From positions 186,001 through 250,000 of the forward strand of contig NZ_LT906446.1 of the NCBI RefSeq assembly GCF_900187035.1: a stretch of 64,000 bases of DNA. The letters are read 5' to 3'. The number at the start of each line of letters is the position of its first letter. Within the stretch, counting starts at the first letter, position 1. A program made the translations under genes and the position numbers. Under the pieces are notes generated by a model. It was not told the origin of the DNA and ran no database searches. It worked only from the letters and a program-made list of their open reading frames with translations. Shown piece after piece: positions 1 to 64,000 of the stretch. The stretch is from Megamonas hypermegale (GTDB lineage Bacteria > Bacillota > Negativicutes > Selenomonadales > Selenomonadaceae).

Positions 1-8
1 TGGGATAA

Positions 9-311
9 ATGAAAAAACGGAATATCATATTTATATTAGTAATAGCTATATTTATGGTTTGTGCGGGTTCATTAGCAATGGGTAATGCTCAAGTAGAACA
101 AAAAGCAGTTGTTGGTGGAACAGTAAGTCATACGATAACTGTTGGAAGTGTTGTAAAAAGTGGTGATTCTTTGGTAGAAATATCTACACTTACAGGAACT
201 ACATCAGCTTCTAGAGCTACTGTTGATGGTACAGTAAAACAAATTTTAGTAAAACAAGGCGATGAGATAAAAGCAGGACAGGTTGTTGCATATATTGAAC
301 AATCTGAATAA
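9..311 (+). CDS. Secreted biotinyl/lipoyl-like (barrel-sandwich) small protein
   Basis: This 100-residue protein has an N-terminal signal segment (KKR followed by about 16 hydrophobic residues, with likely cleavage near residue 24-28). The rest is a single barrel-sandwich hybrid fold of the biotinyl/lipoyl or HlyD type, best seen in the segment GTVKQILVKQGDEIKAGQ. There is no Met-Lys-Met biotinylation site, so it is probably not a carrier of biotin or lipoate. Such modules occur in periplasmic adaptor proteins, but this one lacks the coiled coil and membrane-fusion domains of a full adaptor. It lies 29 bases ahead of the S55-type gene and probably shares its transcript. Function is unknown; an envelope role is inferred from the signal peptide and the neighbours. 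Confidence 0.75.
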   Translation: MKKRNIIFILVIAIFMVCAGSLAMGNAQVEQKAVVGGTVSHTITVGSVVKSGDSLVEISTLTGTTSASRATVDGTVKQILVKQGDEIKAGQVVAYIEQSE

Positions 312-340
312 AAATTTAAAGTAGATTGGAATATTGTTAA

Positions 341-2920
341 ATGGTAAAATTCTTAGTAACTATATGCTTAATGTTATTGCTAGGAGTTAGCCCTGTACTG
401 GCAATGCCGGAGATAATGACGACTGACCAGATAAGACCGGGAATGCAGGGTTACGCTGAAACAATGATACAAGGCAATCAAAAAGTAGATTTTAATGTCG
501 AGATAATGGGCGTAGTTAATAATGGAAATGGTAGTTCTAAACAAATTTTAGCTAAAGCTTCAGGTGCGCTTATAGATGATACAAACGGTGTTATTCATGG
601 AATGAGCGGTAGCCCTGTATATGTGAACGGAAAATTAATTGGTGCTGTAGCTCGTAGCGTGGGACAGGATGTTTTGCCGTATAAATTTTACATTACGCCG
701 ATTGAAGAAATGTTAAAAATTTGGCAACTACCAGACCCATTATCAACTATCAATAAATCAGGTGTAAAATCCGTAAATGTGCCAACTGCAGATGAATATA
801 AAGAAAAGCAAGAGTCTTTTGATGAAGATATAGATAAGGAAATAGAAAAATATAAATCAAAAGTATTGGCTACACCAGAAGGTGAAGACAGAGAAAAAGG
901 CAAGGCACAAACACGTTTAGAAGAAATTTTGCGCGATTTTGATGGTGATAAAACTGATACTGAAAAAGCTGATTTAAATGAAGAAACTAGCGAAGTAAAA
1001 GGCAGTGAAAAACAGTCTGAAAATACATCGGATAAAACTTCAGAAAAAATAAATGAGAATAAATTTGAAGATAAAAATGCTGATGTAAAAGAAAGTGACA
1101 TCAAAAATGAAGAAGAAAAAGCAGTAGAAAATACAGATAAAGTAGAAAAAGATGCTGAAACTGAAAAATCTTTAGAAGATGGAAATAAAGAAGAAAATAA
1201 ATCTGTTGAAACTAAAAAAGAAGATAATGCAGAAATAAAAGAAGATAGTGCAGATAAAGAAGTTAAAGAAACGGTAGAAGATAAGAAAACAGAAAAAACA
1301 ACAGATGAAACTGAAAAAGATACTGTCAAAAAAGATGATAAAACTGAAAAATCCTCAGAAGATGAAGATAAAATCGTTGAAGTTAAAAAAGATGATGATG
1401 AAAAAGTAAAAGAAGATAACACAAAAGATGAAGTAAAAGAGGATAAAAAGGAAGATAAGGCAAAAGAAGAAGCTGAGGCTGCTGAGAATGAAAGATTTTT
1501 AAAGGCTTTGGCAAGAGTTAATGCTGCTGGTGCTGAAAAGAAATTAAATGAAGAAATATCTATAACGCAGTTTATTTTAGATAGCATAGCTAAACAGCGA
1601 GAAATAAATAAGAGCAGTTACAGTATGCCTATTGATGTATATGTATCAGGATTTACAGGTAATTCATTTGAAGTTTTAAAACAAAATTTAGCAAATGATA
1701 ATATGATACCGTATCAAGGCGTTGTTTTTAGCAGTGATGCAATCGGCAGTTTAAATACTGATATAAGAGAAAATGCATCATTGAGTGCAGGCGATGCTAT
1801 TGGTGTAGTAATGGTTTATGGTGATTTCTTTGCTGGCGGAACTGGAACAGTAACAATGGTTGATGGAGATAAAATTTTAGCTTTTGGTCATCCAATGACT
1901 TATAAAGGAAATGTGAATTATTTCTTAACAGATGCTGATGTTATTGGTACAGCTGGTGGTATTTTAAATGGTGTAAAAGTAAGTTCATTTGGTAAAATTA
2001 TTGGACGTGTAAATCAAGACCGTTTTTCTGGAATATCTGGTATTTTGAATGTATATCCAGCTTCGGTACCAGTTAGAGTTTTTGTAAAGGATAAAAACTT
2101 GGGTAGAGAAGAAGAATATGTTGCTAAAATAGCATATGATGAAGATATTATACCAGCACTTACTTCTAGTATTGCATATGCATCTATGGAACGAACAGCT
2201 GACCGTTCAAGTTATGGCACAGCTAAGGTTAAATTCACAATAAAGACTGATGAATTGCCAGAGGGTGAATTTACAAGAGAAAATATGTTTTATGATGCAA
2301 AAGATGTAGGTCAATTTGCTATTGGTGAATTAACTCAGGCAATGTATTTCCTTTGCACAAATATGGAGAAACCATCTAATATTTTTGATGTAAAAGTAGA
2401 TATTGAATATACTTCAAATCGCAATACAGCCTCAATTGTCAGTGCTATACCTAGCAAAGATAAAGTAAAACCAGGTGAAACTATTACTTTTAAAGTAATG
2501 ATAAAACCGTATCGTAAAGAAACGGAAATAATTGAAATTCCATATGTAATACCGAAAACACAGAAAAAAGGTACTATGGCATTTGAAGTAAAAGGTGGCG
2601 GTTTTGTACAGCTTGCAGAAGTTTTACAAAGTGGACTTGCTATAAATCCACAAGATGCAGGACAAATGTCAACTGTAGACCGTTTAAATGATTTAAAAAA
2701 TCTCAATAAAAACAATGAAATTGTTATAACGCCTACTGTGGATATTCAAAGTGAACAAGACCAAAGTAAAGCAATTGCTGATGCTGTTAAATTATCAGAA
2801 CAAATCAGTAAGATGAGCAAAAAAGAACGCGAAGAACTTAACAAAAATCGTGAAACTAAAATGGAAACTAAATATGTTATTGATAATTATGTGCAGACAA
2901 GTGTTGAAGTAGAAGAATAA
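341..2920 (+). CDS. SpoIVB peptidase S55-type secreted protein with long charged insert
   Basis: This 859-residue protein has a signal peptide (residues 1-21). The N-terminal segment carries the S55 serine motif GMSGSPV with the presumed nucleophile at S89. A second family segment has an AFGHP motif at about residues 514-518 (H517). The order Ser motif then His motif is the one seen in the large non-sporulation S55 proteins of many diderm bacteria, not that of SpoIVB itself. Residues of about 157-384 form a low-complexity insert almost entirely of Glu, Lys, Asp and Ser/Thr with imperfect repeats, presumably a flexible or coiled spacer. The C-terminal third is beta-rich with no recognised domain. 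It probably acts in the periplasm on envelope proteins; substrate and activity are unknown. No sporulation genes are nearby. Confidence 0.75.
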   Translation: MVKFLVTICLMLLLGVSPVLAMPEIMTTDQIRPGMQGYAETMIQGNQKVDFNVEIMGVVNNGNGSSKQILAKASGALIDDTNGVIHGMSGSPVYVNGKLIGAVARSVGQDVLPYKFYITPIEEMLKIWQLPDPLSTINKSGVKSVNVPTADEYKEKQESFDEDIDKEIEKYKSKVLATPEGEDREKGKAQTRLEEILRDFDGDKTDTEKADLNEETSEVKGSEKQSENTSDKTSEKINENKFEDKNADVKESDIKNEEEKAVENTDKVEKDAETEKSLEDGNKEENKSVETKKEDNAEIKEDSADKEVKETVEDKKTEKTTDETEKDTVKKDDKTEKSSEDEDKIVEVKKDDDEKVKEDNTKDEVKEDKKEDKAKEEAEAAENERFLKALARVNAAGAEKKLNEEISITQFILDSIAKQREINKSSYSMPIDVYVSGFTGNSFEVLKQNLANDNMIPYQGVVFSSDAIGSLNTDIRENASLSAGDAIGVVMVYGDFFAGGTGTVTMVDGDKILAFGHPMTYKGNVNYFLTDADVIGTAGGILNGVKVSSFGKIIGRVNQDRFSGISGILNVYPASVPVRVFVKDKNLGREEEYVAKIAYDEDIIPALTSSIAYASMERTADRSSYGTAKVKFTIKTDELPEGEFTRENMFYDAKDVGQFAIGELTQAMYFLCTNMEKPSNIFDVKVDIEYTSNRNTASIVSAIPSKDKVKPGETITFKVMIKPYRKETEIIEIPYVIPKTQKKGTMAFEVKGGGFVQLAEVLQSGLAINPQDAGQMSTVDRLNDLKNLNKNNEIVITPTVDIQSEQDQSKAIADAVKLSEQISKMSKKEREELNKNRETKMETKYVIDNYVQTSVEVEE

Positions 2921-2964
2921 AAAATTAAAATATCATTAAAAAATAATTAAAGACAAAGAAAAAT

Positions 2965-3002
2965 AGTAAATAACTATTTACTATTTTAAAATTCGTTGAT
3001 AC
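2965..3002 (+). promoter_or_regulatory. Promoter P1 with 18-bp palindromic operator
   Basis: A perfect palindrome AGTAAATAACTATTTACT (2965-2982) ends in TTTACT, which can serve as a -35 box. Seventeen bases later TACAAT forms a -10 box (about 3000-3005, overlapping the end of this span). The same arrangement is repeated 146 bp downstream. Overlap of palindrome and -35 box suggests repression by a dimeric regulator. The regulator is not identifiable from sequence. Confidence 0.55.
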
Positions 3003-3016
3003 AATCGAATAGTGAG

Positions 3017-3061
3017 AAAACATCCATGAGAATAGAGGCTTTTCTTATGGATGTTTTTCGT
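3017..3061 (+). terminator. Strong hairpin terminator, possibly ending a short RNA
   Basis: A stem of about 16 bp (AAAACATCCATGAGAA pairing with TTCTTATGGATGTTTT, loop TAGAGGCTT) is followed by a T-rich run. It can terminate the upstream S55 gene. It also lies only about 10-15 bases after the predicted start of the P1 transcript, so P1 may make a terminated RNA of about 55 nt. Confidence 0.7.
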
Positions 3062-3110
3062 TTTAATATAAAATAATAAGAATTGATATTAATGTTAATT
3101 TAGTAAAAAA

Positions 3111-3152
3111 AGTAAATAACTATTTACTAATTTGAAATTCATTGTTAAAATC
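3111..3152 (+). promoter_or_regulatory. Promoter P2 of the mla operon with second palindromic operator
   Basis: The palindrome AGTAAATAACTATTTACT recurs at 3111-3128. It is followed by a 17-base spacer and TAAAAT as the -10 box (about 3146-3151), giving the same geometry as the copy at 2965. It lies about 60 bases before mlaE and is the best candidate promoter for mlaE-mlaF-mlaD-tolC. Confidence 0.55.
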
Positions 3153-3208
3153 GTAAGTGTTATTTAGTTTTATAAAGCAAAGACATTTATGAAAAAAGGA
3201 CGTTTTAT

Positions 3209-3979
3209 ATGATTATTAAATTTTTAGAAAGTATAGGTGCCTATGTTATAAATTGTCTAGAAACTTTAGGGCAATTTACTATTTTAGTTCGTGATACTAT
3301 TGTGCAGCTTCGTCATATGCCACGATTTCGCCATGTTTTTCAACAAATGTCACATTTAGGTGTGGATACTTTGCCGATAATTGCGCTTACGATGTTGTTT
3401 ACAGGTATGGTATTGACATTGCAGACAGCTACTGAATTCATTCGTTTAGGTGCGCAATCAACTGTTGGTGGTATCGTAACGATTGCTGTAGGACGTGAAT
3501 TAGGTCCTGTTTTAGCGGGCGTAGTTACAGCTGGGCGTGTAGGTGCTGCTATTACTGCGGAAATTAGTACGATGAAGGTAACAGAGCAAATTGATGCTTT
3601 AAAAGTCATGGCAACAAATCCAATTGGTTATTTAGTTGTGCCACGATTAATCGCTTGCATGTGTATGTTGCCGTTATTAGTTGTATTCGGCGATGTGATT
3701 GGCTCTTTAGGCGGCTGGATGATAGCGAATTATTATGATATAGATATTTATATGTACATCAATTCCATCGATACTTTTGTCGAAGTTCATGATGTTGTTG
3801 GTGGTTTGATAAAAGCTATCGTATTCGGTGCAATTGTAGCTATAGTGGGTTGTTATTATGGTTTAAATGCACAAAATGGAGCAGAAGGCGTAGGTAAGGC
3901 AACAACTCGTTCTGTTGTGGTTTCTATTATTGTGATATTTTTTAGTAATTGTTTATTATCCATGGTGCTTTATCGATGA
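3209..3979 (+). CDS. mlaE: MlaE-type ABC transporter permease, phospholipid transport
   Basis: This 256-residue inner-membrane permease belongs to the MlaE/YrbE family. It has the family core around residues 85-125 (VGRELGPVLAGVVTAGRVG followed by AAITAEI), an amphipathic N-terminal helix and about five membrane segments. With MlaF (next gene) and MlaD it forms the Mla complex that moves phospholipids between inner and outer membrane. Length matches the family. The start follows AAAAAAGGACG. It lies 9 bases upstream of mlaF. Confidence 0.93.
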   Translation: MIIKFLESIGAYVINCLETLGQFTILVRDTIVQLRHMPRFRHVFQQMSHLGVDTLPIIALTMLFTGMVLTLQTATEFIRLGAQSTVGGIVTIAVGRELGPVLAGVVTAGRVGAAITAEISTMKVTEQIDALKVMATNPIGYLVVPRLIACMCMLPLLVVFGDVIGSLGGWMIANYYDIDIYMYINSIDTFVEVHDVVGGLIKAIVFGAIVAIVGCYYGLNAQNGAEGVGKATTRSVVVSIIVIFFSNCLLSMVLYR

Positions 3980-3988
3980 GGTGATATA

Positions 3989-4726
3989 GTGATAAAAGTA
4001 GTTAATGTACATAAATATTTTAAGGATAGGCATATTCTTAAAGACATTAATTTTGAAGTAAAAAAAGGTGAAACACTTGTCATCATTGGCGGTAGTGGCT
4101 CGGGTAAATCTACTTTATTGAAATTATTAATTGGATTGTTGCGACCAGAAAAAGGTAAAATTTTTATAAAAGATGAAGAAATTTCTCAGATGACAGAAGC
4201 GCAACTAGATAAAATTCGTTTGAAAATGGGAATGGTCTTTCAGTATTCGGCATTATTTGATTCCATGAGTGTAGGAGATAATGTAGGATTTGGCCTTAAA
4301 GAACATGGTAAAATGAGGAAAGAGCAAATTAGACAAATTGTAGAAGAAAAATTGAAAATGGTAGAATTAGAGGGTTTTGCCGATTTTATGCCGAATGAAC
4401 TTTCAGGTGGGATGAAAAAACGTGTAAGTTTAGCTAGAGCTATTGCATTTGAACCTGAAATTTTGCTCTACGATGAACCGAGTTCTGGTCTTGACCCAAT
4501 AACATCCGCGAAAATAGATGATTTAATTGTACAGATGCAAAAGCTTTTAGGTGTTACGTCTATAGTGGTAACGCATGATATGAATAGTGCTTTTTATATA
4601 GCTGATAGAATTGCAATGTTGTATAATGGCGAAATGATAGCTATTGGCACACCAGAAGAGATAAAAAAATCAACAGATAATAGAGTTTTAGAATTTATAA
4701 ATGTCAGCAAGGAAAGGAAGAGGTGA
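3989..4726 (+). CDS. mlaF: MlaF-type ABC transporter ATP-binding protein
   Basis: This 245-residue ABC ATPase has Walker A GGSGSGKST, signature LSGGMKKR, Walker B ILLYDEPSSGLDP and a switch histidine in VVTHD. The sequence SGGMKKRVSLARAI is characteristic of the MlaF group. It starts at GTG after GAGGTGAT and is separated by only 3 bases from mlaD, so translation is coupled. It energises phospholipid transport through MlaE. Confidence 0.94.
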   Translation: MIKVVNVHKYFKDRHILKDINFEVKKGETLVIIGGSGSGKSTLLKLLIGLLRPEKGKIFIKDEEISQMTEAQLDKIRLKMGMVFQYSALFDSMSVGDNVGFGLKEHGKMRKEQIRQIVEEKLKMVELEGFADFMPNELSGGMKKRVSLARAIAFEPEILLYDEPSSGLDPITSAKIDDLIVQMQKLLGVTSIVVTHDMNSAFYIADRIAMLYNGEMIAIGTPEEIKKSTDNRVLEFINVSKERKR

Positions 4727-4729
4727 AAT

Positions 4730-6010
4730 ATGTCCAATGAGGCTAAGGTAGGTACTTTTACTGTTATTGGCTTAGCTCTTTTAATCGGTATTGTGCTGTA
4801 TTTAAGTGGATTTAATCCTGCTAAGCAAGATGATTATAGTTTTGATATTACTTTTAATCAGGTAACAGGACTTAAACCTGGAGCTGGCGTTAGTTATGCT
4901 GGTATTAATGTTGGTAGAGTCCAGTCCATCGAAGCGTATAAAGATAAAGCAAAGGTGACAGTAAAAGTAAAGGGTGATATTAAAATAGCTAAGGATTCAT
5001 TGTTTACGATAAACAGCGATGGCTTAATGGGTGAAAAATTCATCAGTATAATGCCACCACAGACTCCATCAGGTGTTTATTTAGTAGGTGGAGAGTCTGT
5101 AGAAGGTGTAGATGAAAAAGGGCTTGATTATTTATTATCACAAGCTGGAACTACATTAGATGATGTTAAAGAATTGATAAAATCAATGAATACGATTTTG
5201 GGCAATAAAAATGTTCAAGATTCTTTGATACAAACAGCAGTTAATTTAAATAAATTAACTGGCAATATGAATGAACTTATGCAAGTTATGGCAAATTTAG
5301 CTGTTAATAATCAAGATGATATTGATAAAATGATTAAAAATTTGTCAGCAATGTCAGCGAGCATGTCTAGTGCAGCTGATGAAATAGATAAAATGCTCCA
5401 AGATTTTTCTGGAGATGGACAGACTGCTGAAAATATGAAAGCTGCTATAGCTAATTTATCAGCTACTAGCGAAAGTGTTAGAAAAATGGCAGAAAATATG
5501 GAACCTGTAATTGCTGACCCAGCGACAGCTCAAAATCTGCGCAACATAATAAATAATGCTAATGATATATCCACTAGAGCTGATAAAATGATGAATAAAG
5601 TTTCTAATATCGAAGTAAAAACCGGTGTGGATGCACTTTATAGTGGTGGTGAGTCAGATTGGGCAGTTAATGCTGATGTAAGGATTTATAGTGACCCTAA
5701 TTCATTCTTACTTCTTGGTGTTGATGATATTGGTGGTGATGATAGTGGAACCAATTTACAAGTTGGCACAGGCAATGGCATTGTTACTGGTAGAGGTGGT
5801 TTAATTGATGATAAAGTGGGTGTAGGTGTCGATTTTAAAACGAGTGATAAAACTCAGTTTTCTGTAGATGCATATGACCCAGATGACTTAAGAGTAAAAC
5901 TGCGTGGTCAATATGAATTGGCAGATGATACTTATTTAATAGGTCAAATAAAAGATATAAATAATTCAGATGATAGAGCCGCTTATTTAGGCTTAAGACA
6001 AGAATTTTAA
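4730..6010 (+). CDS. mlaD: MlaD-type MCE protein with long helix and C-terminal beta domain
   Basis: This 426-residue protein has one N-terminal membrane helix (residues 9-29), a single MCE domain (about 37-115, containing VTGLKPGAGVSYAGINVG), a long alpha-helical region (about 125-290), and a C-terminal beta-rich part of alternating strands that ends in Phe (LGLRQEF), typical of an outer-membrane barrel end. Proteobacterial MlaD is about 180 residues and lacks the last two parts. An extended MlaD bridging inner and outer membranes has been described in the diderm Firmicute Veillonella parvula, and this sequence fits that design. It would replace the separate MlaB, MlaC and MlaA components, none of which is seen here. 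Confidence 0.9.
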   Translation: MSNEAKVGTFTVIGLALLIGIVLYLSGFNPAKQDDYSFDITFNQVTGLKPGAGVSYAGINVGRVQSIEAYKDKAKVTVKVKGDIKIAKDSLFTINSDGLMGEKFISIMPPQTPSGVYLVGGESVEGVDEKGLDYLLSQAGTTLDDVKELIKSMNTILGNKNVQDSLIQTAVNLNKLTGNMNELMQVMANLAVNNQDDIDKMIKNLSAMSASMSSAADEIDKMLQDFSGDGQTAENMKAAIANLSATSESVRKMAENMEPVIADPATAQNLRNIINNANDISTRADKMMNKVSNIEVKTGVDALYSGGESDWAVNADVRIYSDPNSFLLLGVDDIGGDDSGTNLQVGTGNGIVTGRGGLIDDKVGVGVDFKTSDKTQFSVDAYDPDDLRVKLRGQYELADDTYLIGQIKDINNSDDRAAYLGLRQEF

Positions 6011-6030
6011 TTTTGGGAGTGATATTTTAA

Positions 6031-7368
6031 ATGAGCAAGAAATATTTAAATAAAACGATAACAGCTGTATTATTGAGCGGTTCTTTGTTTTTTATGAGTG
6101 CAGGAGCTGTCAGTGCTGAAGAGGTAGTAGATTTAACTTTGGATAGCAGTGTACAAATGGCTCTGGAAAATAACCGTACAATTAAACAATCTTATTATGA
6201 TACAGATACAGCACGCTGGGCATTAAAGGAAGCAAAAGGCAAAAAAGGTTTTAATATCAGTTGGCAGGGTACAGCAGCTGCTGTAGCAGGTTCTTCTTTT
6301 AATGTGCCAACAAATAATAGAGATTCTTCATATGGCAATGTTTTAGAAGCTGCCATCCCACTTTATACTGGTGGACAGTTAGAAAATAATATTAAAGCTA
6401 ATGAAATTGGCGTGGATATCAGTGATTTAAACTTAGAAAATACAAAACAACAAGTTAAATTAAATACAACAGAAGGCTATTATAGTATTTTACAAAATCG
6501 CAATTTAGTTGGCGTAAATAAAGAAACTGTAAATCAGTTACAAGAACATTTAAATGTAGTAAGTGCAAGATATGCAGCTGGTACTGTAGCTAAATCTGAT
6601 GTATTGCGCTCTCAGACAGAACTTGCAAATGCACAGCAAAGTTTAGTTACTGCGGAAAACAATTATGATTTATCCATGTCATCTTTAAATAATATTATAG
6701 GTTTACCTATTCAAACTAAATTGAATATTAAAGATGAATTAAAATATATAAAATATGATTTAAATTTTGAGGAATGTGTAGATACTGCGATGGCTAATAG
6801 ACCAGATGGAGTAGCAGCAATTAAAGCTGTGGAACAGGCTCAAGCTAATGTTGATATGGCTAAAGCAGGCAATTCACCACAGGTAGAAGCATATACAAGT
6901 TATACGATTGATGGCGATGATGCATTTAAAGATAATTTTGGTGAACAGGCACAAGTAGGTGTTAGAGCAAACTGGAATATTTTTGATAATAATGTGACAA
7001 AAGCACAAGTAAAACAAGCAGAATCTGCACTTTATAAAGCACAAGAAAATGCGCAATATGTACGAGAAGGTATTCAGTTAGAAGTACATCAAGCATATTT
7101 GAGTTTGTTGGCTGCTGAAAAAAATATAAAGACAACAAGTGTAGCAGTAAACCAAGCAACAGAAGATTATCAAATTGCACAAGTTCGTTATAGTGCTGGT
7201 GTTGGAACTAACATTGATGTAATGGATGCAAGTGTAGCACTCACAACAGCAAAAACAAATTATGTACAAGCTTTATATGATTATAATATAAGTAAAGCGC
7301 AACTTGATAAAGCTATGGGTATGCCAGTGGACTTAGATGTACAGGCAGTAGCTGCTAAAACATATTGA
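6031..7368 (+). CDS. tolC: TolC-family outer-membrane efflux protein
   Basis: This 445-residue TolC/OEP-family protein has a signal peptide (about 1-29, ending AVSA) and two homologous repeats of long helices and beta segments. Repeat marks include LDSSVQMALENN near the N-terminus, SARYAAGTVAKSDVLRSQTEL in the first half, and QVRYSAGVGTNIDVMDA in the second. It forms the outer-membrane exit duct for efflux or type I secretion. It follows mlaD by 20 bases and ends at a terminator, so it is probably the last gene of the mla operon. The inner-membrane partner is not in the window. Confidence 0.9.
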   Translation: MSKKYLNKTITAVLLSGSLFFMSAGAVSAEEVVDLTLDSSVQMALENNRTIKQSYYDTDTARWALKEAKGKKGFNISWQGTAAAVAGSSFNVPTNNRDSSYGNVLEAAIPLYTGGQLENNIKANEIGVDISDLNLENTKQQVKLNTTEGYYSILQNRNLVGVNKETVNQLQEHLNVVSARYAAGTVAKSDVLRSQTELANAQQSLVTAENNYDLSMSSLNNIIGLPIQTKLNIKDELKYIKYDLNFEECVDTAMANRPDGVAAIKAVEQAQANVDMAKAGNSPQVEAYTSYTIDGDDAFKDNFGEQAQVGVRANWNIFDNNVTKAQVKQAESALYKAQENAQYVREGIQLEVHQAYLSLLAAEKNIKTTSVAVNQATEDYQIAQVRYSAGVGTNIDVMDASVALTTAKTNYVQALYDYNISKAQLDKAMGMPVDLDVQAVAAKTY

Positions 7369-7418
7369 TATTTTCTAAGAAGAAAATTCATGGTATACTA
7401 AGCAATAGAATAAATTAA

Positions 7419-7456
7419 AAACGGGAACAGATAAATAAATCGTTCCCGTTTATTAA
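7419..7456 (+). terminator. Rho-independent terminator after tolC
   Basis: AACGGGAACAG pairs with the CGTTCCCGTT segment across a short AT loop and is followed by T-rich sequence. It closes the mla-tolC unit. Confidence 0.75.
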
Positions 7457-7542
7457 GTTTATTAATATATGGTGATATGTATCGATAATGAGTAATGAAT
7501 ATTTGAAAAAATTTTTTAATTGATTTAGGAGTGTGAGAATTT

Positions 7543-10500
7543 ATGAAGAAAAAATCCATAATAATTTTTGGTATTAGCATAGCTGCTATTTTATGTTTGG
7601 CAGTAACAGCTTTTTTTATCATAAATTCTTCGCAGTTTAAACATCAAACAGCACAAATCGTTTCAGGACAGATAGAGTCATTATTAGGAAATAAAATTAA
7701 AATGGAAACGATTGAAGTTGAATCTGTAAATTCGGCCGTTGTAAATGATATTGAAATCTATGATAAACAAGATGAGTTGATTGCTAAGGCAGATAAAGTT
7801 ACAATTTCTGTTAATTTGTGGGATATAATAACACAATCACCTTTGGCAGGAATAAGTAATGTGGATATTCAAACTCCTAAAATATTGTTGGAACAACGGG
7901 ACGATGGCAAATGGAATATAGAAGATTTATTAAATACAGATTCTAGTGAACCGGTGGATTTTAAAGGAAAAGTAGAGCTTTTAGATGGAGAACTTACTGT
8001 ACGTACGGCAGGAAAACAGATAACATTAGAAGATATTAATATGACAGCCGATTGTGCTGATTTAAATGCAATAGAAGTAGATGGCTCTTTAAAAAATAAC
8101 AATGCTGATATAAAAGTTAATGGTATAGCAGCCATGAATGATAATTTAAATTTAGAAGTAGTTGCTGAAAATTTAGATATCATGGATTATATATCATTTA
8201 TACCAGAAGAACAATTAGGAAATGTTAATATAAAAAGTGGATATGTGCCAAAAGCTAATATTCATATAACATCAGATTTTAAAGGTGGATATGTTTTAAA
8301 TGGCGCTATTAATTTTAAAGATGGCTCTTGTGAAGTATTAGGACAAAATATAGAAAATATTACAGGACTTGTTTTGCTCGATAGAGAAGATTTACAGTTA
8401 TTTGTAAGAGGTGAAGCTAAGCAACAGATTGCGTCAGTTCATGGTAAAGTTTTGAATTATATGAAAGAACCAGAACTTCGCTTAATAGTAGAAAGTAAAG
8501 CTTTTAATCCAGCTATGTTCATAGATAATTCACCTGTTAGTGGAGATGTATCTTTAATTGCTGCTGCATATGGTAAATTGGATGAACTTAAAGTCGGTGC
8601 AGAAATTAAAGCTGATATAATCAATGCTTATGGTATAGATATTAAAAATTTAGATGCAAGTGTTAGATATGCACAAAATCAAATTTTTATCGATGATTTA
8701 AGAGCTGATGTAGCAGATGGGTGGTTATGGGCTTCTGGTCAATGTGATTTAGATACTTTATCGTATAAAGGTTCATTTAGAGCTAGTAATATAAATTTGG
8801 CAATGTTGCAATCATATTTCCCTGAAATGAATGGAATAACAGGAACAGCCATGATGAGAGGCGATTTTAAGGGACAAGGTATTGATTTTGCTGGGCTTAA
8901 TTTAAGTGGTCGTTTGGAAGTTGATAATGGCAGTTATCAATCAATCCCAATTGAGCAGATAGAAGCCTCATTTTATAAAGAAGATGATAAATTACAAGTT
9001 GATGCTATGACGGCTTCATTTGCTAACGGTGGACGAATAGCTGTTAAAGGCGGTTTAATTAAAGATGAGATAGATGCAGATTTTTATGCTTCAGGTATTG
9101 ATTTAAGTTTAGCGCAAGATTTTGTAGGACAATTAGATTTGCAAGGTACAGCTAATTTCAGTGGCCGTTTAAAAGGAAAAACAGATAATCCAGTTTTAAA
9201 AATAGATTTAATGGCACAAGATGGAGCAGTTTTCAAACAACCATTTAATTCGTTACTTGTTTCAGCAATTGGTAATTTGGATGGTATGCGAGTAGATACA
9301 TGTCAATTTATCAATAATGGTGAAGTTACACATGAGGCAAATGGTATTTTAGGCTTTAAAGGTAAGAAAGTCATAGATATGACAGTCGTTACGAACAAAG
9401 CTCGTGCGGAAAATCTAGTTGCTGCCGTTATGCCAGATTTAAAACTCACAGGTAATGTAGACAATACATTGCACTTAACAGGTAATTTAGAGGATATTAA
9501 AGCAGAAGGTAATTTACATTTTTATGAAGGTAGTATAAATGGTATTTTACTTACAGAAGTAAATGGTACGTATGAATATGTAAATGGTGATACTTATTTG
9601 AAGAATTTTATAATCATATCACCGTTTATAAAAGCTAATCTCGATGGTACAATTAGTAGCGACCAAACGCTTAATTTTAAATTTAAAGCAGATGAGATAT
9701 TAATTGATAAATTACAAGTGGATTTACCATATCCAGCGTCAGGTAAAGCAAGTTTCGATGGTGTTTTAAGTGGTAAAGTTGGCAGTTTAAATTTTGATGG
9801 TATTTTAACAGCTGATGATATTATTTTGAATGGAGAACAAATTGATGATGTTTATGGACGATTAAAATTGAGTAATCGTATTTTAACGTTAGAAAAATTT
9901 GCCTTTAAGCAAAATGATGGTGAATTTGATTTTGATGGACAAGTTAATTTGAACACCAAAGAAGTTCAAGGTAAAGCATCTATCATTCAAGCTGATATAA
10001 ATTCGGCAATGGCTATGGCTAATTTAAAAAATAATGTGCTTAATGGTAAATTTAATGGTCAAGCTAATTTGTCAGGAACGTATGAAAATCCTCATATTGA
10101 TTTAAAAGGTAATATGCCAGAAGGAAAATTGAAGGATTATCCACTCAATAATATTGAAATTGACGCTCAATTAGAAAATAAAGTAGCTAAAATAAATCGC
10201 TTCTATGGAGAACAAGGCGAAGGTAAAGTAGCAGCAATTGGTAGTGTTGATTTAGTTAATGAAACATTAGATGGTCGAATTTCTGCTAGTAATATGGATA
10301 TAAATTTATTAACTCATTTATGTGATTTAGATGTAAAAATAAATGGTGTGATGAATACAGATATCCAATTAGCAGGAACATTAAATTCTCCTACGGCTGA
10401 TGCTACGATTTCAGTACAAGGTGATGGTTCTCAATTTGATAATGCATATTTTATGGCTAATTTAAAAGATGATATAATAAATATCAATCAGGCAACTATA

Positions 10501-11868
10501 AGTAAAGGCGATTGCGCTATAAAAGCTGAAGGAACTATACCACTTGCAGCGCTTGATATGACTAAACGAGATGAAAATAGTCTTAGTGATAGTATGAATT
10601 TAAAAGTATACCTAGAAAATACTGATTTAAATATTTTGCCATCATTTACGCCATACGTTGAATGGTCAATGGGTAATATAGATGGTAATTTAGAAATTAA
10701 AGGTACTGTTGCTAATCCTGATTTTCAAGGAAATATATCAATGAAAGATAGCGCTATTAAATTTACTTTTATTGATAGTCCATTACAAAATATGAATATG
10801 GATATTAATTTTAATCGTAATTTAATGACAATTAATCAATTTAATGGCGTTATGGGTAATGGTTCATATAATTTAGCGGGTACAGCTAATATCGGTAGTA
10901 GTGGTTTGACAAATTATAATTTTAATTTGGATTTAAATCATCTGGATGTAGTATCTGATTTTTATACAGGTCCGTTAAATGGTAATATTCAGCTTAATGA
11001 AGCAGCAATATATGGTGGTCATAGGATAGTACCTAAATTAACGGCAAATATAGATTTCAATGATATTACGATATCGACACCACCAATACCTGAAACATCA
11101 GATACACCGTTGCCATTAATGGCATTGGATATAAATGTAAATGTAGGTAATAATGTGCATGCGTATGACCCACTTTTATATGATTTATATATAGAAGGTG
11201 CTTTTAGCATAAAAGGAACTACACAACATCCAAATTCTTCTGGTTCATTGCATGCTAGAAATGGTACTATTAATGTTTTGAAAACTATTTTTAAGATTAA
11301 TGAGGGAAATGTAATATTTAATCAAGTTGATTCATTTTTCCCAAGTATTGATTTCTTAGCAACAACTCGTTTAGATAGAACTATGGTATTTGTTTCAGTA
11401 AAAGGTGCTTTAGACAAAGGGCTTACAACACATTTACAATCTGACCCACCGATGAGTGAAGCTGAAATTTTAAAATTATTGGCATTCCGCACGGATTATG
11501 ATAATAATTCTGGTGAAATTACAGAAGAAGATTTGGCTTCTTTTGCTACAGTTGGTTTACAGATGAGCTTCTTAAATGAGTTAGAAGGAACCCTGCGCAA
11601 TGTATTAAACTTAGATGAATTTAGAATTTCACGTGATACTTTATCAGATAGTCAAAAAAGACGATTTGATACAGATGATGGTGAAGTATATAATATTGAG
11701 ATAGGAAAATATTTATCTGATGATTTAATGCTTAAATATACAAAGGGTATAAATTATGATTTAAATAGAATAGGTCTACAATATTATATTAATAGTAATT
11801 TAGGTGTAGTTACTGAATGGGAAGATGGAGGATATAATATAAAATTAGAAATGCAATGGAGCTTTTAA
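7543..11868 (+). CDS. tamB: TamB-like translocation/AsmA-family protein
   Basis: This 1441-residue protein has one N-terminal signal-anchor (residues 5-29) and a very long series of beta-rich repeats of the AsmA/TamB type. It ends with the TamB (DUF490) C-terminal domain from about residue 1080, which includes SDPPMSEAEILKLLAF. TamB spans the periplasm as a hydrophobic groove; roles in outer-membrane protein assembly and phospholipid transfer are known for the family. It lies directly upstream of bamA. No TamA is present, so BamA is the probable outer-membrane partner, as in other diderm Firmicutes. The start follows TAGGAGTGTGAG. Confidence 0.9.
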   Translation: MKKKSIIIFGISIAAILCLAVTAFFIINSSQFKHQTAQIVSGQIESLLGNKIKMETIEVESVNSAVVNDIEIYDKQDELIAKADKVTISVNLWDIITQSPLAGISNVDIQTPKILLEQRDDGKWNIEDLLNTDSSEPVDFKGKVELLDGELTVRTAGKQITLEDINMTADCADLNAIEVDGSLKNNNADIKVNGIAAMNDNLNLEVVAENLDIMDYISFIPEEQLGNVNIKSGYVPKANIHITSDFKGGYVLNGAINFKDGSCEVLGQNIENITGLVLLDREDLQLFVRGEAKQQIASVHGKVLNYMKEPELRLIVESKAFNPAMFIDNSPVSGDVSLIAAAYGKLDELKVGAEIKADIINAYGIDIKNLDASVRYAQNQIFIDDLRADVADGWLWASGQCDLDTLSYKGSFRASNINLAMLQSYFPEMNGITGTAMMRGDFKGQGIDFAGLNLSGRLEVDNGSYQSIPIEQIEASFYKEDDKLQVDAMTASFANGGRIAVKGGLIKDEIDADFYASGIDLSLAQDFVGQLDLQGTANFSGRLKGKTDNPVLKIDLMAQDGAVFKQPFNSLLVSAIGNLDGMRVDTCQFINNGEVTHEANGILGFKGKKVIDMTVVTNKARAENLVAAVMPDLKLTGNVDNTLHLTGNLEDIKAEGNLHFYEGSINGILLTEVNGTYEYVNGDTYLKNFIIISPFIKANLDGTISSDQTLNFKFKADEILIDKLQVDLPYPASGKASFDGVLSGKVGSLNFDGILTADDIILNGEQIDDVYGRLKLSNRILTLEKFAFKQNDGEFDFDGQVNLNTKEVQGKASIIQADINSAMAMANLKNNVLNGKFNGQANLSGTYENPHIDLKGNMPEGKLKDYPLNNIEIDAQLENKVAKINRFYGEQGEGKVAAIGSVDLVNETLDGRISASNMDINLLTHLCDLDVKINGVMNTDIQLAGTLNSPTADATISVQGDGSQFDNAYFMANLKDDIININQATISKGDCAIKAEGTIPLAALDMTKRDENSLSDSMNLKVYLENTDLNILPSFTPYVEWSMGNIDGNLEIKGTVANPDFQGNISMKDSAIKFTFIDSPLQNMNMDINFNRNLMTINQFNGVMGNGSYNLAGTANIGSSGLTNYNFNLDLNHLDVVSDFYTGPLNGNIQLNEAAIYGGHRIVPKLTANIDFNDITISTPPIPETSDTPLPLMALDINVNVGNNVHAYDPLLYDLYIEGAFSIKGTTQHPNSSGSLHARNGTINVLKTIFKINEGNVIFNQVDSFFPSIDFLATTRLDRTMVFVSVKGALDKGLTTHLQSDPPMSEAEILKLLAFRTDYDNNSGEITEEDLASFATVGLQMSFLNELEGTLRNVLNLDEFRISRDTLSDSQKRRFDTDDGEVYNIEIGKYLSDDLMLKYTKGINYDLNRIGLQYYINSNLGVVTEWEDGGYNIKLEMQWSF

Positions 11869-11892
11869 TTGATTTTTAATATTTATTTGTTA

Positions 11893-11938
11893 CAATACCC
11901 AATATCTTAAAAGAAATTTATTGGGTATTGTAAAATTT
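11893..11938 (+). terminator. Hairpin terminator after tamB
   Basis: TACCCAATA pairs with TATTGGGTA across a loop of about 17 bases. A T-run follows after TGTAAAA. It separates tamB from bamA. Confidence 0.7.
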
Positions 11939-12020
11939 TTAGAGATTAGATACTTTTTTTCCGTAACTTATGCTAAAATTACAATGATATGTATATACCT
12001 TAATAAGGAGGTTATTTTTT

Positions 12021-14069
12021 TTGAAAAGGAAAAATTATAAGTTATTAGTTTGTGCTTTAACTATGGCAAACTTTGGTTTTTTAGGTTTTAATAATTGTAG
12101 CGCTGCTAGTAGCATTGAACCAAATGTTACAGAAAATCATCCAGTAATGGAAAATATAATTTCGTCTGAAAAAATGACAAAAGACGAAGTTAATGAAAAA
12201 GTGGATGAAACTATGGAAAATGCTGTTATTGATGCTAATGTTAAAAGCGATAAAAATATAACAGTACAAACTACTCCGGATAAGCAAAATAGTGCAGAAG
12301 TTAAAGACAGTAAAGATAAAGTCCATGATGAAGCAGCTATTGCTAAAATGAACCAATGGAAAGAACAACGACCAACTGAAGAAACTATTAAAGATTCTGT
12401 ATCAGCTTATGCAGAAAAAACTATTGTTAGTGTAGATGTTGTTGGTGCAGATATTGTTCCTAAAGAAGATGTTTTATCTGTTTTAAAAATAAAAGCTGGC
12501 GATAAATTTGATATGAAAAATATTGAACAAGACCGTGCAGCTATTTATAATATGGGATATTTTTATGATAACTATCCATCTTTTGAAGTTGTTCCAGAAG
12601 GGGTTAAAATTACATATCATGTAATGGAAAATCCAGTATTACGCTCTGTTGAAATAACTGGTAATCGTGTTTATTCTACAGAACAAATTAAAAGCATGTT
12701 AAATGTAAAAACAGGAGAAATCTTAAATTTAAGACAATTAAATATAGATTTAGCAAATATTGAAACTGCTTATCGTCAAAATGGATATATTTTAGCAAAA
12801 TTAAAAGATATTTCTATTGATGAAAGTGGTAATTTAAGTTTACAATTTAATGAAGGTATATTAGAAGGATATGCTGTAAAAGGCAACGATAAAACAAAAG
12901 ATTATGTAATCACACGTGAAATGCGTATGAAACCAGGTGAAGTATTCAATTCAGAAAAAGCTCGTCGCAGTATGCAACGTGTATACAATTTAGGCTTTTT
13001 TGAAGATGTAAGTGTAAAACTTTTACCAGGTCAGCAAGATCCAGATAATATTATTATGGAATTGACTGTAGTTGAAAAACGTACTGGTTCATTTGGTATT
13101 GGTGCGGGCTATAGCAGTCAAGATGGTCTCTTAGGTATGGTTAGCATTGGCGATACTAACTTTAGAGGTACTGGTGATTCTGTTAAAGCCATGTATGAAT
13201 TTGGTGGCGATGACGGTGATGACAGTGGTTATAGTATTTCCTATACAAAACCATGGCTTGATGAAAAAGAAACAAGTGGAACATTCCGTATTTATAATCG
13301 TAAATATGAATATGACGATTATAATAATGACGGTGACGATATTGAAACATATAATAAAAAGAATGAAGGATATGAACTCAATTTCGGTCGCCCAATAAAT
13401 GAATACACTACAAACTTCTTAGGTTTTAGAATTAATAAAACAGAATATCGTGGTCATGAAAGTGGTCCATATGATAGAAGTACACCACAATATGCTGAAT
13501 GGCGTGATAATAATTTTGGTGAAACAAGAAGTATTATTGCGACACAAATCAGAGATACAAGAGATAATATTTACTTCCCAACAGAAGGTTCTCGCACTAG
13601 CATAGGCGTTGAATATGCTGGTTTGGGTGGCGATTTTGATTATACAAAATTAACACTCAGTGGACAAAAATATTATAAAGTAGGTCATGCACAAGTTATA
13701 GCAATCCGTGGTAGCGTTGGATATTCAAATGACGATTTACCAGAAAATGCAGTATTTGAAGTAGGCGGACAAAATTCAGTCCGTGGCTATCGAGATGACC
13801 AGTTCAGCGGTAATAAAATGATTATGGGTACTGTAGAATATCGCTTCCCACTTGCAGACAAAGTACAAGGTGCAATATTCACCGATGTTGGTGATGCTTG
13901 GGGTGGCAAATCTTGGGGCCCTTGGAATGATGTTGAAGATGACCTTACACTTCATACTAGTGCAGGTATTGGTATGCAGGTTCAAACACCAATTGGTGCA
14001 GTTCGCTTAGACTATGGTTGGGGCGAAGATGGTGGCCGTTTACACTTTACAGTAGGTGGTTCTTTCTAA
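12021..14069 (+). CDS. bamA: BamA outer-membrane assembly factor (three POTRA domains)
   Basis: This 682-residue protein starts at TTG, set by the AAGGAGG motif 7-14 bases upstream; no nearer ATG fits. Residues 1-28 form a signal peptide. About 100 Lys/Glu-rich residues follow, then three POTRA domains (about 130-205, 208-280 and 284-355) and a C-terminal 16-strand barrel ending in Phe. The lid motif VRGY is present at NSVRGYRDDQF. Proteobacterial BamA has five POTRA domains, so this is a shorter version. It inserts beta-barrel proteins into the outer membrane. Its own upstream AT-rich region follows the tamB terminator, suggesting a separate promoter. Confidence 0.94.
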   Translation: MKRKNYKLLVCALTMANFGFLGFNNCSAASSIEPNVTENHPVMENIISSEKMTKDEVNEKVDETMENAVIDANVKSDKNITVQTTPDKQNSAEVKDSKDKVHDEAAIAKMNQWKEQRPTEETIKDSVSAYAEKTIVSVDVVGADIVPKEDVLSVLKIKAGDKFDMKNIEQDRAAIYNMGYFYDNYPSFEVVPEGVKITYHVMENPVLRSVEITGNRVYSTEQIKSMLNVKTGEILNLRQLNIDLANIETAYRQNGYILAKLKDISIDESGNLSLQFNEGILEGYAVKGNDKTKDYVITREMRMKPGEVFNSEKARRSMQRVYNLGFFEDVSVKLLPGQQDPDNIIMELTVVEKRTGSFGIGAGYSSQDGLLGMVSIGDTNFRGTGDSVKAMYEFGGDDGDDSGYSISYTKPWLDEKETSGTFRIYNRKYEYDDYNNDGDDIETYNKKNEGYELNFGRPINEYTTNFLGFRINKTEYRGHESGPYDRSTPQYAEWRDNNFGETRSIIATQIRDTRDNIYFPTEGSRTSIGVEYAGLGGDFDYTKLTLSGQKYYKVGHAQVIAIRGSVGYSNDDLPENAVFEVGGQNSVRGYRDDQFSGNKMIMGTVEYRFPLADKVQGAIFTDVGDAWGGKSWGPWNDVEDDLTLHTSAGIGMQVQTPIGAVRLDYGWGEDGGRLHFTVGGSF

Positions 14070-14172
14070 AATTTCGCCTATTAGGGTGAAAAATATAAAA
14101 TAAATATATATTGTATTAAAATATGATTTTATACAATATTAAATAATGTGTTTTTAAAGGGAGAAGATAACG

Positions 14173-14757
14173 TTGATAAACTTTCAAAAGAAACAAGTAA
14201 AAATTATTAGTGTAATTATAGCAGCAGTATTTATTTTTAGTATTGTAGCTTTAGGTGTATCACAGTATCAATCAGGCATGGCAGGAGCTTCTTCATCTAA
14301 TGTAGGTATAGTGGATTATTCACAACTTATTTCACAACATCCAGGTATGCAAGCTGCTCGTGAAAAATATGAAGATGCTGCAAAACAAGTGCAAGAAGAA
14401 TTTTCTCAACAAGCAGGTAGCATGACACCAGAACAACAACAACAATTTATTGAACAAAAACAAAAAGAAATGCAGGATAAACAAAAAGAATTGCTTGACC
14501 CAATTCGTACAAGCATTGAAACTCAAGTACAAAGTGTTGCAGATTCCCGTGGTATTAATGTAGTTTTAGATAAAAATAATGTATTATATGGCGGACAAGA
14601 TATCACACAGGAAGTGTTACAAAAACTTCAAGCTGAAGGCGATACTACTACTACTAGTGATGCTACAGCTGATACTGCTACAACAGATTCTACAGCAACT
14701 AACGAAAATAGTGCTACAACTGAAACAAGTGGAGATGCGACAAATACTGCTCAATAA
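14173..14757 (+). CDS. OmpH/Skp-like periplasmic chaperone
   Basis: This 194-residue protein starts at TTG (after AGGGAGAAG). It has a signal-anchor at residues 12-32, then an OmpH/Skp domain (about 45-150) that begins VGIVDYSQLISQHPGM, includes a long Gln/Glu/Lys coiled coil, and ends GGQDITQEVLQKL. The last 40 residues are a Thr/Ala/Ser-rich low-complexity tail not found in classical Skp. Skp-type trimers hold unfolded outer-membrane proteins for BamA, which is directly upstream. It is the first of three consecutive OmpH-related genes. Confidence 0.85.
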   Translation: MINFQKKQVKIISVIIAAVFIFSIVALGVSQYQSGMAGASSSNVGIVDYSQLISQHPGMQAAREKYEDAAKQVQEEFSQQAGSMTPEQQQQFIEQKQKEMQDKQKELLDPIRTSIETQVQSVADSRGINVVLDKNNVLYGGQDITQEVLQKLQAEGDTTTTSDATADTATTDSTATNENSATTETSGDATNTAQ

Positions 14758-14780
14758 TAAGTTATAATGGCTGATTAGTT

Positions 14781-14815
14781 AAAATACCGAGCATTTTTTA
14801 GCTCGGTATTTTAAT
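14781..14815 (+). terminator. Rho-independent terminator after the first OmpH gene
   Basis: AAAATACCGAGC pairs with GCTCGGTATTTT across a T-rich loop. It lies 15 bases before the next ribosome binding site, so the following genes are read either by read-through or from another promoter. Confidence 0.8.
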
Positions 14816-14829
14816 AAGGGAGGAATTTT

Positions 14830-15951
14830 ATGCAAGAGAAGGAAGCAAAACAAGCATATAATAAACGCAATGTAGCTATTGGTGGCATAGTTTGTTTACT
14901 TTTAATTATGATTGGTATAGGTTATTATATCTGGCATAAAAATGCAAAAACTCCTCAGCCCATAGACGGTGTTACATCTGCTATAGCTGTAGTTGATGTA
15001 GATAAATTGATGCCAGAGCACGTTAATTATAATAAATTATTACAGTTACAAGCTGAAAAATTTCTGATTTTAGAGAAGTTAAAATCTTATGCAACAGATA
15101 CTGCTTCACTTGAACCGCCGGAAGTTAATCCAGCACCAAATGTTTTTGAGAATGTAGTAGACCAACAAGATAATTTACGAGATATTAATTTAAGACAGCA
15201 AATAAAAGAAGAAACAGCTGTAAAGGAAAATGAAATTAGAGCTAATTTAGCTGAAGAAAAAAATGCAGCAATTAAAGAAATAACTGATAAATACACCAAT
15301 GAAATTTTAAATTGTACACTTAAATTAGATAATGCTAAAAATCTTAGATTGAACAAAGAACAACAAGATGAATTATTAGATGAAATGGAACGCTTAAAGG
15401 TTGAACGTGGTAAAGCAGTTTTTCAAATAGAACAGCAATTTAATTTACGTGTAGCAAATGAGCTTATGGCATGGAGAGCTGAACGTGAAAAACAATTAGG
15501 ACTTAATAATTTAAAACAGCATCAAGCTGATGTTGAAGATTCGCAGCAAAGAATTGCTCAAGAACAACAACGAAATAATCAGTATATGCAAGACAGGTTA
15601 AACATGTTACAAGCTCGCAAAAAAGATAGTGAGCGATTAATAATTTTATTGCATACAAAAAATAATGAAATTGAATTATTGAAAAAAAGTATTTTAAAAG
15701 ATATTTCAAGTAAAGCAGCTAAAGTTGCCATACAAAAACATTTAAAATTAGTTGTTGCGAATGTACCTTTTAGTGATAATTTTTTAGGCAATGCTGATAG
15801 CTTAAATTTTGATAATAATGTTTTAAATGGTATGGTTGTTGGAGTAGATGCGATTGATATAACAGATGATATATTGACTTTATTGCGCTCTGACAGAGAA
15901 AAAGCGTTGCAAAATGATAAATTAGATAATACTGATGATAGTAATGAGTGA
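14830..15951 (+). CDS. Membrane-anchored coiled-coil protein, OmpH-related
   Basis: This 373-residue protein has one N-terminal membrane helix (about 15-34), then the segment AIAVVDVDKLMPEH that resembles the start of an OmpH domain. A very long Glu/Lys/Gln coiled coil follows (about 120-290). The C-terminal part contains VVGVDAIDITDDIL, which resembles the end of an OmpH domain. It looks like an enlarged, tethered OmpH-type protein. It lies between two OmpH genes. A periplasmic chaperone or tether role is inferred only from this context. The start follows AAGGGAGGAATTTT. Confidence 0.7.
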   Translation: MQEKEAKQAYNKRNVAIGGIVCLLLIMIGIGYYIWHKNAKTPQPIDGVTSAIAVVDVDKLMPEHVNYNKLLQLQAEKFLILEKLKSYATDTASLEPPEVNPAPNVFENVVDQQDNLRDINLRQQIKEETAVKENEIRANLAEEKNAAIKEITDKYTNEILNCTLKLDNAKNLRLNKEQQDELLDEMERLKVERGKAVFQIEQQFNLRVANELMAWRAEREKQLGLNNLKQHQADVEDSQQRIAQEQQRNNQYMQDRLNMLQARKKDSERLIILLHTKNNEIELLKKSILKDISSKAAKVAIQKHLKLVVANVPFSDNFLGNADSLNFDNNVLNGMVVGVDAIDITDDILTLLRSDREKALQNDKLDNTDDSNE

Positions 15952-15968
15952 AAGGACGATGCTTAACA

Positions 15969-16430
15969 ATGAAAATAAAATTGACATTAGTAGCAGTAGT
16001 TATGGCTTTAATGAGTGTATTCATGGTAGGTTGTGGTAATGAAACAAAACTAGGCTACGTTGATGCAGAAAGAGTAATGAACGAAGCTCCACAAATAAAA
16101 ACTATTAGAGATAATATCGATGCTAAAAATAAAGAATTAGAGACGAAAGAACAAGACCTTTATAATAACAAAGCATCTATGAGTGAAGAGGATTTCAAGA
16201 AAGCTCAAGCGGATATTCAGCGTCAATATCAAGGTCTTAGCATGCAATATCAATCACAATTAAAAAATACTATGGATAAAGTATTAGCAGAAGTTTCAAC
16301 AGAAAAAGAATTGTCTGCTGTAGTACCAAAATCACTTGTTCGTAGCAATGGTATGCAAATAGAAAAGAAAGATTTTGTTGTTCAAGGTGGTATTGATATA
16401 ACTGATGAAGTTATTCAAAAATTGCAATAA
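15969..16430 (+). CDS. OmpH-family lipoprotein
   Basis: This protein has 153 residues from the ATG at 15969. An upstream in-frame GTG at 15948 is less likely because it would extend in front of a perfect signal peptide. Residues 1-20 form a lipoprotein signal with lipobox VGC, and the mature protein starts at Cys. The OmpH domain begins LGYVDAERVMNEAP, has a charged coiled coil, and ends GGIDITDEVIQKL. The family acts as a periplasmic chaperone; a lipid-anchored version would stay at a membrane. It follows the preceding gene by 17 bases and precedes lpxD by 14. Confidence 0.85.
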   Translation: MKIKLTLVAVVMALMSVFMVGCGNETKLGYVDAERVMNEAPQIKTIRDNIDAKNKELETKEQDLYNNKASMSEEDFKKAQADIQRQYQGLSMQYQSQLKNTMDKVLAEVSTEKELSAVVPKSLVRSNGMQIEKKDFVVQGGIDITDEVIQKLQ

Positions 16431-16444
16431 AAGAGGGTAATGTT

Positions 16445-17476
16445 ATGCAGAAGACTTTAGCAGAAATTGCCAAATTAGTTAATGGAAAGTTACAGGGGCA
16501 ATATGATGAAAATTTGATAATTACAGGAGCAACAGGTATTGATTTAGCAGGACCTAATGAAGTTACCTTTGCAGTAGACCCGCATTTAGAAGAAGCTATA
16601 TCTTGTAATGCGGCAGCTGTAATTATTCAAGAAGATGTAGAAGGATTTAATAAAACTAGTATTAAGGTAAAAAATCCACGAGCAGCTTTTAATATATTAT
16701 TAAATATATTTAAGCCTGAGTTAAAAATAGAACATAAGATTAGTGATAGAGCACATTTGGGAAATAATGTTCAAATAGGTAAAAATGTAACTATTATGGA
16801 TTTTGCTTATATTGATGATAATGCTCAAATTGGCGATGATGTAATAATTTATCCTAATGTGTATATTGGACAATATGCTAAGGTTGGAAATAATACTGAA
16901 TTACATGCTGGGGTGAGTGTTCGCGAATTTTGTGTAGTTGGTAAAAATGTAATTATTCATGATAATACTGTAATAGGTGCAGATGGTTTTGGTTTTATTA
17001 CTAGAGATGGAAAACATACAAAAGTTCCACAAGTTGGTAATGTAATCATTGAAGATGATGTAGAAATTGGTTGCAATGTATCAATTGATAGAGCTACAAC
17101 AAGTTCAACTATAATTGGCAAAGGGACTAAGATGGATAATTTAATTCATATTGGTCATAATTGTGTTTTGGGAGAAAATTGCTTAGTAGTAGCGCAGACA
17201 GGACTTGCAGGTTCAACGATAGTAGGACATAATGTAACATTTGCAGGTCAAGTTGGTTCAAAAGGACATATTAAAGTTGGCAGTAATTCAGTAATGGCAG
17301 CTAGAACAGGTCTTATCGCTGATGTACCGGAAAATTCAGTTTATGCAGGTTTTCCAGCACGTTCACATCAAGAATGGTTGCGCATTAAGGCAAGTGAGGC
17401 TCATTTGCCAGATATGGTGAAAAAGTTAAAATTATTGGAAAGACGCTTGAAAGCGTTAGAAGAAAAAAAAGACTAA
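16445..17476 (+). CDS. lpxD: UDP-3-O-(3-hydroxyacyl)glucosamine N-acyltransferase LpxD
   Basis: This 343-residue enzyme adds the N-linked hydroxyacyl chain in the third step of lipid A synthesis. The N-terminal uridine-binding domain (about 1-100) has VTFAVDP. It is followed by many hexapeptide repeats forming a left-handed beta helix, with the catalytic histidine in HIGHNC (about residue 239). A C-terminal helix completes it (KKLKLLERRLKALEE). Length and layout are normal. The order ompH-lpxD after bamA is the same as in Proteobacteria. Confidence 0.95.
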   Translation: MQKTLAEIAKLVNGKLQGQYDENLIITGATGIDLAGPNEVTFAVDPHLEEAISCNAAAVIIQEDVEGFNKTSIKVKNPRAAFNILLNIFKPELKIEHKISDRAHLGNNVQIGKNVTIMDFAYIDDNAQIGDDVIIYPNVYIGQYAKVGNNTELHAGVSVREFCVVGKNVIIHDNTVIGADGFGFITRDGKHTKVPQVGNVIIEDDVEIGCNVSIDRATTSSTIIGKGTKMDNLIHIGHNCVLGENCLVVAQTGLAGSTIVGHNVTFAGQVGSKGHIKVGSNSVMAARTGLIADVPENSVYAGFPARSHQEWLRIKASEAHLPDMVKKLKLLERRLKALEEKKD

Positions 17477-17487
17477 TAGTACTTTCA

Positions 17488-17520
17488 AGTAGCAAAGCTT
17501 TGACTTTGCTACTTTTTTTA
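17488..17520 (+). terminator. Hairpin terminator after lpxD
   Basis: AGTAGCAAAG pairs with CTTTGCTACT (with a GACTT-type loop), followed by seven T. It lies inside the lipid A cluster, so partial read-through is likely. Confidence 0.75.
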
Positions 17521-17539
17521 AAGGAAAGGAGGTTGAGGA

Positions 17540-18424
17540 ATGCTATATCATAGTTTAGTCTTATTGAGTAATATTTGTTGCGTATTACCAGAAGGTTTTA
17601 CTCGTTTTATCGGGAAAATTATAGGTAATTTAACTTGGTATTTAGTGCCTAAAAAGCGTAAAGTTATGGCTGTAAATAATATTAAACGTTGTTTAAAAGT
17701 TGATGAAGTGAGAGCAAATCAAATTGCTAAAAAATCATGGACTCGTTTTGGTCCAATGGTGATGGAAGTATTACGTTTTAAAGTAATTTGTCGCGATATT
17801 GAGAAATATGTAACTATTATTGGTGAAGAAAATATAAAAAAAGCTATGGAATGTGATGTGGGGGGTGTTATTGCCACAGCACATAGTGGCAATTGGGAAA
17901 TCATAGGCGCTGCACTTACACATAAAGGTATGAAAATAGCAGGCGTAGCACAACATCAGCGAAATGAACAAGTAAATCAATTTATTAATTATTGTAGAGC
18001 TTTTACTGGTATGCATATTACTGATAAATTGGATATTAAAGATATGATGAAAATGCTCAGTAAAAAGTATTTTATTGGTCTTATCATGGACCAAGATGGT
18101 GGCTCAACTGGTATAATGATGCCTGTTTTTGGTTATGAAGCGTCTTGTGTACAAGGACCAGCTGTTATGAGTCGTTTTAAAAATGCCCCAATATTACCAG
18201 CTTTTATTACACAGGATAGACCAGGTCATCATATTTTGACAATAGGCGAGCCGGTCTTTACAATGAGAACAAAAGATAAAAAACAAGATATATATAATAC
18301 AATGTATGATTTGACGAAAATGGTTGAAGAACATATAAAACGTTATCCAGAAGAATGGTTTTGGCTCCATGATAGATGGAAATATGCTGAACGCAAGAAA
18401 AAAGAAGCAAATAACTTGCAGTAA
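17540..18424 (+). CDS. LpxL/HtrB-family lipid A acyltransferase, copy 1
   Basis: This 294-residue protein belongs to the lysophospholipid acyltransferase family of late lipid A acyltransferases. It has a catalytic HxxxxD-like motif in AHSGNWEIIG (about residues 114-123), the block GLIMDQDGG and a C-terminal EEWFWLHDRWK motif typical of HtrB/MsbB proteins. It adds a secondary acyl chain to the lipid A precursor at the inner membrane. A second paralogue lies at 30115. Which position each acylates cannot be told from sequence. Confidence 0.88.
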   Translation: MLYHSLVLLSNICCVLPEGFTRFIGKIIGNLTWYLVPKKRKVMAVNNIKRCLKVDEVRANQIAKKSWTRFGPMVMEVLRFKVICRDIEKYVTIIGEENIKKAMECDVGGVIATAHSGNWEIIGAALTHKGMKIAGVAQHQRNEQVNQFINYCRAFTGMHITDKLDIKDMMKMLSKKYFIGLIMDQDGGSTGIMMPVFGYEASCVQGPAVMSRFKNAPILPAFITQDRPGHHILTIGEPVFTMRTKDKKQDIYNTMYDLTKMVEEHIKRYPEEWFWLHDRWKYAERKKKEANNLQ

Positions 18425-18472
18425 AAGGCTTTGTCTTGTAAAATAAGTATATATAATTTTAGGAGGACGGCT

Positions 18473-19300
18473 ATGAATAAACAAAAAACTATTGCCCGAG
18501 AAATTATGTATTCGGGGATAGGACTTCATTCAGGAGCAGAAGTTAAGATGAAGTTAAGTCCGGCTCCAGTAGATACGGGGATAGTATTTATTAGAACGGA
18601 TTTACCAAATAAACCTCGGATAAAAGCAATAGCAAGTAATGTTACTTCTACACTTAGAGCTACTACTATTGGCGATGGAGAAATAAAAGTTTTTACGATA
18701 GAGCATTTAATGTCAGCATTATTTGCTAGTGATATAGATAATTGTTATATTGAACTAGATAATGAAGAACCTCCAGTAGTTGATGGAGCGTCAGAAGTTT
18801 TTGTTAAATTATTGTCTGAAGCTGGCAGTGTTGAACAAGATAAAATGCGTCAAGAAATTGTCATAAAAAAAGTATATCGTATAGATGATAAAGAGCGTTT
18901 TGTTATGGTTGTGCCATATGATGGTTTTCGTGTAAGTTTTACGTCATTAAACCCTCATCCACTTATTGGTACGCAATATTATGATTTTACATTTGATATA
19001 GATGCATATAAACAAGAAATTGCACCAGCTAGAACAATTGCTTATGAAAAAGAAGTAGAGGCACTACATAAGATGGGTCTTGGTCTTGGTGGAAATTTAG
19101 AAAATGTAATTGTGTACAATGATGAAGGCTGGATGAATAAATTAAGATATGCTGATGAATTAGTTCGTCATAAGATATTAGATATTATCGGTGATTTAAG
19201 ATTAGCTGGTGTGTTAAAAGCACATGTTATTGCTGTGAAGTCAGGTCATGAACTCAATACGAAATTGGCGAAGAAAATTCTAGCAGATTTTGTTAAATAG
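18473..19300 (+). CDS. lpxC: UDP-3-O-acyl-N-acetylglucosamine deacetylase LpxC
   Basis: This enzyme has 275 residues from the ATG that follows AGGAGGACGG. It is the committed, zinc-dependent deacetylase of lipid A synthesis. The zinc ligands are recognisable in EHLMSAL (His, about residue 77) and in the late VRHKILDIIGDL block (His and Asp). GLHSGAEVKMKLSPA marks the N-terminal repeat. It lies 19 bases upstream of fabZ. Separate LpxC and FabZ are the common state, whereas some phyla carry a fusion. Confidence 0.96.
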   Translation: MNKQKTIAREIMYSGIGLHSGAEVKMKLSPAPVDTGIVFIRTDLPNKPRIKAIASNVTSTLRATTIGDGEIKVFTIEHLMSALFASDIDNCYIELDNEEPPVVDGASEVFVKLLSEAGSVEQDKMRQEIVIKKVYRIDDKERFVMVVPYDGFRVSFTSLNPHPLIGTQYYDFTFDIDAYKQEIAPARTIAYEKEVEALHKMGLGLGGNLENVIVYNDEGWMNKLRYADELVRHKILDIIGDLRLAGVLKAHVIAVKSGHELNTKLAKKILADFVK

Positions 19301-19319
19301 GAAAAGAGGTTTATATATT

Positions 19320-19757
19320 ATGAGAATTGATATTACTGAGATTGAAAAAGTATTACCGCATCGTCCTCCATTTTTGTTGGTTGACCGTATTATTGAATTG
19401 GAACCGATGAAATACGCTGTAGGCGTAAAAAATATTACTATGAATGAACCACAATTTCATGGTCATTTTCCAGATCATCCAATTATGCCTGGTGTTTTGA
19501 TTTTGGAAGCTATGGCACAAGTTGGTGGCTTTGCTTTATTATATCCAGAAGAAAATAGAGGTAAATTACCTTATTTTGGCGGAATGGATAATGTAAAATT
19601 TAAAAGACCAGTAATTCCTGGTGACCAGTTGATAATGAAATCTGAAATTACAAAAATTCGTGGCGAATTTGGTAGAGTACATTGTGAAGGATATGTAGAT
19701 GACCAGCTTGTAGCACAGGGTGATTTTACATTTGCATTGCAAAAAACAGAACTTTAA
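19320..19757 (+). CDS. fabZ: 3-hydroxyacyl-ACP dehydratase FabZ
   Basis: This 145-residue protein begins at the ATG at 19320 after GAAAAGAGG. It is a hot-dog-fold dehydratase with the active-site block GHFPDHPIMPGVLILEAMAQ (catalytic His and Glu) and the early HRPPFLLVDR motif. It dehydrates beta-hydroxyacyl-ACP and so competes with LpxA and LpxD for hydroxyacyl-ACP, which explains its place among lpx genes. Confidence 0.96.
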   Translation: MRIDITEIEKVLPHRPPFLLVDRIIELEPMKYAVGVKNITMNEPQFHGHFPDHPIMPGVLILEAMAQVGGFALLYPEENRGKLPYFGGMDNVKFKRPVIPGDQLIMKSEITKIRGEFGRVHCEGYVDDQLVAQGDFTFALQKTEL

Positions 19758-19766
19758 TAGTTTGGT

Positions 19767-19792
19767 AAAAAGCTAAAATTTTAGCTTTTTGA
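19767..19792 (+). terminator. Short hairpin with T-run between fabZ and lpxA
   Basis: AAAAGCTAAAATTTTAGCTTTTT is self-complementary and ends in T residues. It is a weak terminator or attenuator 20 bases before lpxA. Confidence 0.55.
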
Positions 19793-19808
19793 TGAGGAGT
19801 GAAATTTA

Positions 19809-20612
19809 GTGGGAGAAGAAAATAAAATACATCCTACAGCAATAATACATCCTAATGCTCGTATTGGTAAAAATGTAGAAATTGGACCATATGTAATAAT
19901 CGATGGAGATGTGGAAATTGGTGATGGTACAAAAGTACTTCCACATGCCGTTATAACAGGATGGACTAAAATAGGTAAAGATTGTGTGATTTTTCCAAGC
20001 GCATCTATCGGTGCAGAACCACAGGATTTAAAATTCAAAGGTGAAAAATCTTATGTAGTTATTGGCGATAGAACAAAAGTTCGTGAGTTTGCGACGATTC
20101 ATCGTGCTTGCGGAGCTGAAGAAGAAACTCGTATCGGCAATGATTGCTTATTGATGGCATATACACATGTAGCACATAACTGTGTTATTGGCAATAATGT
20201 AGTCATGGCAAATAATGCTTCAGTAGCAGGTCATGTAATAGTAGAAGATAGAGTTGTACTTGGCGGTTTTGCAGGAGTGCATCAATTTGTAAAAATTGGA
20301 CGAAATGCAATGGTTGGTGGTTTTTCAAAATTAGTTCAAGATGTTGTGCCATATACAATTGTTGATGGTCGACCAGCTAATGTCTGTGGATTAAATAGTG
20401 TAGGGATTTCTCGTGCAGGTATATCGCTTAGCTCTAGACGTTCTATTAAACAGGCGTATAAAATTTTATATCGTTCTGGTTTAAAATTAGCACAGGCAAT
20501 ATCTGTGATTGAACAAGAAGTGGACTCTTGTCCAGAAGTAGAACATTTCTTGCGTTTTCTACGCGATGCAGACCGTGGTATTTGTCGAGAAAGTCATGAA
20601 AGCAGTAATTAA
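19809..20612 (+). CDS. lpxA: UDP-N-acetylglucosamine acyltransferase LpxA
   Basis: This 267-residue protein starts at GTG after GAGGAGTGAAA. It catalyses the first acylation of UDP-GlcNAc. Hexapeptide repeats run from about residue 8 to 190, with the catalytic His in [12 protein letters not shown] (about residue 120), and a helical C-terminal domain follows ([16 protein letters not shown]). Length is standard. It precedes lpxI by 14 bases. Confidence 0.96.
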
Positions 20613-20626
20613 AGCGAGGATTTAAG

Positions 20627-21433
20627 ATGAAATCAATAGGTTTATTATCCGGAATTGGAAGACTTCCTATAGAAGTGGCTAAAGCTGCAAAAAAAATGGG
20701 CATCAGTGTTTATGCTGTAGGCTTAGTTGATGGAGTAGAAGCTGATTTAGCAAAAGAAGTAACAGATTATAAAGCAATTAGTATAGCTCAACTTGGTAGT
20801 ATCATTGAATATTTAAAATCCAATAATGTAACAGATGTTATTATGATTGGTAAGGTTACAAAAGAAATATTGTTTACAGGACAACATGCGCTACCAGATG
20901 CTAGAATGTTAGCTTTACTTGCTTCTTTGAAAGACCATAGTGATGATACTATGATGCTTGCTTTTGTAAAGGAATTAGCGAAAGAAGGCATACAGACATT
21001 TGACCAGACAATGCTTTTGAAAATGATTATGCCGAAACCAGGAGTACTTACTAAACGTCAGCCAACTCAACAAGAAAAAGAAGATATGGAATTTGGTTTT
21101 AAGATGGCAAAAGCCCTTGGTGGTTTAGATATAGGACAAACAGTAGTTGTAAAAAATAAAGCTGTTATGGCTCTTGAAGCAATAGAAGGTACGGATGCAT
21201 GCATATTGCGTGGAGGAAAATTAGCTTGCGGTGGTGCTGTTGTAGCTAAAGTTGCTAAACCAGCTCAGGATAATCGTTTTGATATGCCAGCTGTTGGAAT
21301 AAAGACTATAGAAACAATGATAGAAGTAAATGCTTCGGCACTTGTTATTGAAGCAGGACGTACTTTATTGGTTGATAGAGAAAAAGCATTAGATTTAGCT
21401 GATAAGCACGATATAACTATTGTGGTAATGTAG
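20627..21433 (+). CDS. lpxI: UDP-2,3-diacylglucosamine pyrophosphatase LpxI
   Basis: This 268-residue protein is of the LpxI (DUF1009) family, which hydrolyses UDP-2,3-diacylglucosamine to lipid X in bacteria lacking LpxH. Family marks are the N-terminal LLSGIGRLPIEVAKAAK, the late GVLTKRQPT segment, and the C-terminal VEANAxALVIEAGRTL-like block (here EVNASALVIEAGRTL) followed by DRE. No lpxH or lpxG is in the cluster. It lies between lpxA and lpxB, the usual place in this class. Confidence 0.93.
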   Translation: MKSIGLLSGIGRLPIEVAKAAKKMGISVYAVGLVDGVEADLAKEVTDYKAISIAQLGSIIEYLKSNNVTDVIMIGKVTKEILFTGQHALPDARMLALLASLKDHSDDTMMLAFVKELAKEGIQTFDQTMLLKMIMPKPGVLTKRQPTQQEKEDMEFGFKMAKALGGLDIGQTVVVKNKAVMALEAIEGTDACILRGGKLACGGAVVAKVAKPAQDNRFDMPAVGIKTIETMIEVNASALVIEAGRTLLVDREKALDLADKHDITIVVM

Positions 21434-21437
21434 TACT

Positions 21438-21485
21438 AGGAGGCGCGGAGATACATTTTTTAATGTTATCATCGCGTCTTTTTCT
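21438..21485 (+). terminator. Possible hairpin terminator between lpxI and lpxB
   Basis: AGGCGCG can pair with CGCGTCT across a loop of about 25 bases, and a T-run follows. The long loop makes it weaker than the other terminators in the cluster. Confidence 0.4.
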
Positions 21486-21509
21486 GCTTGATATAGGTTG
21501 GAGGATTTT

Positions 21510-22664
21510 ATGTATAAAATAATGTTTTCCGCTGGAGAAACATCGGGTGATATGCACGGTGCTAACTTAGCGAAGGCAATAAAGGAAATAGCACCGAATA
21601 CATATTTATTCGGTTTTGGTGGACCACAAATGGAAGCTGCTGGTGTAACACTTTGTAAAAATATGTTAGATTATAGTGTGATGGGTTTTTGGGAAGTATT
21701 GATAAATCTTCGCAAGATGTTTAAGTTGAAAGATTTTCTTGTAGAAGAAATGAAGAGACAAAAACCAGATTTGCTTGTTTTGATAGATTATCCGGATTTC
21801 AATTGGCGTTTAGCCAGTGAAGCCAAAAAATTAAATATACCAGTATTTTCATATATTCCACCGTCAGCATGGGCTTGGCGAAAAGGAAGGGCAAAAAAAG
21901 TAGCTAAAATAGCTGATAAAATAGTGGCTATTTTTCCATTTGAAACGAAAGTGTATGAAGAAGCAGGTGCTGATATTTCTTTTGTAGGAAATCCATTATT
22001 AGACAATGTAAAATCTTCTATGACAAAAGAGCAGGCCTGTAAATTTTTTAATATAGATTTAACTGATGACAATATTTTATTGTTACCAGGAAGTAGAAAA
22101 CAAGAAATTGAAAAAATGTTAGAGCCTATGTTAGAGGCAGGCAAAATTATTAGTAAAGAACGAAAAAATGTTAAATTCTTTTTGCCAGTAGCACAAGGAA
22201 TTGATGGTAAACGCATTGAAGCAAAAATAAATGAATCGGGCTTAAATGTAACATTATGTTATGAGAAAACGTATGATTTGATGAATTGTTGTGATTTTGC
22301 AATAGCAACTTCAGGAACGGTAACTTTAGAAGCTGCTCTTATGGGTCTTCCTTGTGTTGTTTTATATAAAATGTCTTCATTTACGTATCGCATTGCTAAA
22401 TTATTTGTGAATGTAAAATTTTTCAGTTTGCCAAATATTTTAGCTGATGAAAAAGTTTTACCAGAGTTACTACAAGATGATGTAAATGGTGAAAGAATAG
22501 CTGATGAGTCTAGATTATTATTTAAGGATACTGAAACAGCTCAAATTGTAAAAGATAAGTTAGGACAAATAAAATTAAAATTGGGTTCTCCAGGTGTAGC
22601 AGAAAGAACAGCAAAGATTATTTTGCAGACAGCTGAAAAATTTTTATCAAAAAATAAGGAATAG
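21510..22664 (+). CDS. lpxB: Lipid-A-disaccharide synthase LpxB
   Basis: This protein has 384 residues from the ATG at 21510, placed 5 bases after GGAGGA. An in-frame TTG 12 bases upstream lies in that ribosome binding site and is rejected. It is a GT-B glycosyltransferase (family 19) that condenses lipid X with UDP-diacylglucosamine. Marks are SAGETSGDMHGANL at the N-terminus, PPSAWAWRKGRAKK in the middle and ATSGTVTLEAALMGLPCVV near residue 270. msbA starts 5 bases after the stop. Confidence 0.95.
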   Translation: MYKIMFSAGETSGDMHGANLAKAIKEIAPNTYLFGFGGPQMEAAGVTLCKNMLDYSVMGFWEVLINLRKMFKLKDFLVEEMKRQKPDLLVLIDYPDFNWRLASEAKKLNIPVFSYIPPSAWAWRKGRAKKVAKIADKIVAIFPFETKVYEEAGADISFVGNPLLDNVKSSMTKEQACKFFNIDLTDDNILLLPGSRKQEIEKMLEPMLEAGKIISKERKNVKFFLPVAQGIDGKRIEAKINESGLNVTLCYEKTYDLMNCCDFAIATSGTVTLEAALMGLPCVVLYKMSSFTYRIAKLFVNVKFFSLPNILADEKVLPELLQDDVNGERIADESRLLFKDTETAQIVKDKLGQIKLKLGSPGVAERTAKIILQTAEKFLSKNKE

Positions 22665-22669
22665 ATGAG

Positions 22670-24403
22670 ATGAATGATTATAAGAGACTAATTTCGTTTA
22701 TAAAGCCATATTGGAAGAGGCTAGGACTTGCCATAATCTGCATAATAATGTCAGCAGCAGCTAATTTATATGTACCATGGATTATAAAAGATATGGTTGA
22801 TAAGGTACTTATGAATAAAGATATGATGCTATTAAATTTAATAGCAGCTGGGATAGTAGTTGTATTTTTATTTAGAGGTATATTTTATTATGGACAATCG
22901 TATTTAGTTTCGTATATAGCACAGAGAGTTATAATTGATGTGCGTGAGTTGTTATATATTAAATTTCAAAAATTACAACTTGGTTATTATGAAAAAAAGC
23001 AAACAGGTACGATTATGAGCTATATAACAAATGACGTGGCGGCATTACAGGCGGCACTTGTTGATAGCTTAATAGAAATGGTGACGGAACTATCTATTTT
23101 GATAGGTTCGTTGATTATGATGTTTTATTTAGATTGGAAACTCAGTATTGTAACACTTGTAGTTGTACCAGTAATTGGACAAGCTATGAAAATTTTTGGA
23201 CGAAAATTGAAACAAAGTGGTGCTTTAATACAGGAAAGAACAGCTGAAATTACATCTTTGTTACAAGAAAGTATATCTGGTGTTAGAGTAGTAAAATCAT
23301 TTGCTAGAGAAGATTATGAAATAGAGAGATTTCAAAATCAAAATAACTTAAATTTTAAAGCTAATATGAAGAGTGTACAACTCAGTTCATTATTGACACC
23401 TACTGTAGAATTTTTAGCAGCTGTTATTGTAGCTGTTATTTTATGGTTTGGCGGTTATCAAGTTGTAAATGGAGCTTTAACTGCTGGGGCATTAGTTGCG
23501 TTTTTAACATATGCGGTAAATTTGGCCAATCCTGTAAAACGCATTAGTCGTGTATATGGGACAATTAATAAAGCAATGGCAGCAGCAGAACGTGTATTTA
23601 ATGTTTTAGATACTGAGGAAAAGTTAAAAGATAAACCAAATGCAATAGAATTGCCAAAGATTAGCGGAGATGTACAATTTGACCATGTATCTTTTGGTTA
23701 TAAAAAAGATGTTGACGTATTACATGATTTGACACTTGAAGCTAAGCCAGGTCAAGTAATTGCATTTGTAGGCCCTAGCGGTGCAGGTAAATCAACAATT
23801 GCCAATTTGATACCACGTTTTTATGATGTAACGGCAGGTTCTATAAAAATAGATGGTATTGATATTAGAGATGTTACAATACGTTCTTTACGTGAGCAAA
23901 TCGGGGTAGTACCACAAGAAACAATGTTGTTTAGTGGTACTGTCAAAGATAATATTCGCTATGGTCGTCTTGATGCAACTGATGAGGAAATCATCGAAGC
24001 AGCTAAAGCTGCAAATGCGCATAATTTTATTATGCATTTAGCAGATGGATATGAAACTAAAATCGGTGAAAGAGGTATAACTTTATCAGGCGGACAACGC
24101 CAACGTATTGCTATAGCGCGTGCAATTTTAAAAAATCCACGTATCTTGATTTTAGATGAAGCGACATCGGCTTTAGATACGGAAAGTGAAGAAATTGTGC
24201 AAGAAGCATTAGATAAATTAATGATAGGCAGAACATCGTTTGTCATTGCACATCGCTTATCAACGATTATCAATGCGGATAAGATTATTGTGTTAGATAA
24301 TGGTAAAGTTACTGAAAGTGGCACACATAAAGAACTTATGCAGACAGGTGGTTTATATAGTCATTTGTATAACATACAATTTAGTGATAAGAAAGCAAAA
24401 TAG
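22670..24403 (+). CDS. msbA: Lipid A flippase MsbA (ABC transporter)
   Basis: This 577-residue half-transporter has six membrane helices (about 1-310) fused to an ABC ATPase. It has Walker A GPSGAGKST, signature LSGGQRQR, Walker B ILILDEATSALD and switch His in VIAHRLST. It flips core-lipid A across the inner membrane. Family assignment is by domain layout and position between lpxB and waaA; other exporters of this fold are possible, but context strongly favours MsbA. Confidence 0.92.
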   Translation: MNDYKRLISFIKPYWKRLGLAIICIIMSAAANLYVPWIIKDMVDKVLMNKDMMLLNLIAAGIVVVFLFRGIFYYGQSYLVSYIAQRVIIDVRELLYIKFQKLQLGYYEKKQTGTIMSYITNDVAALQAALVDSLIEMVTELSILIGSLIMMFYLDWKLSIVTLVVVPVIGQAMKIFGRKLKQSGALIQERTAEITSLLQESISGVRVVKSFAREDYEIERFQNQNNLNFKANMKSVQLSSLLTPTVEFLAAVIVAVILWFGGYQVVNGALTAGALVAFLTYAVNLANPVKRISRVYGTINKAMAAAERVFNVLDTEEKLKDKPNAIELPKISGDVQFDHVSFGYKKDVDVLHDLTLEAKPGQVIAFVGPSGAGKSTIANLIPRFYDVTAGSIKIDGIDIRDVTIRSLREQIGVVPQETMLFSGTVKDNIRYGRLDATDEEIIEAAKAANAHNFIMHLADGYETKIGERGITLSGGQRQRIAIARAILKNPRILILDEATSALDTESEEIVQEALDKLMIGRTSFVIAHRLSTIINADKIIVLDNGKVTESGTHKELMQTGGLYSHLYNIQFSDKKAK

Positions 24404-24412
24404 GTGGAGTTT

Positions 24413-26899
24413 ATGCGAATTTTATACAATATAATAGCTATATTGCTTGTTATACTGCTGATACCGTATTTTATAGTACGGACTATTCGGGAAAAAGGTT
24501 TTTTGGGACGTATAATTCAAAGTTTTGGCTTTTTGCCAAAACATGCTTTGGATAAAGTTGCAGATAAAAATTGTATTTGGATACATGCTTCTTCTGTAGG
24601 GGAAATCGTAGCAACTAGTCCAATTATTAAGGAATTTCGAAAAGAGTTTCCGGGAACGCCGATATTAGTATCAGTGGTAACTAATACAGGCTATATTATG
24701 GCAAATCGCATTATTAAAGATGCAGATAGTATTATTTATTTTCCGATAGATTTGCCGTGGCTTCCGGAACGTATGATAAAAAAAATAAAACCGCGTGTAT
24801 TTTTACCAGTAGAAACAGAATTATGGCCAAACTTTTTAAAAGCAGCACGCAAGCATAATGTTCCTGTAATGATGGTAAATGGTCGTATCAGTGATAAATC
24901 AGTAAAACGATATAAATATATGTTTAGCATTTTATCTGATATGATAGGCACAGTAAAAAAATTTGCAATGCAATCAGATATTGATGCATCATATATCATT
25001 CGGTTAGGTGCTGATGAAAAATTAGTAACAGTTACAGGTAATACTAAATTTGACCAAACATATACAGATGTAAGTACAAAAGAAAAACAAGTATTATTAA
25101 AAGAATTATGTCTTGATAATGCTCAAGGTATATTTTTAGCAGGAAGTACACATAAAGGTGAAGAAGAAGCTGTATTGAAAGCTTTTTCTAAATTAAAAAA
25201 GACACATGTGAATGCTAAATTGTTAATTGCACCGCGAAGTATTTTACGCAAAGATGAAATAGCTAGCATTTGTCATAAATATGGTTTTAAAACAGATTTT
25301 CGCACTAAGCTTAAAGAAAAACCTAGTTATGATCATGATGTAGTCATTTTAGATACGATTGGCGAACTTGGTAGAATTTACAGTTTAGGTGATGTAATTT
25401 TTGTTGGTGGTAGCTTAATTCGCCATGGCGGGCATAATATTTTAGAGCCAGCGGCGCATGGCAAAGCTATTATCGTAGGACCGCATATGTTCAACTTTAA
25501 AGATACACATATACTTTTCAGTAAACGCAATGCGTGTATTACGGTAAAAGATGCAAAAGAATTAACTAATGCTGTTTTGGATTTATTTGATAATCCAGAA
25601 AAACGTCGACAGATGGAGCAAGAAACTTTAAATATTATAAAAGATAATAAAGGAGCTTCTCGTCGTTCAGCTGTGATATTACATCAAATGTTAGATGAAT
25701 ATGAAAAAGTTGGTCCTGTGCAAGTTCGTTCTACTGAAAAAATTGAAAATTTACAGACGTATTTATATAAATTAGTACATGATGAATCACAAAAAAGTGT
25801 TACAGAAAAAGCCTTTTTAGGTATGCTTTATGGTTTTTCTTTAATTTATCGTGGATTAGTTAATTTTCAATTGAATTTATATCAATGGGGTATAAAAAAA
25901 CAAATAAAATTAGATTGTTTTGTTATAAGTATTGGTAATATAACAGTAGGCGGTACAGGAAAAACGCCGACAGCTAAACTTTTAGCGCGTTATATTCGTG
26001 ATTTAGGTTATAATATAGCTATTCTAAATCGTGGATATCGAGCAAAATGGAAAGGTGAAGTTGGCGTAGTTTCTGATGGAAATACGGTATTTATGACAGC
26101 TGATGAAGCTGGAGATGAAGCGTATTTATTAGCACGAAGTTTGCCAGATATCCCTGTTTTAATAGGTACGGATAGAACTATTTCAGGAAAATATGCTGTA
26201 GATAATTTTAATGTAGATGTAGTCATCTTAGATGATGGATATCAACATTGGAAATTAAAACGCGATTTAAATATTTTGCTCGTTGATGCGATTAATGTAT
26301 TTGGTAACGGTCATATGTTGCCACGTGGAACGCTCAGAGAGCCGCTTAATCATTTAGATAGAGCAGATATGTGCTTATTGACAAAAGTAGACCAAGCAGC
26401 AAAGGGCGCTTGTGAAGAAATTCGTTCAACATTAGCTAAATATAATGAACGAGCACTTGTTGTTGAAAGTACACATAAGCCATTAGGTTTTATAGAAATT
26501 GGTAATTTATTCAGCAAAGAAAAAAATGAAATTTTATCAATTGATACTATGAGAGGTCATAAAATAATTGCTATGTCAGCAATTGGAAATCCTGCTTCAT
26601 TTGAACAAACGCTCAGTGATATTGGGGCAGTGATTACAGAAAGTTTGCGTTTTCCAGACCATCATGATTATACAGAACAAGAAATTAGAGAAGTTATGAA
26701 CCAAGCAGAAGAACAAGGCGCAGAAGCCATTGTAATTACTGATAAAGATGCTGTAAAAATTCCACAAACCTTGCTTAGTAAAAAAAGACCGATACCGATT
26801 TATATTATTAGTATAGAAGTTACATTTATAAATAATGCTGAAGCAGCATTTAAATTTTTACGAGATAAATTACCACCAAAGAAAGGAATAAAAAAATGA
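24413..26899 (+). CDS. waaA-lpxK: Fused Kdo transferase WaaA and tetraacyldisaccharide 4'-kinase LpxK
   Basis: This protein has 828 residues from the ATG after AGGTGGAG (an in-frame GTG 9 bases upstream overlaps that site). Residues 1 to about 425 are WaaA/KdtA: an N-terminal membrane anchor, SSVGEIVATSPII, VETELWPNF and GGSLIRHGGHNILEPAA. A linker leads to LpxK from about residue 475, with P-loop VGGTGKTPTAKLLARY, ILDDGYQH and the late TDKDAVKI motif. The two enzymes act in succession: LpxK phosphorylates the disaccharide and WaaA adds Kdo. The fusion has the later-acting enzyme first. There is no sign of a frameshift or stop between the halves. Confidence 0.94.
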   Translation: MRILYNIIAILLVILLIPYFIVRTIREKGFLGRIIQSFGFLPKHALDKVADKNCIWIHASSVGEIVATSPIIKEFRKEFPGTPILVSVVTNTGYIMANRIIKDADSIIYFPIDLPWLPERMIKKIKPRVFLPVETELWPNFLKAARKHNVPVMMVNGRISDKSVKRYKYMFSILSDMIGTVKKFAMQSDIDASYIIRLGADEKLVTVTGNTKFDQTYTDVSTKEKQVLLKELCLDNAQGIFLAGSTHKGEEEAVLKAFSKLKKTHVNAKLLIAPRSILRKDEIASICHKYGFKTDFRTKLKEKPSYDHDVVILDTIGELGRIYSLGDVIFVGGSLIRHGGHNILEPAAHGKAIIVGPHMFNFKDTHILFSKRNACITVKDAKELTNAVLDLFDNPEKRRQMEQETLNIIKDNKGASRRSAVILHQMLDEYEKVGPVQVRSTEKIENLQTYLYKLVHDESQKSVTEKAFLGMLYGFSLIYRGLVNFQLNLYQWGIKKQIKLDCFVISIGNITVGGTGKTPTAKLLARYIRDLGYNIAILNRGYRAKWKGEVGVVSDGNTVFMTADEAGDEAYLLARSLPDIPVLIGTDRTISGKYAVDNFNVDVVILDDGYQHWKLKRDLNILLVDAINVFGNGHMLPRGTLREPLNHLDRADMCLLTKVDQAAKGACEEIRSTLAKYNERALVVESTHKPLGFIEIGNLFSKEKNEILSIDTMRGHKIIAMSAIGNPASFEQTLSDIGAVITESLRFPDHHDYTEQEIREVMNQAEEQGAEAIVITDKDAVKIPQTLLSKKRPIPIYIISIEVTFINNAEAAFKFLRDKLPPKKGIKK

Positions 26900-27627
26900 A
26901 AATCGTATGTGTAATACCAGCACGATATGCTTCAACTAGACTTCCAGGTAAACCACTTGCTGATATAGCTGGTAAACCAATGGTAGTGCGTACTTATGAA
27001 CGTGCATTACTAGCAAAAAAACCTAGTGAAGTAATTGTGGCTGTAGATGATGAACGTGTATTGGACGCTGTGAAAAGTGCTGGCGGAAAAGCCGTAATGA
27101 CAGCTAAAAATCATCCAACAGGAACAGATAGATTAGCAGAAGTTGCCACTAAAATTCCAGATGCTGATGTAATAATCAATATTCAAGGCGATGAACCACT
27201 TATTGACCCACATATTATTGATGATTTAGCACAAGTTTTTGTAGATGATGAAAATTTACAGATGGCAACTGTTAAAACTCCAATGACTGAAGAAGAAAAA
27301 GATAAACCGAGTAATGTAAAAGTTATTACAGATAAAAATGATTTTGCATTATATTTTTCTCGTTCATTAATTCCATATCCTAGAGAAAATACAGGTGTAA
27401 CAGTTTATAAACATATTGGAATTTATGGCTATCGTAGAGATTTTTTGTTACAATATGCTAAAATGCAACCAACACCACTTGAACAGACAGAGTCACTTGA
27501 ACAGCTTCGTGCTTTAGAAAATGGATATAAAATAAAAGTTATAACTACAGATAAACATTTCGTTGGTGTAGATACACCGGAAGATTTAGCAGAAGTGAAT
27601 GAAATTTATCAGAATTTAAATTTATAG
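26896..27627 (+). CDS. kdsB: CMP-Kdo synthetase KdsB
   Basis: This 243-residue cytidylyltransferase activates Kdo with CTP. The nucleotide-binding motif PARYASTRLPGKPL is at residues 7-20, with NIQGDEPLI near 95 and a late GVDTPEDL motif. It overlaps the waaA-lpxK stop by four bases (ATGA), so the two are translationally coupled. Length is standard. Confidence 0.96.
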   Translation: MKIVCVIPARYASTRLPGKPLADIAGKPMVVRTYERALLAKKPSEVIVAVDDERVLDAVKSAGGKAVMTAKNHPTGTDRLAEVATKIPDADVIINIQGDEPLIDPHIIDDLAQVFVDDENLQMATVKTPMTEEEKDKPSNVKVITDKNDFALYFSRSLIPYPRENTGVTVYKHIGIYGYRRDFLLQYAKMQPTPLEQTESLEQLRALENGYKIKVITTDKHFVGVDTPEDLAEVNEIYQNLNL

Positions 27628-27644
27628 GATTGGAAGTGTTATTA

Positions 27645-28475
27645 ATGCATACAGTAAAAATTAGCAATTTCGAAGTTGGAGCAGGTAATCCGCTCGTTTT
27701 ATTAGCTGGCCCTTGCGTATTAGAATCATATGAACGTTCTTTATATATCGGTAAAACTATAAAAGAAATAACATCTCGTCTCGGCATACCATATGTATTT
27801 AAAGCATCTTTCGATAAAGCAAATCGCTCTTCTTATAATGGTTATCGTGGACCAGGACTTGAAAAAGGTTTAAAATGGCTTCAAAGCATTAAAGAAGAAC
27901 TCAATGTTCCAGTAGTTACAGATATTCATAATGAACAGCAAGTTGAACCTGTATCTAAAGTTGTAGATGTATTGCAAATTCCAGCATTTTTGAGTCGTCA
28001 GACAGATTTATTATATACAGCAGCAAAATCTGGTTGTGTTGTAAATGTTAAAAAAGGTCAATTTTTAGCTCCAGCAGATATGAAAAATGTTGTGAAAAAA
28101 ATTGAAGAAGCTGGTTCGGAAAAAATTCTTTTGACAGAACGCGGTGCAACTTTTGGTTATAATAATCTTGTAGTAGATATGCGTTCTTTCCCTATCATGC
28201 GCTCTACAGGTTATCCTGTAATTTTTGATGCAACACATAGTGTACAGCTTCCAGGTGGTGCAGGTACAAAATCAGCTGGTAATCGTGAATATGTAGAATA
28301 TTTAGCAAGAGCAGCAGCTGGTGCTGGAGTAGATGGTTTCTTCATGGAAGTACATGATAATCCAGAGGAAGCACTTTGCGATGGACCAAATATGGTTTAT
28401 CTTGATAAATTAGAAGATTTATTAAAAGATTTAATTGCTATTAACGAAATTACTAAAAAGAAAATAAACAAATAA
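27645..28475 (+). CDS. kdsA: Kdo-8-phosphate synthase KdsA
   Basis: This protein has 276 residues from the ATG at 27645; the in-frame TTG at 27630 overlaps the likely ribosome binding site GGAAGTG. It condenses phosphoenolpyruvate with arabinose-5-phosphate. Family blocks are LAGPCVLES, FKASFDKANRSS, LLTERGATFGYNNLVVDMRS and FDATHSVQLPGG. The metal-type Cys is visible in AGPCVLE, so it may be the metal-dependent class. Confidence 0.96.
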   Translation: MHTVKISNFEVGAGNPLVLLAGPCVLESYERSLYIGKTIKEITSRLGIPYVFKASFDKANRSSYNGYRGPGLEKGLKWLQSIKEELNVPVVTDIHNEQQVEPVSKVVDVLQIPAFLSRQTDLLYTAAKSGCVVNVKKGQFLAPADMKNVVKKIEEAGSEKILLTERGATFGYNNLVVDMRSFPIMRSTGYPVIFDATHSVQLPGGAGTKSAGNREYVEYLARAAAGAGVDGFFMEVHDNPEEALCDGPNMVYLDKLEDLLKDLIAINEITKKKINK

Positions 28476-28540
28476 TAAAAATTAGATATTAAAAATTTTA
28501 AGGGATTTTTTTGAGAGTTAAATTCTACGAGGTATAGATA

Positions 28541-29512
28541 ATGATAAAAGAAAAAGCAATAGAAACACTTCAAATAGAAGCTGATGCTGTAAAAAAATTA
28601 GTTACACATGTTGATGATGAATTTGAAGCTACAGTAAAAGCTATTTTAGCATGTCAAGGTCGTATCATTGTTACAGGTATGGGAAAATCAGGTCATGTAG
28701 GTAGAAAAATTGCAGCAAGTCTTGCAAGTACAGGCACACCATCATTTTTCATGCATCCAGCCGAAGCTTTTCATGGTGATTTAGGTATGGTTACAGCAAA
28801 TGATATGGTACTTGCCATTTCTAATAGTGGTGAATCCAATGAAATTGTAAATATTTTGCCGATTATAAAACGCATTGGTGCAAAAATCATTGCTATGAGT
28901 GGTAGACGAACTTCTACTTTGGGAAAAAATGCTGATTACTATATTGATATAAGTGTAGAACGTGAAGCTTGTCCACTTGGTCTTGCACCGACTGCTAGTA
29001 CTACAGCAACACTTGCTATGGGTGATGCTATAACAATAGCAGCGATGTCATCTCGTAATTTTACAGCACAAGATTTTGCTGTATTCCATCCAGGTGGAGC
29101 ACTAGGCAGAAGACTTTTGCTTAAAGTAGAAAATGTAATGCATTCTGGTGAAGATAATCCTGTGATTTCTGTGCATAAAACAGCAAAAGAAGCATTATTC
29201 TTGATGACAGCTAAAGGATTAGGAGCAACTTCTGTTGTTGATGAAAATGGTAAATTTATAGGACTTGTTACAGATGGCGATATTCGTCGTATGCTTGCAC
29301 GTGGAGCAGAATTTTTAGACGAACCAGTAGAAGATTTAATGACAAAAAATCCTGTTGTTATTACAAAAGATAAGATGGCGGCAGAAGCACTTAGCATAAT
29401 GGAAAAACATCAACCAAAACCTATTACAGTGCTTCCTGTTATTGATAAAGAAAAAAATGAACCGGTAGGTATTGTTCATCTTACCGATTTGCTTCGTCAA
29501 GGAGTGGTTTAA
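28541..29512 (+). CDS. kdsD: Arabinose-5-phosphate isomerase KdsD
   Basis: This 323-residue protein has an N-terminal SIS sugar-isomerase domain (about 30-185, with GMGKSGHVGRKIAASLASTG and the AEAFHGDLGM block) and a pair of CBS domains (about 205-320). It converts ribulose-5-phosphate to arabinose-5-phosphate for KdsA. It follows kdsA by 65 bases and overlaps the kdsC start by one base (TAATG). Confidence 0.95.
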   Translation: MIKEKAIETLQIEADAVKKLVTHVDDEFEATVKAILACQGRIIVTGMGKSGHVGRKIAASLASTGTPSFFMHPAEAFHGDLGMVTANDMVLAISNSGESNEIVNILPIIKRIGAKIIAMSGRRTSTLGKNADYYIDISVEREACPLGLAPTASTTATLAMGDAITIAAMSSRNFTAQDFAVFHPGGALGRRLLLKVENVMHSGEDNPVISVHKTAKEALFLMTAKGLGATSVVDENGKFIGLVTDGDIRRMLARGAEFLDEPVEDLMTKNPVVITKDKMAAEALSIMEKHQPKPITVLPVIDKEKNEPVGIVHLTDLLRQGVV

Positions 29513-30084
29513 TGCGATACAGTGAAGACGCATTTTTAAGAGCACAAAAAGTCAAGATGATAATTCTTGATGTAGATGGTGTATTAACAGATGGTTCTGT
29601 TTGTGTGGGCGCAGAAGGAGAACTATTTAAAACTTTTAATGTGCGAGATGGATTAGGGATAACTCTTGCACAAAAAGAAGGTATAAAGACAGCGATTATT
29701 ACAGGGCGAGAATCGAAAATGTTAGCTTTTCGTGCTAAAGAACTTAAAATAAATGCTTTTTACCAAAATAAGAAGAATAAAATTCCTGCTTATCATGAAT
29801 TACAAGCAGAATTTAATTTAAAACCAGAAGAATTTGCTTATATTGGTGATGATTTATTTGATTTAGCCGTTATGAATGATGTAGGTTTTCCGGCAACGGT
29901 AGCAGATGCTACTGATGAAGCAAAATCAGTTGCTATTTTTGAAAGTGATTTTGATGGTGGTCATGGTGCTGTAAGACAGATTATTGAATTTATTTTAAAA
30001 GCACAAGGTAAATGGCAAGATATTGTCAATAGATATATGACTATTGAAGCTGAAAGTAAAACTAATGATACTGTTTCACAGTAA
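29512..30084 (+). CDS. kdsC: Kdo-8-phosphate phosphatase KdsC
   Basis: This 190-residue HAD-superfamily C0-type phosphatase has the catalytic motif LDVDGVLTDG (residues 20-29), IITGRES as motif II and YIGDDLFDLAVM as motif IV. It removes phosphate from Kdo-8-phosphate. The C-terminal tail of about 20 residues after LKAQGKWQDIV is longer than the classical enzyme. Overlap with kdsD indicates one operon. Confidence 0.95.
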   Translation: MRYSEDAFLRAQKVKMIILDVDGVLTDGSVCVGAEGELFKTFNVRDGLGITLAQKEGIKTAIITGRESKMLAFRAKELKINAFYQNKKNKIPAYHELQAEFNLKPEEFAYIGDDLFDLAVMNDVGFPATVADATDEAKSVAIFESDFDGGHGAVRQIIEFILKAQGKWQDIVNRYMTIEAESKTNDTVSQ

Positions 30085-30114
30085 TTTTATGCTGCTAATG
30101 ATAAGGGTGTTAAC

Positions 30115-31035
30115 ATGAAGTATAAATTATTAAAATGGTTTAGTGCTTTTTTATGTTGTTTGTCGCATAAAAGTATATTGAGACTGGGACATGTACTTGG
30201 TATTTTGTATTTTCATATAGTAGCTAAGGAACGCAATCGTGCAGTAGCTCGCATGATGAAATCATTCCATAATAGTGAAGAAGAAGCAAAGAAAATAATA
30301 AAAGATTCCTTTATCAATCTCAGTCAAAATGTTTTAGAAATTTTATATATGCCTCGTTTAAAAAAGGATAATTTTAAATATATAAAATTTGAAGGCTTAG
30401 ATATCTTAAAAAGAGAATATGCTAAAAATAGAGGCGTAGTAATTTTAACAGCACATATTGGTACATGGGAATGGTTAGCAGCAGGCTTAGTGAAAGCTGG
30501 TTTTTCTGTTACGGCACTTGCTAAGCCACAACCAGATTCACAGTATACAAAATTATTAGATGAATATCGTGCCTTAGTAGGTGTAGAAATTTTTGCTCGT
30601 GGTGCAGCTTCAGAACTTTTAGCTGCAACTAGAGCTTTGAAAAAAGGTCGTATTTTAGGATTTTTAGCTGACCAAGATGCAGGACCTGGCGGAGCTTTTA
30701 TTGAATTTTTAGGTGATGTATGCTCAACACCAATGGGACCAGCAGTATTTGCTCGCAAATTTATGTCTCCTGTAGTGCCAGCATTTATTATTCGACAAAG
30801 TGATGGTACACATAAAATAGAAATTTCTGAACCGATAGTATATAATGATACAGGAGATACGAATGCAGATTTATTTGATTTTACAAAGCGTATGACAAAG
30901 GTTATTGAAAATCAGATAATTGCGCATCCAACGCAATGGATTTGGTTCCAAAAACGTTGGAATACACGTCCAGAACAGCGTAAGAAAAATAAAACTCATA
31001 CAGTAAAAACAACTAGGGTGGTCAAAGATGACTAA
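30115..31035 (+). CDS. LpxL/HtrB-family lipid A acyltransferase, copy 2
   Basis: This 306-residue protein is a paralogue of the gene at 17540. It has the HxxxxW/E-type motif AHIGTWEWLA (about residues 115-124), FLADQDAGPGG and the C-terminal PTQWIWFQKRW block. It is placed after the Kdo genes, which fits the known preference of LpxL-type enzymes for Kdo2-lipid IVA, though substrate position is not certain. The stop overlaps lptC by eight bases. The Lys/Arg-rich C-terminus is unusual but probably harmless. Confidence 0.88.
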   Translation: MKYKLLKWFSAFLCCLSHKSILRLGHVLGILYFHIVAKERNRAVARMMKSFHNSEEEAKKIIKDSFINLSQNVLEILYMPRLKKDNFKYIKFEGLDILKREYAKNRGVVILTAHIGTWEWLAAGLVKAGFSVTALAKPQPDSQYTKLLDEYRALVGVEIFARGAASELLAATRALKKGRILGFLADQDAGPGGAFIEFLGDVCSTPMGPAVFARKFMSPVVPAFIIRQSDGTHKIEISEPIVYNDTGDTNADLFDFTKRMTKVIENQIIAHPTQWIWFQKRWNTRPEQRKKNKTHTVKTTRVVKDD

Positions 31036-31591
31036 GAAAGTGGCTATTAACAAAGGAAAAATAGCTGTATACTTGTTGGTTTTATGTGCGATAGGTCTTG
31101 TTTACTGGGCATATGCTAGTAGACCAAATGTTGAACCAGAAGACGCAAAACCAGTAAGTAAAATTATGACATATAATAACAATTCCCTAAAAGAAGAAGT
31201 AAATGGTAAGTTAATATGGGAATGTTATGCTGAAAAGATGTCAGTTAATCAAGATACACAAATTGTTGATATGGAGAATATAAAAGGTACTTTCTATCGA
31301 GAAGATGGCAGCAGTATTGAAATAACAGCTGCTAAAGCAGTATACGACCAAGCTAAGAAAAATATTGAAATTACAGAAGGTATAAAAGCTCATTCAACAG
31401 ATGATATGGCTTTTGAAACAGATAAAGTCACATGGGATGGTGAGCAAAGTGTATTGACTTGCGATGGAAATGTAAAAATCTCTAAGCCAGGAATGGTAGC
31501 AACTGGTGATAAAGCAGAAAGCAAGGATGCTTTCCAAAATTTTAAATTGATGGGAAATGCACATATTATAAAAGGGGATATTAATCAATGA
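31028..31591 (+). CDS. lptC: LptC-like LPS export protein
   Basis: This 187-residue protein has a single N-terminal membrane helix (about 11-29) and a periplasmic beta-jellyroll of the LptC type (YNNNSLKEEVNGKLIWE, then repeated strands ending in IIKGDI). LptC joins the inner-membrane LptBFG complex to the LptA bridge. Sequence identity in the family is low, so the assignment leans on length, anchor and position just before lptA, with which it overlaps by four bases. Confidence 0.87.
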   Translation: MTKKVAINKGKIAVYLLVLCAIGLVYWAYASRPNVEPEDAKPVSKIMTYNNNSLKEEVNGKLIWECYAEKMSVNQDTQIVDMENIKGTFYREDGSSIEITAAKAVYDQAKKNIEITEGIKAHSTDDMAFETDKVTWDGEQSVLTCDGNVKISKPGMVATGDKAESKDAFQNFKLMGNAHIIKGDINQ

Positions 31592-32367
31592 AACAATATG
31601 GTAAAATAAAAGCCATTGTTGCAGCTGTTTTATGTGGATGTTTCATTTATAGTGGTAGTGCTATAGCAGCAGATGGTCCAATTGAACTTTCGGGTGATGT
31701 CATTGAGTATGATGCACGAACTGATATGGCAAAAGCTACAGGTGGCGTAAGAGTTACACGTGATGGTGGCGTATTGACGGGTGGAGAAGCTACGTATAAT
31801 TTTAAGACGCAAGAAGTTACTATTACAGGTGGCGTAACAGCTGTAAAAGATGATATGAATTTAACAGCAGATAAGTTATTTTCAACAGCTAATCAAGAAT
31901 ACGTTGCTGATGGTAATGTAGTAGCGGTTAAAGGTGAAAATACTTTAGTAGGACCACAAATTCGCTATAATCAAGCGACAAGTGATATATCCATGCCAAA
32001 TGGTGGAAGTGCTTCAGGTCCACAGGCAGAAATAAAAGGCGATGTCTTATCAGGTAATTTAAATACACAGCAGTATCATGCTGTAGGCAATGTATATTTA
32101 AATAGCAAAACAAATGATGTTCAATCTACAAGTAATGAAGCAACTTATAGTGGAAACGGTCAAGATTTCACATTCACAGCTACAGGTAATGTAAATATAA
32201 AAAGTCCATCACGCAATATCATAACGAATAGTGATAATGCTGTTTATAATAGTGCTGAAAATGGTAAATTAGTATTGACAGGAAATGCTGTAGCAACGCA
32301 AAATAATAATATTGTCAGAGGAAATACTTTGACTGTATATATGGGAGATAATATAAATATTAAATAA
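31588..32367 (+). CDS. lptA: LptA-like periplasmic LPS bridge protein
   Basis: This 259-residue protein has a signal peptide (about 1-27, ending AIAA) and then an OstA/LptA domain of repeated short beta strands (for example IELSGDVIEYDARTDMAKA, TGGVRVTRDGGVL). It is somewhat longer than E. coli LptA and could be an extended beta-jellyroll bridge. LPS passes along this groove from LptC to the outer membrane. LptD, the outer-membrane receiver, is not in the window. Confidence 0.9.
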   Translation: MKQYGKIKAIVAAVLCGCFIYSGSAIAADGPIELSGDVIEYDARTDMAKATGGVRVTRDGGVLTGGEATYNFKTQEVTITGGVTAVKDDMNLTADKLFSTANQEYVADGNVVAVKGENTLVGPQIRYNQATSDISMPNGGSASGPQAEIKGDVLSGNLNTQQYHAVGNVYLNSKTNDVQSTSNEATYSGNGQDFTFTATGNVNIKSPSRNIITNSDNAVYNSAENGKLVLTGNAVATQNNNIVRGNTLTVYMGDNINIK

Positions 32368-32392
32368 ATTTGAAAGAAATGAGTGACGCAGT

Positions 32393-33112
32393 TTGCATAT
32401 TGAGGTAAAGAATCTTATAAAGGAATATAAAGGTACACCGGTTGTAAGAGATGTTTCACTTAGCGTACAAAAAGGTGAAATAATAGGGCTACTCGGTCCT
32501 AATGGTGCAGGGAAAACTACAACTTTTTATATGATTGTCGGCATTGAAAAACCAACCTCGGGCAAAGTGTTTATTTCTGATATAGATATAACCAAACTCC
32601 CTATAAATAAGCGAGCTGAATTAGGTATAAGTTATTTAGCACAGGAAGCATCTATTTTCCGCAAATTGACAGTGGAAGATAATTTGCGTGCTATATTACA
32701 GACAACAAAATTATCTAAACAGGAACAAGAAAAAAAGATAAATGATTTGTTAGAAGAATTTAATATCACTCATATAAAAACTAGACTTGGCATGCAACTT
32801 TCAGGTGGTGAACGCCGTAGAGTTGAAATTGCTAGAGGTCTGGCATTAGAACCTAATTTTATGTTACTTGATGAACCTTTTGCAGGTATTGACCCGCTTG
32901 CTGTAGCTGATATTCAAGGGATTATTGGTTATTTAAAAAAGCGTGGTATGGGAATTTTGATTACAGACCATAATGTAAGAGAAACATTAAAAATTGTAGA
33001 TAGAGCATATATCATGAATAGCGGAAAAATTTTACTAGAAGGCGATAGTGATACTATTGCTAATAGTGAACTGGCTCGAAAATTCTACCTGGGTGAAGAT
33101 TTTAAATTATAG
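32393..33112 (+). CDS. lptB: LPS export ATP-binding protein LptB
   Basis: This 239-residue protein starts at TTG with a modest ribosome binding site (GAGTGACG). It has Walker A GPNGAGKTT, the LptB-typical YLAQEASIFRKL Q-loop segment, signature LSGGERRRVEIARGL, Walker B FMLLDEPFAGIDP and switch ITDHN. It powers LPS extraction. It is 14 bases from the permease gene. Confidence 0.96.
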   Translation: MHIEVKNLIKEYKGTPVVRDVSLSVQKGEIIGLLGPNGAGKTTTFYMIVGIEKPTSGKVFISDIDITKLPINKRAELGISYLAQEASIFRKLTVEDNLRAILQTTKLSKQEQEKKINDLLEEFNITHIKTRLGMQLSGGERRRVEIARGLALEPNFMLLDEPFAGIDPLAVADIQGIIGYLKKRGMGILITDHNVRETLKIVDRAYIMNSGKILLEGDSDTIANSELARKFYLGEDFKL

Positions 33113-33126
33113 GAGAGAGTGTAAAG

Positions 33127-34215
33127 ATGCGTATTTTAGATAAATATATATTGAAAGAGACGATAATGACCTTTCTTTTTGGCGTCTGTGCATTTTCTGC
33201 TGTATTTTTAGGGTCGGGAACACTGCTTCGTATTGCACAGTATATAACGCAATATGGTGCGTCTTTTTCAGCTATAGTTCGTTTGATTATTTATAGTTTA
33301 CCGGGAATTATTGTTTGGACTTTCCCAATGTCAATGCTCTTAGCAGCACTTTTAACTTTTGGTAGATTATCAGGTAATAGTGAAATAATAGCTATGCGAG
33401 CTTGTGGCATAAGTTTTAAACGTTTAGTTACTCCGGTTATAGTTTTTTCTTTAGGTGTGAGCATTTTTTCAATAGGTTTTAATGAATATGTAGTTCCAGC
33501 TTCAAATCAAGCATATGCTGATTTAGTACGCTATGAAATACAAGGAAATACAACACCAGAATCACAAGACCATATAATCATTAAACAAATTCAAGATGGT
33601 AATATACAGCGCCTTGTATATGCACGTCGATATGATGCTGAAACAGGTCGTTTAGACAATTTATCTATCCAAGAATTTGAAAAAAATAAAATGGTTCGTG
33701 TAGAAAATGCGGAATATGCACAATGGGATACTGATGATAATTGGGTTATGTATAATGGTGTATTATATGATTTATCTCAGCCAGATACAGAACGCATGAT
33801 GAAATTTGATTCACAAGTTTTACCGATAAACCAAAATCCAAATCAAATAATTAGAAGTCAGAAAAAACCAGATGAAATGAGTATCAAAGAGTTAAAAGAA
33901 CAAATTGATATCATGAAATCACAATATGTAGATACACGAAAAATAGAAACAGAATTATATCAAAGATTTACAGTACCAATGGCAAGTTTAATGTTTGCAT
34001 TAATCGGGGCGCCACTTGGTATTCAACCAAATAGAAGTTCATCTTCCATTGGTTTTGGTATAAGTATCATTATAATTTTTATTTACTATACGTTGATGAC
34101 TTTAGCTGGAGCCATTGGACAGAGTTCATTTATTCCGCCAGCAATCGCTGTTTGGATACCAAATATTGTAACCCTTATTGTAGGTTGTTATTTAATACGT
34201 AAAGAGTCAAAATAA
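33127..34215 (+). CDS. LptF/LptG-family LPS export permease
   Basis: This 362-residue permease of the LptF/G (YjgP/YjgQ) family has three membrane helices at each end (about 10-120 and 275-360) and a periplasmic beta-jellyroll between. Marks are the N-terminal LDKYILKETIMTF and the conserved GRLSGNSEIIAMRACGIS. Only one such gene is present here; E. coli needs both LptF and LptG. Either a homodimer is formed or a second gene lies elsewhere. Confidence 0.9.
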   Translation: MRILDKYILKETIMTFLFGVCAFSAVFLGSGTLLRIAQYITQYGASFSAIVRLIIYSLPGIIVWTFPMSMLLAALLTFGRLSGNSEIIAMRACGISFKRLVTPVIVFSLGVSIFSIGFNEYVVPASNQAYADLVRYEIQGNTTPESQDHIIIKQIQDGNIQRLVYARRYDAETGRLDNLSIQEFEKNKMVRVENAEYAQWDTDDNWVMYNGVLYDLSQPDTERMMKFDSQVLPINQNPNQIIRSQKKPDEMSIKELKEQIDIMKSQYVDTRKIETELYQRFTVPMASLMFALIGAPLGIQPNRSSSSIGFGISIIIIFIYYTLMTLAGAIGQSSFIPPAIAVWIPNIVTLIVGCYLIRKESK

Positions 34216-34241
34216 TAGAAAGAGAAAAGTAGGTGTGAGCC

Positions 34242-35480
34242 ATGTATGGCATTATGCTGATTGTAGTATTAGTTTTGACCGGTGGCGTAATCGCCTTCAT
34301 AGGTGACCGCCTAGGCAGTAAAGTAGGAAAGAAAAAACTGTCTTTATTCGGAATGCGACCAAAGCACACATCAATACTCGTTACAATTGTTACAGGGATT
34401 TTGATAACGACGGTAACTTTTGGTGTATTAGCTATAGCATCTGAAAATGTCAGAACAGCACTTTTCGGCATGGAAAAATTGCGTAAAGAAATGCAAGCAA
34501 CGCAAGAAGATTTAGACGAAGCTACTGTTTCATTAGAAACGATGAAACAGGATTTAACTTTTACTAAAGATGAATATGATAAATCCAAGAAAGAATTGGA
34601 AAAATCACAGTCAGAATTAGAAAAAGCACAATCTTCAGCGGAAGAATTAAAACGACAACAAGAGCAATTGCAAGCACGAAATTATCAGTTATTAGCAGAT
34701 AATGAACAGCTTATAGGAAATAATAGCCAATTGGCTCAAGAAAATAGTGATTTATTAGCAGATAATGATATTTTGACGGCAAATAATCAAAGTTTAAAAA
34801 CAGATAATGCTAGCCTTGAAAAATTAAATAGTGATTTACAAGAGGGCATAGAAAATATACGTGAACGTCCAATTGTATATCGTGTTGGTGAGTTATTAGC
34901 CAGTGGTATTATCAAGAAGACAGATAGTCCAGGACAGATACAACACGATTTAAATCAGATAGTGGCACTAGCTAATAGTAAAATTGTTGACCGTTTAGGT
35001 GAAGAAGAAGCTAAAAATGGTGTTTGGATTTATCCAGCAGAATATGAAGAAGCCGTAAAAACTTTAATGCATGCGGATAGAGATATGGTTGTTCGCTTAA
35101 TTGTTGCTGCCAATTTAGTAAAGGGAGATGCAGTGCTTACAGATTTAGAACTTCATCCTAATAGAATGGTATATCAAAAAGATGAATTGGTATATCAAAA
35201 GGTATATGATATTTCAGTTGATGGAATAAATACAGAATATCTAATAGGTGATTTTCTGCGTAATGTAAATAAAACTGCAACGAGCAATGGTATATTACCA
35301 AATCCACTTACAGGAGCAGTTGGTGTCATAAGTGGCAACCAAATTTATTCCATTGATAAAGCATTACAAAATTCAAGTGGTAATATACTTGTGAGTGCTT
35401 ATGCTGTGCAAAATACGGATATATTAGGTCCATTGCGTTTAAATATAGTGTTGCATCAAGATGATGATAAGAATGAATGA
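34242..35480 (+). CDS. DUF3084-family coiled-coil membrane protein
   Basis: This 412-residue protein has two N-terminal membrane helices (about 2-20 and 44-66) separated by GDRLGSKVGKKKLSLFGMRP, a feature of the DUF3084 family. A coiled coil with heptad-like Glu/Lys/Gln repeats follows (about 75-205), then a globular C-terminal domain (RPIVYRVGELLASGIIKK). Function is unknown. Its place right after the lpt genes suggests an envelope role. The stop overlaps the next gene. Confidence 0.85.
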   Translation: MYGIMLIVVLVLTGGVIAFIGDRLGSKVGKKKLSLFGMRPKHTSILVTIVTGILITTVTFGVLAIASENVRTALFGMEKLRKEMQATQEDLDEATVSLETMKQDLTFTKDEYDKSKKELEKSQSELEKAQSSAEELKRQQEQLQARNYQLLADNEQLIGNNSQLAQENSDLLADNDILTANNQSLKTDNASLEKLNSDLQEGIENIRERPIVYRVGELLASGIIKKTDSPGQIQHDLNQIVALANSKIVDRLGEEEAKNGVWIYPAEYEEAVKTLMHADRDMVVRLIVAANLVKGDAVLTDLELHPNRMVYQKDELVYQKVYDISVDGINTEYLIGDFLRNVNKTATSNGILPNPLTGAVGVISGNQIYSIDKALQNSSGNILVSAYAVQNTDILGPLRLNIVLHQDDDKNE

Positions 35481-35883
35481 TTGTTTTATATCTATTGACC
35501 CAGGCAGAGAAAAAACGGGAATAGCTGTATTTTCTTTTAATGGGGAAATATATTGGCATGGCATTGTAAGTTCAGAAAAATTGCTTGATAAAATCAATCA
35601 GTTGATAGACAATTTCTTTATAAAATTATTAGTAATAGGTAGTGGTACAAGTAGTAAACAGAAGCAAAGACTTTTAAAAGAAAATTTTCCGCTATTAGAT
35701 TTTACAGTAGTTGATGAATATAGAACTACTGATGAAGCGCGAAAGCTTTATTTTAAAGATAATCCGCCACGTGGTTGGAAAAGACTTCTTCCATTAGGAA
35801 TGCAAACTCCTCCAGTACCTGTAGATGATTATGCTGCTATTGCTATTGGAAAAAAATATTTAAAATTGCATAATGATATATAA
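35473..35883 (+). CDS. RuvC-like/YqgF-type nuclease-fold protein
   Basis: This protein has 136 residues from the ATG at 35473, which overlaps the DUF3084 stop; two further in-frame ATG codons lie just upstream. The N-terminal SIDPGREKTGIAVF matches the RNase H-fold metal motif of RuvC and YqgF proteins. A middle VIGSGTSSKQ strand and a late VDDYAAIAIG aspartate complete a plausible active site. YqgF matures pre-16S rRNA in some bacteria, but this one is a distant relative and its substrate is unknown. Confidence 0.75.
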   Translation: MNDCFISIDPGREKTGIAVFSFNGEIYWHGIVSSEKLLDKINQLIDNFFIKLLVIGSGTSSKQKQRLLKENFPLLDFTVVDEYRTTDEARKLYFKDNPPRGWKRLLPLGMQTPPVPVDDYAAIAIGKKYLKLHNDI

Positions 35884-35903
35884 TTAGTCATTAGAAAATT
35901 ATT

Positions 35904-35951
35904 AACTGCACTGTTATTATAATAAGTTTTACCATAACAGTGCAGTTTTTG
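35904..35951 (+). terminator. Terminator closing the envelope cluster
   Basis: AACTGCACTGTTAT pairs with ATAACAGTGCAGTT and is followed by T residues. It marks the end of the LPS/outer-membrane cluster. Confidence 0.85.
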
Positions 35952-35959
35952 TTTACATA

Positions 35960-36006
35960 AATATGACATTTGTTACTTAAAATAATGACAACAGTAATGA
36001 TATAAT
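35960..36006 (+). promoter_or_regulatory. Promoter of the sugar-sensing genes with possible activator site
   Basis: A good -10 box TATAAT lies at 36001-36006, 20 bases before the ATG, with no good -35 box 17 bases upstream. ATATGACATTTGTTA (35961-35975) resembles ATATGACAAATGTAA at 40291 ahead of the PTS genes (shared ATATGACAnnTGTnA). A weak -35 plus a shared site would fit control by the nearby response regulator; this is inference. Confidence 0.4.
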
Positions 36007-36026
36007 AGTGCAAAGTGGGTGATTAT

Positions 36027-36977
36027 ATGCGTAGTAATAAAAGTTTTATTTGGAAAATAATAATAGTATTAAATATTGCCATTATATGTTTTATTTATAT
36101 GCAATACATAGTAGCAGATAGAGAACATAAAGTTTTTGGTGTTACATATATGACGATGAATAATCCTTTTTATAAGATTATTAATAATGAGATATTAAAA
36201 ATTGTAGAAGAACATAATGATGTGCTTATAACTTTAGACCCAGCCCTTGATATAGAAAAGCAAAATGAACAAATTTATGATTTAGTAGAAAAAAGAGTAG
36301 ATGGAATTTTTGTCAATCCAATAGATTTTCAGAAAATCAGTCCTGCTTTAGAATATGCTAAAAAAAAGGGTATACCGGTCATTATTGTTGATTCACAAAT
36401 TCAAAATAAAGAATTAGTAGATTGTACAATTGTTTCAGATAATTATAATGCAGGTGTACAATGTGCAACAGCTATGATGAATAGACTTGATAAGGCAAAT
36501 ATTTTTTTATTGAAGCATACAACGGCTAAATCAGCAGAAGACAGAATTAAAGGTTTTACTGATACAATAAAAGGTAATGATAATTATAAAATCATCAACG
36601 AAAGCGAATGTGAAGGGCAATTAGAAAAGGCAATGCCTGCTACACAGAAAATGTTAGAAGAAACACCAGATGTCGATGTTATCATGGCACTTAATGACCC
36701 AAGTGCCTTGGGGGCAATAGCAGCTTTAGAGTCTAAACAACGTTATGATGTTTTAGTCTATGGTGTAGATGGAACACCGGATATGAAATCATTATTTAAA
36801 TACAATCCAATGGCAGCTGGAACGGTGGCACAGTCGCCTATATCCATAGGGAAAATAGCTGGAGAAAAAATGTATGATATTATATCTGGCGAAAATGTGG
36901 AAAAAGAAGTTATAGTACCAGTTTTTTTCATAAATAAGGATAATTTAAACAAATATGATGAAAAGAGTTGGCAATAA
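36027..36977 (+). CDS. Membrane-anchored periplasmic sugar-binding sensor protein
   Basis: This protein has 316 residues from the ATG at 36027. An uncleaved-looking N-terminal helix (about 7-25, no lipobox) is followed by a type I periplasmic-binding fold of the ribose/galactose group: TYMTMNNPFYKIINNEI, EKRVDGIFVNPIDFQK, IPVIIVDSQI, ALNDPSALGAIAAL and GVDGTPDMKSL. No ABC permease or ATPase follows; instead the stop overlaps the histidine kinase (TAATG). It resembles the XylFII-LytS arrangement of clostridia, where a bound sugar is sensed and passed to a kinase. The sugar is unknown. Confidence 0.85.
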   Translation: MRSNKSFIWKIIIVLNIAIICFIYMQYIVADREHKVFGVTYMTMNNPFYKIINNEILKIVEEHNDVLITLDPALDIEKQNEQIYDLVEKRVDGIFVNPIDFQKISPALEYAKKKGIPVIIVDSQIQNKELVDCTIVSDNYNAGVQCATAMMNRLDKANIFLLKHTTAKSAEDRIKGFTDTIKGNDNYKIINESECEGQLEKAMPATQKMLEETPDVDVIMALNDPSALGAIAALESKQRYDVLVYGVDGTPDMKSLFKYNPMAAGTVAQSPISIGKIAGEKMYDIISGENVEKEVIVPVFFINKDNLNKYDEKSWQ

Positions 36978-38272
36978 TGAAACATACAAATTTATATTAT
37001 CTGTCAATAATACGTAATTTGATGGTGTTATTGAATTTTATAAATATATTATTTTTAGCAACGATAATATTATTTACCAGTAAATACATTGTTGAAAATC
37101 AATTAGCAAGAGAATTTTTAGAAAAAATTACTTATGTGCCAAAGTCTCCTCAGTTGGTATTTTGGGGTTCAATAATTTTATTTGCAATATTGATTTACCT
37201 TATGTATCATCGTGATAAAAAAATTATTGAACATAAATTAGTCAATAATCTATATAATTTTTTTGAAGCTATTATTTGTTTTATCATAGTATATCTTTTG
37301 TATATGACGTATAATGGCTTAGTTTTATTGGTTTTTTGTGATTGTATTTATAATTTTAAAGATGATAAATATGCTAAATATATGTTGATATCATTGATTG
37401 GTATGTATTTGTTTACAAATTGGGATGTATTTACAGCTTTTTCACCATTGATGAATTTTCAGCAATACGTACAATTTTACGATGTAAATTTAAAAAATCT
37501 GTTATTTTTATCTAAAAGTATTTTAGAAATGTTTAATATATTGTTATTTATAATTTTTATGTCAGTATATGCAGTAGGTCAAATTCAAGAAAATGAATTT
37601 ATTTCTAAAAAACTTAGAATGATTTCGCTTGTAAATAAAAAATTGCAAAGATATGCTGTAGTTACGGAAAGAATTGGCGAAAACAATGAAAGAAAAAGAT
37701 TAGCAAGGGAAATTCATGATACAGTTGGTCATGCTTTAGCAGGTGTGGCAGCTGGTATTGATGCTTGTATTGTGATGATTGACAGTAATCCAGAAGCGAC
37801 GAAAAGTCAGTTAAAAGTTATTTCTAAAGTAGTGCGTCAAGGTATGGTTGATGTACGAAAATCTTTAAATAAACTTAGACCAGGAGCTTTAGAAAAACAG
37901 GGCTTTAAAGAAGCCATAGAAAAGATGATAGATGATTTTGGCAGTTTAAGTGAGGTAAATATTAAATTAGATTACAGATTAAAAGATGTGGATTTGGAAA
38001 ATACAACAGAAGATATTTTATTTAGGATTATTCAAGAAAGTATGACTAATTCAGTGCGTCATGGTGGTGCTAGCCAGATAAATATTTCGTTGTATATGGA
38101 AGAAAATAATCTTTGTTTGTACATAAAAGATAATGGTATCGGTTGTAGTGAAATATCGTATGGTTTTGGTTTAAAACAAATGAAAGAACGTGTTGCTATT
38201 ATTAACGGAAAAGTTAAATTTGATGGAACGAATGGTTTTATGGTAATGGTGAAGATACCGATTTTTAAATAA
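36977..38272 (+). CDS. Sensor histidine kinase, NarL/DegS type
   Basis: This protein has 431 residues. There are about six membrane segments in residues 10-205 with little periplasmic sequence, then a short coiled coil. A HisKA_3 dimerisation domain has the phospho-acceptor in REIHDTVGHAL, and an HATPase domain has N-box QESMTNSVRH and G-box DNGIGCSEISYGFGL. All catalytic motifs are intact. The lack of its own sensor domain fits signal input from the binding protein encoded just upstream. Partner: the response regulator 17 bases downstream. Confidence 0.92.
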   Translation: MKHTNLYYLSIIRNLMVLLNFINILFLATIILFTSKYIVENQLAREFLEKITYVPKSPQLVFWGSIILFAILIYLMYHRDKKIIEHKLVNNLYNFFEAIICFIIVYLLYMTYNGLVLLVFCDCIYNFKDDKYAKYMLISLIGMYLFTNWDVFTAFSPLMNFQQYVQFYDVNLKNLLFLSKSILEMFNILLFIIFMSVYAVGQIQENEFISKKLRMISLVNKKLQRYAVVTERIGENNERKRLAREIHDTVGHALAGVAAGIDACIVMIDSNPEATKSQLKVISKVVRQGMVDVRKSLNKLRPGALEKQGFKEAIEKMIDDFGSLSEVNIKLDYRLKDVDLENTTEDILFRIIQESMTNSVRHGGASQINISLYMEENNLCLYIKDNGIGCSEISYGFGLKQMKERVAIINGKVKFDGTNGFMVMVKIPIFK

Positions 38273-38289
38273 TAGAGGTGTAGTAAGGA

Positions 38290-38964
38290 ATGATTAGAGT
38301 AGTAATTGCTGATGACCAAGAATTGATAAGAACATCGCTTAAAATTATTTTGAGTACGCATAAAGACCTTGAAATAGTAGGAGTGGCGGCAGATGGTTTT
38401 GAAGTACTCGATATATTAAAGCAAAAAGAAGTGGATATTGTTTTAATGGATATTCGCATGCCTCATATGGATGGTGTGTACTGTACAAAAGTCATAAAAG
38501 AACAATATCCAGCGACAAAAGTTGTAATTTTAACGACTTTTAATGATGATGATTTTGTATTTAGTGCATTAAAATATGGCGCAAGTGGCTATTTGTTAAA
38601 AGATGTTAGCATGGATGAATTATACAGTGATATCGTGACTGTATATAAAGGTGGTGCTTTAATCAACCCAGATATTGCAACGAAAGTATTCAGTATGTTC
38701 ACAAAGATGTCACAACATAATATGATTATTCAAGTAGATGAAAGTTTTTTGAAGGATATCAGTAAAACAGAATGGAAAGTCATTCAGCAAGTAGGTTGCG
38801 GTTTATCTAACAAGGAAATTGCTCAAAAATTATTTTTATCTGAAGGTACAGTCAGAAATTACCTTAGTTCCATCTTATCAAAATTGAATTTGAGGGATAG
38901 AACTCAGCTCGCTATTTGGGCTGTACAGACTGGTAAAACTATAAGGGATTTTGATAATGAATAA
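38290..38964 (+). CDS. NarL/FixJ-family response regulator
   Basis: This 224-residue protein has a receiver domain at 1-120 with acidic pocket DDQE, phospho-acceptor Asp in VLMDIRMPHMDG (about residue 55), Thr in ILTTF and Lys in YLLKDVS. The LuxR-type helix-turn-helix is at about 155-215 (GLSNKEIAQKLFLSEGTVRNYLSSIL). It probably activates the flanking binding-protein and PTS genes. Its end overlaps the next gene by eight bases. Confidence 0.93.
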   Translation: MIRVVIADDQELIRTSLKIILSTHKDLEIVGVAADGFEVLDILKQKEVDIVLMDIRMPHMDGVYCTKVIKEQYPATKVVILTTFNDDDFVFSALKYGASGYLLKDVSMDELYSDIVTVYKGGALINPDIATKVFSMFTKMSQHNMIIQVDESFLKDISKTEWKVIQQVGCGLSNKEIAQKLFLSEGTVRNYLSSILSKLNLRDRTQLAIWAVQTGKTIRDFDNE

Positions 38965-40252
38965 ATTAAAAATTGGTATAGGCATTATTATATTAGTCAT
39001 AGCTTTTGCGATGTATTGGTCGTATAATCAAACGATTGTATTAAAAGTGGGCGTATTTGCAGGCAGTAATTGGGATGTTCCTAACGGTAGCGGATATAAA
39101 CTCATAGATACGGCTATTGCTAGATTTGAAGAAGAGCATCCAAATGTAAAAATTGAATATAAAAGTGGTATTTTAAAAGAAGATTATTCCTTATGGCTAG
39201 CAGACCAAATCATAGAAGGTAATGAACCGGATGTATTTATTGTTTTAGGTGATGATTTTAATACTTTAAGTTCAGTTGGAGCTTTAAAGGATTTAACAGG
39301 TTTAATTGAAAATGATAAAAGTTTTGATATAAACAATTATTATGGAAGTGTTTTAAAAATTGGGCAGTATGAAGGCAATCAATATGCTCTTCCGTATGAA
39401 AGTAATCCCAAATTGATGTTTGTCAATAAAACTTTACTAGAAAAAGAAGGCATACCAATGCCTAAAAATGATTGGACATTAGATGACTTTTATGACATTT
39501 GCAAAAAAGTGACAAAAGATAGTGATGGCGATGGCATCATTGACCAATACGGCTGTTATAATTTTACATGGATTGATGCAATAAATGGATACAATCTGCA
39601 ATTATTTAACGAAGACGGCACAGCATGTTATTTAAATAGAGATGAAGTAAAAGAAGCATTGACCTTCATGAAGAATTTAAATGAATTAAATCAGGGCTAT
39701 AATGTAAAGGCTAATGATTTTGATAAAGGTAAAATAGTGTTTGCGCCGATGCCATTTTCACAGTATCGTGCTTATAAGCCATATCCTTGGAGTATAAAAA
39801 AATATTCTACATTTGAATGGGATTGCGTTAGAATGCCTGTAGCCAAAAATAAGAAGCATGTAAGCGAAGTATCATCACTTTTAATGGCCATATCATCAAG
39901 AACAACACATTCAAAAGAGGCATGGGATTTTTTGAAAATGCTTACATATAATGAGCAGTCGCAAAAGGATTTATTTCAGTATTCTCAAGGTGTATCCTCT
40001 TTAAAATCAGTGATACGTTCAGATGAAGTTAATAATTTATTAAATAAAGATAAGTTACAAGAAAGTCAAGTAAATATGAATTTATTAGATGATGTAATGG
40101 AAAGTGCTGTTACAGCAGGACAGTTTAAAAAATACGATACAGCTTTAAGTATAATGGATAGGAATATAAGAGAGATTATTCAAGATAATGATGATTTGGA
40201 TATGTCATTGATAGATTTGCAAAAGGAAGTAAATAAATATTTGAGAAATTGA
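38957..40252 (+). CDS. Membrane-anchored MalE-type extracellular solute-binding protein
   Basis: This protein has 431 residues from the ATG at 38957. It has an N-terminal membrane helix (about 5-22) without a lipobox Cys, then a family 1 solute-binding fold: VGVFAGSNWDVPNG, IARFEEEHPNVKIEY, EPDVFIVLGDDFNTLSSVGAL, YALPYESNPKLMFVNKTLL and an EF-hand-like DSDGDGIIDQYG loop. No permease genes are adjacent. Co-transcription with the kinase and regulator suggests a second ligand sensor rather than a transporter part. Confidence 0.82.
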   Translation: MNKLKIGIGIIILVIAFAMYWSYNQTIVLKVGVFAGSNWDVPNGSGYKLIDTAIARFEEEHPNVKIEYKSGILKEDYSLWLADQIIEGNEPDVFIVLGDDFNTLSSVGALKDLTGLIENDKSFDINNYYGSVLKIGQYEGNQYALPYESNPKLMFVNKTLLEKEGIPMPKNDWTLDDFYDICKKVTKDSDGDGIIDQYGCYNFTWIDAINGYNLQLFNEDGTACYLNRDEVKEALTFMKNLNELNQGYNVKANDFDKGKIVFAPMPFSQYRAYKPYPWSIKKYSTFEWDCVRMPVAKNKKHVSEVSSLLMAISSRTTHSKEAWDFLKMLTYNEQSQKDLFQYSQGVSSLKSVIRSDEVNNLLNKDKLQESQVNMNLLDDVMESAVTAGQFKKYDTALSIMDRNIREIIQDNDDLDMSLIDLQKEVNKYLRN

Positions 40253-40281
40253 AAGACTACGATAAGTAGTCTTTTTTTTAT
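40251..40281 (+). terminator. Terminator of the sensing operon
   Basis: AGACTAC pairs with GTAGTCT across GATAA, followed by eight T. Confidence 0.85.
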
Positions 40282-40282
40282 G

Positions 40283-40447
40283 ATTTAGCGATATGACAAA
40301 TGTAATAAATGAATATATAAATAGTCATGTCAAATATATGATTATAGACACGTTAAAAAAGTAGATGGATTTGCTAAAATTATTTGTGTTAAAAGAATTA
40401 TTAGAAAAATAAGAGAAACGTTAAAATTAGTAAAGGAGGTTTAATTA
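40283..40447 (+). promoter_or_regulatory. PTS upstream region with repeated ATATGACA/ATGTCAAATATA motifs
   Basis: This AT-rich region ahead of the PTS genes holds ATATGACAAATGTAATA (40291-40307). About 30 bases on it holds ATGTCAAATATATGA, a near repeat. The first matches the site upstream of 36027. It is a candidate operator for the response regulator. A ribosome binding site AAAGGAGG lies at about 40432-40439. Confidence 0.35.
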
Positions 40448-40867
40448 ATGAAATATGTAATATTAGTAAGTCATGGAAAATTTGCAGAAGGCTTAGCAAA
40501 TGCACTTTCCATGTTAGTTGGTAAAAGAGAAGATATCATAGCCGTAGGTCTTGAAGACGGAAAAAGCGTGGATGAATTTGCGCAATTATTTACTGATACG
40601 GTAAGCAAAATTACAACAGATGATGAAGTAATTTTATTAGGGGATTTAATTGGTGGTTCACCACTCACTAATGCAGTTAATGTATTGAATAACAAAGGTA
40701 TAAAAATGGTTGTTATTGGCGGTATGAATTTACCAGTAGCACTCACTTCCGTATTGATGAAAGATACTTTTGCTTTAGAAAATCTTGCTGAACAAGTTCT
40801 TCAAGAAGCTCATGGAGCTTTGAGAGAATTTAAAATTGAAGCAGATGATGACGATGATGATATTTAA
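40448..40867 (+). CDS. PTS mannose-family EIIA component
   Basis: This 139-residue protein has the phospho-histidine in VSHGKFAEGLANAL (His9). Further family marks are LLGDLIGGSPLTNAV and VVIGGMNLPVALTSVL. It accepts phosphate from HPr and passes it to EIIB. The C-terminus is a run of six aspartates before the final Ile, unusual for the family and shared in kind with the EIIC tail. Confidence 0.93.
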   Translation: MKYVILVSHGKFAEGLANALSMLVGKREDIIAVGLEDGKSVDEFAQLFTDTVSKITTDDEVILLGDLIGGSPLTNAVNVLNNKGIKMVVIGGMNLPVALTSVLMKDTFALENLAEQVLQEAHGALREFKIEADDDDDDI

Positions 40868-40886
40868 TTTTTAGGAGGAATTACTT

Positions 40887-41379
40887 ATGTCAGTTTCATT
40901 TATTCGTATTGATGACCGTATGATTCATGGTCAAACTTGCACTCGTTGGGCACGTGAATATCCGTGCGATGGTTTGATTGCTGTAAATGATAAAGCAGCT
41001 AAATCCGATGTTTTAAAAGCAGCTTACAAAGCAGCTAGTGGTAAAAAAACTTTCGTTTGGACTTTAGAACATTTTCAGAAAAAAGCTCAGCAGGTTTTAG
41101 ACAGCGATACTCGTTATTTCTTAATCACTAAAAATCCTATCGATATGAAAAAAAATTCTCGTAGATATGGGCTTTAAATGTGGTATTACAAAAGTAATCG
41201 TAGGTCCATGCAATGACCGTGACGATGCAGTTAAACTCGGTAATAACCAGTCTATTACACAAGAAGAAGCTGAAGCTTTAGAAGAAATCAGCAAAGCTGG
41301 CTATCAAGTAGAATTTTCTTTATTACCAGATGTTTCCATCGGCAGCTGGGATAAATACAAAGGTAAATTTGGTTTCTGA
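40887..41379 (+). pseudogene. PTS mannose-family EIIB component, frameshifted at an A8 run
   Basis: Two overlapping reading frames together make one EIIB of about 163 residues. The first (40887-41177) has the active site DDRMIHGQ (phospho-His) and runs to PIDMKKNSRRYGL. The second carries VDMGFKCGITKVIVGPCNDR to the end at 41379. The break is at eight A residues (41148-41155); seven would read MKKILVDMGF and give a full protein. It may be a real mutation, a phase-variable or slippage-read tract, or a sequencing error. The first frame alone lacks about the last 70 residues of the fold. Confidence 0.85.
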
Positions 41380-41436
41380 TATAAACGCGATAATTTTTAG
41401 CAGGAACTTATAAAATAAAAATAGGAGGGGACTAAA

Positions 41437-42303
41437 TTGGAAATTAGTTGGCTTCAAGCCGCGCTACTCGGTTTTTTTGCATGTTTAGCTAGTATGCCAG
41501 GTATGGGCGGTACAGTAATTGGTAACTACACATTAGGTCGTCCACTTGTCGGCGGTCTTGTTTGCGGTATTATTTTAGGTGATATTAAAAGCGGTATCTT
41601 AATTGGTACTGCAATGCAGGTTGTTTACATCGCATTGGTAACACCAGGTGGTACAGTTTCCGCCGATGTTCGTGCCGTAAGTTATATCGGTATTCCACTT
41701 GCTATGATAGCAGTAAAATCTATGGGTATTGATGCAGGTAGCCCAGAAGGTATGGCTCTTGCAACTTCCTTTGGTTCCATGGTTGGTACACTTGGTACAG
41801 TTTTATTCTATGGTACAGCAACAATCAACTTGGCATGGCAACATATAGGTTGGAAAGCTGTTGAACAAGGCGATTTCCATAAATTGTATATGGTTGATAT
41901 GGGTCTTCCTTGGATTTCTCATATTATCTGCTCTTTCCTTCCAACACTCATCATGTGCAAAATGGGTGCTCCAATGGTAGAATTAATCAAAGTTTATCTC
42001 CCAATGGATGGTCTTGCAATGCAGACTTTATTTACAGTTGGTGCTCTCCTTCCTGCAGTTGGGGTTGCTATCTTACTTAAACAAGTTGCAGATAGTTTCC
42101 TCGATTTCATTCCATTCTTCTTAGGCTTTGCATTAGCAGCAGGCATGGGATTAAACTTAATTGGTGCTGCTATTGTCGGTGGTATGTTTGCAATTATCAA
42201 CTATAAAATTCAAATGCTCCGTATAGAAGCTAAGAAAGCAGCTAGTGCTGCTCCTGCTAAAGCAAGCAGTGATGATGATGACGATGATGAGGAGGATATT
42301 TAA
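41437..42303 (+). CDS. PTS mannose-family EIIC membrane component
   Basis: This 288-residue protein starts at TTG after AGGAGGGG. It is a polytopic permease of the mannose/fructose/sorbose PTS (EII-Sor family): NYTLGRPLVGGLVCGIILGD, GTAMQVVYIALVTPGGTVSADVRAV. The C-terminal tail is highly acidic (six Asp then EEDI) after an Ala-rich stretch. It forms the sugar channel with EIID, which begins one base after its stop codon. Confidence 0.93.
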   Translation: MEISWLQAALLGFFACLASMPGMGGTVIGNYTLGRPLVGGLVCGIILGDIKSGILIGTAMQVVYIALVTPGGTVSADVRAVSYIGIPLAMIAVKSMGIDAGSPEGMALATSFGSMVGTLGTVLFYGTATINLAWQHIGWKAVEQGDFHKLYMVDMGLPWISHIICSFLPTLIMCKMGAPMVELIKVYLPMDGLAMQTLFTVGALLPAVGVAILLKQVADSFLDFIPFFLGFALAAGMGLNLIGAAIVGGMFAIINYKIQMLRIEAKKAASAAPAKASSDDDDDDEEDI

Positions 42304-43137
42304 ATGGCAAAGATTTCTAAGAAAACATTAAATAAATCATTTAGAAATTGGTATTATGGACATTTAACATGTTTCTCCCAAGAACACATGCAGACTTTTG
42401 GTTATTTGTGTGCCATGTTACCAATTGTTGAAGAATTATATAAAACAAAAGAAGAACAAAAGAAAGCAATGGAAACATATACAGCTTTCTTCAATACAGA
42501 ACCACAGGTCGGCAGTGTTGTTGTTGGTATCACAGCCAGCTTAGAAGAAGCAAAAGCAAATGGCGCAGACGATATCAACGCAGAAACAATCAATGGTCTT
42601 CGTGCAGGTCTTATGGGTCCTCTTGCTGGTATCGGCGATTCTCTCGTTGTAGGTACGTTAATCCCTATCCTGCTCGGCGTGGCAATGGGTCTTTCTTCCG
42701 GCGGCTCGCCAATCGGTGCTATTTTCTACATCATTGTATGGAACTTGCTTATCACTTTCGGTATGAGATTTTTATACTTCAAAGGCTATGAACTCGGCGG
42801 TAAAGCGATTGATTTCTTAGTCGGCGAACAGGCTACGGCAATCCGTGAATCTATCGTTATGCTCGGTACTATCGTAATCGGCGCCGTTGCTGCAACATGG
42901 ATTAACATCAAAACAGGCTTCACTATGACGGCAGCCGGTGCGGACAAACCGTTCCTCGTACTGCAAAATACATTGGACGGCGTATTCCCGAACATCTTAT
43001 CGGCAGCTTTCGTTATCCTGTGCTGGTATCTGATGGCGAAAAGAAAAATGTCGCCGATTATGGTAATGCTGCTTCTCGTAGTGATTGCATTCGTCGGCGT
43101 ACTTGTAGGCTTCTTCGATACGGGTCTCAGCTATTAA
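42304..43137 (+). CDS. PTS mannose-family EIID membrane component
   Basis: This 277-residue protein has family marks SFRNWYYGHLTCFSQEHMQ, FFNTEPQVGSVVVGITASLE and GLRAGLMGPLAGIGDSLV, then membrane segments to the end. The reading frame is intact, but base composition changes within it. The first about 250 bases use the AT-rich codons of the upstream genes, while the later part uses GC-rich codons like the genes downstream. This suggests a recombination joint inside the gene. Confidence 0.93.
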   Translation: MAKISKKTLNKSFRNWYYGHLTCFSQEHMQTFGYLCAMLPIVEELYKTKEEQKKAMETYTAFFNTEPQVGSVVVGITASLEEAKANGADDINAETINGLRAGLMGPLAGIGDSLVVGTLIPILLGVAMGLSSGGSPIGAIFYIIVWNLLITFGMRFLYFKGYELGGKAIDFLVGEQATAIRESIVMLGTIVIGAVAATWINIKTGFTMTAAGADKPFLVLQNTLDGVFPNILSAAFVILCWYLMAKRKMSPIMVMLLLVVIAFVGVLVGFFDTGLSY

Positions 43138-43164
43138 TGGTAATTTGTTGAAGGAGGTTTTAGC

Positions 43165-43434
43165 GTGGACGGCAGAGAGAAACAGGTTTATGTCAATGAA
43201 ATTAAGTACCAGATAAAAATGCTGAATAATTTAAAAGGCTGGCTTCGAAATCTGATGGTGATTTCTTCCGTAGCACTGCTGCTTATCCTGTTCGGCGGAC
43301 AGTACAGCGTATTTATTCCGGCGGCAGGAGCTGTAGTCATGGCTGTAAGCATCATCGGCTGCATAGCCGTAGGTCTCGGTCTGAAAAACGGTAGAGCCAA
43401 TGTCAATAAATTAATCAATTATATAGAAAAATAA
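43165..43434 (+). CDS. Small membrane protein linked to the PTS
   Basis: This 89-residue protein starts at GTG after AAGGAGG. A charged N-terminus (REKQVYVNEIKYQIKMLNNLKGW) precedes two membrane helices (about 29-45 and 50-72) and a short charged tail. I do not recognise a named family; similar small proteins occur beside mannose-type PTS genes. It is GC-rich in codon use like its downstream neighbours. Confidence 0.7.
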   Translation: MDGREKQVYVNEIKYQIKMLNNLKGWLRNLMVISSVALLLILFGGQYSVFIPAAGAVVMAVSIIGCIAVGLGLKNGRANVNKLINYIEK

Positions 43435-43444
43435 TATTGCTAAA

Positions 43445-43498
43445 TAGAGCTATGATGATAATCTCCCCACCTAACACTGCATCATAGCTCTTTTTTTA
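43445..43498 (+). terminator. Terminator of the PTS operon
   Basis: AGAGCTATGATG pairs with CATCATAGCTCT across a loop of about 25 bases. Seven T follow. Confidence 0.75.
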
Positions 43499-43541
43499 AG
43501 AAAGCAAAATCGACTAAAATCGACAGATTGGAGGTCTGGTC

Positions 43542-44351
43542 ATGCAATATAAAATCGTTTTTTCAGATATCGACGGTACAGTGCTCACATCATCGCATCA
43601 CGTTCTGCCGAGTACGACGCTTGCCGTAAAAGAACTGCTGCAAAAGTCCATCCCCTTTGTACTCGTTTCGGCGCGTATGCCGCAAGCCATACGGACAGTA
43701 ACAGATGAAATGAATGTGAACATACCGATGATAAGTTACGGCGGAGCGTTAGTTCTGGATGACAGGCAAAATATCCTGTATGACAGAAAAATAAGTGCTG
43801 CGGATACGGCGGCCGTCATCAAGGAAATAAAACTGTTCTGGCAAGACAGTGTAGTTATCAACTATTATGCGGGAGACGGCTGGTTTGTAGAAGACACGGA
43901 GAATAAAGCAGTTGTCAGAGAGGAGAATATTACCCGCGTAAAAGCACGGCAGGCTGATTTTGCGCAACTGCTGGCAGACGGCGTATTGCCGAACAAACTT
44001 TTGTGCATGACCAGTCCGCCTATTTGCGAAATGATGGAAAAAATGCTCGGAGAAATGTTTCCGCAGCTGAAAATAATGCGTTCCAGTCCGATTTTGCTGG
44101 AGATAATGGACAAAACCGTATCAAAGGCGGAAGGTATAAAAATCATGCTGGAGCATTTCGGCTTGAAGGCAAATCAGTCCATTGCCTTCGGGGATAATTA
44201 CAATGATTTGGACATGCTAGAGCTTGCAGGCGTCGGCGTGGCGATGAACAATGCGCCGGACGACGTGAAGAAAACGGCGTCTGCCGTAACGGATGATAAT
44301 AATCACGACGGCATTTATAAATTTTTACAAAAGATAAAATTAGTGGATTGA
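43542..44351 (+). CDS. Cof-type HAD-superfamily phosphatase
   Basis: This 269-residue HAD hydrolase of class IIB (Cof) has motif I FSDIDGTVLTSS with the nucleophile Asp at residue 8, motif II VSARMP, motif III Lys in KAEGIKIM and motif IV FGDNYNDLDML. Such enzymes act on sugar phosphates or similar metabolites. Its position after a sugar PTS suggests a sugar phosphate substrate. Base composition is strongly GC-rich compared with the genome background. Confidence 0.88.
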   Translation: MQYKIVFSDIDGTVLTSSHHVLPSTTLAVKELLQKSIPFVLVSARMPQAIRTVTDEMNVNIPMISYGGALVLDDRQNILYDRKISAADTAAVIKEIKLFWQDSVVINYYAGDGWFVEDTENKAVVREENITRVKARQADFAQLLADGVLPNKLLCMTSPPICEMMEKMLGEMFPQLKIMRSSPILLEIMDKTVSKAEGIKIMLEHFGLKANQSIAFGDNYNDLDMLELAGVGVAMNNAPDDVKKTASAVTDDNNHDGIYKFLQKIKLVD

Positions 44352-44352
44352 T

Positions 44353-44401
44353 GAAAATACCTGTAGCGTATGTTTTTAGAATGAGCTACAGGTATTTTGT
44401 A
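44353..44401 (+). terminator. Terminator after the HAD gene
   Basis: AAAATACCTGTAGC pairs with GCTACAGGTATTTT. Confidence 0.8.
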
Positions 44402-44605
44402 TTCATGGAGAAATTTTGAAAAAGTTGCAAAATCATGAAGGAGATTGAAAATTTTTGCCGAAATTGTCTGTGTGAGTTAATTTATTCACAAAGTAGTACA
44501 TAATAATTCTTAGAAAGAAGGCGGGAGATTTTACATGTAACGATTAATGAAATTTATGTATGTATACGATATATGTATACATAGAGAGAAAAGGGAGGAT
44601 TTTTT

Positions 44606-46450
44606 ATGAACGGTGTACATCTCGTAATAATTACAGCGTGTGTACTTATTTTAGCTTATCGTTTTTACGGTGCATTCATTGCTGCCAAAGTATTGACTTT
44701 GAACCAGTACAATGTACCGCCGTCTATTCGCCTGGAAGATGGTCATGACTATGTGCCGACGAATAAATGGGTTGTGTTCGGTCATCATTTTGCCGCTATT
44801 GCGGGGGCAGGTCCGCTTGTCGGTCCGGTTATCGCGGCGCAGTTCGGTTATCTGCCGGGCATGATGTGGATTTTAATCGGTTCGGTTATGGCCGGTGCCG
44901 TGCATGATATGGTAATTTTGGTGGCATCCATTCGCCATAACGGTAAATCGCTGGCGGAAATCGCCAAGACGGAAATCAGCAAGCTTGCCGGTACGAGTGC
45001 TCTCTGGGCAACGCTGTTTCTGCTCATTATAACGGAAGCCGGCATGGCGGTTGTTGTTGCAAACTCATTGTTCAACAGCCCGTGGGGAACGTTTACGGTA
45101 GGCGCGACAATTCCTATTGCTATTTTTATTGGTATTTATCTTAAATATCTGCGTCCGGGACGTATTCAGGAAGCTACGATTATCGGTGTAGCGATGATTT
45201 TGATTGCCGTTGCACTTGGACCATATGTAAGAGATTCTGCGACACTCGCACCGTATTTTACATATAATGTTGTTCAGATTGAAATTGCTATTGCCGTATA
45301 CGGCTTTTTGGCATCCGTTCTGCCGGTTTGGCTGCTTCTCGCGCCGCGTGATTATCTGAGCACTTATATGAAAATAGGTACGATTTTGGCTTTGGCACTC
45401 GGTATCATCATCGTTGCGCCGGAAATCCGCATGCCGGCAACTTCGCCGTTTTTATGGGGCGGCGGACCTGTAATCAGCGGTTCCGTTATTCCGTTCGTAT
45501 TCATCACTATCGCCTGCGGTGCCATCTCCGGTTTCCACAGTCTTATTTCCACCGGTACTACGCCGAAGATGATTATGAACGAACGTCAGATTTTACCAAT
45601 CGGTTACGGTGCAATGCTTACAGAAGCGTTCATTTCCATGATGGCATTAATCGCTGCAACGAGCCTTCATCCGTCCGATTATTTTGCTATCAACTCCACA
45701 CAGCAGGCATTTGCTTCGCTGGGACTTCAGGTGCAGGATTTGCCGATGCTGTCGCATATGGTCGGTGAAGATTTGATGCACAGACCGGGCGGCGCCGTAT
45801 CGCTTGCTGTCGGCATGGCGGACGTATTCTCCAAAATTCCGTACATGGAACAGTTCATGGGCTTCTGGTACCATTTCTGCATTATGTTTGAAGCATTGTT
45901 CATTCTGACTTTGATTGATGCCGGCTCGCGCGTAGGCCGTTATCTGCTGCAGGAACTTCTGGGCAGAGTTTACAAACCGTTCGGCAATACGGAATGGTGG
46001 CCGGGCATTATCTTCTGCAGCGCTGCTGTAAGCATCTGCTGGGGATATCTCGTACTTCAGGGCAATATCGGTGAAATCTGGCCGCTGTTCGGCGTATCCA
46101 ACCAGCTTCTGGGCACGATAGCTCTGGCAATCGGCACATCGTATATTTTCCGCATCGGCCGCGGCCGTTATGCGTGGGTAACGATGATACCGTGTATTTT
46201 CCTTGCTATCATCACCTGCTACGCCGATTATCTGAACATTTTTACGAACTACATTCCGACAGGCAAATGGCTGCTTGTGGCAATCAGTGCCGTAATGTTT
46301 GTTCTCGTTGCCGTAGTTATGATAGAAGCAATTCGCAGCTGGGTACGCTATGCGAAAACTGTTAAACAGGATTACAGAACGCGTGAAGAAATTGAAGCTG
46401 AAACAAAAGCTGAACTGCAAAAACAGGGTAAACTTGATTTAGTAAAATAA
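44606..46450 (+). CDS. cstA: CstA-family carbon starvation protein (peptide/pyruvate transporter)
   Basis: This 614-residue polytopic membrane protein starts at the ATG after AAGGGAGG. CstA marks include VPTNKWVVFGHHFAAIAGAGP in the first loop, AAQFGYLPGMMWILIGSVMAG and the later GFHSLISTGTTPKM. About 16-18 membrane helices are visible. The family imports pyruvate or peptides during carbon limitation. The 200-base leader has AT-rich repeats (GTATAC twice) but no riboswitch I recognise. Codon use is GC-rich, as in the adjacent HAD gene. Confidence 0.92.
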   Translation: MNGVHLVIITACVLILAYRFYGAFIAAKVLTLNQYNVPPSIRLEDGHDYVPTNKWVVFGHHFAAIAGAGPLVGPVIAAQFGYLPGMMWILIGSVMAGAVHDMVILVASIRHNGKSLAEIAKTEISKLAGTSALWATLFLLIITEAGMAVVVANSLFNSPWGTFTVGATIPIAIFIGIYLKYLRPGRIQEATIIGVAMILIAVALGPYVRDSATLAPYFTYNVVQIEIAIAVYGFLASVLPVWLLLAPRDYLSTYMKIGTILALALGIIIVAPEIRMPATSPFLWGGGPVISGSVIPFVFITIACGAISGFHSLISTGTTPKMIMNERQILPIGYGAMLTEAFISMMALIAATSLHPSDYFAINSTQQAFASLGLQVQDLPMLSHMVGEDLMHRPGGAVSLAVGMADVFSKIPYMEQFMGFWYHFCIMFEALFILTLIDAGSRVGRYLLQELLGRVYKPFGNTEWWPGIIFCSAAVSICWGYLVLQGNIGEIWPLFGVSNQLLGTIALAIGTSYIFRIGRGRYAWVTMIPCIFLAIITCYADYLNIFTNYIPTGKWLLVAISAVMFVLVAVVMIEAIRSWVRYAKTVKQDYRTREEIEAETKAELQKQGKLDLVK

Positions 46451-46465
46451 AATTTGATAAAGTAG

Positions 46466-46520
46466 TGTAAACAAAAAGCAATTCATCTATAAACTTTTCA
46501 AGATGAATTGCTTTTTGTGT
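46466..46520. terminator. Bidirectional terminator between cstA and niaR
   Basis: AAAAAGCAATTCATCT and AGATGAATTGCTTTTT form a long stem with A and T flanks, serving both converging genes. Confidence 0.85.
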
Positions 46521-46530
46521 GCTTATCTAT

Positions 46531-47055
46531 TTATTCGTTCACTAAAATACCGGCGTTTGCAAGTTCCTGGCAGATGACGGACAGGGTGTCCTTGTCGGGA
46601 ACTTCAATCGTATGGTAGTGAACGCCGTTTGTCATAACCAAGAGCGGTTCGGCTTTTGTCTGCTGCATTTTTTTGATGAAGGCGTATGCTTCACGGCGCG
46701 TGGCAATGAACAGATTGACTCTGATTTCACCGTACAGAGGATGGTCGACGATGACGTCATGCACTTTGCCGCCGTTGTCGACGATTATTTCAAATTCTTT
46801 TTTGACGCTGTCCTTATCGTTAGCATGGCGACAGCAAATCGTTTCCAGCATATTGCAATTTTGAGGTTTATTCGGAATTATATAACCGCGTGGTGTAGCG
46901 TATATATCATGGCCTGTAGCGCGAAGTACAGTGATGTCACCGACAATTATCTGACGGCTGACTTGAAACTTATTAGCAAGTACAGTGCCTGTCAATGGAG
47001 TTTTGCTGTCAATGAGCGTTTCTAAGATTTTTTGGCGTCGTTCTTCCGTATTCAT
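46531..47055 (-). CDS. niaR: NiaR-type niacin-responsive transcription repressor
   Basis: This protein has 174 residues from the ATG at 47055; an in-frame GTG 15 bases upstream is an alternative start. It has an N-terminal HTH_11 domain (ERRQKILETLIDSKTPLTG, VSRQIIVGDITVLRATG) and a C-terminal 3H domain (VHDVIVDHPLYGEI, TNGVHYHTIEVP), whose histidines bind a metal. NiaR represses NAD-precursor uptake and synthesis genes in Firmicutes; none of these lies in the window. The 3' part of the gene is GC-rich like cstA, and the 5' end is closer to background. Confidence 0.88.
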   Translation of the reverse strand: MNTEERRQKILETLIDSKTPLTGTVLANKFQVSRQIIVGDITVLRATGHDIYATPRGYIIPNKPQNCNMLETICCRHANDKDSVKKEFEIIVDNGGKVHDVIVDHPLYGEIRVNLFIATRREAYAFIKKMQQTKAEPLLVMTNGVHYHTIEVPDKDTLSVICQELANAGILVNE

Positions 47056-47077
47056 GTAAATTTCACTCACTTTATAT

Positions 47078-47548
47078 CTATTTCGTTAATGGAGAAACGG
47101 TAGCTTTTACTGCATTGATTAAATCGTTAGGATTTATGATAATTTGTCCACCGCGAATACCAGCACTGACAGCAATTTTTTCCCAGTTTAGAGCTGTTTC
47201 ATCGATGAAAACAGGATAATCTTTTTTTGCGCCAAGTGGAGAGCAACCACCGCGAATATAGCCTGTGAGTGGTTGAAGTTCTTTTAAATGAATCATTTCC
47301 ATTTTTTTGTGACCGGAGGCTTTTGCTAATTTTTTTAAATCGAGTTCATCATCGCCAGGGATACATGCCATGACAATATCATTTTTATCGCTGCGAGCTA
47401 CAAGAGTCTTAAATACAGTTTTTATATTCATACCAGCTTCTTGGGCAACATGAATGGCACTTAAATCATTAGGGTCTACTTTGTATTCTTTTAGTTCATA
47501 ACTTATTTTTAAGCGGTCAAGTATGCGTGCCGCATTAGTTTTTTTCAT
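47078..47548 (-). CDS. ybaK: YbaK/EbsC-family aminoacyl-tRNA deacylase
   Basis: This 156-residue protein of the YbaK/ProX fold has family marks TNAARILDRLKISYELKEY, a conserved Lys in VFKTLVARSDK and the late GGCSPLGAKKDYPVFID block with GxxSP. It hydrolyses mischarged Cys-tRNA(Pro) in characterised members. It lies 22 bases upstream of niaR with the same orientation, so they may share a transcript. The start follows a good AGGAGG on the minus strand. Codon use is AT-rich background. Confidence 0.9.
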   Translation of the reverse strand: MKKTNAARILDRLKISYELKEYKVDPNDLSAIHVAQEAGMNIKTVFKTLVARSDKNDIVMACIPGDDELDLKKLAKASGHKKMEMIHLKELQPLTGYIRGGCSPLGAKKDYPVFIDETALNWEKIAVSAGIRGGQIIINPNDLINAVKATVSPLTK

Positions 47549-47642
47549 AAATAAAAACCTCCTAAAGTGTTGATTTTACGCTATTATTATAGCACGCTAG
47601 AAATTTATTTTAAATTATTTTATATTTTTTTCAAAAAAAGTG

Positions 47643-47723
47643 TTGACATTTTATTGAATTCACGGTATTATATAGAAGCTGGCTCACGGAGACAGCACAA
47701 AATAAGAAATGTTCTTTGAAAAC
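47643..47723 (+). promoter_or_regulatory. 16S rRNA promoter and boxA leader
   Basis: TTGACA (47643-47648) and TATTAT (47666-47671) are spaced by exactly 17 bases. An AAAAAAAGTG stretch lies just upstream and TATAGAAGCTGGCTC follows. GTTCTTTGAAAACT (about 47710-47723) is the boxA-like antitermination motif of Firmicute rRNA leaders. A near-identical promoter precedes tRNA-Ile at 56113. Confidence 0.85.
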
Positions 47724-47842
47724 TAAACAATGCACAATGTTTTCTAACAGACGAATGTGCGGTAATTCATGAAAATGAATTTACCTTTAAAATTTCTTTT
47801 AAAACAGATAATTAAGAGCCAATCGGTTCTTCGAAAAATAAT

Positions 47843-49405
<1,563 letters not shown>

Positions 49406-49486
49406 AGCATGCGTTACCGGAAGGTAAGGTATGAGTCGAGCACATTCGTAAGCATTGTTTGGTTTTGAGAGAATATCTCTCTATAT

Positions 49487-49562
49487 GGGGGTGTAGCTCA
49501 GTTGGGAGAGCACCTGCCTTGCAAGCAGGGGGTCAGGAGTTCGAATCTCCTCATCTCCACCA
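49487..49562 (+). tRNA. tRNA-Ala (TGC)
   Basis: This 76-base cloverleaf has acceptor GGGGGTG/CATCTCC, anticodon loop CTTGCAA with TGC at 49520-49522, TTCGAAT T-loop and an encoded CCA. It lies 87 bases after 16S, the usual spacer tRNA position. Confidence 0.97.
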
Positions 49563-49592
49563 TATTGAATATATGCCTAAGGGCTTAAGATA

Positions 49593-49620
49593 AAAGACAG
49601 GTTTTACCTGTCTTTTTTAT
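49593..49620 (+). terminator. Terminator ending the 16S-tRNA-Ala unit
   Basis: AGACAGGTTTTACCTGTCT followed by six T. It stops transcription before any 23S gene, confirming that the 16S unit is separate. Confidence 0.85.
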
Positions 49621-49750
49621 TTTGTAAAATAAATTGTTTTTTTATGTATTTTATATTGCCTTTTAGATAATTTTTTTATAATATATCATATGTCAGCAAA
49701 TATTGCTGGTTTGATTTGCTTGTTAAGTTTAAAATGAAAGGAGATTTTTA

Positions 49751-49816
49751 ATGAATAATTTGATGATAACTGTAGCTTCTGTATGTTTAGTAGCTATAAC
49801 TTTAGTTAATTTATAA
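49751..49816 (+). CDS. 21-residue hydrophobic peptide upstream of modA
   Basis: The reading frame begins with ATG 6-8 bases after AAAGGAGA, a strong ribosome binding site, and encodes MNNLMITVASVCLVAITLVN plus Leu. It would be a single membrane-spanning micropeptide. It ends 35 bases before modA, which has its own weaker site (ACAGAGG). It may be a leader peptide or a small membrane subunit. There is no homology I can name; support is the ribosome site and hydrophobic pattern only. Confidence 0.45.
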   Translation: MNNLMITVASVCLVAITLVNL

Positions 49817-49851
49817 TTTTAGTTGTATTCAGTATTGACAGAGGTTTTTAT

Positions 49852-50658
49852 ATGTATCAATTGAAGAAAAATTTTGTAGCACTAATTCTATTATTATTAT
49901 TTAGTTTTATTATTTCTGGTTGTGATACTGTACAAACTGAAAAAAAAGCAGAAGAAGATACTTCCGTAAAAGAGGTATATATCGTAGCGGCAGCTAGTAT
50001 GACAGATGCTGTCAAAGAAATTGGTGCTAATTATGAAAAACAGCACCCAAATGTAAAATTGATGTATAACTTTGGTAGTTCAGGTGCATTGCAAGCTCAA
50101 ATAGAACAAGGTGCTCCGTCTGATGTATTTATTTCAGCAGCGCAAAAGCAAATGGATGCATTAGAACAAGAAAACTTGATTGATAAATCTACTAGAAGAG
50201 ATTTATTAGAAAATAAAGTGGTTCTTATTGTGCCAAAAGATAGTACATTAACATTGAATGATTTTTCTGATATAGCAAGTGATAAAGTACAAAAAATTGC
50301 TTTAGGTGAAATGAAATCAGTGCCAGTGGGACAGTATTCTGAAGAAATTTTTACAAAATTGAATATATTGGATGAAATAAAGCCTAAAGCTGTATATGCT
50401 TCTGATGTACGACAAGTTTTGGGCTGGGTGGAAACTGGTGAAGTTGATTGTGGTGTAGTTTATGCTACAGATGCAGCGATTTCTGATAAAGTAAAAATTT
50501 TACTTACGGCTCCAGAAGATACACATAAACCAGTAATTTATCCAGTGGCTATGGTAACATCTTCTAAAAATCCAGAAATAGCAAAAGATTTTTTGACTTT
50601 TTTAGGTGAAAATGAGCAAAAAGCTGTTTTGGAAAAATATGGTTTTGAAGTAAAATAA
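49852..50658 (+). CDS. modA: Molybdate ABC transporter substrate-binding lipoprotein ModA
   Basis: This 268-residue protein has a lipoprotein signal with lipobox ISGC (Cys at about residue 24) followed by a type II binding fold. Oxyanion-binding marks are AAASMTDAVKEIG, FGSSGALQAQIEQGAPSDVF, GEMKSVPVGQYSEE and CGVVYATDA. It binds molybdate or tungstate outside the inner membrane. A hairpin (GTGGCAG/CTGCCAC, about 50669-50702) between modA and modB may reduce downstream expression. Confidence 0.93.
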   Translation: MYQLKKNFVALILLLLFSFIISGCDTVQTEKKAEEDTSVKEVYIVAAASMTDAVKEIGANYEKQHPNVKLMYNFGSSGALQAQIEQGAPSDVFISAAQKQMDALEQENLIDKSTRRDLLENKVVLIVPKDSTLTLNDFSDIASDKVQKIALGEMKSVPVGQYSEEIFTKLNILDEIKPKAVYASDVRQVLGWVETGEVDCGVVYATDAAISDKVKILLTAPEDTHKPVIYPVAMVTSSKNPEIAKDFLTFLGENEQKAVLEKYGFEVK

Positions 50659-50720
50659 TCTATAATATGGTGGCAGTCTAATTAACAAAGTCTGCCACTA
50701 TTTTTATTTGAGGTGATGGA

Positions 50721-51380
50721 ATGGATTTATCGCCACTTATTATATCGATAAAAACGGCAAGTTTAGCAACTGTTATAACTTTTGTATTGGGTATTTACGC
50801 AGCAAGATATATAAAAAGAGTAAAAAAATATCAAGGCATTATTGATGGAATTATCACTTTACCGCTGGTTTTGCCGCCTACTGTGGTAGGTTTCTTTTTA
50901 TTGTTACTTTTAGGAAAAAATAGTTTTATCGGGCAATTTCTTAATATATTTGATATAAATATAATTTTTTCTTGGCCAGCGACTGTCATAACTGCAACAG
51001 TTGTATCATTTCCGCTTATGTACAGAACAACACGAGCTGCCTTTGAGCAAGTTGATAGGGACTTAATAGCAGCTGCGCGTACGTTGGGCGCTAGTGAAGA
51101 ACGAATTTTTTGGAAAATAATTTTACCATTGACAAAACCTAGTATTATTGCAGGGACAATTTTATCTTTTGCTAGAGCGCTTGGCGAATTTGGTGCGACT
51201 ATCATGTTAGCTGGAAATATTCCAGGTAAAACGCAAACGATGGCAACAGCTATTTATTCTGCTGTGCAGGCAAATGACCAAGAAAGTGCATTTATTTGGG
51301 CATTTATAATAATAATTTTTTCGTTAATTGTTATGGTAGTTATGAACTATTGGCTTAAAAAGCAAAAGGATATAGCTTGA
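50721..51380 (+). CDS. modB: Molybdate ABC transporter permease ModB
   Basis: This 219-residue protein has five membrane helices and a permease loop RTLGASEERIFWKIILPLTKPS (the EAA-type motif), then ALGEFGATIMLAGNIPGKTQT, typical of ModB. The start follows GAGGTGATGG. It lies 13 bases upstream of the modC start codon. Confidence 0.95.
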   Translation: MDLSPLIISIKTASLATVITFVLGIYAARYIKRVKKYQGIIDGIITLPLVLPPTVVGFFLLLLLGKNSFIGQFLNIFDINIIFSWPATVITATVVSFPLMYRTTRAAFEQVDRDLIAAARTLGASEERIFWKIILPLTKPSIIAGTILSFARALGEFGATIMLAGNIPGKTQTMATAIYSAVQANDQESAFIWAFIIIIFSLIVMVVMNYWLKKQKDIA

Positions 51381-51393
51381 TAGGAGCGATTAT

Positions 51394-54273
51394 ATGGCTT
51401 TAGAAGTGAATATAAAAAAGCAATTTGATTATTGTGAGCCGCACACTTGTGATTCTAATCATGAGTTAGGCGAACAAAATAGTCAGCGTATATAGAAATA
51501 TGTACGTAGAGATAGACTAAGATCTATCCAATACTGTTTGAATTGCTGGAAAGCCCTAAAGATATCTGAACTACAACGTAAACATGAAATAAAGTTAAAC
51601 GTGAATGTGGCGAAAGCAGAAAAAATCAGATATATAGCATAAGGTTAAATCCTAAGTGTTGAAAAATGGACAATCAGCAGCGAAGCTCCGAATAGGAGAA
51701 CGTTCAACGACTATTCCTCTTGAGGGAAGTACTCAGTAAGCTATTGACTGAGGAAGTGGACAGACTCTAACAGGTAAAGCTGAGGGATAAGATATAGTCT
51801 GTGCCGTTACGAAAGTAACGGAAGTTCATAAGAGAACTGTATAGAAAGTAGCGTTTCTATATGAACGAGACCTCATAATACGACTAAAGAAGAACCTACA
51901 GTTCTTGTATATGTTATTTAAAATAGGCAGTTAATATATAAACACTTGTTATATTGCTATACATATGTCATGATTATATTAGATGATAGTATGAAAGTGA
52001 TATATTTATTCATTAATTAGAAGAAAGCGTAAGTGTTTATTATGGAAAAAGCTTATAAATTTAGGATATACCCCAATAAAACACAAGAAAGTTTACTTCA
52101 AAAAACTTTTGGCTGTGTACGTTTTATATATAATCACTTTTTAGATAGAAGAATTAAAGCATATGAACAAAATAAGAAAAATATAGGTTATAATGAATGC
52201 TCAAAAGAGCTTACTCAATTAAAAAAAGAAAAAAAGTGGCTTAAAGAACCAGATAAATCCTCCTTACAAAATGCTTTAAAGAATTTAGATACAGCTTATA
52301 AAAACTTTTTTAATAGACAAAAAGCAGGCTTTCCTAAATTCAAATCTAAAAAGAATCGGTATAAATCGTACAAAACAAATATGACAAATAACAACATTGT
52401 ATTTTTAGGAAATAAAATAAAATTACCTAAAATAGGTAAGATAAAAATAAGAGATAAATATTGCCAAATAGAAGGTAGGATTTTAAGTGCGACAGTATCA
52501 CAGACTCCTAGTGGGAAATATTACGTTGCACTATGTTGTACAGACCTGCCTCAACCTGAATTCATAAAAACGAATAAATATGTCGGTTTGGATTTAGGAA
52601 TAAAGGATTTTGTCATAACCTCAGATGCAATAAAATATAGCAATCCTAAATACTTGCAGAAATCATTGACTAGATTAGCTAAACTCCAAAGAGAGCTTTC
52701 TCGAAAAACAAAAGGAAGTTCAAATTGGGAAAAGGTTAGAGTAAAAGTAGCTAAATTGCATGATAGAATTGCCAATCAAAGACGCAATTTACTACATCAA
52801 GTAACATGTCAACTTATCAGAAACTACGATGTAATCTGTCTTGAAGATTTGCAGGTTAAAAACATGATGAAAAATCATAAATTAGCAAGAAATATAGCTG
52901 ATGTCAGTTGGTCAGAGTTTATGAGACAACTAACATATAAAGCCAAATGGTTTGGCAGGGTTATTGTCAAAATAAATAAATTTTATCCTTCAAGCCAATT
53001 ATGTCATATTTGTGGGTATAAAAATATTGAAGTAAAAGATTTAAATGTTAGAGAGTGGAACTGTCCTGAATGTAAAACACATCACGATAGAGATGTAAAT
53101 GCAGCTATAAATATTAGAGATGAAGGATTAAGAATATTAAACATAGCTTAATCTTGAATAACATATACAAGAACCGTAGGAACTATGGGGATAGCTCGGA
53201 GATACTGTATTCGTTAGAATACTTGACCGAGAACCCTGCGACTTTAGTCGTAGGAGGTTCAGAATTTTGTTTTAGATGTAAATTTTGTATTAAAAAAGGG
53301 AATATTAGGTGTATTGGGAGCTTCTGGTTGTGGTAAATCAATGACGCTTAAATGTATTGCAGGTATTGAAACACCAGATACAGGAAGAATTGTTTTAAAT
53401 GGTAGAATTTTATTTGATAGTAAATTAGGCATAAATTTGCCACCGCAACAGCGAAATGTAGGTTATTTATTTCAAAATTATGCATTGTTTCCGCATATGA
53501 CGGTAGAAGATAATATCGCTTTTGGCATAAAAGAGAAAGATAAAAAAGCGATAATTGATAAGTATGTAGATATCTTTCATTTAAATGAAGTGCGCAAATT
53601 ATATCCTAGAAATTTATCTGGTGGACAACAACAGCGCGTGGCATTAGCTAGGATTTTTGCTTCTAAGCCAGATATTTTAATGCTCGATGAACCATTTTCA
53701 GCGCTTGATGATTTTTTAAAATGGCAAGTGGAAATAGAGCTCAGAAATATTTTAAATTTATATGTAGATGATATTTTATTTGTTTCTCATAATCGTGATG
53801 AAATATACCGTTTTTGTGATGAAGTAGCAGTGCTTTCAGCGGGAAAAATAACGGCATTTACTACGAAAAAAGCATTGTTTGAAAAACCGCAAACGCTAGA
53901 AGCTTCTAAACTTAGTGGCTGTAAAAATCATTCTCGCATAGAAAAAATTGATGATTATATTGTTAAAGCTATTGATTGGAATTTGATTTTAAAATTAGAT
54001 ACGAAAGTCATGGCAAACGATGCATATATTGGTATTAGAGCTCATGAAATCAATATTCATGTAAATAAGATAGATAAACAAAATATTTTTGCTTTTACAA
54101 TTGAGCATATTATAGAAAATATCTTCAGTATAATATTCATGGTTAGAGCTACTGATGCTAAAAATATGATTAGAGTGGAATTTGATAAAGAGTATTGGCA
54201 TGATGATAAAAAAGTTGGCGATGAGATTTATTTAGAATTGGATGCAAAACATTTATTTTTACTAAGAGATTAA
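51394..54273 (+). CDS. modC: Molybdate ABC transporter ATPase ModC, split by an IStron (join 51394..51429, 53263..54273)
   Basis: Exon 1 encodes 12 residues ([12 protein letters not shown]). Exon 2 begins at AATTTTG with [13 protein letters not shown] and runs to the stop. Joined, they give 348 residues in one frame, and [13 protein letters not shown] keeps the spacing of the ModC N-terminus as I know it from relatives. Exon 2 holds Walker A GASGCGKS, signature LSGGQQQR, Walker [14 protein letters not shown] and a C-terminal TOBE-like molybdate-binding domain. Without splicing, translation would stop after 33 codons at TAG 51493-51495. A TTG at 53314 could start a truncated protein but would lack strand 1 up to Walker A. 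Function therefore depends on RNA splicing or DNA excision. Confidence 0.9.
51425..51429 (+). other. IStron target site TTGAT
   Basis: The pentamer TTGAT directly precedes the left end of the element and is the last part of modC exon 1. IS605-family elements insert 3' of a short fixed target without duplication. TTGAT is, as I recall, the target of the clostridial IStron CdISt1. In the intact gene the same pentamer would serve as the TnpB target-adjacent motif next to the guide-matching sequence. Confidence 0.75.
51430..51821 (+). ncRNA. Group I self-splicing intron catalytic core
   Basis: All four classical core motifs occur in order: P as AATTGCTGGAAA (51541-51552), Q as AATCAGCAGCGAAG (51672-51685), R as GTTCAACGACTA (51702-51713) and S as AAGATATAGTCT (51789-51800). 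P7 forms from GACTA (51709-51713) with TAGTC (51795-51799). A P9 hairpin CCGTTAC-GAAA-GTAACGG lies at 51804-51821. GTCAG (51482-51486) is a candidate internal guide pairing with exon end TTGAT, giving a U-G wobble at the 5' splice site. CAAAAT (51475-51480) could pair with exon 2 ATTTTG as P10. The intron would end at G53262. Confidence 0.9.
51895..51918 (+). repeat. Left arm of long inverted repeat bracketing tnpB
   Basis: These 24 bases, beginning CCTACAGTTCTTG, are the reverse complement of 53157-53180 with a single mismatch. Pairing in RNA would put the whole tnpB region (about 1.24 kb) in a loop and bring the catalytic core near the 3' splice site. Confidence 0.85.
52042..53151 (+). CDS. 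tnpB: TnpB RNA-guided nuclease of the IStron
   Basis: This protein has 369 residues from the ATG at 52042; an in-frame GTG nine bases upstream is an alternative. It has the N-terminal OrfB helix-turn-helix region ([25 protein letters not shown]) and a central beta domain. The split RuvC nuclease has Asp184 in GLDLGIKDF, Glu268 in [10 protein letters not shown] and the DRD motif at 349-351 (HHDRDVNAA). A zinc-finger pair CHICG and CPECK interrupts it. All catalytic and zinc residues are present, so the nuclease looks active. TnpB proteins cleave DNA matching the omegaRNA guide next to a TAM and help keep the transposon at its site. Confidence 0.93.
53152..53262 (+). ncRNA. Probable omegaRNA scaffold / IStron right end
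   Basis: After the tnpB stop there are three ordered stems: CTCGG/CCGAG (53195-53199 with 53227-53231) enclosing GTATTC-GTTA-GAATAC (53207-53222), and the right-end hairpin CCTGCGAC/GTCGTAGG (53235-53254), followed by AGGTTCAG. In TnpB systems the guide is the sequence directly after the element, here modC from 53263 (AATTTTGTTTTAGATG). The 5' limit is unknown and probably lies inside tnpB. Confidence 0.7.
53157..53180 (+). repeat. Right arm of long inverted repeat bracketing tnpB
   Basis: This arm pairs with 51895-51918 (23 of 24 positions). It starts six bases after the tnpB stop codon and lies at the 5' edge of the omegaRNA-like region, so pairing with the left arm and folding of an omegaRNA may exclude each other. 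Confidence 0.85.
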
Positions 54274-54276
54274 AAA

Positions 54277-54313
54277 AAGCTACTTCTTATTTCTAAGAAG
54301 TAGCCTTTGTTTT
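54277..54313. terminator. Bidirectional terminator after modC
   Basis: GCTACTTCTTA pairs perfectly with TAAGAAGTAGC (54279-54304), with A-rich and T-rich flanks. It serves modC and the converging kinase-like gene. Confidence 0.85.
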
Positions 54314-55746
54314 TATTTGTTTATAGTGAATTTAAAGCCTGTGTATTCATCAGCTTGCTGTTCATACGTCAATTTAATATTGTGCAATTTAGCTAAATGT
54401 TGAGCAATAGATAATTCGATGCTAGAAAAAAGACTGTCATCTGGTTTAGTAGCGTAAAATTGTGGGAATACATCAGGTAATTGCGTCAGTGATACTTCAG
54501 AATTACTATTTTGGAAGAAAATATAATAATGCTGTGCATCTTCTGTTACTTTAATATGCAAAGTACTGTTTGAAGGATAAAGTTGAATGGCTTTATCGAG
54601 CGTTTCGCAAAACATTTGTTTTAAACGATTAGCGTCCCCTGTGAATAAAATGAGATTGTTAACTAAATCAAAATGCGTTTTAAATGAAATCTGTTTATCA
54701 TCAGCTACTTTTTGACGTGCCTTTATACTATCTTGTAAAACATCAAGTATATTCAATAAATCCTTTCGCATAGAAAAATCTACATCTGTTATTTGCGTTA
54801 AATTAAGTAAATTATTAGTGAGATGTTGCATTTTTTCTATTTCTTTAGTCATTTTGTTGACTGTAGCTTTAGTTAAAGCATTTTTATTATTAGCTGTTAA
54901 TTCGTTGAGACTTGCTTTTATCTCTTTTATTGGTGAATGCAACTTATATGCCGTTTTGACGATTATATCTGAGCAAGATTTTTCTTTAAATTGAGTTGTA
55001 TTTTCCATATTCTTTAAATAGAAAGAGAGTTTATTTAGGTTTTGTGCTAAAAGTGCTATTTCATCTGTTGATTTAGTTTTTATTTGTGTGTCGTAATTAT
55101 GATTCATCATCTTTTGCATGAATTTGTTGAGTACATTTAAAGATAAGATGTATTTGCGAACTAAATAGCGCAGTAAGAATAATGATATAAAGAATAAAAT
55201 GACAGTGCAAAATAATAAAATGGCAATGCCATCATACCAGCTGTGTTGAATCGATGGTAACTCATCGTGTAAAAGTAATGCAGCTTTTACTTCACCAGCT
55301 TTATTATAAACGGGAACACCTATAGTGATATAATTTGGATTGGTGAAAGCGGCAAAATCTTTAGAGCGAATATTTTGTCCTGTGAAAATCGTTTGAATGT
55401 CATTTTGACATTGCGGTGAAATCTGATTGTAATTTAGATTAGGATAGGAACGACTTCCAACCATCTGTAAGGTATTTTTGTCAACAAGCCATATTTCATT
55501 TTGGTTTAAAACGTTTAATAGTTGTAAAACATTATTATTGTAAATAAGTGTGATTGGAACATTATCAGCGGTTGTTTTACTTAAAACGTCAGCAAATGAT
55601 AAAGCTGTTGTTTCTAAGCGACTATTTTCTACATCATTAGCATGTTTTAAGAAAATAAAACCAAAACAGATACTAAAGATGATGACAAAGAATAAGAGTA
55701 TAGAAGTTAAAATAAGCATTAATTTATTGATAAGTTTAAATGGCAT
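54313..55746 (-). CDS. Degenerate orphan sensor histidine kinase
   Basis: This 477-residue protein has a membrane helix (about 10-33), an extracytoplasmic sensor domain (35-165), a second helix (172-195), a HAMP-like segment and a dimerisation region with His270 in YKLHSPIKE. The ATP-binding domain is recognisable but eroded. The N-box reads ETLDKAI (Lys for the key Asn), the G1 box is QNSNS instead of DxGxG, and the G2 box lacks its glycines (LFSSIELSIAQ). The F-box VFPQFY remains. ATP binding looks lost, so it may be a pseudokinase. No response regulator is adjacent. It converges on modC, but no functional link is shown. Confidence 0.8.
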   Translation of the reverse strand: MPFKLINKLMLILTSILLFFVIIFSICFGFIFLKHANDVENSRLETTALSFADVLSKTTADNVPITLIYNNNVLQLLNVLNQNEIWLVDKNTLQMVGSRSYPNLNYNQISPQCQNDIQTIFTGQNIRSKDFAAFTNPNYITIGVPVYNKAGEVKAALLLHDELPSIQHSWYDGIAILLFCTVILFFISLFLLRYLVRKYILSLNVLNKFMQKMMNHNYDTQIKTKSTDEIALLAQNLNKLSFYLKNMENTTQFKEKSCSDIIVKTAYKLHSPIKEIKASLNELTANNKNALTKATVNKMTKEIEKMQHLTNNLLNLTQITDVDFSMRKDLLNILDVLQDSIKARQKVADDKQISFKTHFDLVNNLILFTGDANRLKQMFCETLDKAIQLYPSNSTLHIKVTEDAQHYYIFFQNSNSEVSLTQLPDVFPQFYATKPDDSLFSSIELSIAQHLAKLHNIKLTYEQQADEYTGFKFTINK

Positions 55747-55867
55747 GATAAAGTACCTCGATAAATTTCATTAGTATATATAGAATTTTATCACAAAAAT
55801 AAAGAAGAAAAAATATCTTGAATGATATATACTATTATTAGAAAGAATATTGAAAGGAGATGATAAT

Positions 55868-56029
55868 ATGCGTAAATTAGTAACGTTATTAATGACGGCA
55901 TTTATGCTGGCAAGCTTCTCCGCTGGTGTTTTTGCACAAGAAAAAACAAATTATGACTTTAACAGAGTTGGTGATGGATATCATTGCGATTATGATAATG
56001 GACATCATCATGATGACCGTTGCTGGTGA
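55868..56029 (+). CDS. Small secreted His/Asp-rich peptide
   Basis: This 53-residue protein has a clear signal peptide (MRKLVTLLMTAFMLASFSAG, cleavage likely at VFA-QE). The mature part is about 30 residues and ends HCDYDNGHHHDDRCW. Two Cys could form a disulphide, and the His/Asp cluster could bind a metal. The ribosome binding site GAAAGGAGATG is strong and a terminator follows, so it is a free-standing gene. It is divergent from the degenerate kinase and just upstream of the 23S promoter. I recognise no family. Confidence 0.7.
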   Translation: MRKLVTLLMTAFMLASFSAGVFAQEKTNYDFNRVGDGYHCDYDNGHHHDDRCW

Positions 56030-56039
56030 CTGAAATAAC

Positions 56040-56073
56040 AAGGGTATGAGGCCTTTCTCATGCCCTTTTAAAT
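56040..56073 (+). terminator. Terminator after the small secreted peptide
   Basis: GGGTATGAG pairs with CTCATGCCC (one G-T pair) across GCCTTT, followed by a T-rich run. Confidence 0.75.
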
Positions 56074-56112
56074 ATTTTTTTTAGAAAATGTAAATTTTTT
56101 TAAAAAAAAGTG

Positions 56113-56141
56113 TTGACATGATGGCAATAATTTAATATACT
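56113..56141 (+). promoter_or_regulatory. Second rRNA promoter, ahead of tRNA-Ile and 23S
   Basis: TTGACA (56113-56118) and TATACT (56136-56141) are 17 bases apart, with AAAAAAAAGTG upstream and ATAGAAGCTGGCTC downstream, nearly the same as the 16S promoter at 47643. The 23S leader also has GTTCTTTGAAAACT (about 56287-56300), the same boxA-like motif. Confidence 0.85.
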
Positions 56142-56204
56142 ATAGAAGCTGGCTCGTGAGCCAACAGAAAAGAGAAAGCCTTAAGGGCTTGAACATAAGA
56201 ATAT

Positions 56205-56281
<77 letters not shown>

Positions 56282-56438
56282 TAATTGTTCTTTGAAAACT
56301 GCACAGAAGAATATAAATGCAAAAAACTAATTCACCGAAAAGAAAAGCAAATGCTTCTCTTAGAGTTTAGTGGATTGAACCAAGCATTTTAGGATTTAAA
56401 AAAACATTAGCGAAGACAAAAGCAAATGACCTTAAGTA

Positions 56439-59349
<2,911 letters not shown>

Positions 59350-59417
59350 AAAGCTTGGTAGAGCAAGAAATTCTTCTGTGAAGTTTTGAGGGAACAAAAG
59401 ACCTCAGAAAAAAGAAT

Positions 59418-59535
59418 ATCCGGTGATGATGCCTAAATGGAACCACCTGTATCCATACCGAACACAGTAGTTAAGCATTTAGAGGCCGAAAGTACTTGCA
59501 TGGAAACGTGCTGGGAGGATAGGAAGTTGCCGGTT
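59418..59535 (+). rRNA. rrf: 5S ribosomal RNA
   Basis: It runs from TATCCGGTGATGATGCC to GTTGCCGGTTA, with CCGAACACAGTAGTTAAGC in the central domain. The terminal stem CCGG pairs both ends. Length is about 118 bases. Confidence 0.93.
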
Positions 59536-59578
59536 AATAAGTTTTATACTTTTATATAAAGCTTAGATAATGGAATAT

Positions 59579-59656
59579 GGCGGCTATGGTGAAGCGGTCA
59601 ACACGGCGGATTGTGGCTCCGTTATTGCGTGGGTTCGATCCCCACTAGTCGCCCCA
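59579..59656 (+). tRNA. tRNA-His (GTG)
   Basis: Acceptor GCGGCTA/TAGTCGC with an extra G at position -1 opposite C73, as required for tRNA-His. The anticodon is GTG at 59613-59615 and CCA is encoded. Confidence 0.95.
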
Positions 59657-59665
59657 TTACTTTAT

Positions 59666-59741
59666 AGGGGTATAGCTCAATTGGTAGAGTAGTGGTCTCC
59701 AAAACCATTGGTTGTGGGTTCAAGTCCTACTGCCCCTGCCA
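59666..59741 (+). tRNA. tRNA-Trp (CCA)
   Basis: Acceptor AGGGGTA/TGCCCCT, anticodon CCA at 59699-59701, TTCAAGT T-loop and a 3' CCA. It lies nine bases after tRNA-His in the same transcript. Confidence 0.95.
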
Positions 59742-59752
59742 TTATCATTATA

Positions 59753-59779
59753 ACTTCGGTTTTGCCGAAGCTTTTTTAG
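59753..59779 (+). terminator. Terminator after tRNA-Trp
   Basis: CTTCGG-TTTTG-CCGAAG followed by six T ends the 23S-5S-tRNA unit. Confidence 0.85.
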
Positions 59780-59793
59780 TAAATTTTAAATAT

Positions 59794-59883
59794 GGAGTGA
59801 TACTCAAGAGGCTGAAGAGGACGGTTTGCTAAATCGTTAGGCGGCTTCGCCGTGCGAGAGTTCGAATCTCTCTCACTCCGCCA
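59794..59883 (+). tRNA. tRNA-Ser (GCT)
   Basis: This 90-base tRNA has the long variable arm of class II (GGCGGCTTCGCCGT), acceptor GGAGTGA/TCACTCC, anticodon GCT at 59828-59830 and an encoded CCA. It lies after the previous terminator, so it needs read-through or its own promoter. Confidence 0.96.
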
Positions 59884-59894
59884 CTTTGTAAACA

Positions 59895-59934
59895 TTAGCG
59901 ATATCAGAAAAAATCTGATATCGCTTTTTTGTTG
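59895..59934 (+). terminator. Terminator after tRNA-Ser
   Basis: AGCGATATCAG pairs with CTGATATCGCT across an A-rich loop, followed by six T. Confidence 0.85.
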
Positions 59935-60003
59935 TCGCCGAATAGGTATGATAAAACCCACAGTTTAACTGGGGGTTGTTAAGAATTCTTAAAGAAAAGG
60001 AAA

Positions 60004-60059
60004 GAACCTCCGTACTACAATATAAGTGGTCTGGCAACCATATAAAGTATAGGAGGTTC
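60004..60059 (+). promoter_or_regulatory. Hairpin hiding the tnpA ribosome binding site
   Basis: GAACCTCCGTACT (60004-60016) pairs with AGTAT-A-GGAGGTTC (60046-60059, one bulged A). The paired GGAGG is the ribosome binding site of tnpA, so translation should be strongly reduced. A similar structural block is known for enterobacterial IS200. Confidence 0.8.
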
Positions 60060-60065
60060 GTGTCA

Positions 60066-60530
60066 ATGAATGATATAAAAAGTTTATCACATAGTAAGTG
60101 GAGATGTAAATATCATATTGTTTTTGCACCAAAATACCGTAGACAAGTTATTTATAAAAAAATAAGAGTAGATATAGGAAAGATATTAAGACAGTTATGC
60201 AAAAGAAAAAAAGTAGAAATAATAGAAGCAGAATGTTGCCCAAATCATATCCATATGTTAGTGGCAATACCACCGCATTTGAGTGTAGCAGGATTTATGG
60301 GGTATTTGAAAAGTAAGAGTAGTTTGATGATATTTGATAGACATGCAAATTTAAAATATAAGTATGGAAATAGACATTTTTGGTGCAGAGGATATTATGT
60401 AGATACAGTAGGAAAATATGAAAATGCGATAAAAGAATATATAAAAAACCAATTAGAAGAAGACATAATGATAGATCAAATAAGTTTAAAAGAATATATA
60501 GACCCGTTTACAGGTAGCAAGGGACAATAA
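60066..60530 (+). CDS. tnpA: IS200-family Y1 transposase TnpA
   Basis: This protein has 154 residues from the ATG after AGGAGGTTCGTGTCA; the frame stays open further upstream, but only this start has a ribosome binding site. The HUH motif is H61-I-H63 in CCPNHIHMLV, and the probable catalytic Tyr125 is in KEYIKNQ after RGYYVDTVG. It cuts and joins single-stranded DNA at end hairpins. The full length and intact motifs suggest it is functional. Confidence 0.95.
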   Translation: MNDIKSLSHSKWRCKYHIVFAPKYRRQVIYKKIRVDIGKILRQLCKRKKVEIIEAECCPNHIHMLVAIPPHLSVAGFMGYLKSKSSLMIFDRHANLKYKYGNRHFWCRGYYVDTVGKYENAIKEYIKNQLEEDIMIDQISLKEYIDPFTGSKGQ

Positions 60531-60540
60531 GGCAAAAATA

Positions 60541-60645
60541 AAAGCCCCAAAGAGGGGCTTTGCCAGTGAAAAAAATGTGGTTGTCAGATTATTCAGCGCA
60601 TCTTTTAAGATGCAACCACAAGAGAAAAACCCTTATAGGGTTGAG
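60541..60645 (+). ncRNA. Structured 3' region of the IS200 element
   Basis: Two stems follow tnpA: AAAGCCCC/GGGGCTTT (60542-60562), and TGTGGTTG pairing with CAACCACA around an inner GCATCTTTTAAGATGC hairpin (about 60576-60621). The first may be the tnpA terminator. Whether the second is a functional RNA is not known. Confidence 0.4.
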
Positions 60646-60681
60646 CAAACCACCAGTTTAACTGGTGGTTTTGATTTAAAA

Positions 60682-61407
60682 TTATATGATGTTAAGTATT
60701 TTGGCAATACTATAAGCAGAGATACTAGCTAACATTGGAGCAATGATTGGAATCCATGCATAACGCCAATCAGATTCTCCTTTACCAGAGATAGATAATA
60801 ATGCATGAGCTATACATGGCCCTAAATCACGGGCTGGATTTATAGCATAACCAGTAGGACCACCAAGACTTAGACCTATTGCCCAAATTAAAATTCCTAC
60901 GATATACGTACCGAGACCAGATGGAAATGAACCATTATTAGGATTAAAAATAGCAAAAATCAAAAATATAAGTATAAACGTACCGATAAATTCACAAGCA
61001 AAATTATAACCGTAATTTCTAACAGCTGGAATAGTGGCAAAAACGCCTAATTTGGTCTTTTCATTTTCTGTAAGTGCCCAATGTGGTAAATAAGCGATAT
61101 ATACGATAACAGCGCCTAAAATTGCTCCAAGTATTTGTACACACATAGTAGCTAAAGCTTGAGTTCCTGTATAAATACCATTTAATGTTTTGGCTAAAGT
61201 AAGTGCAGGATTTAAATCGGCTTGAGGAGCTCCAAGTGCTGTAGATGTAAATGCACCCATTATTACACCAAATCCCCAAGCAGCAGTAATTACTATCCAA
61301 CCACTATTTTCTCCTTTAGAACCTTTTAAAGAAACGTTGGCGACTACACCACAACCAAAAGTAATAAGAATGGCTGTACCAATAAATTCTCCTAATAAAT
61401 TGTCCAT
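60682..61407 (-). CDS. glpF: Aquaglyceroporin (glycerol facilitator type)
   Basis: This 241-residue MIP-family channel has six membrane helices and two half-helices with NPA motifs, in ADLNPALT (about residue 66) and AINPARD (about 192). The Asp after the second NPAR is typical of glycerol-conducting members. It may carry glycerol, lactate or other small solutes. On the plus-strand map its end is next to the IS200 right end, whose hairpin may act as its terminator. No glycerol kinase is adjacent. Confidence 0.9.
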   Translation of the reverse strand: MDNLLGEFIGTAILITFGCGVVANVSLKGSKGENSGWIVITAAWGFGVIMGAFTSTALGAPQADLNPALTLAKTLNGIYTGTQALATMCVQILGAILGAVIVYIAYLPHWALTENEKTKLGVFATIPAVRNYGYNFACEFIGTFILIFLIFAIFNPNNGSFPSGLGTYIVGILIWAIGLSLGGPTGYAINPARDLGPCIAHALLSISGKGESDWRYAWIPIIAPMLASISAYSIAKILNII

Positions 61408-61504
61408 AAAAATAATCTCCTTTCATATAGTTATTAAAGAATAAAGTAAATTTTAAATTTATTTTGGATGTTTTAGATGAAAAAACCATTAGAAGATTTT
61501 ATTA

Positions 61505-61562
61505 TAAAAAATACACCACCAAAAGTTAAATATGATGTCTAATTTTTGGCGGTGTATTATAA
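61505..61562 (-). terminator. Terminator between fhs and glpF
   Basis: AATACACCACCAAAA pairs with TTTTTGGCGGTGTATT (one G-T pair) across an AT-rich loop. It ends fhs transcription. Confidence 0.7.
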
Positions 61563-61573
61563 AATATTATTTT

Positions 61574-63241
61574 TTAGAATAAGCCTGTAATTTTGCCGTT
61601 TATATCAATATCCATATTTTCAGCAGCTGGTTTTTTAGGAAGTCCAGGCATTGTGAGTACATTACCTGTAAGAGCTACAATAAAGCCAGCACCAGCGCTT
61701 ATACGTAATTCACGAACAGTGATTCTAAAGCCAGTTGGTGCACCGAGTTTTGTTTGGTCATCGCTCAAGGAGTATTGAGTTTTAGCCATGCAAATTGGCA
61801 TTTTATCAAGCCCAGCAGCTTCGAGTTCTGCGATAGTTTTTTCAACAGCTGGAATGTAATTTACGCCGTCAGCACCGTAGATTTTAGTGGCAATTGCATT
61901 GATTTTATTTTTAATAGTATCGTTTTCATCATACATATAATGGAAATCGGAAGGTTTTTCTGCTGCTTCAATAACTTTTTTAGCAAGGTCAATAGCACCT
62001 TCGCCACCTTTTGCCCAAGCTTCAGAAATACTAACAGATGCGCCCATGCTTTCGCAAAGAGTTTTGAGTTCTTGTAATTCGTTTTCTGTATCTGTAGGAA
62101 ATGCATTGATAGCAACTACGATTGGTAAACCGAATTTATGAATGTTTTCAATGTGTTTAGCGAGGTTTGTCATACCTTTTTTGAGTGCTTCAATATTTTC
62201 TGTGCCAAGTTCAGTTTTAGCAAGTCCGCCGTGCATTTTTAAAGCGCGAATTGTTGCTACGATAACGACAGCATTTGGTTTAAAGCCAGTGAAGCGGCAT
62301 TTGATATCGAGGAATTTTTCAGCACCAAGGTCAGCACCGAAGCCTGCTTCTGTTACAGTGTAATCAGCCATTTTCAAAGCGTATTTTGTAGCCATTACGC
62401 TGTTGCAACCATGAGCGATATTAGCAAAAGGGCCACCATGAATGAGCGCAGGAGTACCTTCAAGTGTTTGTACAAGGTTTGGTTTGATTGCGTCTTTAAA
62501 TAATAATGTGAGTGCACCAGTTACGTTTAATTCTTTAGCACGAACAATACGGCCAGAACGTGTATAACCAATGATGATGTTGCCGAGGCGTTTTTTCATG
62601 TCTTCAAGGTCAGAAGTTAAGCATAAAATTGCCATCATTTCAGATGCAACAGTGATATCGAAACCAGTTTCACGAGGTACACCGTGTGCTTTACCGCCAA
62701 GACCACAGATAATATTGCGAAGTGCGCGGTCATTTAAGTCGAGAACGCGTTTCCAAGTGATACGGCGAACATCAAGGTCAAGTGCGTTACCTTGTTGAAT
62801 GTGATTGTCAATAACAGCTGCTAAAAGGTTATGAGCTGTAGTGATAGCATGGAAATCACCAGTGAAATGAAGGTTGATATCTTCCATAGGTACTACTTGA
62901 GAATATCCGCCACCAGCTGCACCGCCTTTAAGACCAAAGCAAGGACCAAGAGAAGGTTCACGAAGGGCAATTGTAGTTTTTTTGCCGAGTTTGTGAAGAG
63001 CATCACCAAGTCCAATGCTTGTTGTTGTTTTGCCTTCACCTGCTGGTGTAGGGTTAATAGCAGTAACGAGGATTAATTTACCATTTGGTCTGTTTTTTAA
63101 TGTATTCCAGTAATCAAGGGAAATTTTAGCTTTATATTTTCCATATAATTCAAGGTCATCTTCAGGGATTTCAAGGTGTTTAGCAATTTCAGTTATAGGC
63201 TGCATGACAGCTTCTTGAGCAATTTCAACATCTGTTTTCAT
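61574..63241 (-). CDS. fhs: Formate-tetrahydrofolate ligase
   Basis: This enzyme has 555 residues from the ATG 6-11 bases after GGAGGT (minus strand); the in-frame TTG at 63259 lies at that site and is rejected. P-loop [18 protein letters not shown] is at about residue 60. Other marks are [34 protein letters not shown] and the C-terminal [15 protein letters not shown]. It makes 10-formyl-THF from formate, ATP and THF, supplying purine and one-carbon metabolism. It lies downstream of folD and a ZTP riboswitch. Confidence 0.97.
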
Positions 63242-63299
63242 TTGGGTAATTACCTCCAATTTGTTTTATATTACTATTATCTCATATCTCAGGACATAA

Positions 63300-63403
63300 A
63301 AAAACGCCTGAGCATATGATTTTATGCCCAGACGGTCGACTTTTTTGTAAATAGTACGGTTCACGTGGTTAATTCCACTTAAAATCCGTCAGTTCCGTAC
63401 CGT
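63300..63403 (-). promoter_or_regulatory. ZTP (pfl-type) riboswitch with terminator, upstream of fhs
   Basis: On the minus strand, right after the folD stop, ACGGTACGGAACTGACGG begins the aptamer. AAGTGGAATTAACCACGTG is the first hairpin, and CCGTCTGGGCA is the conserved 3' element of the pfl motif. The same CTGGGCA can instead pair with TATGCTCAGGC to form an 11-bp terminator stem followed by TTTTTT. Ligand ZTP or ZMP, signalling folate shortage, would favour the aptamer and let transcription continue into fhs. The family commonly controls fhs and purine genes. Confidence 0.85.
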
Positions 63404-64000
63404 TTATGAATTTATGTCTTTATTATAACAAAGTGCATATTGATTAGCAAGTTGCATTTTTAATGCTGTAACAGTATTTTGCATTAGCATAGCGATTGTC
63501 AAAAGACCTACGCCACCAGGTACAGGTGTGATAGCTCCAGCAACGTTTACGGCATTTTCAAAATCGACATCACCGACAAGTTTTTTTGGTGCAATGCGGT
63601 TAATGCCAACATCGATTACTGTAGCACCAGGTTTTATCATATCTGCTGTGATAAATTTTGGCTTACCAATAGCTGCAACTATAATATCTGCACTTTTACA
63701 TATTTCTTTTAAATTTTTTGTATGGGAATGGCAGATAGTAACTGTAGCATTTTTAGATAATAATAAATGTGCCATCGGTTTACCAACGATATTGCTGCGG
63801 CCGATTACAACGGCATGAGCGCCATCGATGTTTATATTGCTAGCTTCGAGCATTTTTAAGCAACCGTGTGGAGTACAAGGGATTAAAGCTTCTTGTCCAG
63901 TGACGAGCTTGCCTACATTGATAGGATGAAAACCATCTACATCTTTAAATGGATTTATTTCATTTAAAATTTCTTCTTCATGTTGCGCAATAGCTTTTGG
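63404..64000 (-). CDS. folD: Methylene-THF dehydrogenase/cyclohydrolase FolD (5' part outside the window)
   Basis: The frame is open to the window edge, giving the last 198 residues. FolD marks are [25 protein letters not shown], the dinucleotide-binding [18 protein letters not shown] and the C-terminal [19 protein letters not shown]. It interconverts methylene-, methenyl- and formyl-THF. The stop is directly followed by the ZTP riboswitch of fhs, so both one-carbon genes lie in tandem. Confidence 0.95.

Follow-up and report, generated by a model that had tools for sequence, protein, structure and literature searches.

The window, the whole stretch of 64,000 nucleotides of Megamonas hypermegale DNA analysed here, carries a molybdate transport operon on the forward strand. 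The modA gene (49852..50658), encoding the molybdate-binding protein, scored 215.7 bits against TIGR01256 (cut-off 62.5), and modB (50721..51380), encoding the molybdate permease, scored 253.2 bits against TIGR02141 (cut-off 182.6). The third gene, modC, is interrupted. Its 5′ exon of 12 codons (51394..51429, with the ATG at 51394), placed by gap-free alignment with 22 uninterrupted modC genes, is followed on the same strand by an IS200/IS605-type insertion of 1833 bp (51430..53262), the ends of which were fixed by comparison of 12 copies in the genome (G000, one contig of 2,230,342 bases). The 3′ exon (53263..54273) was delimited by the joined frame and by comparison with orthologs. The operon lies inside a split rRNA operon (47844–59535; also L208 3695–13731), in which 16S and tRNA-Ala are followed by modABC and later by tRNA-Ile, 23S, and 5S. 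A terminator-like hairpin (49592–49616) stands between tRNA-Ala and modABC, a histidine kinase gene occupies the other strand between modABC and tRNA-Ile, and the split order is common to a same-genus genome, G001. A ZMP/ZTP riboswitch was also found in the window, on the reverse strand (63319–63406; RF01750, 61.6 bits).

When the flanks were joined at 51429/53263, between codons 12 and 13 (GAT, then AAT), a single open frame of 348 codons was obtained, confirming the start, junction, gene end, and frame length claimed by a first-pass annotation, which had read the insertion as an IStron within modC. The joined ModC scored 210 bits against TIGR02142 (cut-off 285) and slightly more, 214.9 bits, against a phosphonate-transporter model, also under its own cut-off. 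Because both transporter models scored below cut-off, the protein was named from its operon context. A genome search at E 1e-60, in which 35 of 44 candidates were scored, detected one modC, and the genome also encodes a MoaA-type protein. In unspliced RNA, 21 intron codons are read before the first in-frame stop, a TAG at 51493..51495 (+); a ribosome would pass the P1 loop of the intron described below and then stop in P2. Translation of modC without splicing from an internal TTG at 53314 was rejected, as that frame begins at the Walker A motif.

Uninterrupted modC genes were found in 22 of the 59 other genomes searched (E 1e-60). Between the start and the Walker A motif, none of the 22 alignments contains an internal gap. 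The family-like spacing that had been claimed is thus confirmed, although the genes differ in their residues right at the junction. In G001, the gene order (16S, tRNA, modABC, histidine kinase, tRNA, 23S) matches that of the window, modC is uninterrupted, and the DNA aligns base for base across the junction. Because TTGAT, the pentamer that precedes the element, is absent there, G001 shows the spacing rather than the target before insertion.

A search with Rfam (shorter stretch, e-value mode) matched the group I intron model RF00028 at 51482–51821, over model positions 1–253 of 253 (73.2 bits, cut-off 50, E 3.5e-18). The whole-window Rfam run at the gathering threshold listed no group I match, which we take to be a loss to speed filters, since the 98% identical copy in G001 (L130) was likewise unlisted and was then found in a shorter stretch with 69.8 bits. 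A failed covariance search, or relatives whose modC contradicted the junction, had been named in advance as computable evidence against an IStron; the model was matched, and the uninterrupted genes agree with the spacing at the junction. The core motifs that we take to be P, Q, R, and S are present, as had been claimed together with P7 (GACTA/TAGTC, 51709–51713/51795–51799). P3 is formed by 51534–51539/51758–51763, all six pairs of P7.2 are formed in the window, and the ribozyme extends on the forward strand from P2 to P9.2 (51482..51861). Read from the sequence, an internal guide GTCAG (51482..51486, +) pairs with the UUGAU that closes the 5′ exon (TTGAT, 51425..51429, +), which is the 5′ strand of P1 and ends in the last exon base, U. 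AATA at 51478–51481 likewise pairs with UAUU at 51430–51433. By eye, the U-G pair at the 5′ splice site is flanked by P1 pairs, UUGAU and UAUU on its two sides facing AAUAGUCAG, and a P10 with the modC 3′ exon is possible; another copy is without it. By its RF00028 match and its helices P2–P9.2 with covariation, the intron falls into class IA2, the class of group A IStron introns, for which P7.1, P7.2, P9.1, P9.2, and also P9.0 are described in the text of a 2014 survey (PMC4227781).

The structure was evaluated on eight aligned introns, a set of few and related rows that includes three from G053 and two from G012. For 79 pairs in 14 helices with the P3–P7 pseudoknot, 97.5% of the cells were paired versus 32–44% for slid partners, a count that favors the structure because we derived it from the sequence of the window itself. 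Both sides had changed at 35 of the 79 pairs. For four of five covariation measures the observed value was reached by 0 of 500 shuffles, and for the fifth, further pair types, by 68 of 500. P4 and P7 were neutral in this test because neither ever varies, and the pair counts were made without P1, which MAFFT shifted, and P7.2, which varies in length. Target and guide also covary, with TTGAT/GTCAG in the modC copy and TTTAT/GTAAG in G012, whose left border was inferred. The single-strand fold was stable (z −4.9). Related introns scored 70.3 (G053), 58.4 (G046), and 69.8 bits (G001) against RF00028, and those of G012, cut by contig ends, scored 45.4 and 39.6 bits, under the cut-off of 50.

After P9.2 comes the motif GAACGA (51863..51868, +); in published IStrons, a GAACGA-like motif at this place is given as the start of the IS part (PMC4227781). 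A repeat search revealed an 18-bp perfect inverted repeat (51901..51918/53157–53174) that would loop out tnpB, longer than the 6–10 bp reported around the ORF in group A IStrons (PMC4227781). The tnpB gene that had been claimed inside the element is an open frame of 369 codons (52042..53151 with the stop, +), and its product belongs to the RNA-guided endonuclease family (NF038281, 545.9 bits, cut-off 425; Pfam domains OrfB_IS605 and Cas12f1-like_TNB). The right end (53152..53262, +), a hairpin-bearing IS end, closes with the intron 3′ end TTCAG and contains a putative omega-RNA scaffold for TnpB. The modC copy begins with TAT (UAU in RNA), whereas the copies in G053 begin with TAA, and most IStrons are reported to begin with UAA, UAG, or UGA, so that ribosomes are halted immediately when the insertion has the common phase (PMC4227781).

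Twelve left ends of the element, and as many right ends, were located in the genome. All 12 copies are preceded by TTGAT and end in TTCAG, so that the claimed borders, a start after TTGAT and an end in G, apply to the whole set. The 3′ flanks differ and no target duplication was seen; a variable 3′ flank and a TCAG terminus are likewise features of group A IStrons (PMC4227781). Nine copies measure 1833–1847 bp, two 1115 bp, and one 835 bp, and the left 611 bases are 97–100% alike among them. The 369-aa tnpB frame is whole in eight copies; one further copy has a stop at its codon 20, and three have lost tnpB by deletion, whereas the intron core has no indels in any of the 12. Among the 12 copies, segregating sites number 6 of 380 in the core versus 66 of 1107 in tnpB (Fisher, p 2.6e-4), and 38 of 369 tnpB third positions segregate among the nine full-length copies (p 1.9e-7). 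The copies are, however, not independent samples, and recombination is another process that could homogenise the core.

Ten of the 12 copies lie inside long frames, all in the sense direction, and all ten frames reopen when the element is removed exactly and the flanks are joined. The remaining two have no frame of more than 53 codons across the site and were taken as intergenic. Besides modC, the interrupted genes are cmk (TIGR00017, over cut-off), pyrF (NF001273, over cut-off), a gene for a CCA-adding-type enzyme (best NCBIfam model under cut-off), and genes for an aldo-keto reductase, an O-methyltransferase, a PilN-like protein, asparaginase II, a HAD hydrolase, and an unknown protein. A genome search detected one PolyA_pol protein, Cytidylate_kin matched nothing but the two fragments into which cmk is split, and a combined query of the cmk, pyrF, and CCA-enzyme proteins hit no locus other than the three interrupted ones. 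The cmk gene and CCA-adding enzymes are commonly essential. Nine of the ten in-frame insertions fall at a codon end, which is not notable because 72% of sense TTGAT sites share that phase.

The left part of the element was detected in 5 of 99 other genomes searched. TTGAT preceded all 30 left ends counted from match coordinates (5 in G001, 1 in G046, 22 in G053, and 2 in G005), a count that excludes the two G012 loci, where the left border was inferred and is apparently TTTAT, and locus L154 of G053, which is without the left end. The elements of the same-family genomes G053, G046, and G012 share the group I match, the preceding TTGAT (apparently TTTAT in G012), and the same helices, at 73–80% DNA identity to the window copy; contig ends cut 19 of the 22 left ends in G053 and both G012 copies. 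In G053 (L033, L035, and L134–L153), the frames upstream of the 22 left ends include some that resemble, by eye, UppS, RecN, and UvrA genes. No group I intron was found at E 0.001 in the TnpB-relative loci scanned with Rfam (11 of 34 genome-contig and 10 of 34 viral loci), a result of little weight given this coverage and filters that can miss introns.

Outside these genomes, an IStron-like element on the C. difficile plasmid CP103805.1 (36166–38030) is colinear over 99% of the query. It stands after TTGAT, ends in TTCAG, carries the guide GTCAG, and matches RF00028 with 65.0 bits, and it is 68.6% identical to the modC copy overall (core 79%, tnpB 65%). It begins with TAA, which for insertions of the common phase places a stop directly at the junction, whereas the modC copy begins with TAT. 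The record annotates tnpB alone within the element, which is probably of the CdISt1 type. A sub-threshold RAGATH-18 match (L211 1842–1896, 32.9 bits, cut-off 44.9) lies over the right end of this element, and a related element in the Clostridioides phage CP067352.1 (L212) is 71% identical over 89% of the query.

Among the papers available for searching, the 2014 survey was the only one returned for IStrons in Megamonas (PMC4227781). The first-pass annotation was not aware of an IStron in a Negativicutes mod operon; IStrons of Negativicutes had been published in that survey (group A in Megamonas and Megasphaera, group B in Selenomonas), and what stands of the novelty is that modC and molybdate are absent from its main text (PMC4227781). 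The survey reports 118 of 202 IStron insertion sites as intragenic and gives TTGAT, ATTAT, or TTTAT as the sequences 3′ of which group A IStrons insert (PMC4227781). MfISt1 of Megamonas funiformis is described there as a group A element of class IA2 with a truncated ORF A and an ORF B; its 1839 bp compare with 1833–1847 bp for the full-length copies here, a comparison by published description, and it is reported at one copy per strain versus 12 here (PMC4227781). The modC insertion is therefore a further member of a published kind and largely ordinary for its class. Most unusual here are the copy number, the host genes, the tnpB-deleted copies at separate loci, and the lack of a recognisable cognate transposase.

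The two 1115-bp copies are of equal length, show the same deletion in the alignment, and differ at ten bases, while their 1-kb flanks have no detectable similarity to each other. Because the shared deletion sits in unlike flanks, it seems that a form lacking tnpB has moved. None of the 12 copies contains a Y1 transposase, and a tblastn search with an unrelated 154-aa IS200-like TnpA as the only query detected no ORF A remnant in the element (best E 1.1). The window also contains a 753-bp IS200-like element (59926–60678) with a lone 154-aa TnpA, present in four genome copies that are 99.7–100% alike. The four solitary IS200-like Y1 transposases were rejected as trans-mobilisers, as their ends share matches of at most 8 bases with the IStron ends (blastn-short). 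Of 18 transposase loci of G001, G046, and G053 examined for similarity to the ends of the IStron, L191 of G053 alone matched (22 bases, 91%, E 0.011, to the right end); there, tnpA and then an apparent tnpB start lie beside the match (1359–2034), and this locus is possibly the cognate autonomous element. According to the survey, ORF B is truncated in a few copies of CdISt1, BcISt1 without any ORF is inherited at one place, and genomes that carry truncated copies had none in which ORF A is intact; its authors suggest that IStron mobility requires ORF B (PMC4227781). A spread of tnpB-deleted mini-IStrons here, with no recognisable cognate TnpA, would go against that suggestion.

The covariance match, the compensatory changes, the identical ends in all 12 copies, and the gap-free uninterrupted orthologs together support a group A IStron in modC, and very probably its self-splicing would restore a 348-residue ModC. 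IS machinery would have inserted the element after TTGAT, probably on single-stranded DNA at the replication fork. In the modABC transcript, the guide GUCAG would pair with the UUGAU closing the 5′ exon, the ribozyme would fold around P3–P7, and the inverted repeat would loop out the tnpB part. Two group I transesterifications would then ligate GAT, the twelfth codon, to AAT and so yield a normal ModC, while TnpB with an omega-RNA from the right end may guard the element copy. Splicing in vivo, its efficiency, and a dependence of molybdate uptake on it are inferences from the sequence.

The orientation of the copies bears on this reading. With a simple frame caller, 20 samples of 20 kb contained 902 sense, 578 antisense, and 271 intergenic TTGAT sites. 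By the GC skew of the 20 samples, with borders that we placed at about 0.75 and 1.99 Mb, eleven of the 12 copies are codirectional with the replication fork. This agrees with the cutting of the lagging strand by IS200/IS605 transposases (PMC3984707). The sense bias therefore comes partly from replication; 68.3% of codirectional genic TTGAT sites are sense, and against this value 10 of 10 sense gives p = 0.022. It is thus conceivable, if on the unlikely side, that insertion at the fork alone produced the pattern, which would then say nothing about splicing. Against this, 30 of 34 gene-associated insertions pooled over five genomes are sense (p = 0.007 versus 0.683), although the 24 from the other genomes alone give p = 0.08 (20 sense and 4 antisense among 30 left ends, with 6 undecided from the upstream flank only) and the expectation of 0.683 was measured in this genome only. 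The orientation evidence is supportive of splicing, not decisive.

A slightly likelier rival is that splicing is partial or conditional, the transcript becoming either spliced mRNA or an omega-RNA for TnpB, with modC lowered or regulated; we regard this as a real but lesser possibility. The 3′ splice site is also the border of scaffold and guide, an intact tnpB and right end abut it, the unspliced reading halts early as described above, and a 2024 study reportedly found a conflict between IStron splicing and guide RNA. The copies in probably essential genes nevertheless argue for enough splicing at least there. Simple inactivation of modC, with the open joined frame reflecting recency rather than splicing, is very improbable. 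The likeness of the copies in their left parts does mean that the insertions may be too recent for the decay of a dead, non-essential modC to be visible; yet all ten in-frame copies are sense and reopen their frames, three of them in housekeeping genes each found once, and the ribozyme is conserved while tnpB decays. Self-splicing of the IStron in modC therefore remains the preferred reading.

Extended to the genome, this reading would make the ten host frames, including cmk, pyrF, and the CCA gene, readable only after splicing, so that viability would depend on the parasite's ribozyme, while tnpB-deleted mini-IStrons spread with no recognisable cognate TnpA; on balance we lean slightly toward this picture. 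The locus would then be a clean natural case of a transposon tolerated through self-splicing, for which the other eleven copies serve as internal controls and G001 supplies a same-genus ortholog free of the element. Since some copies lie in probably essential genes each found once, RNA-seq of this species would gauge IStron splicing in vivo against TnpB guide RNA production, and the tnpB-deleted copies at more than one locus, with no recognisable cognate transposase, make the question of what mobilises IStrons testable.
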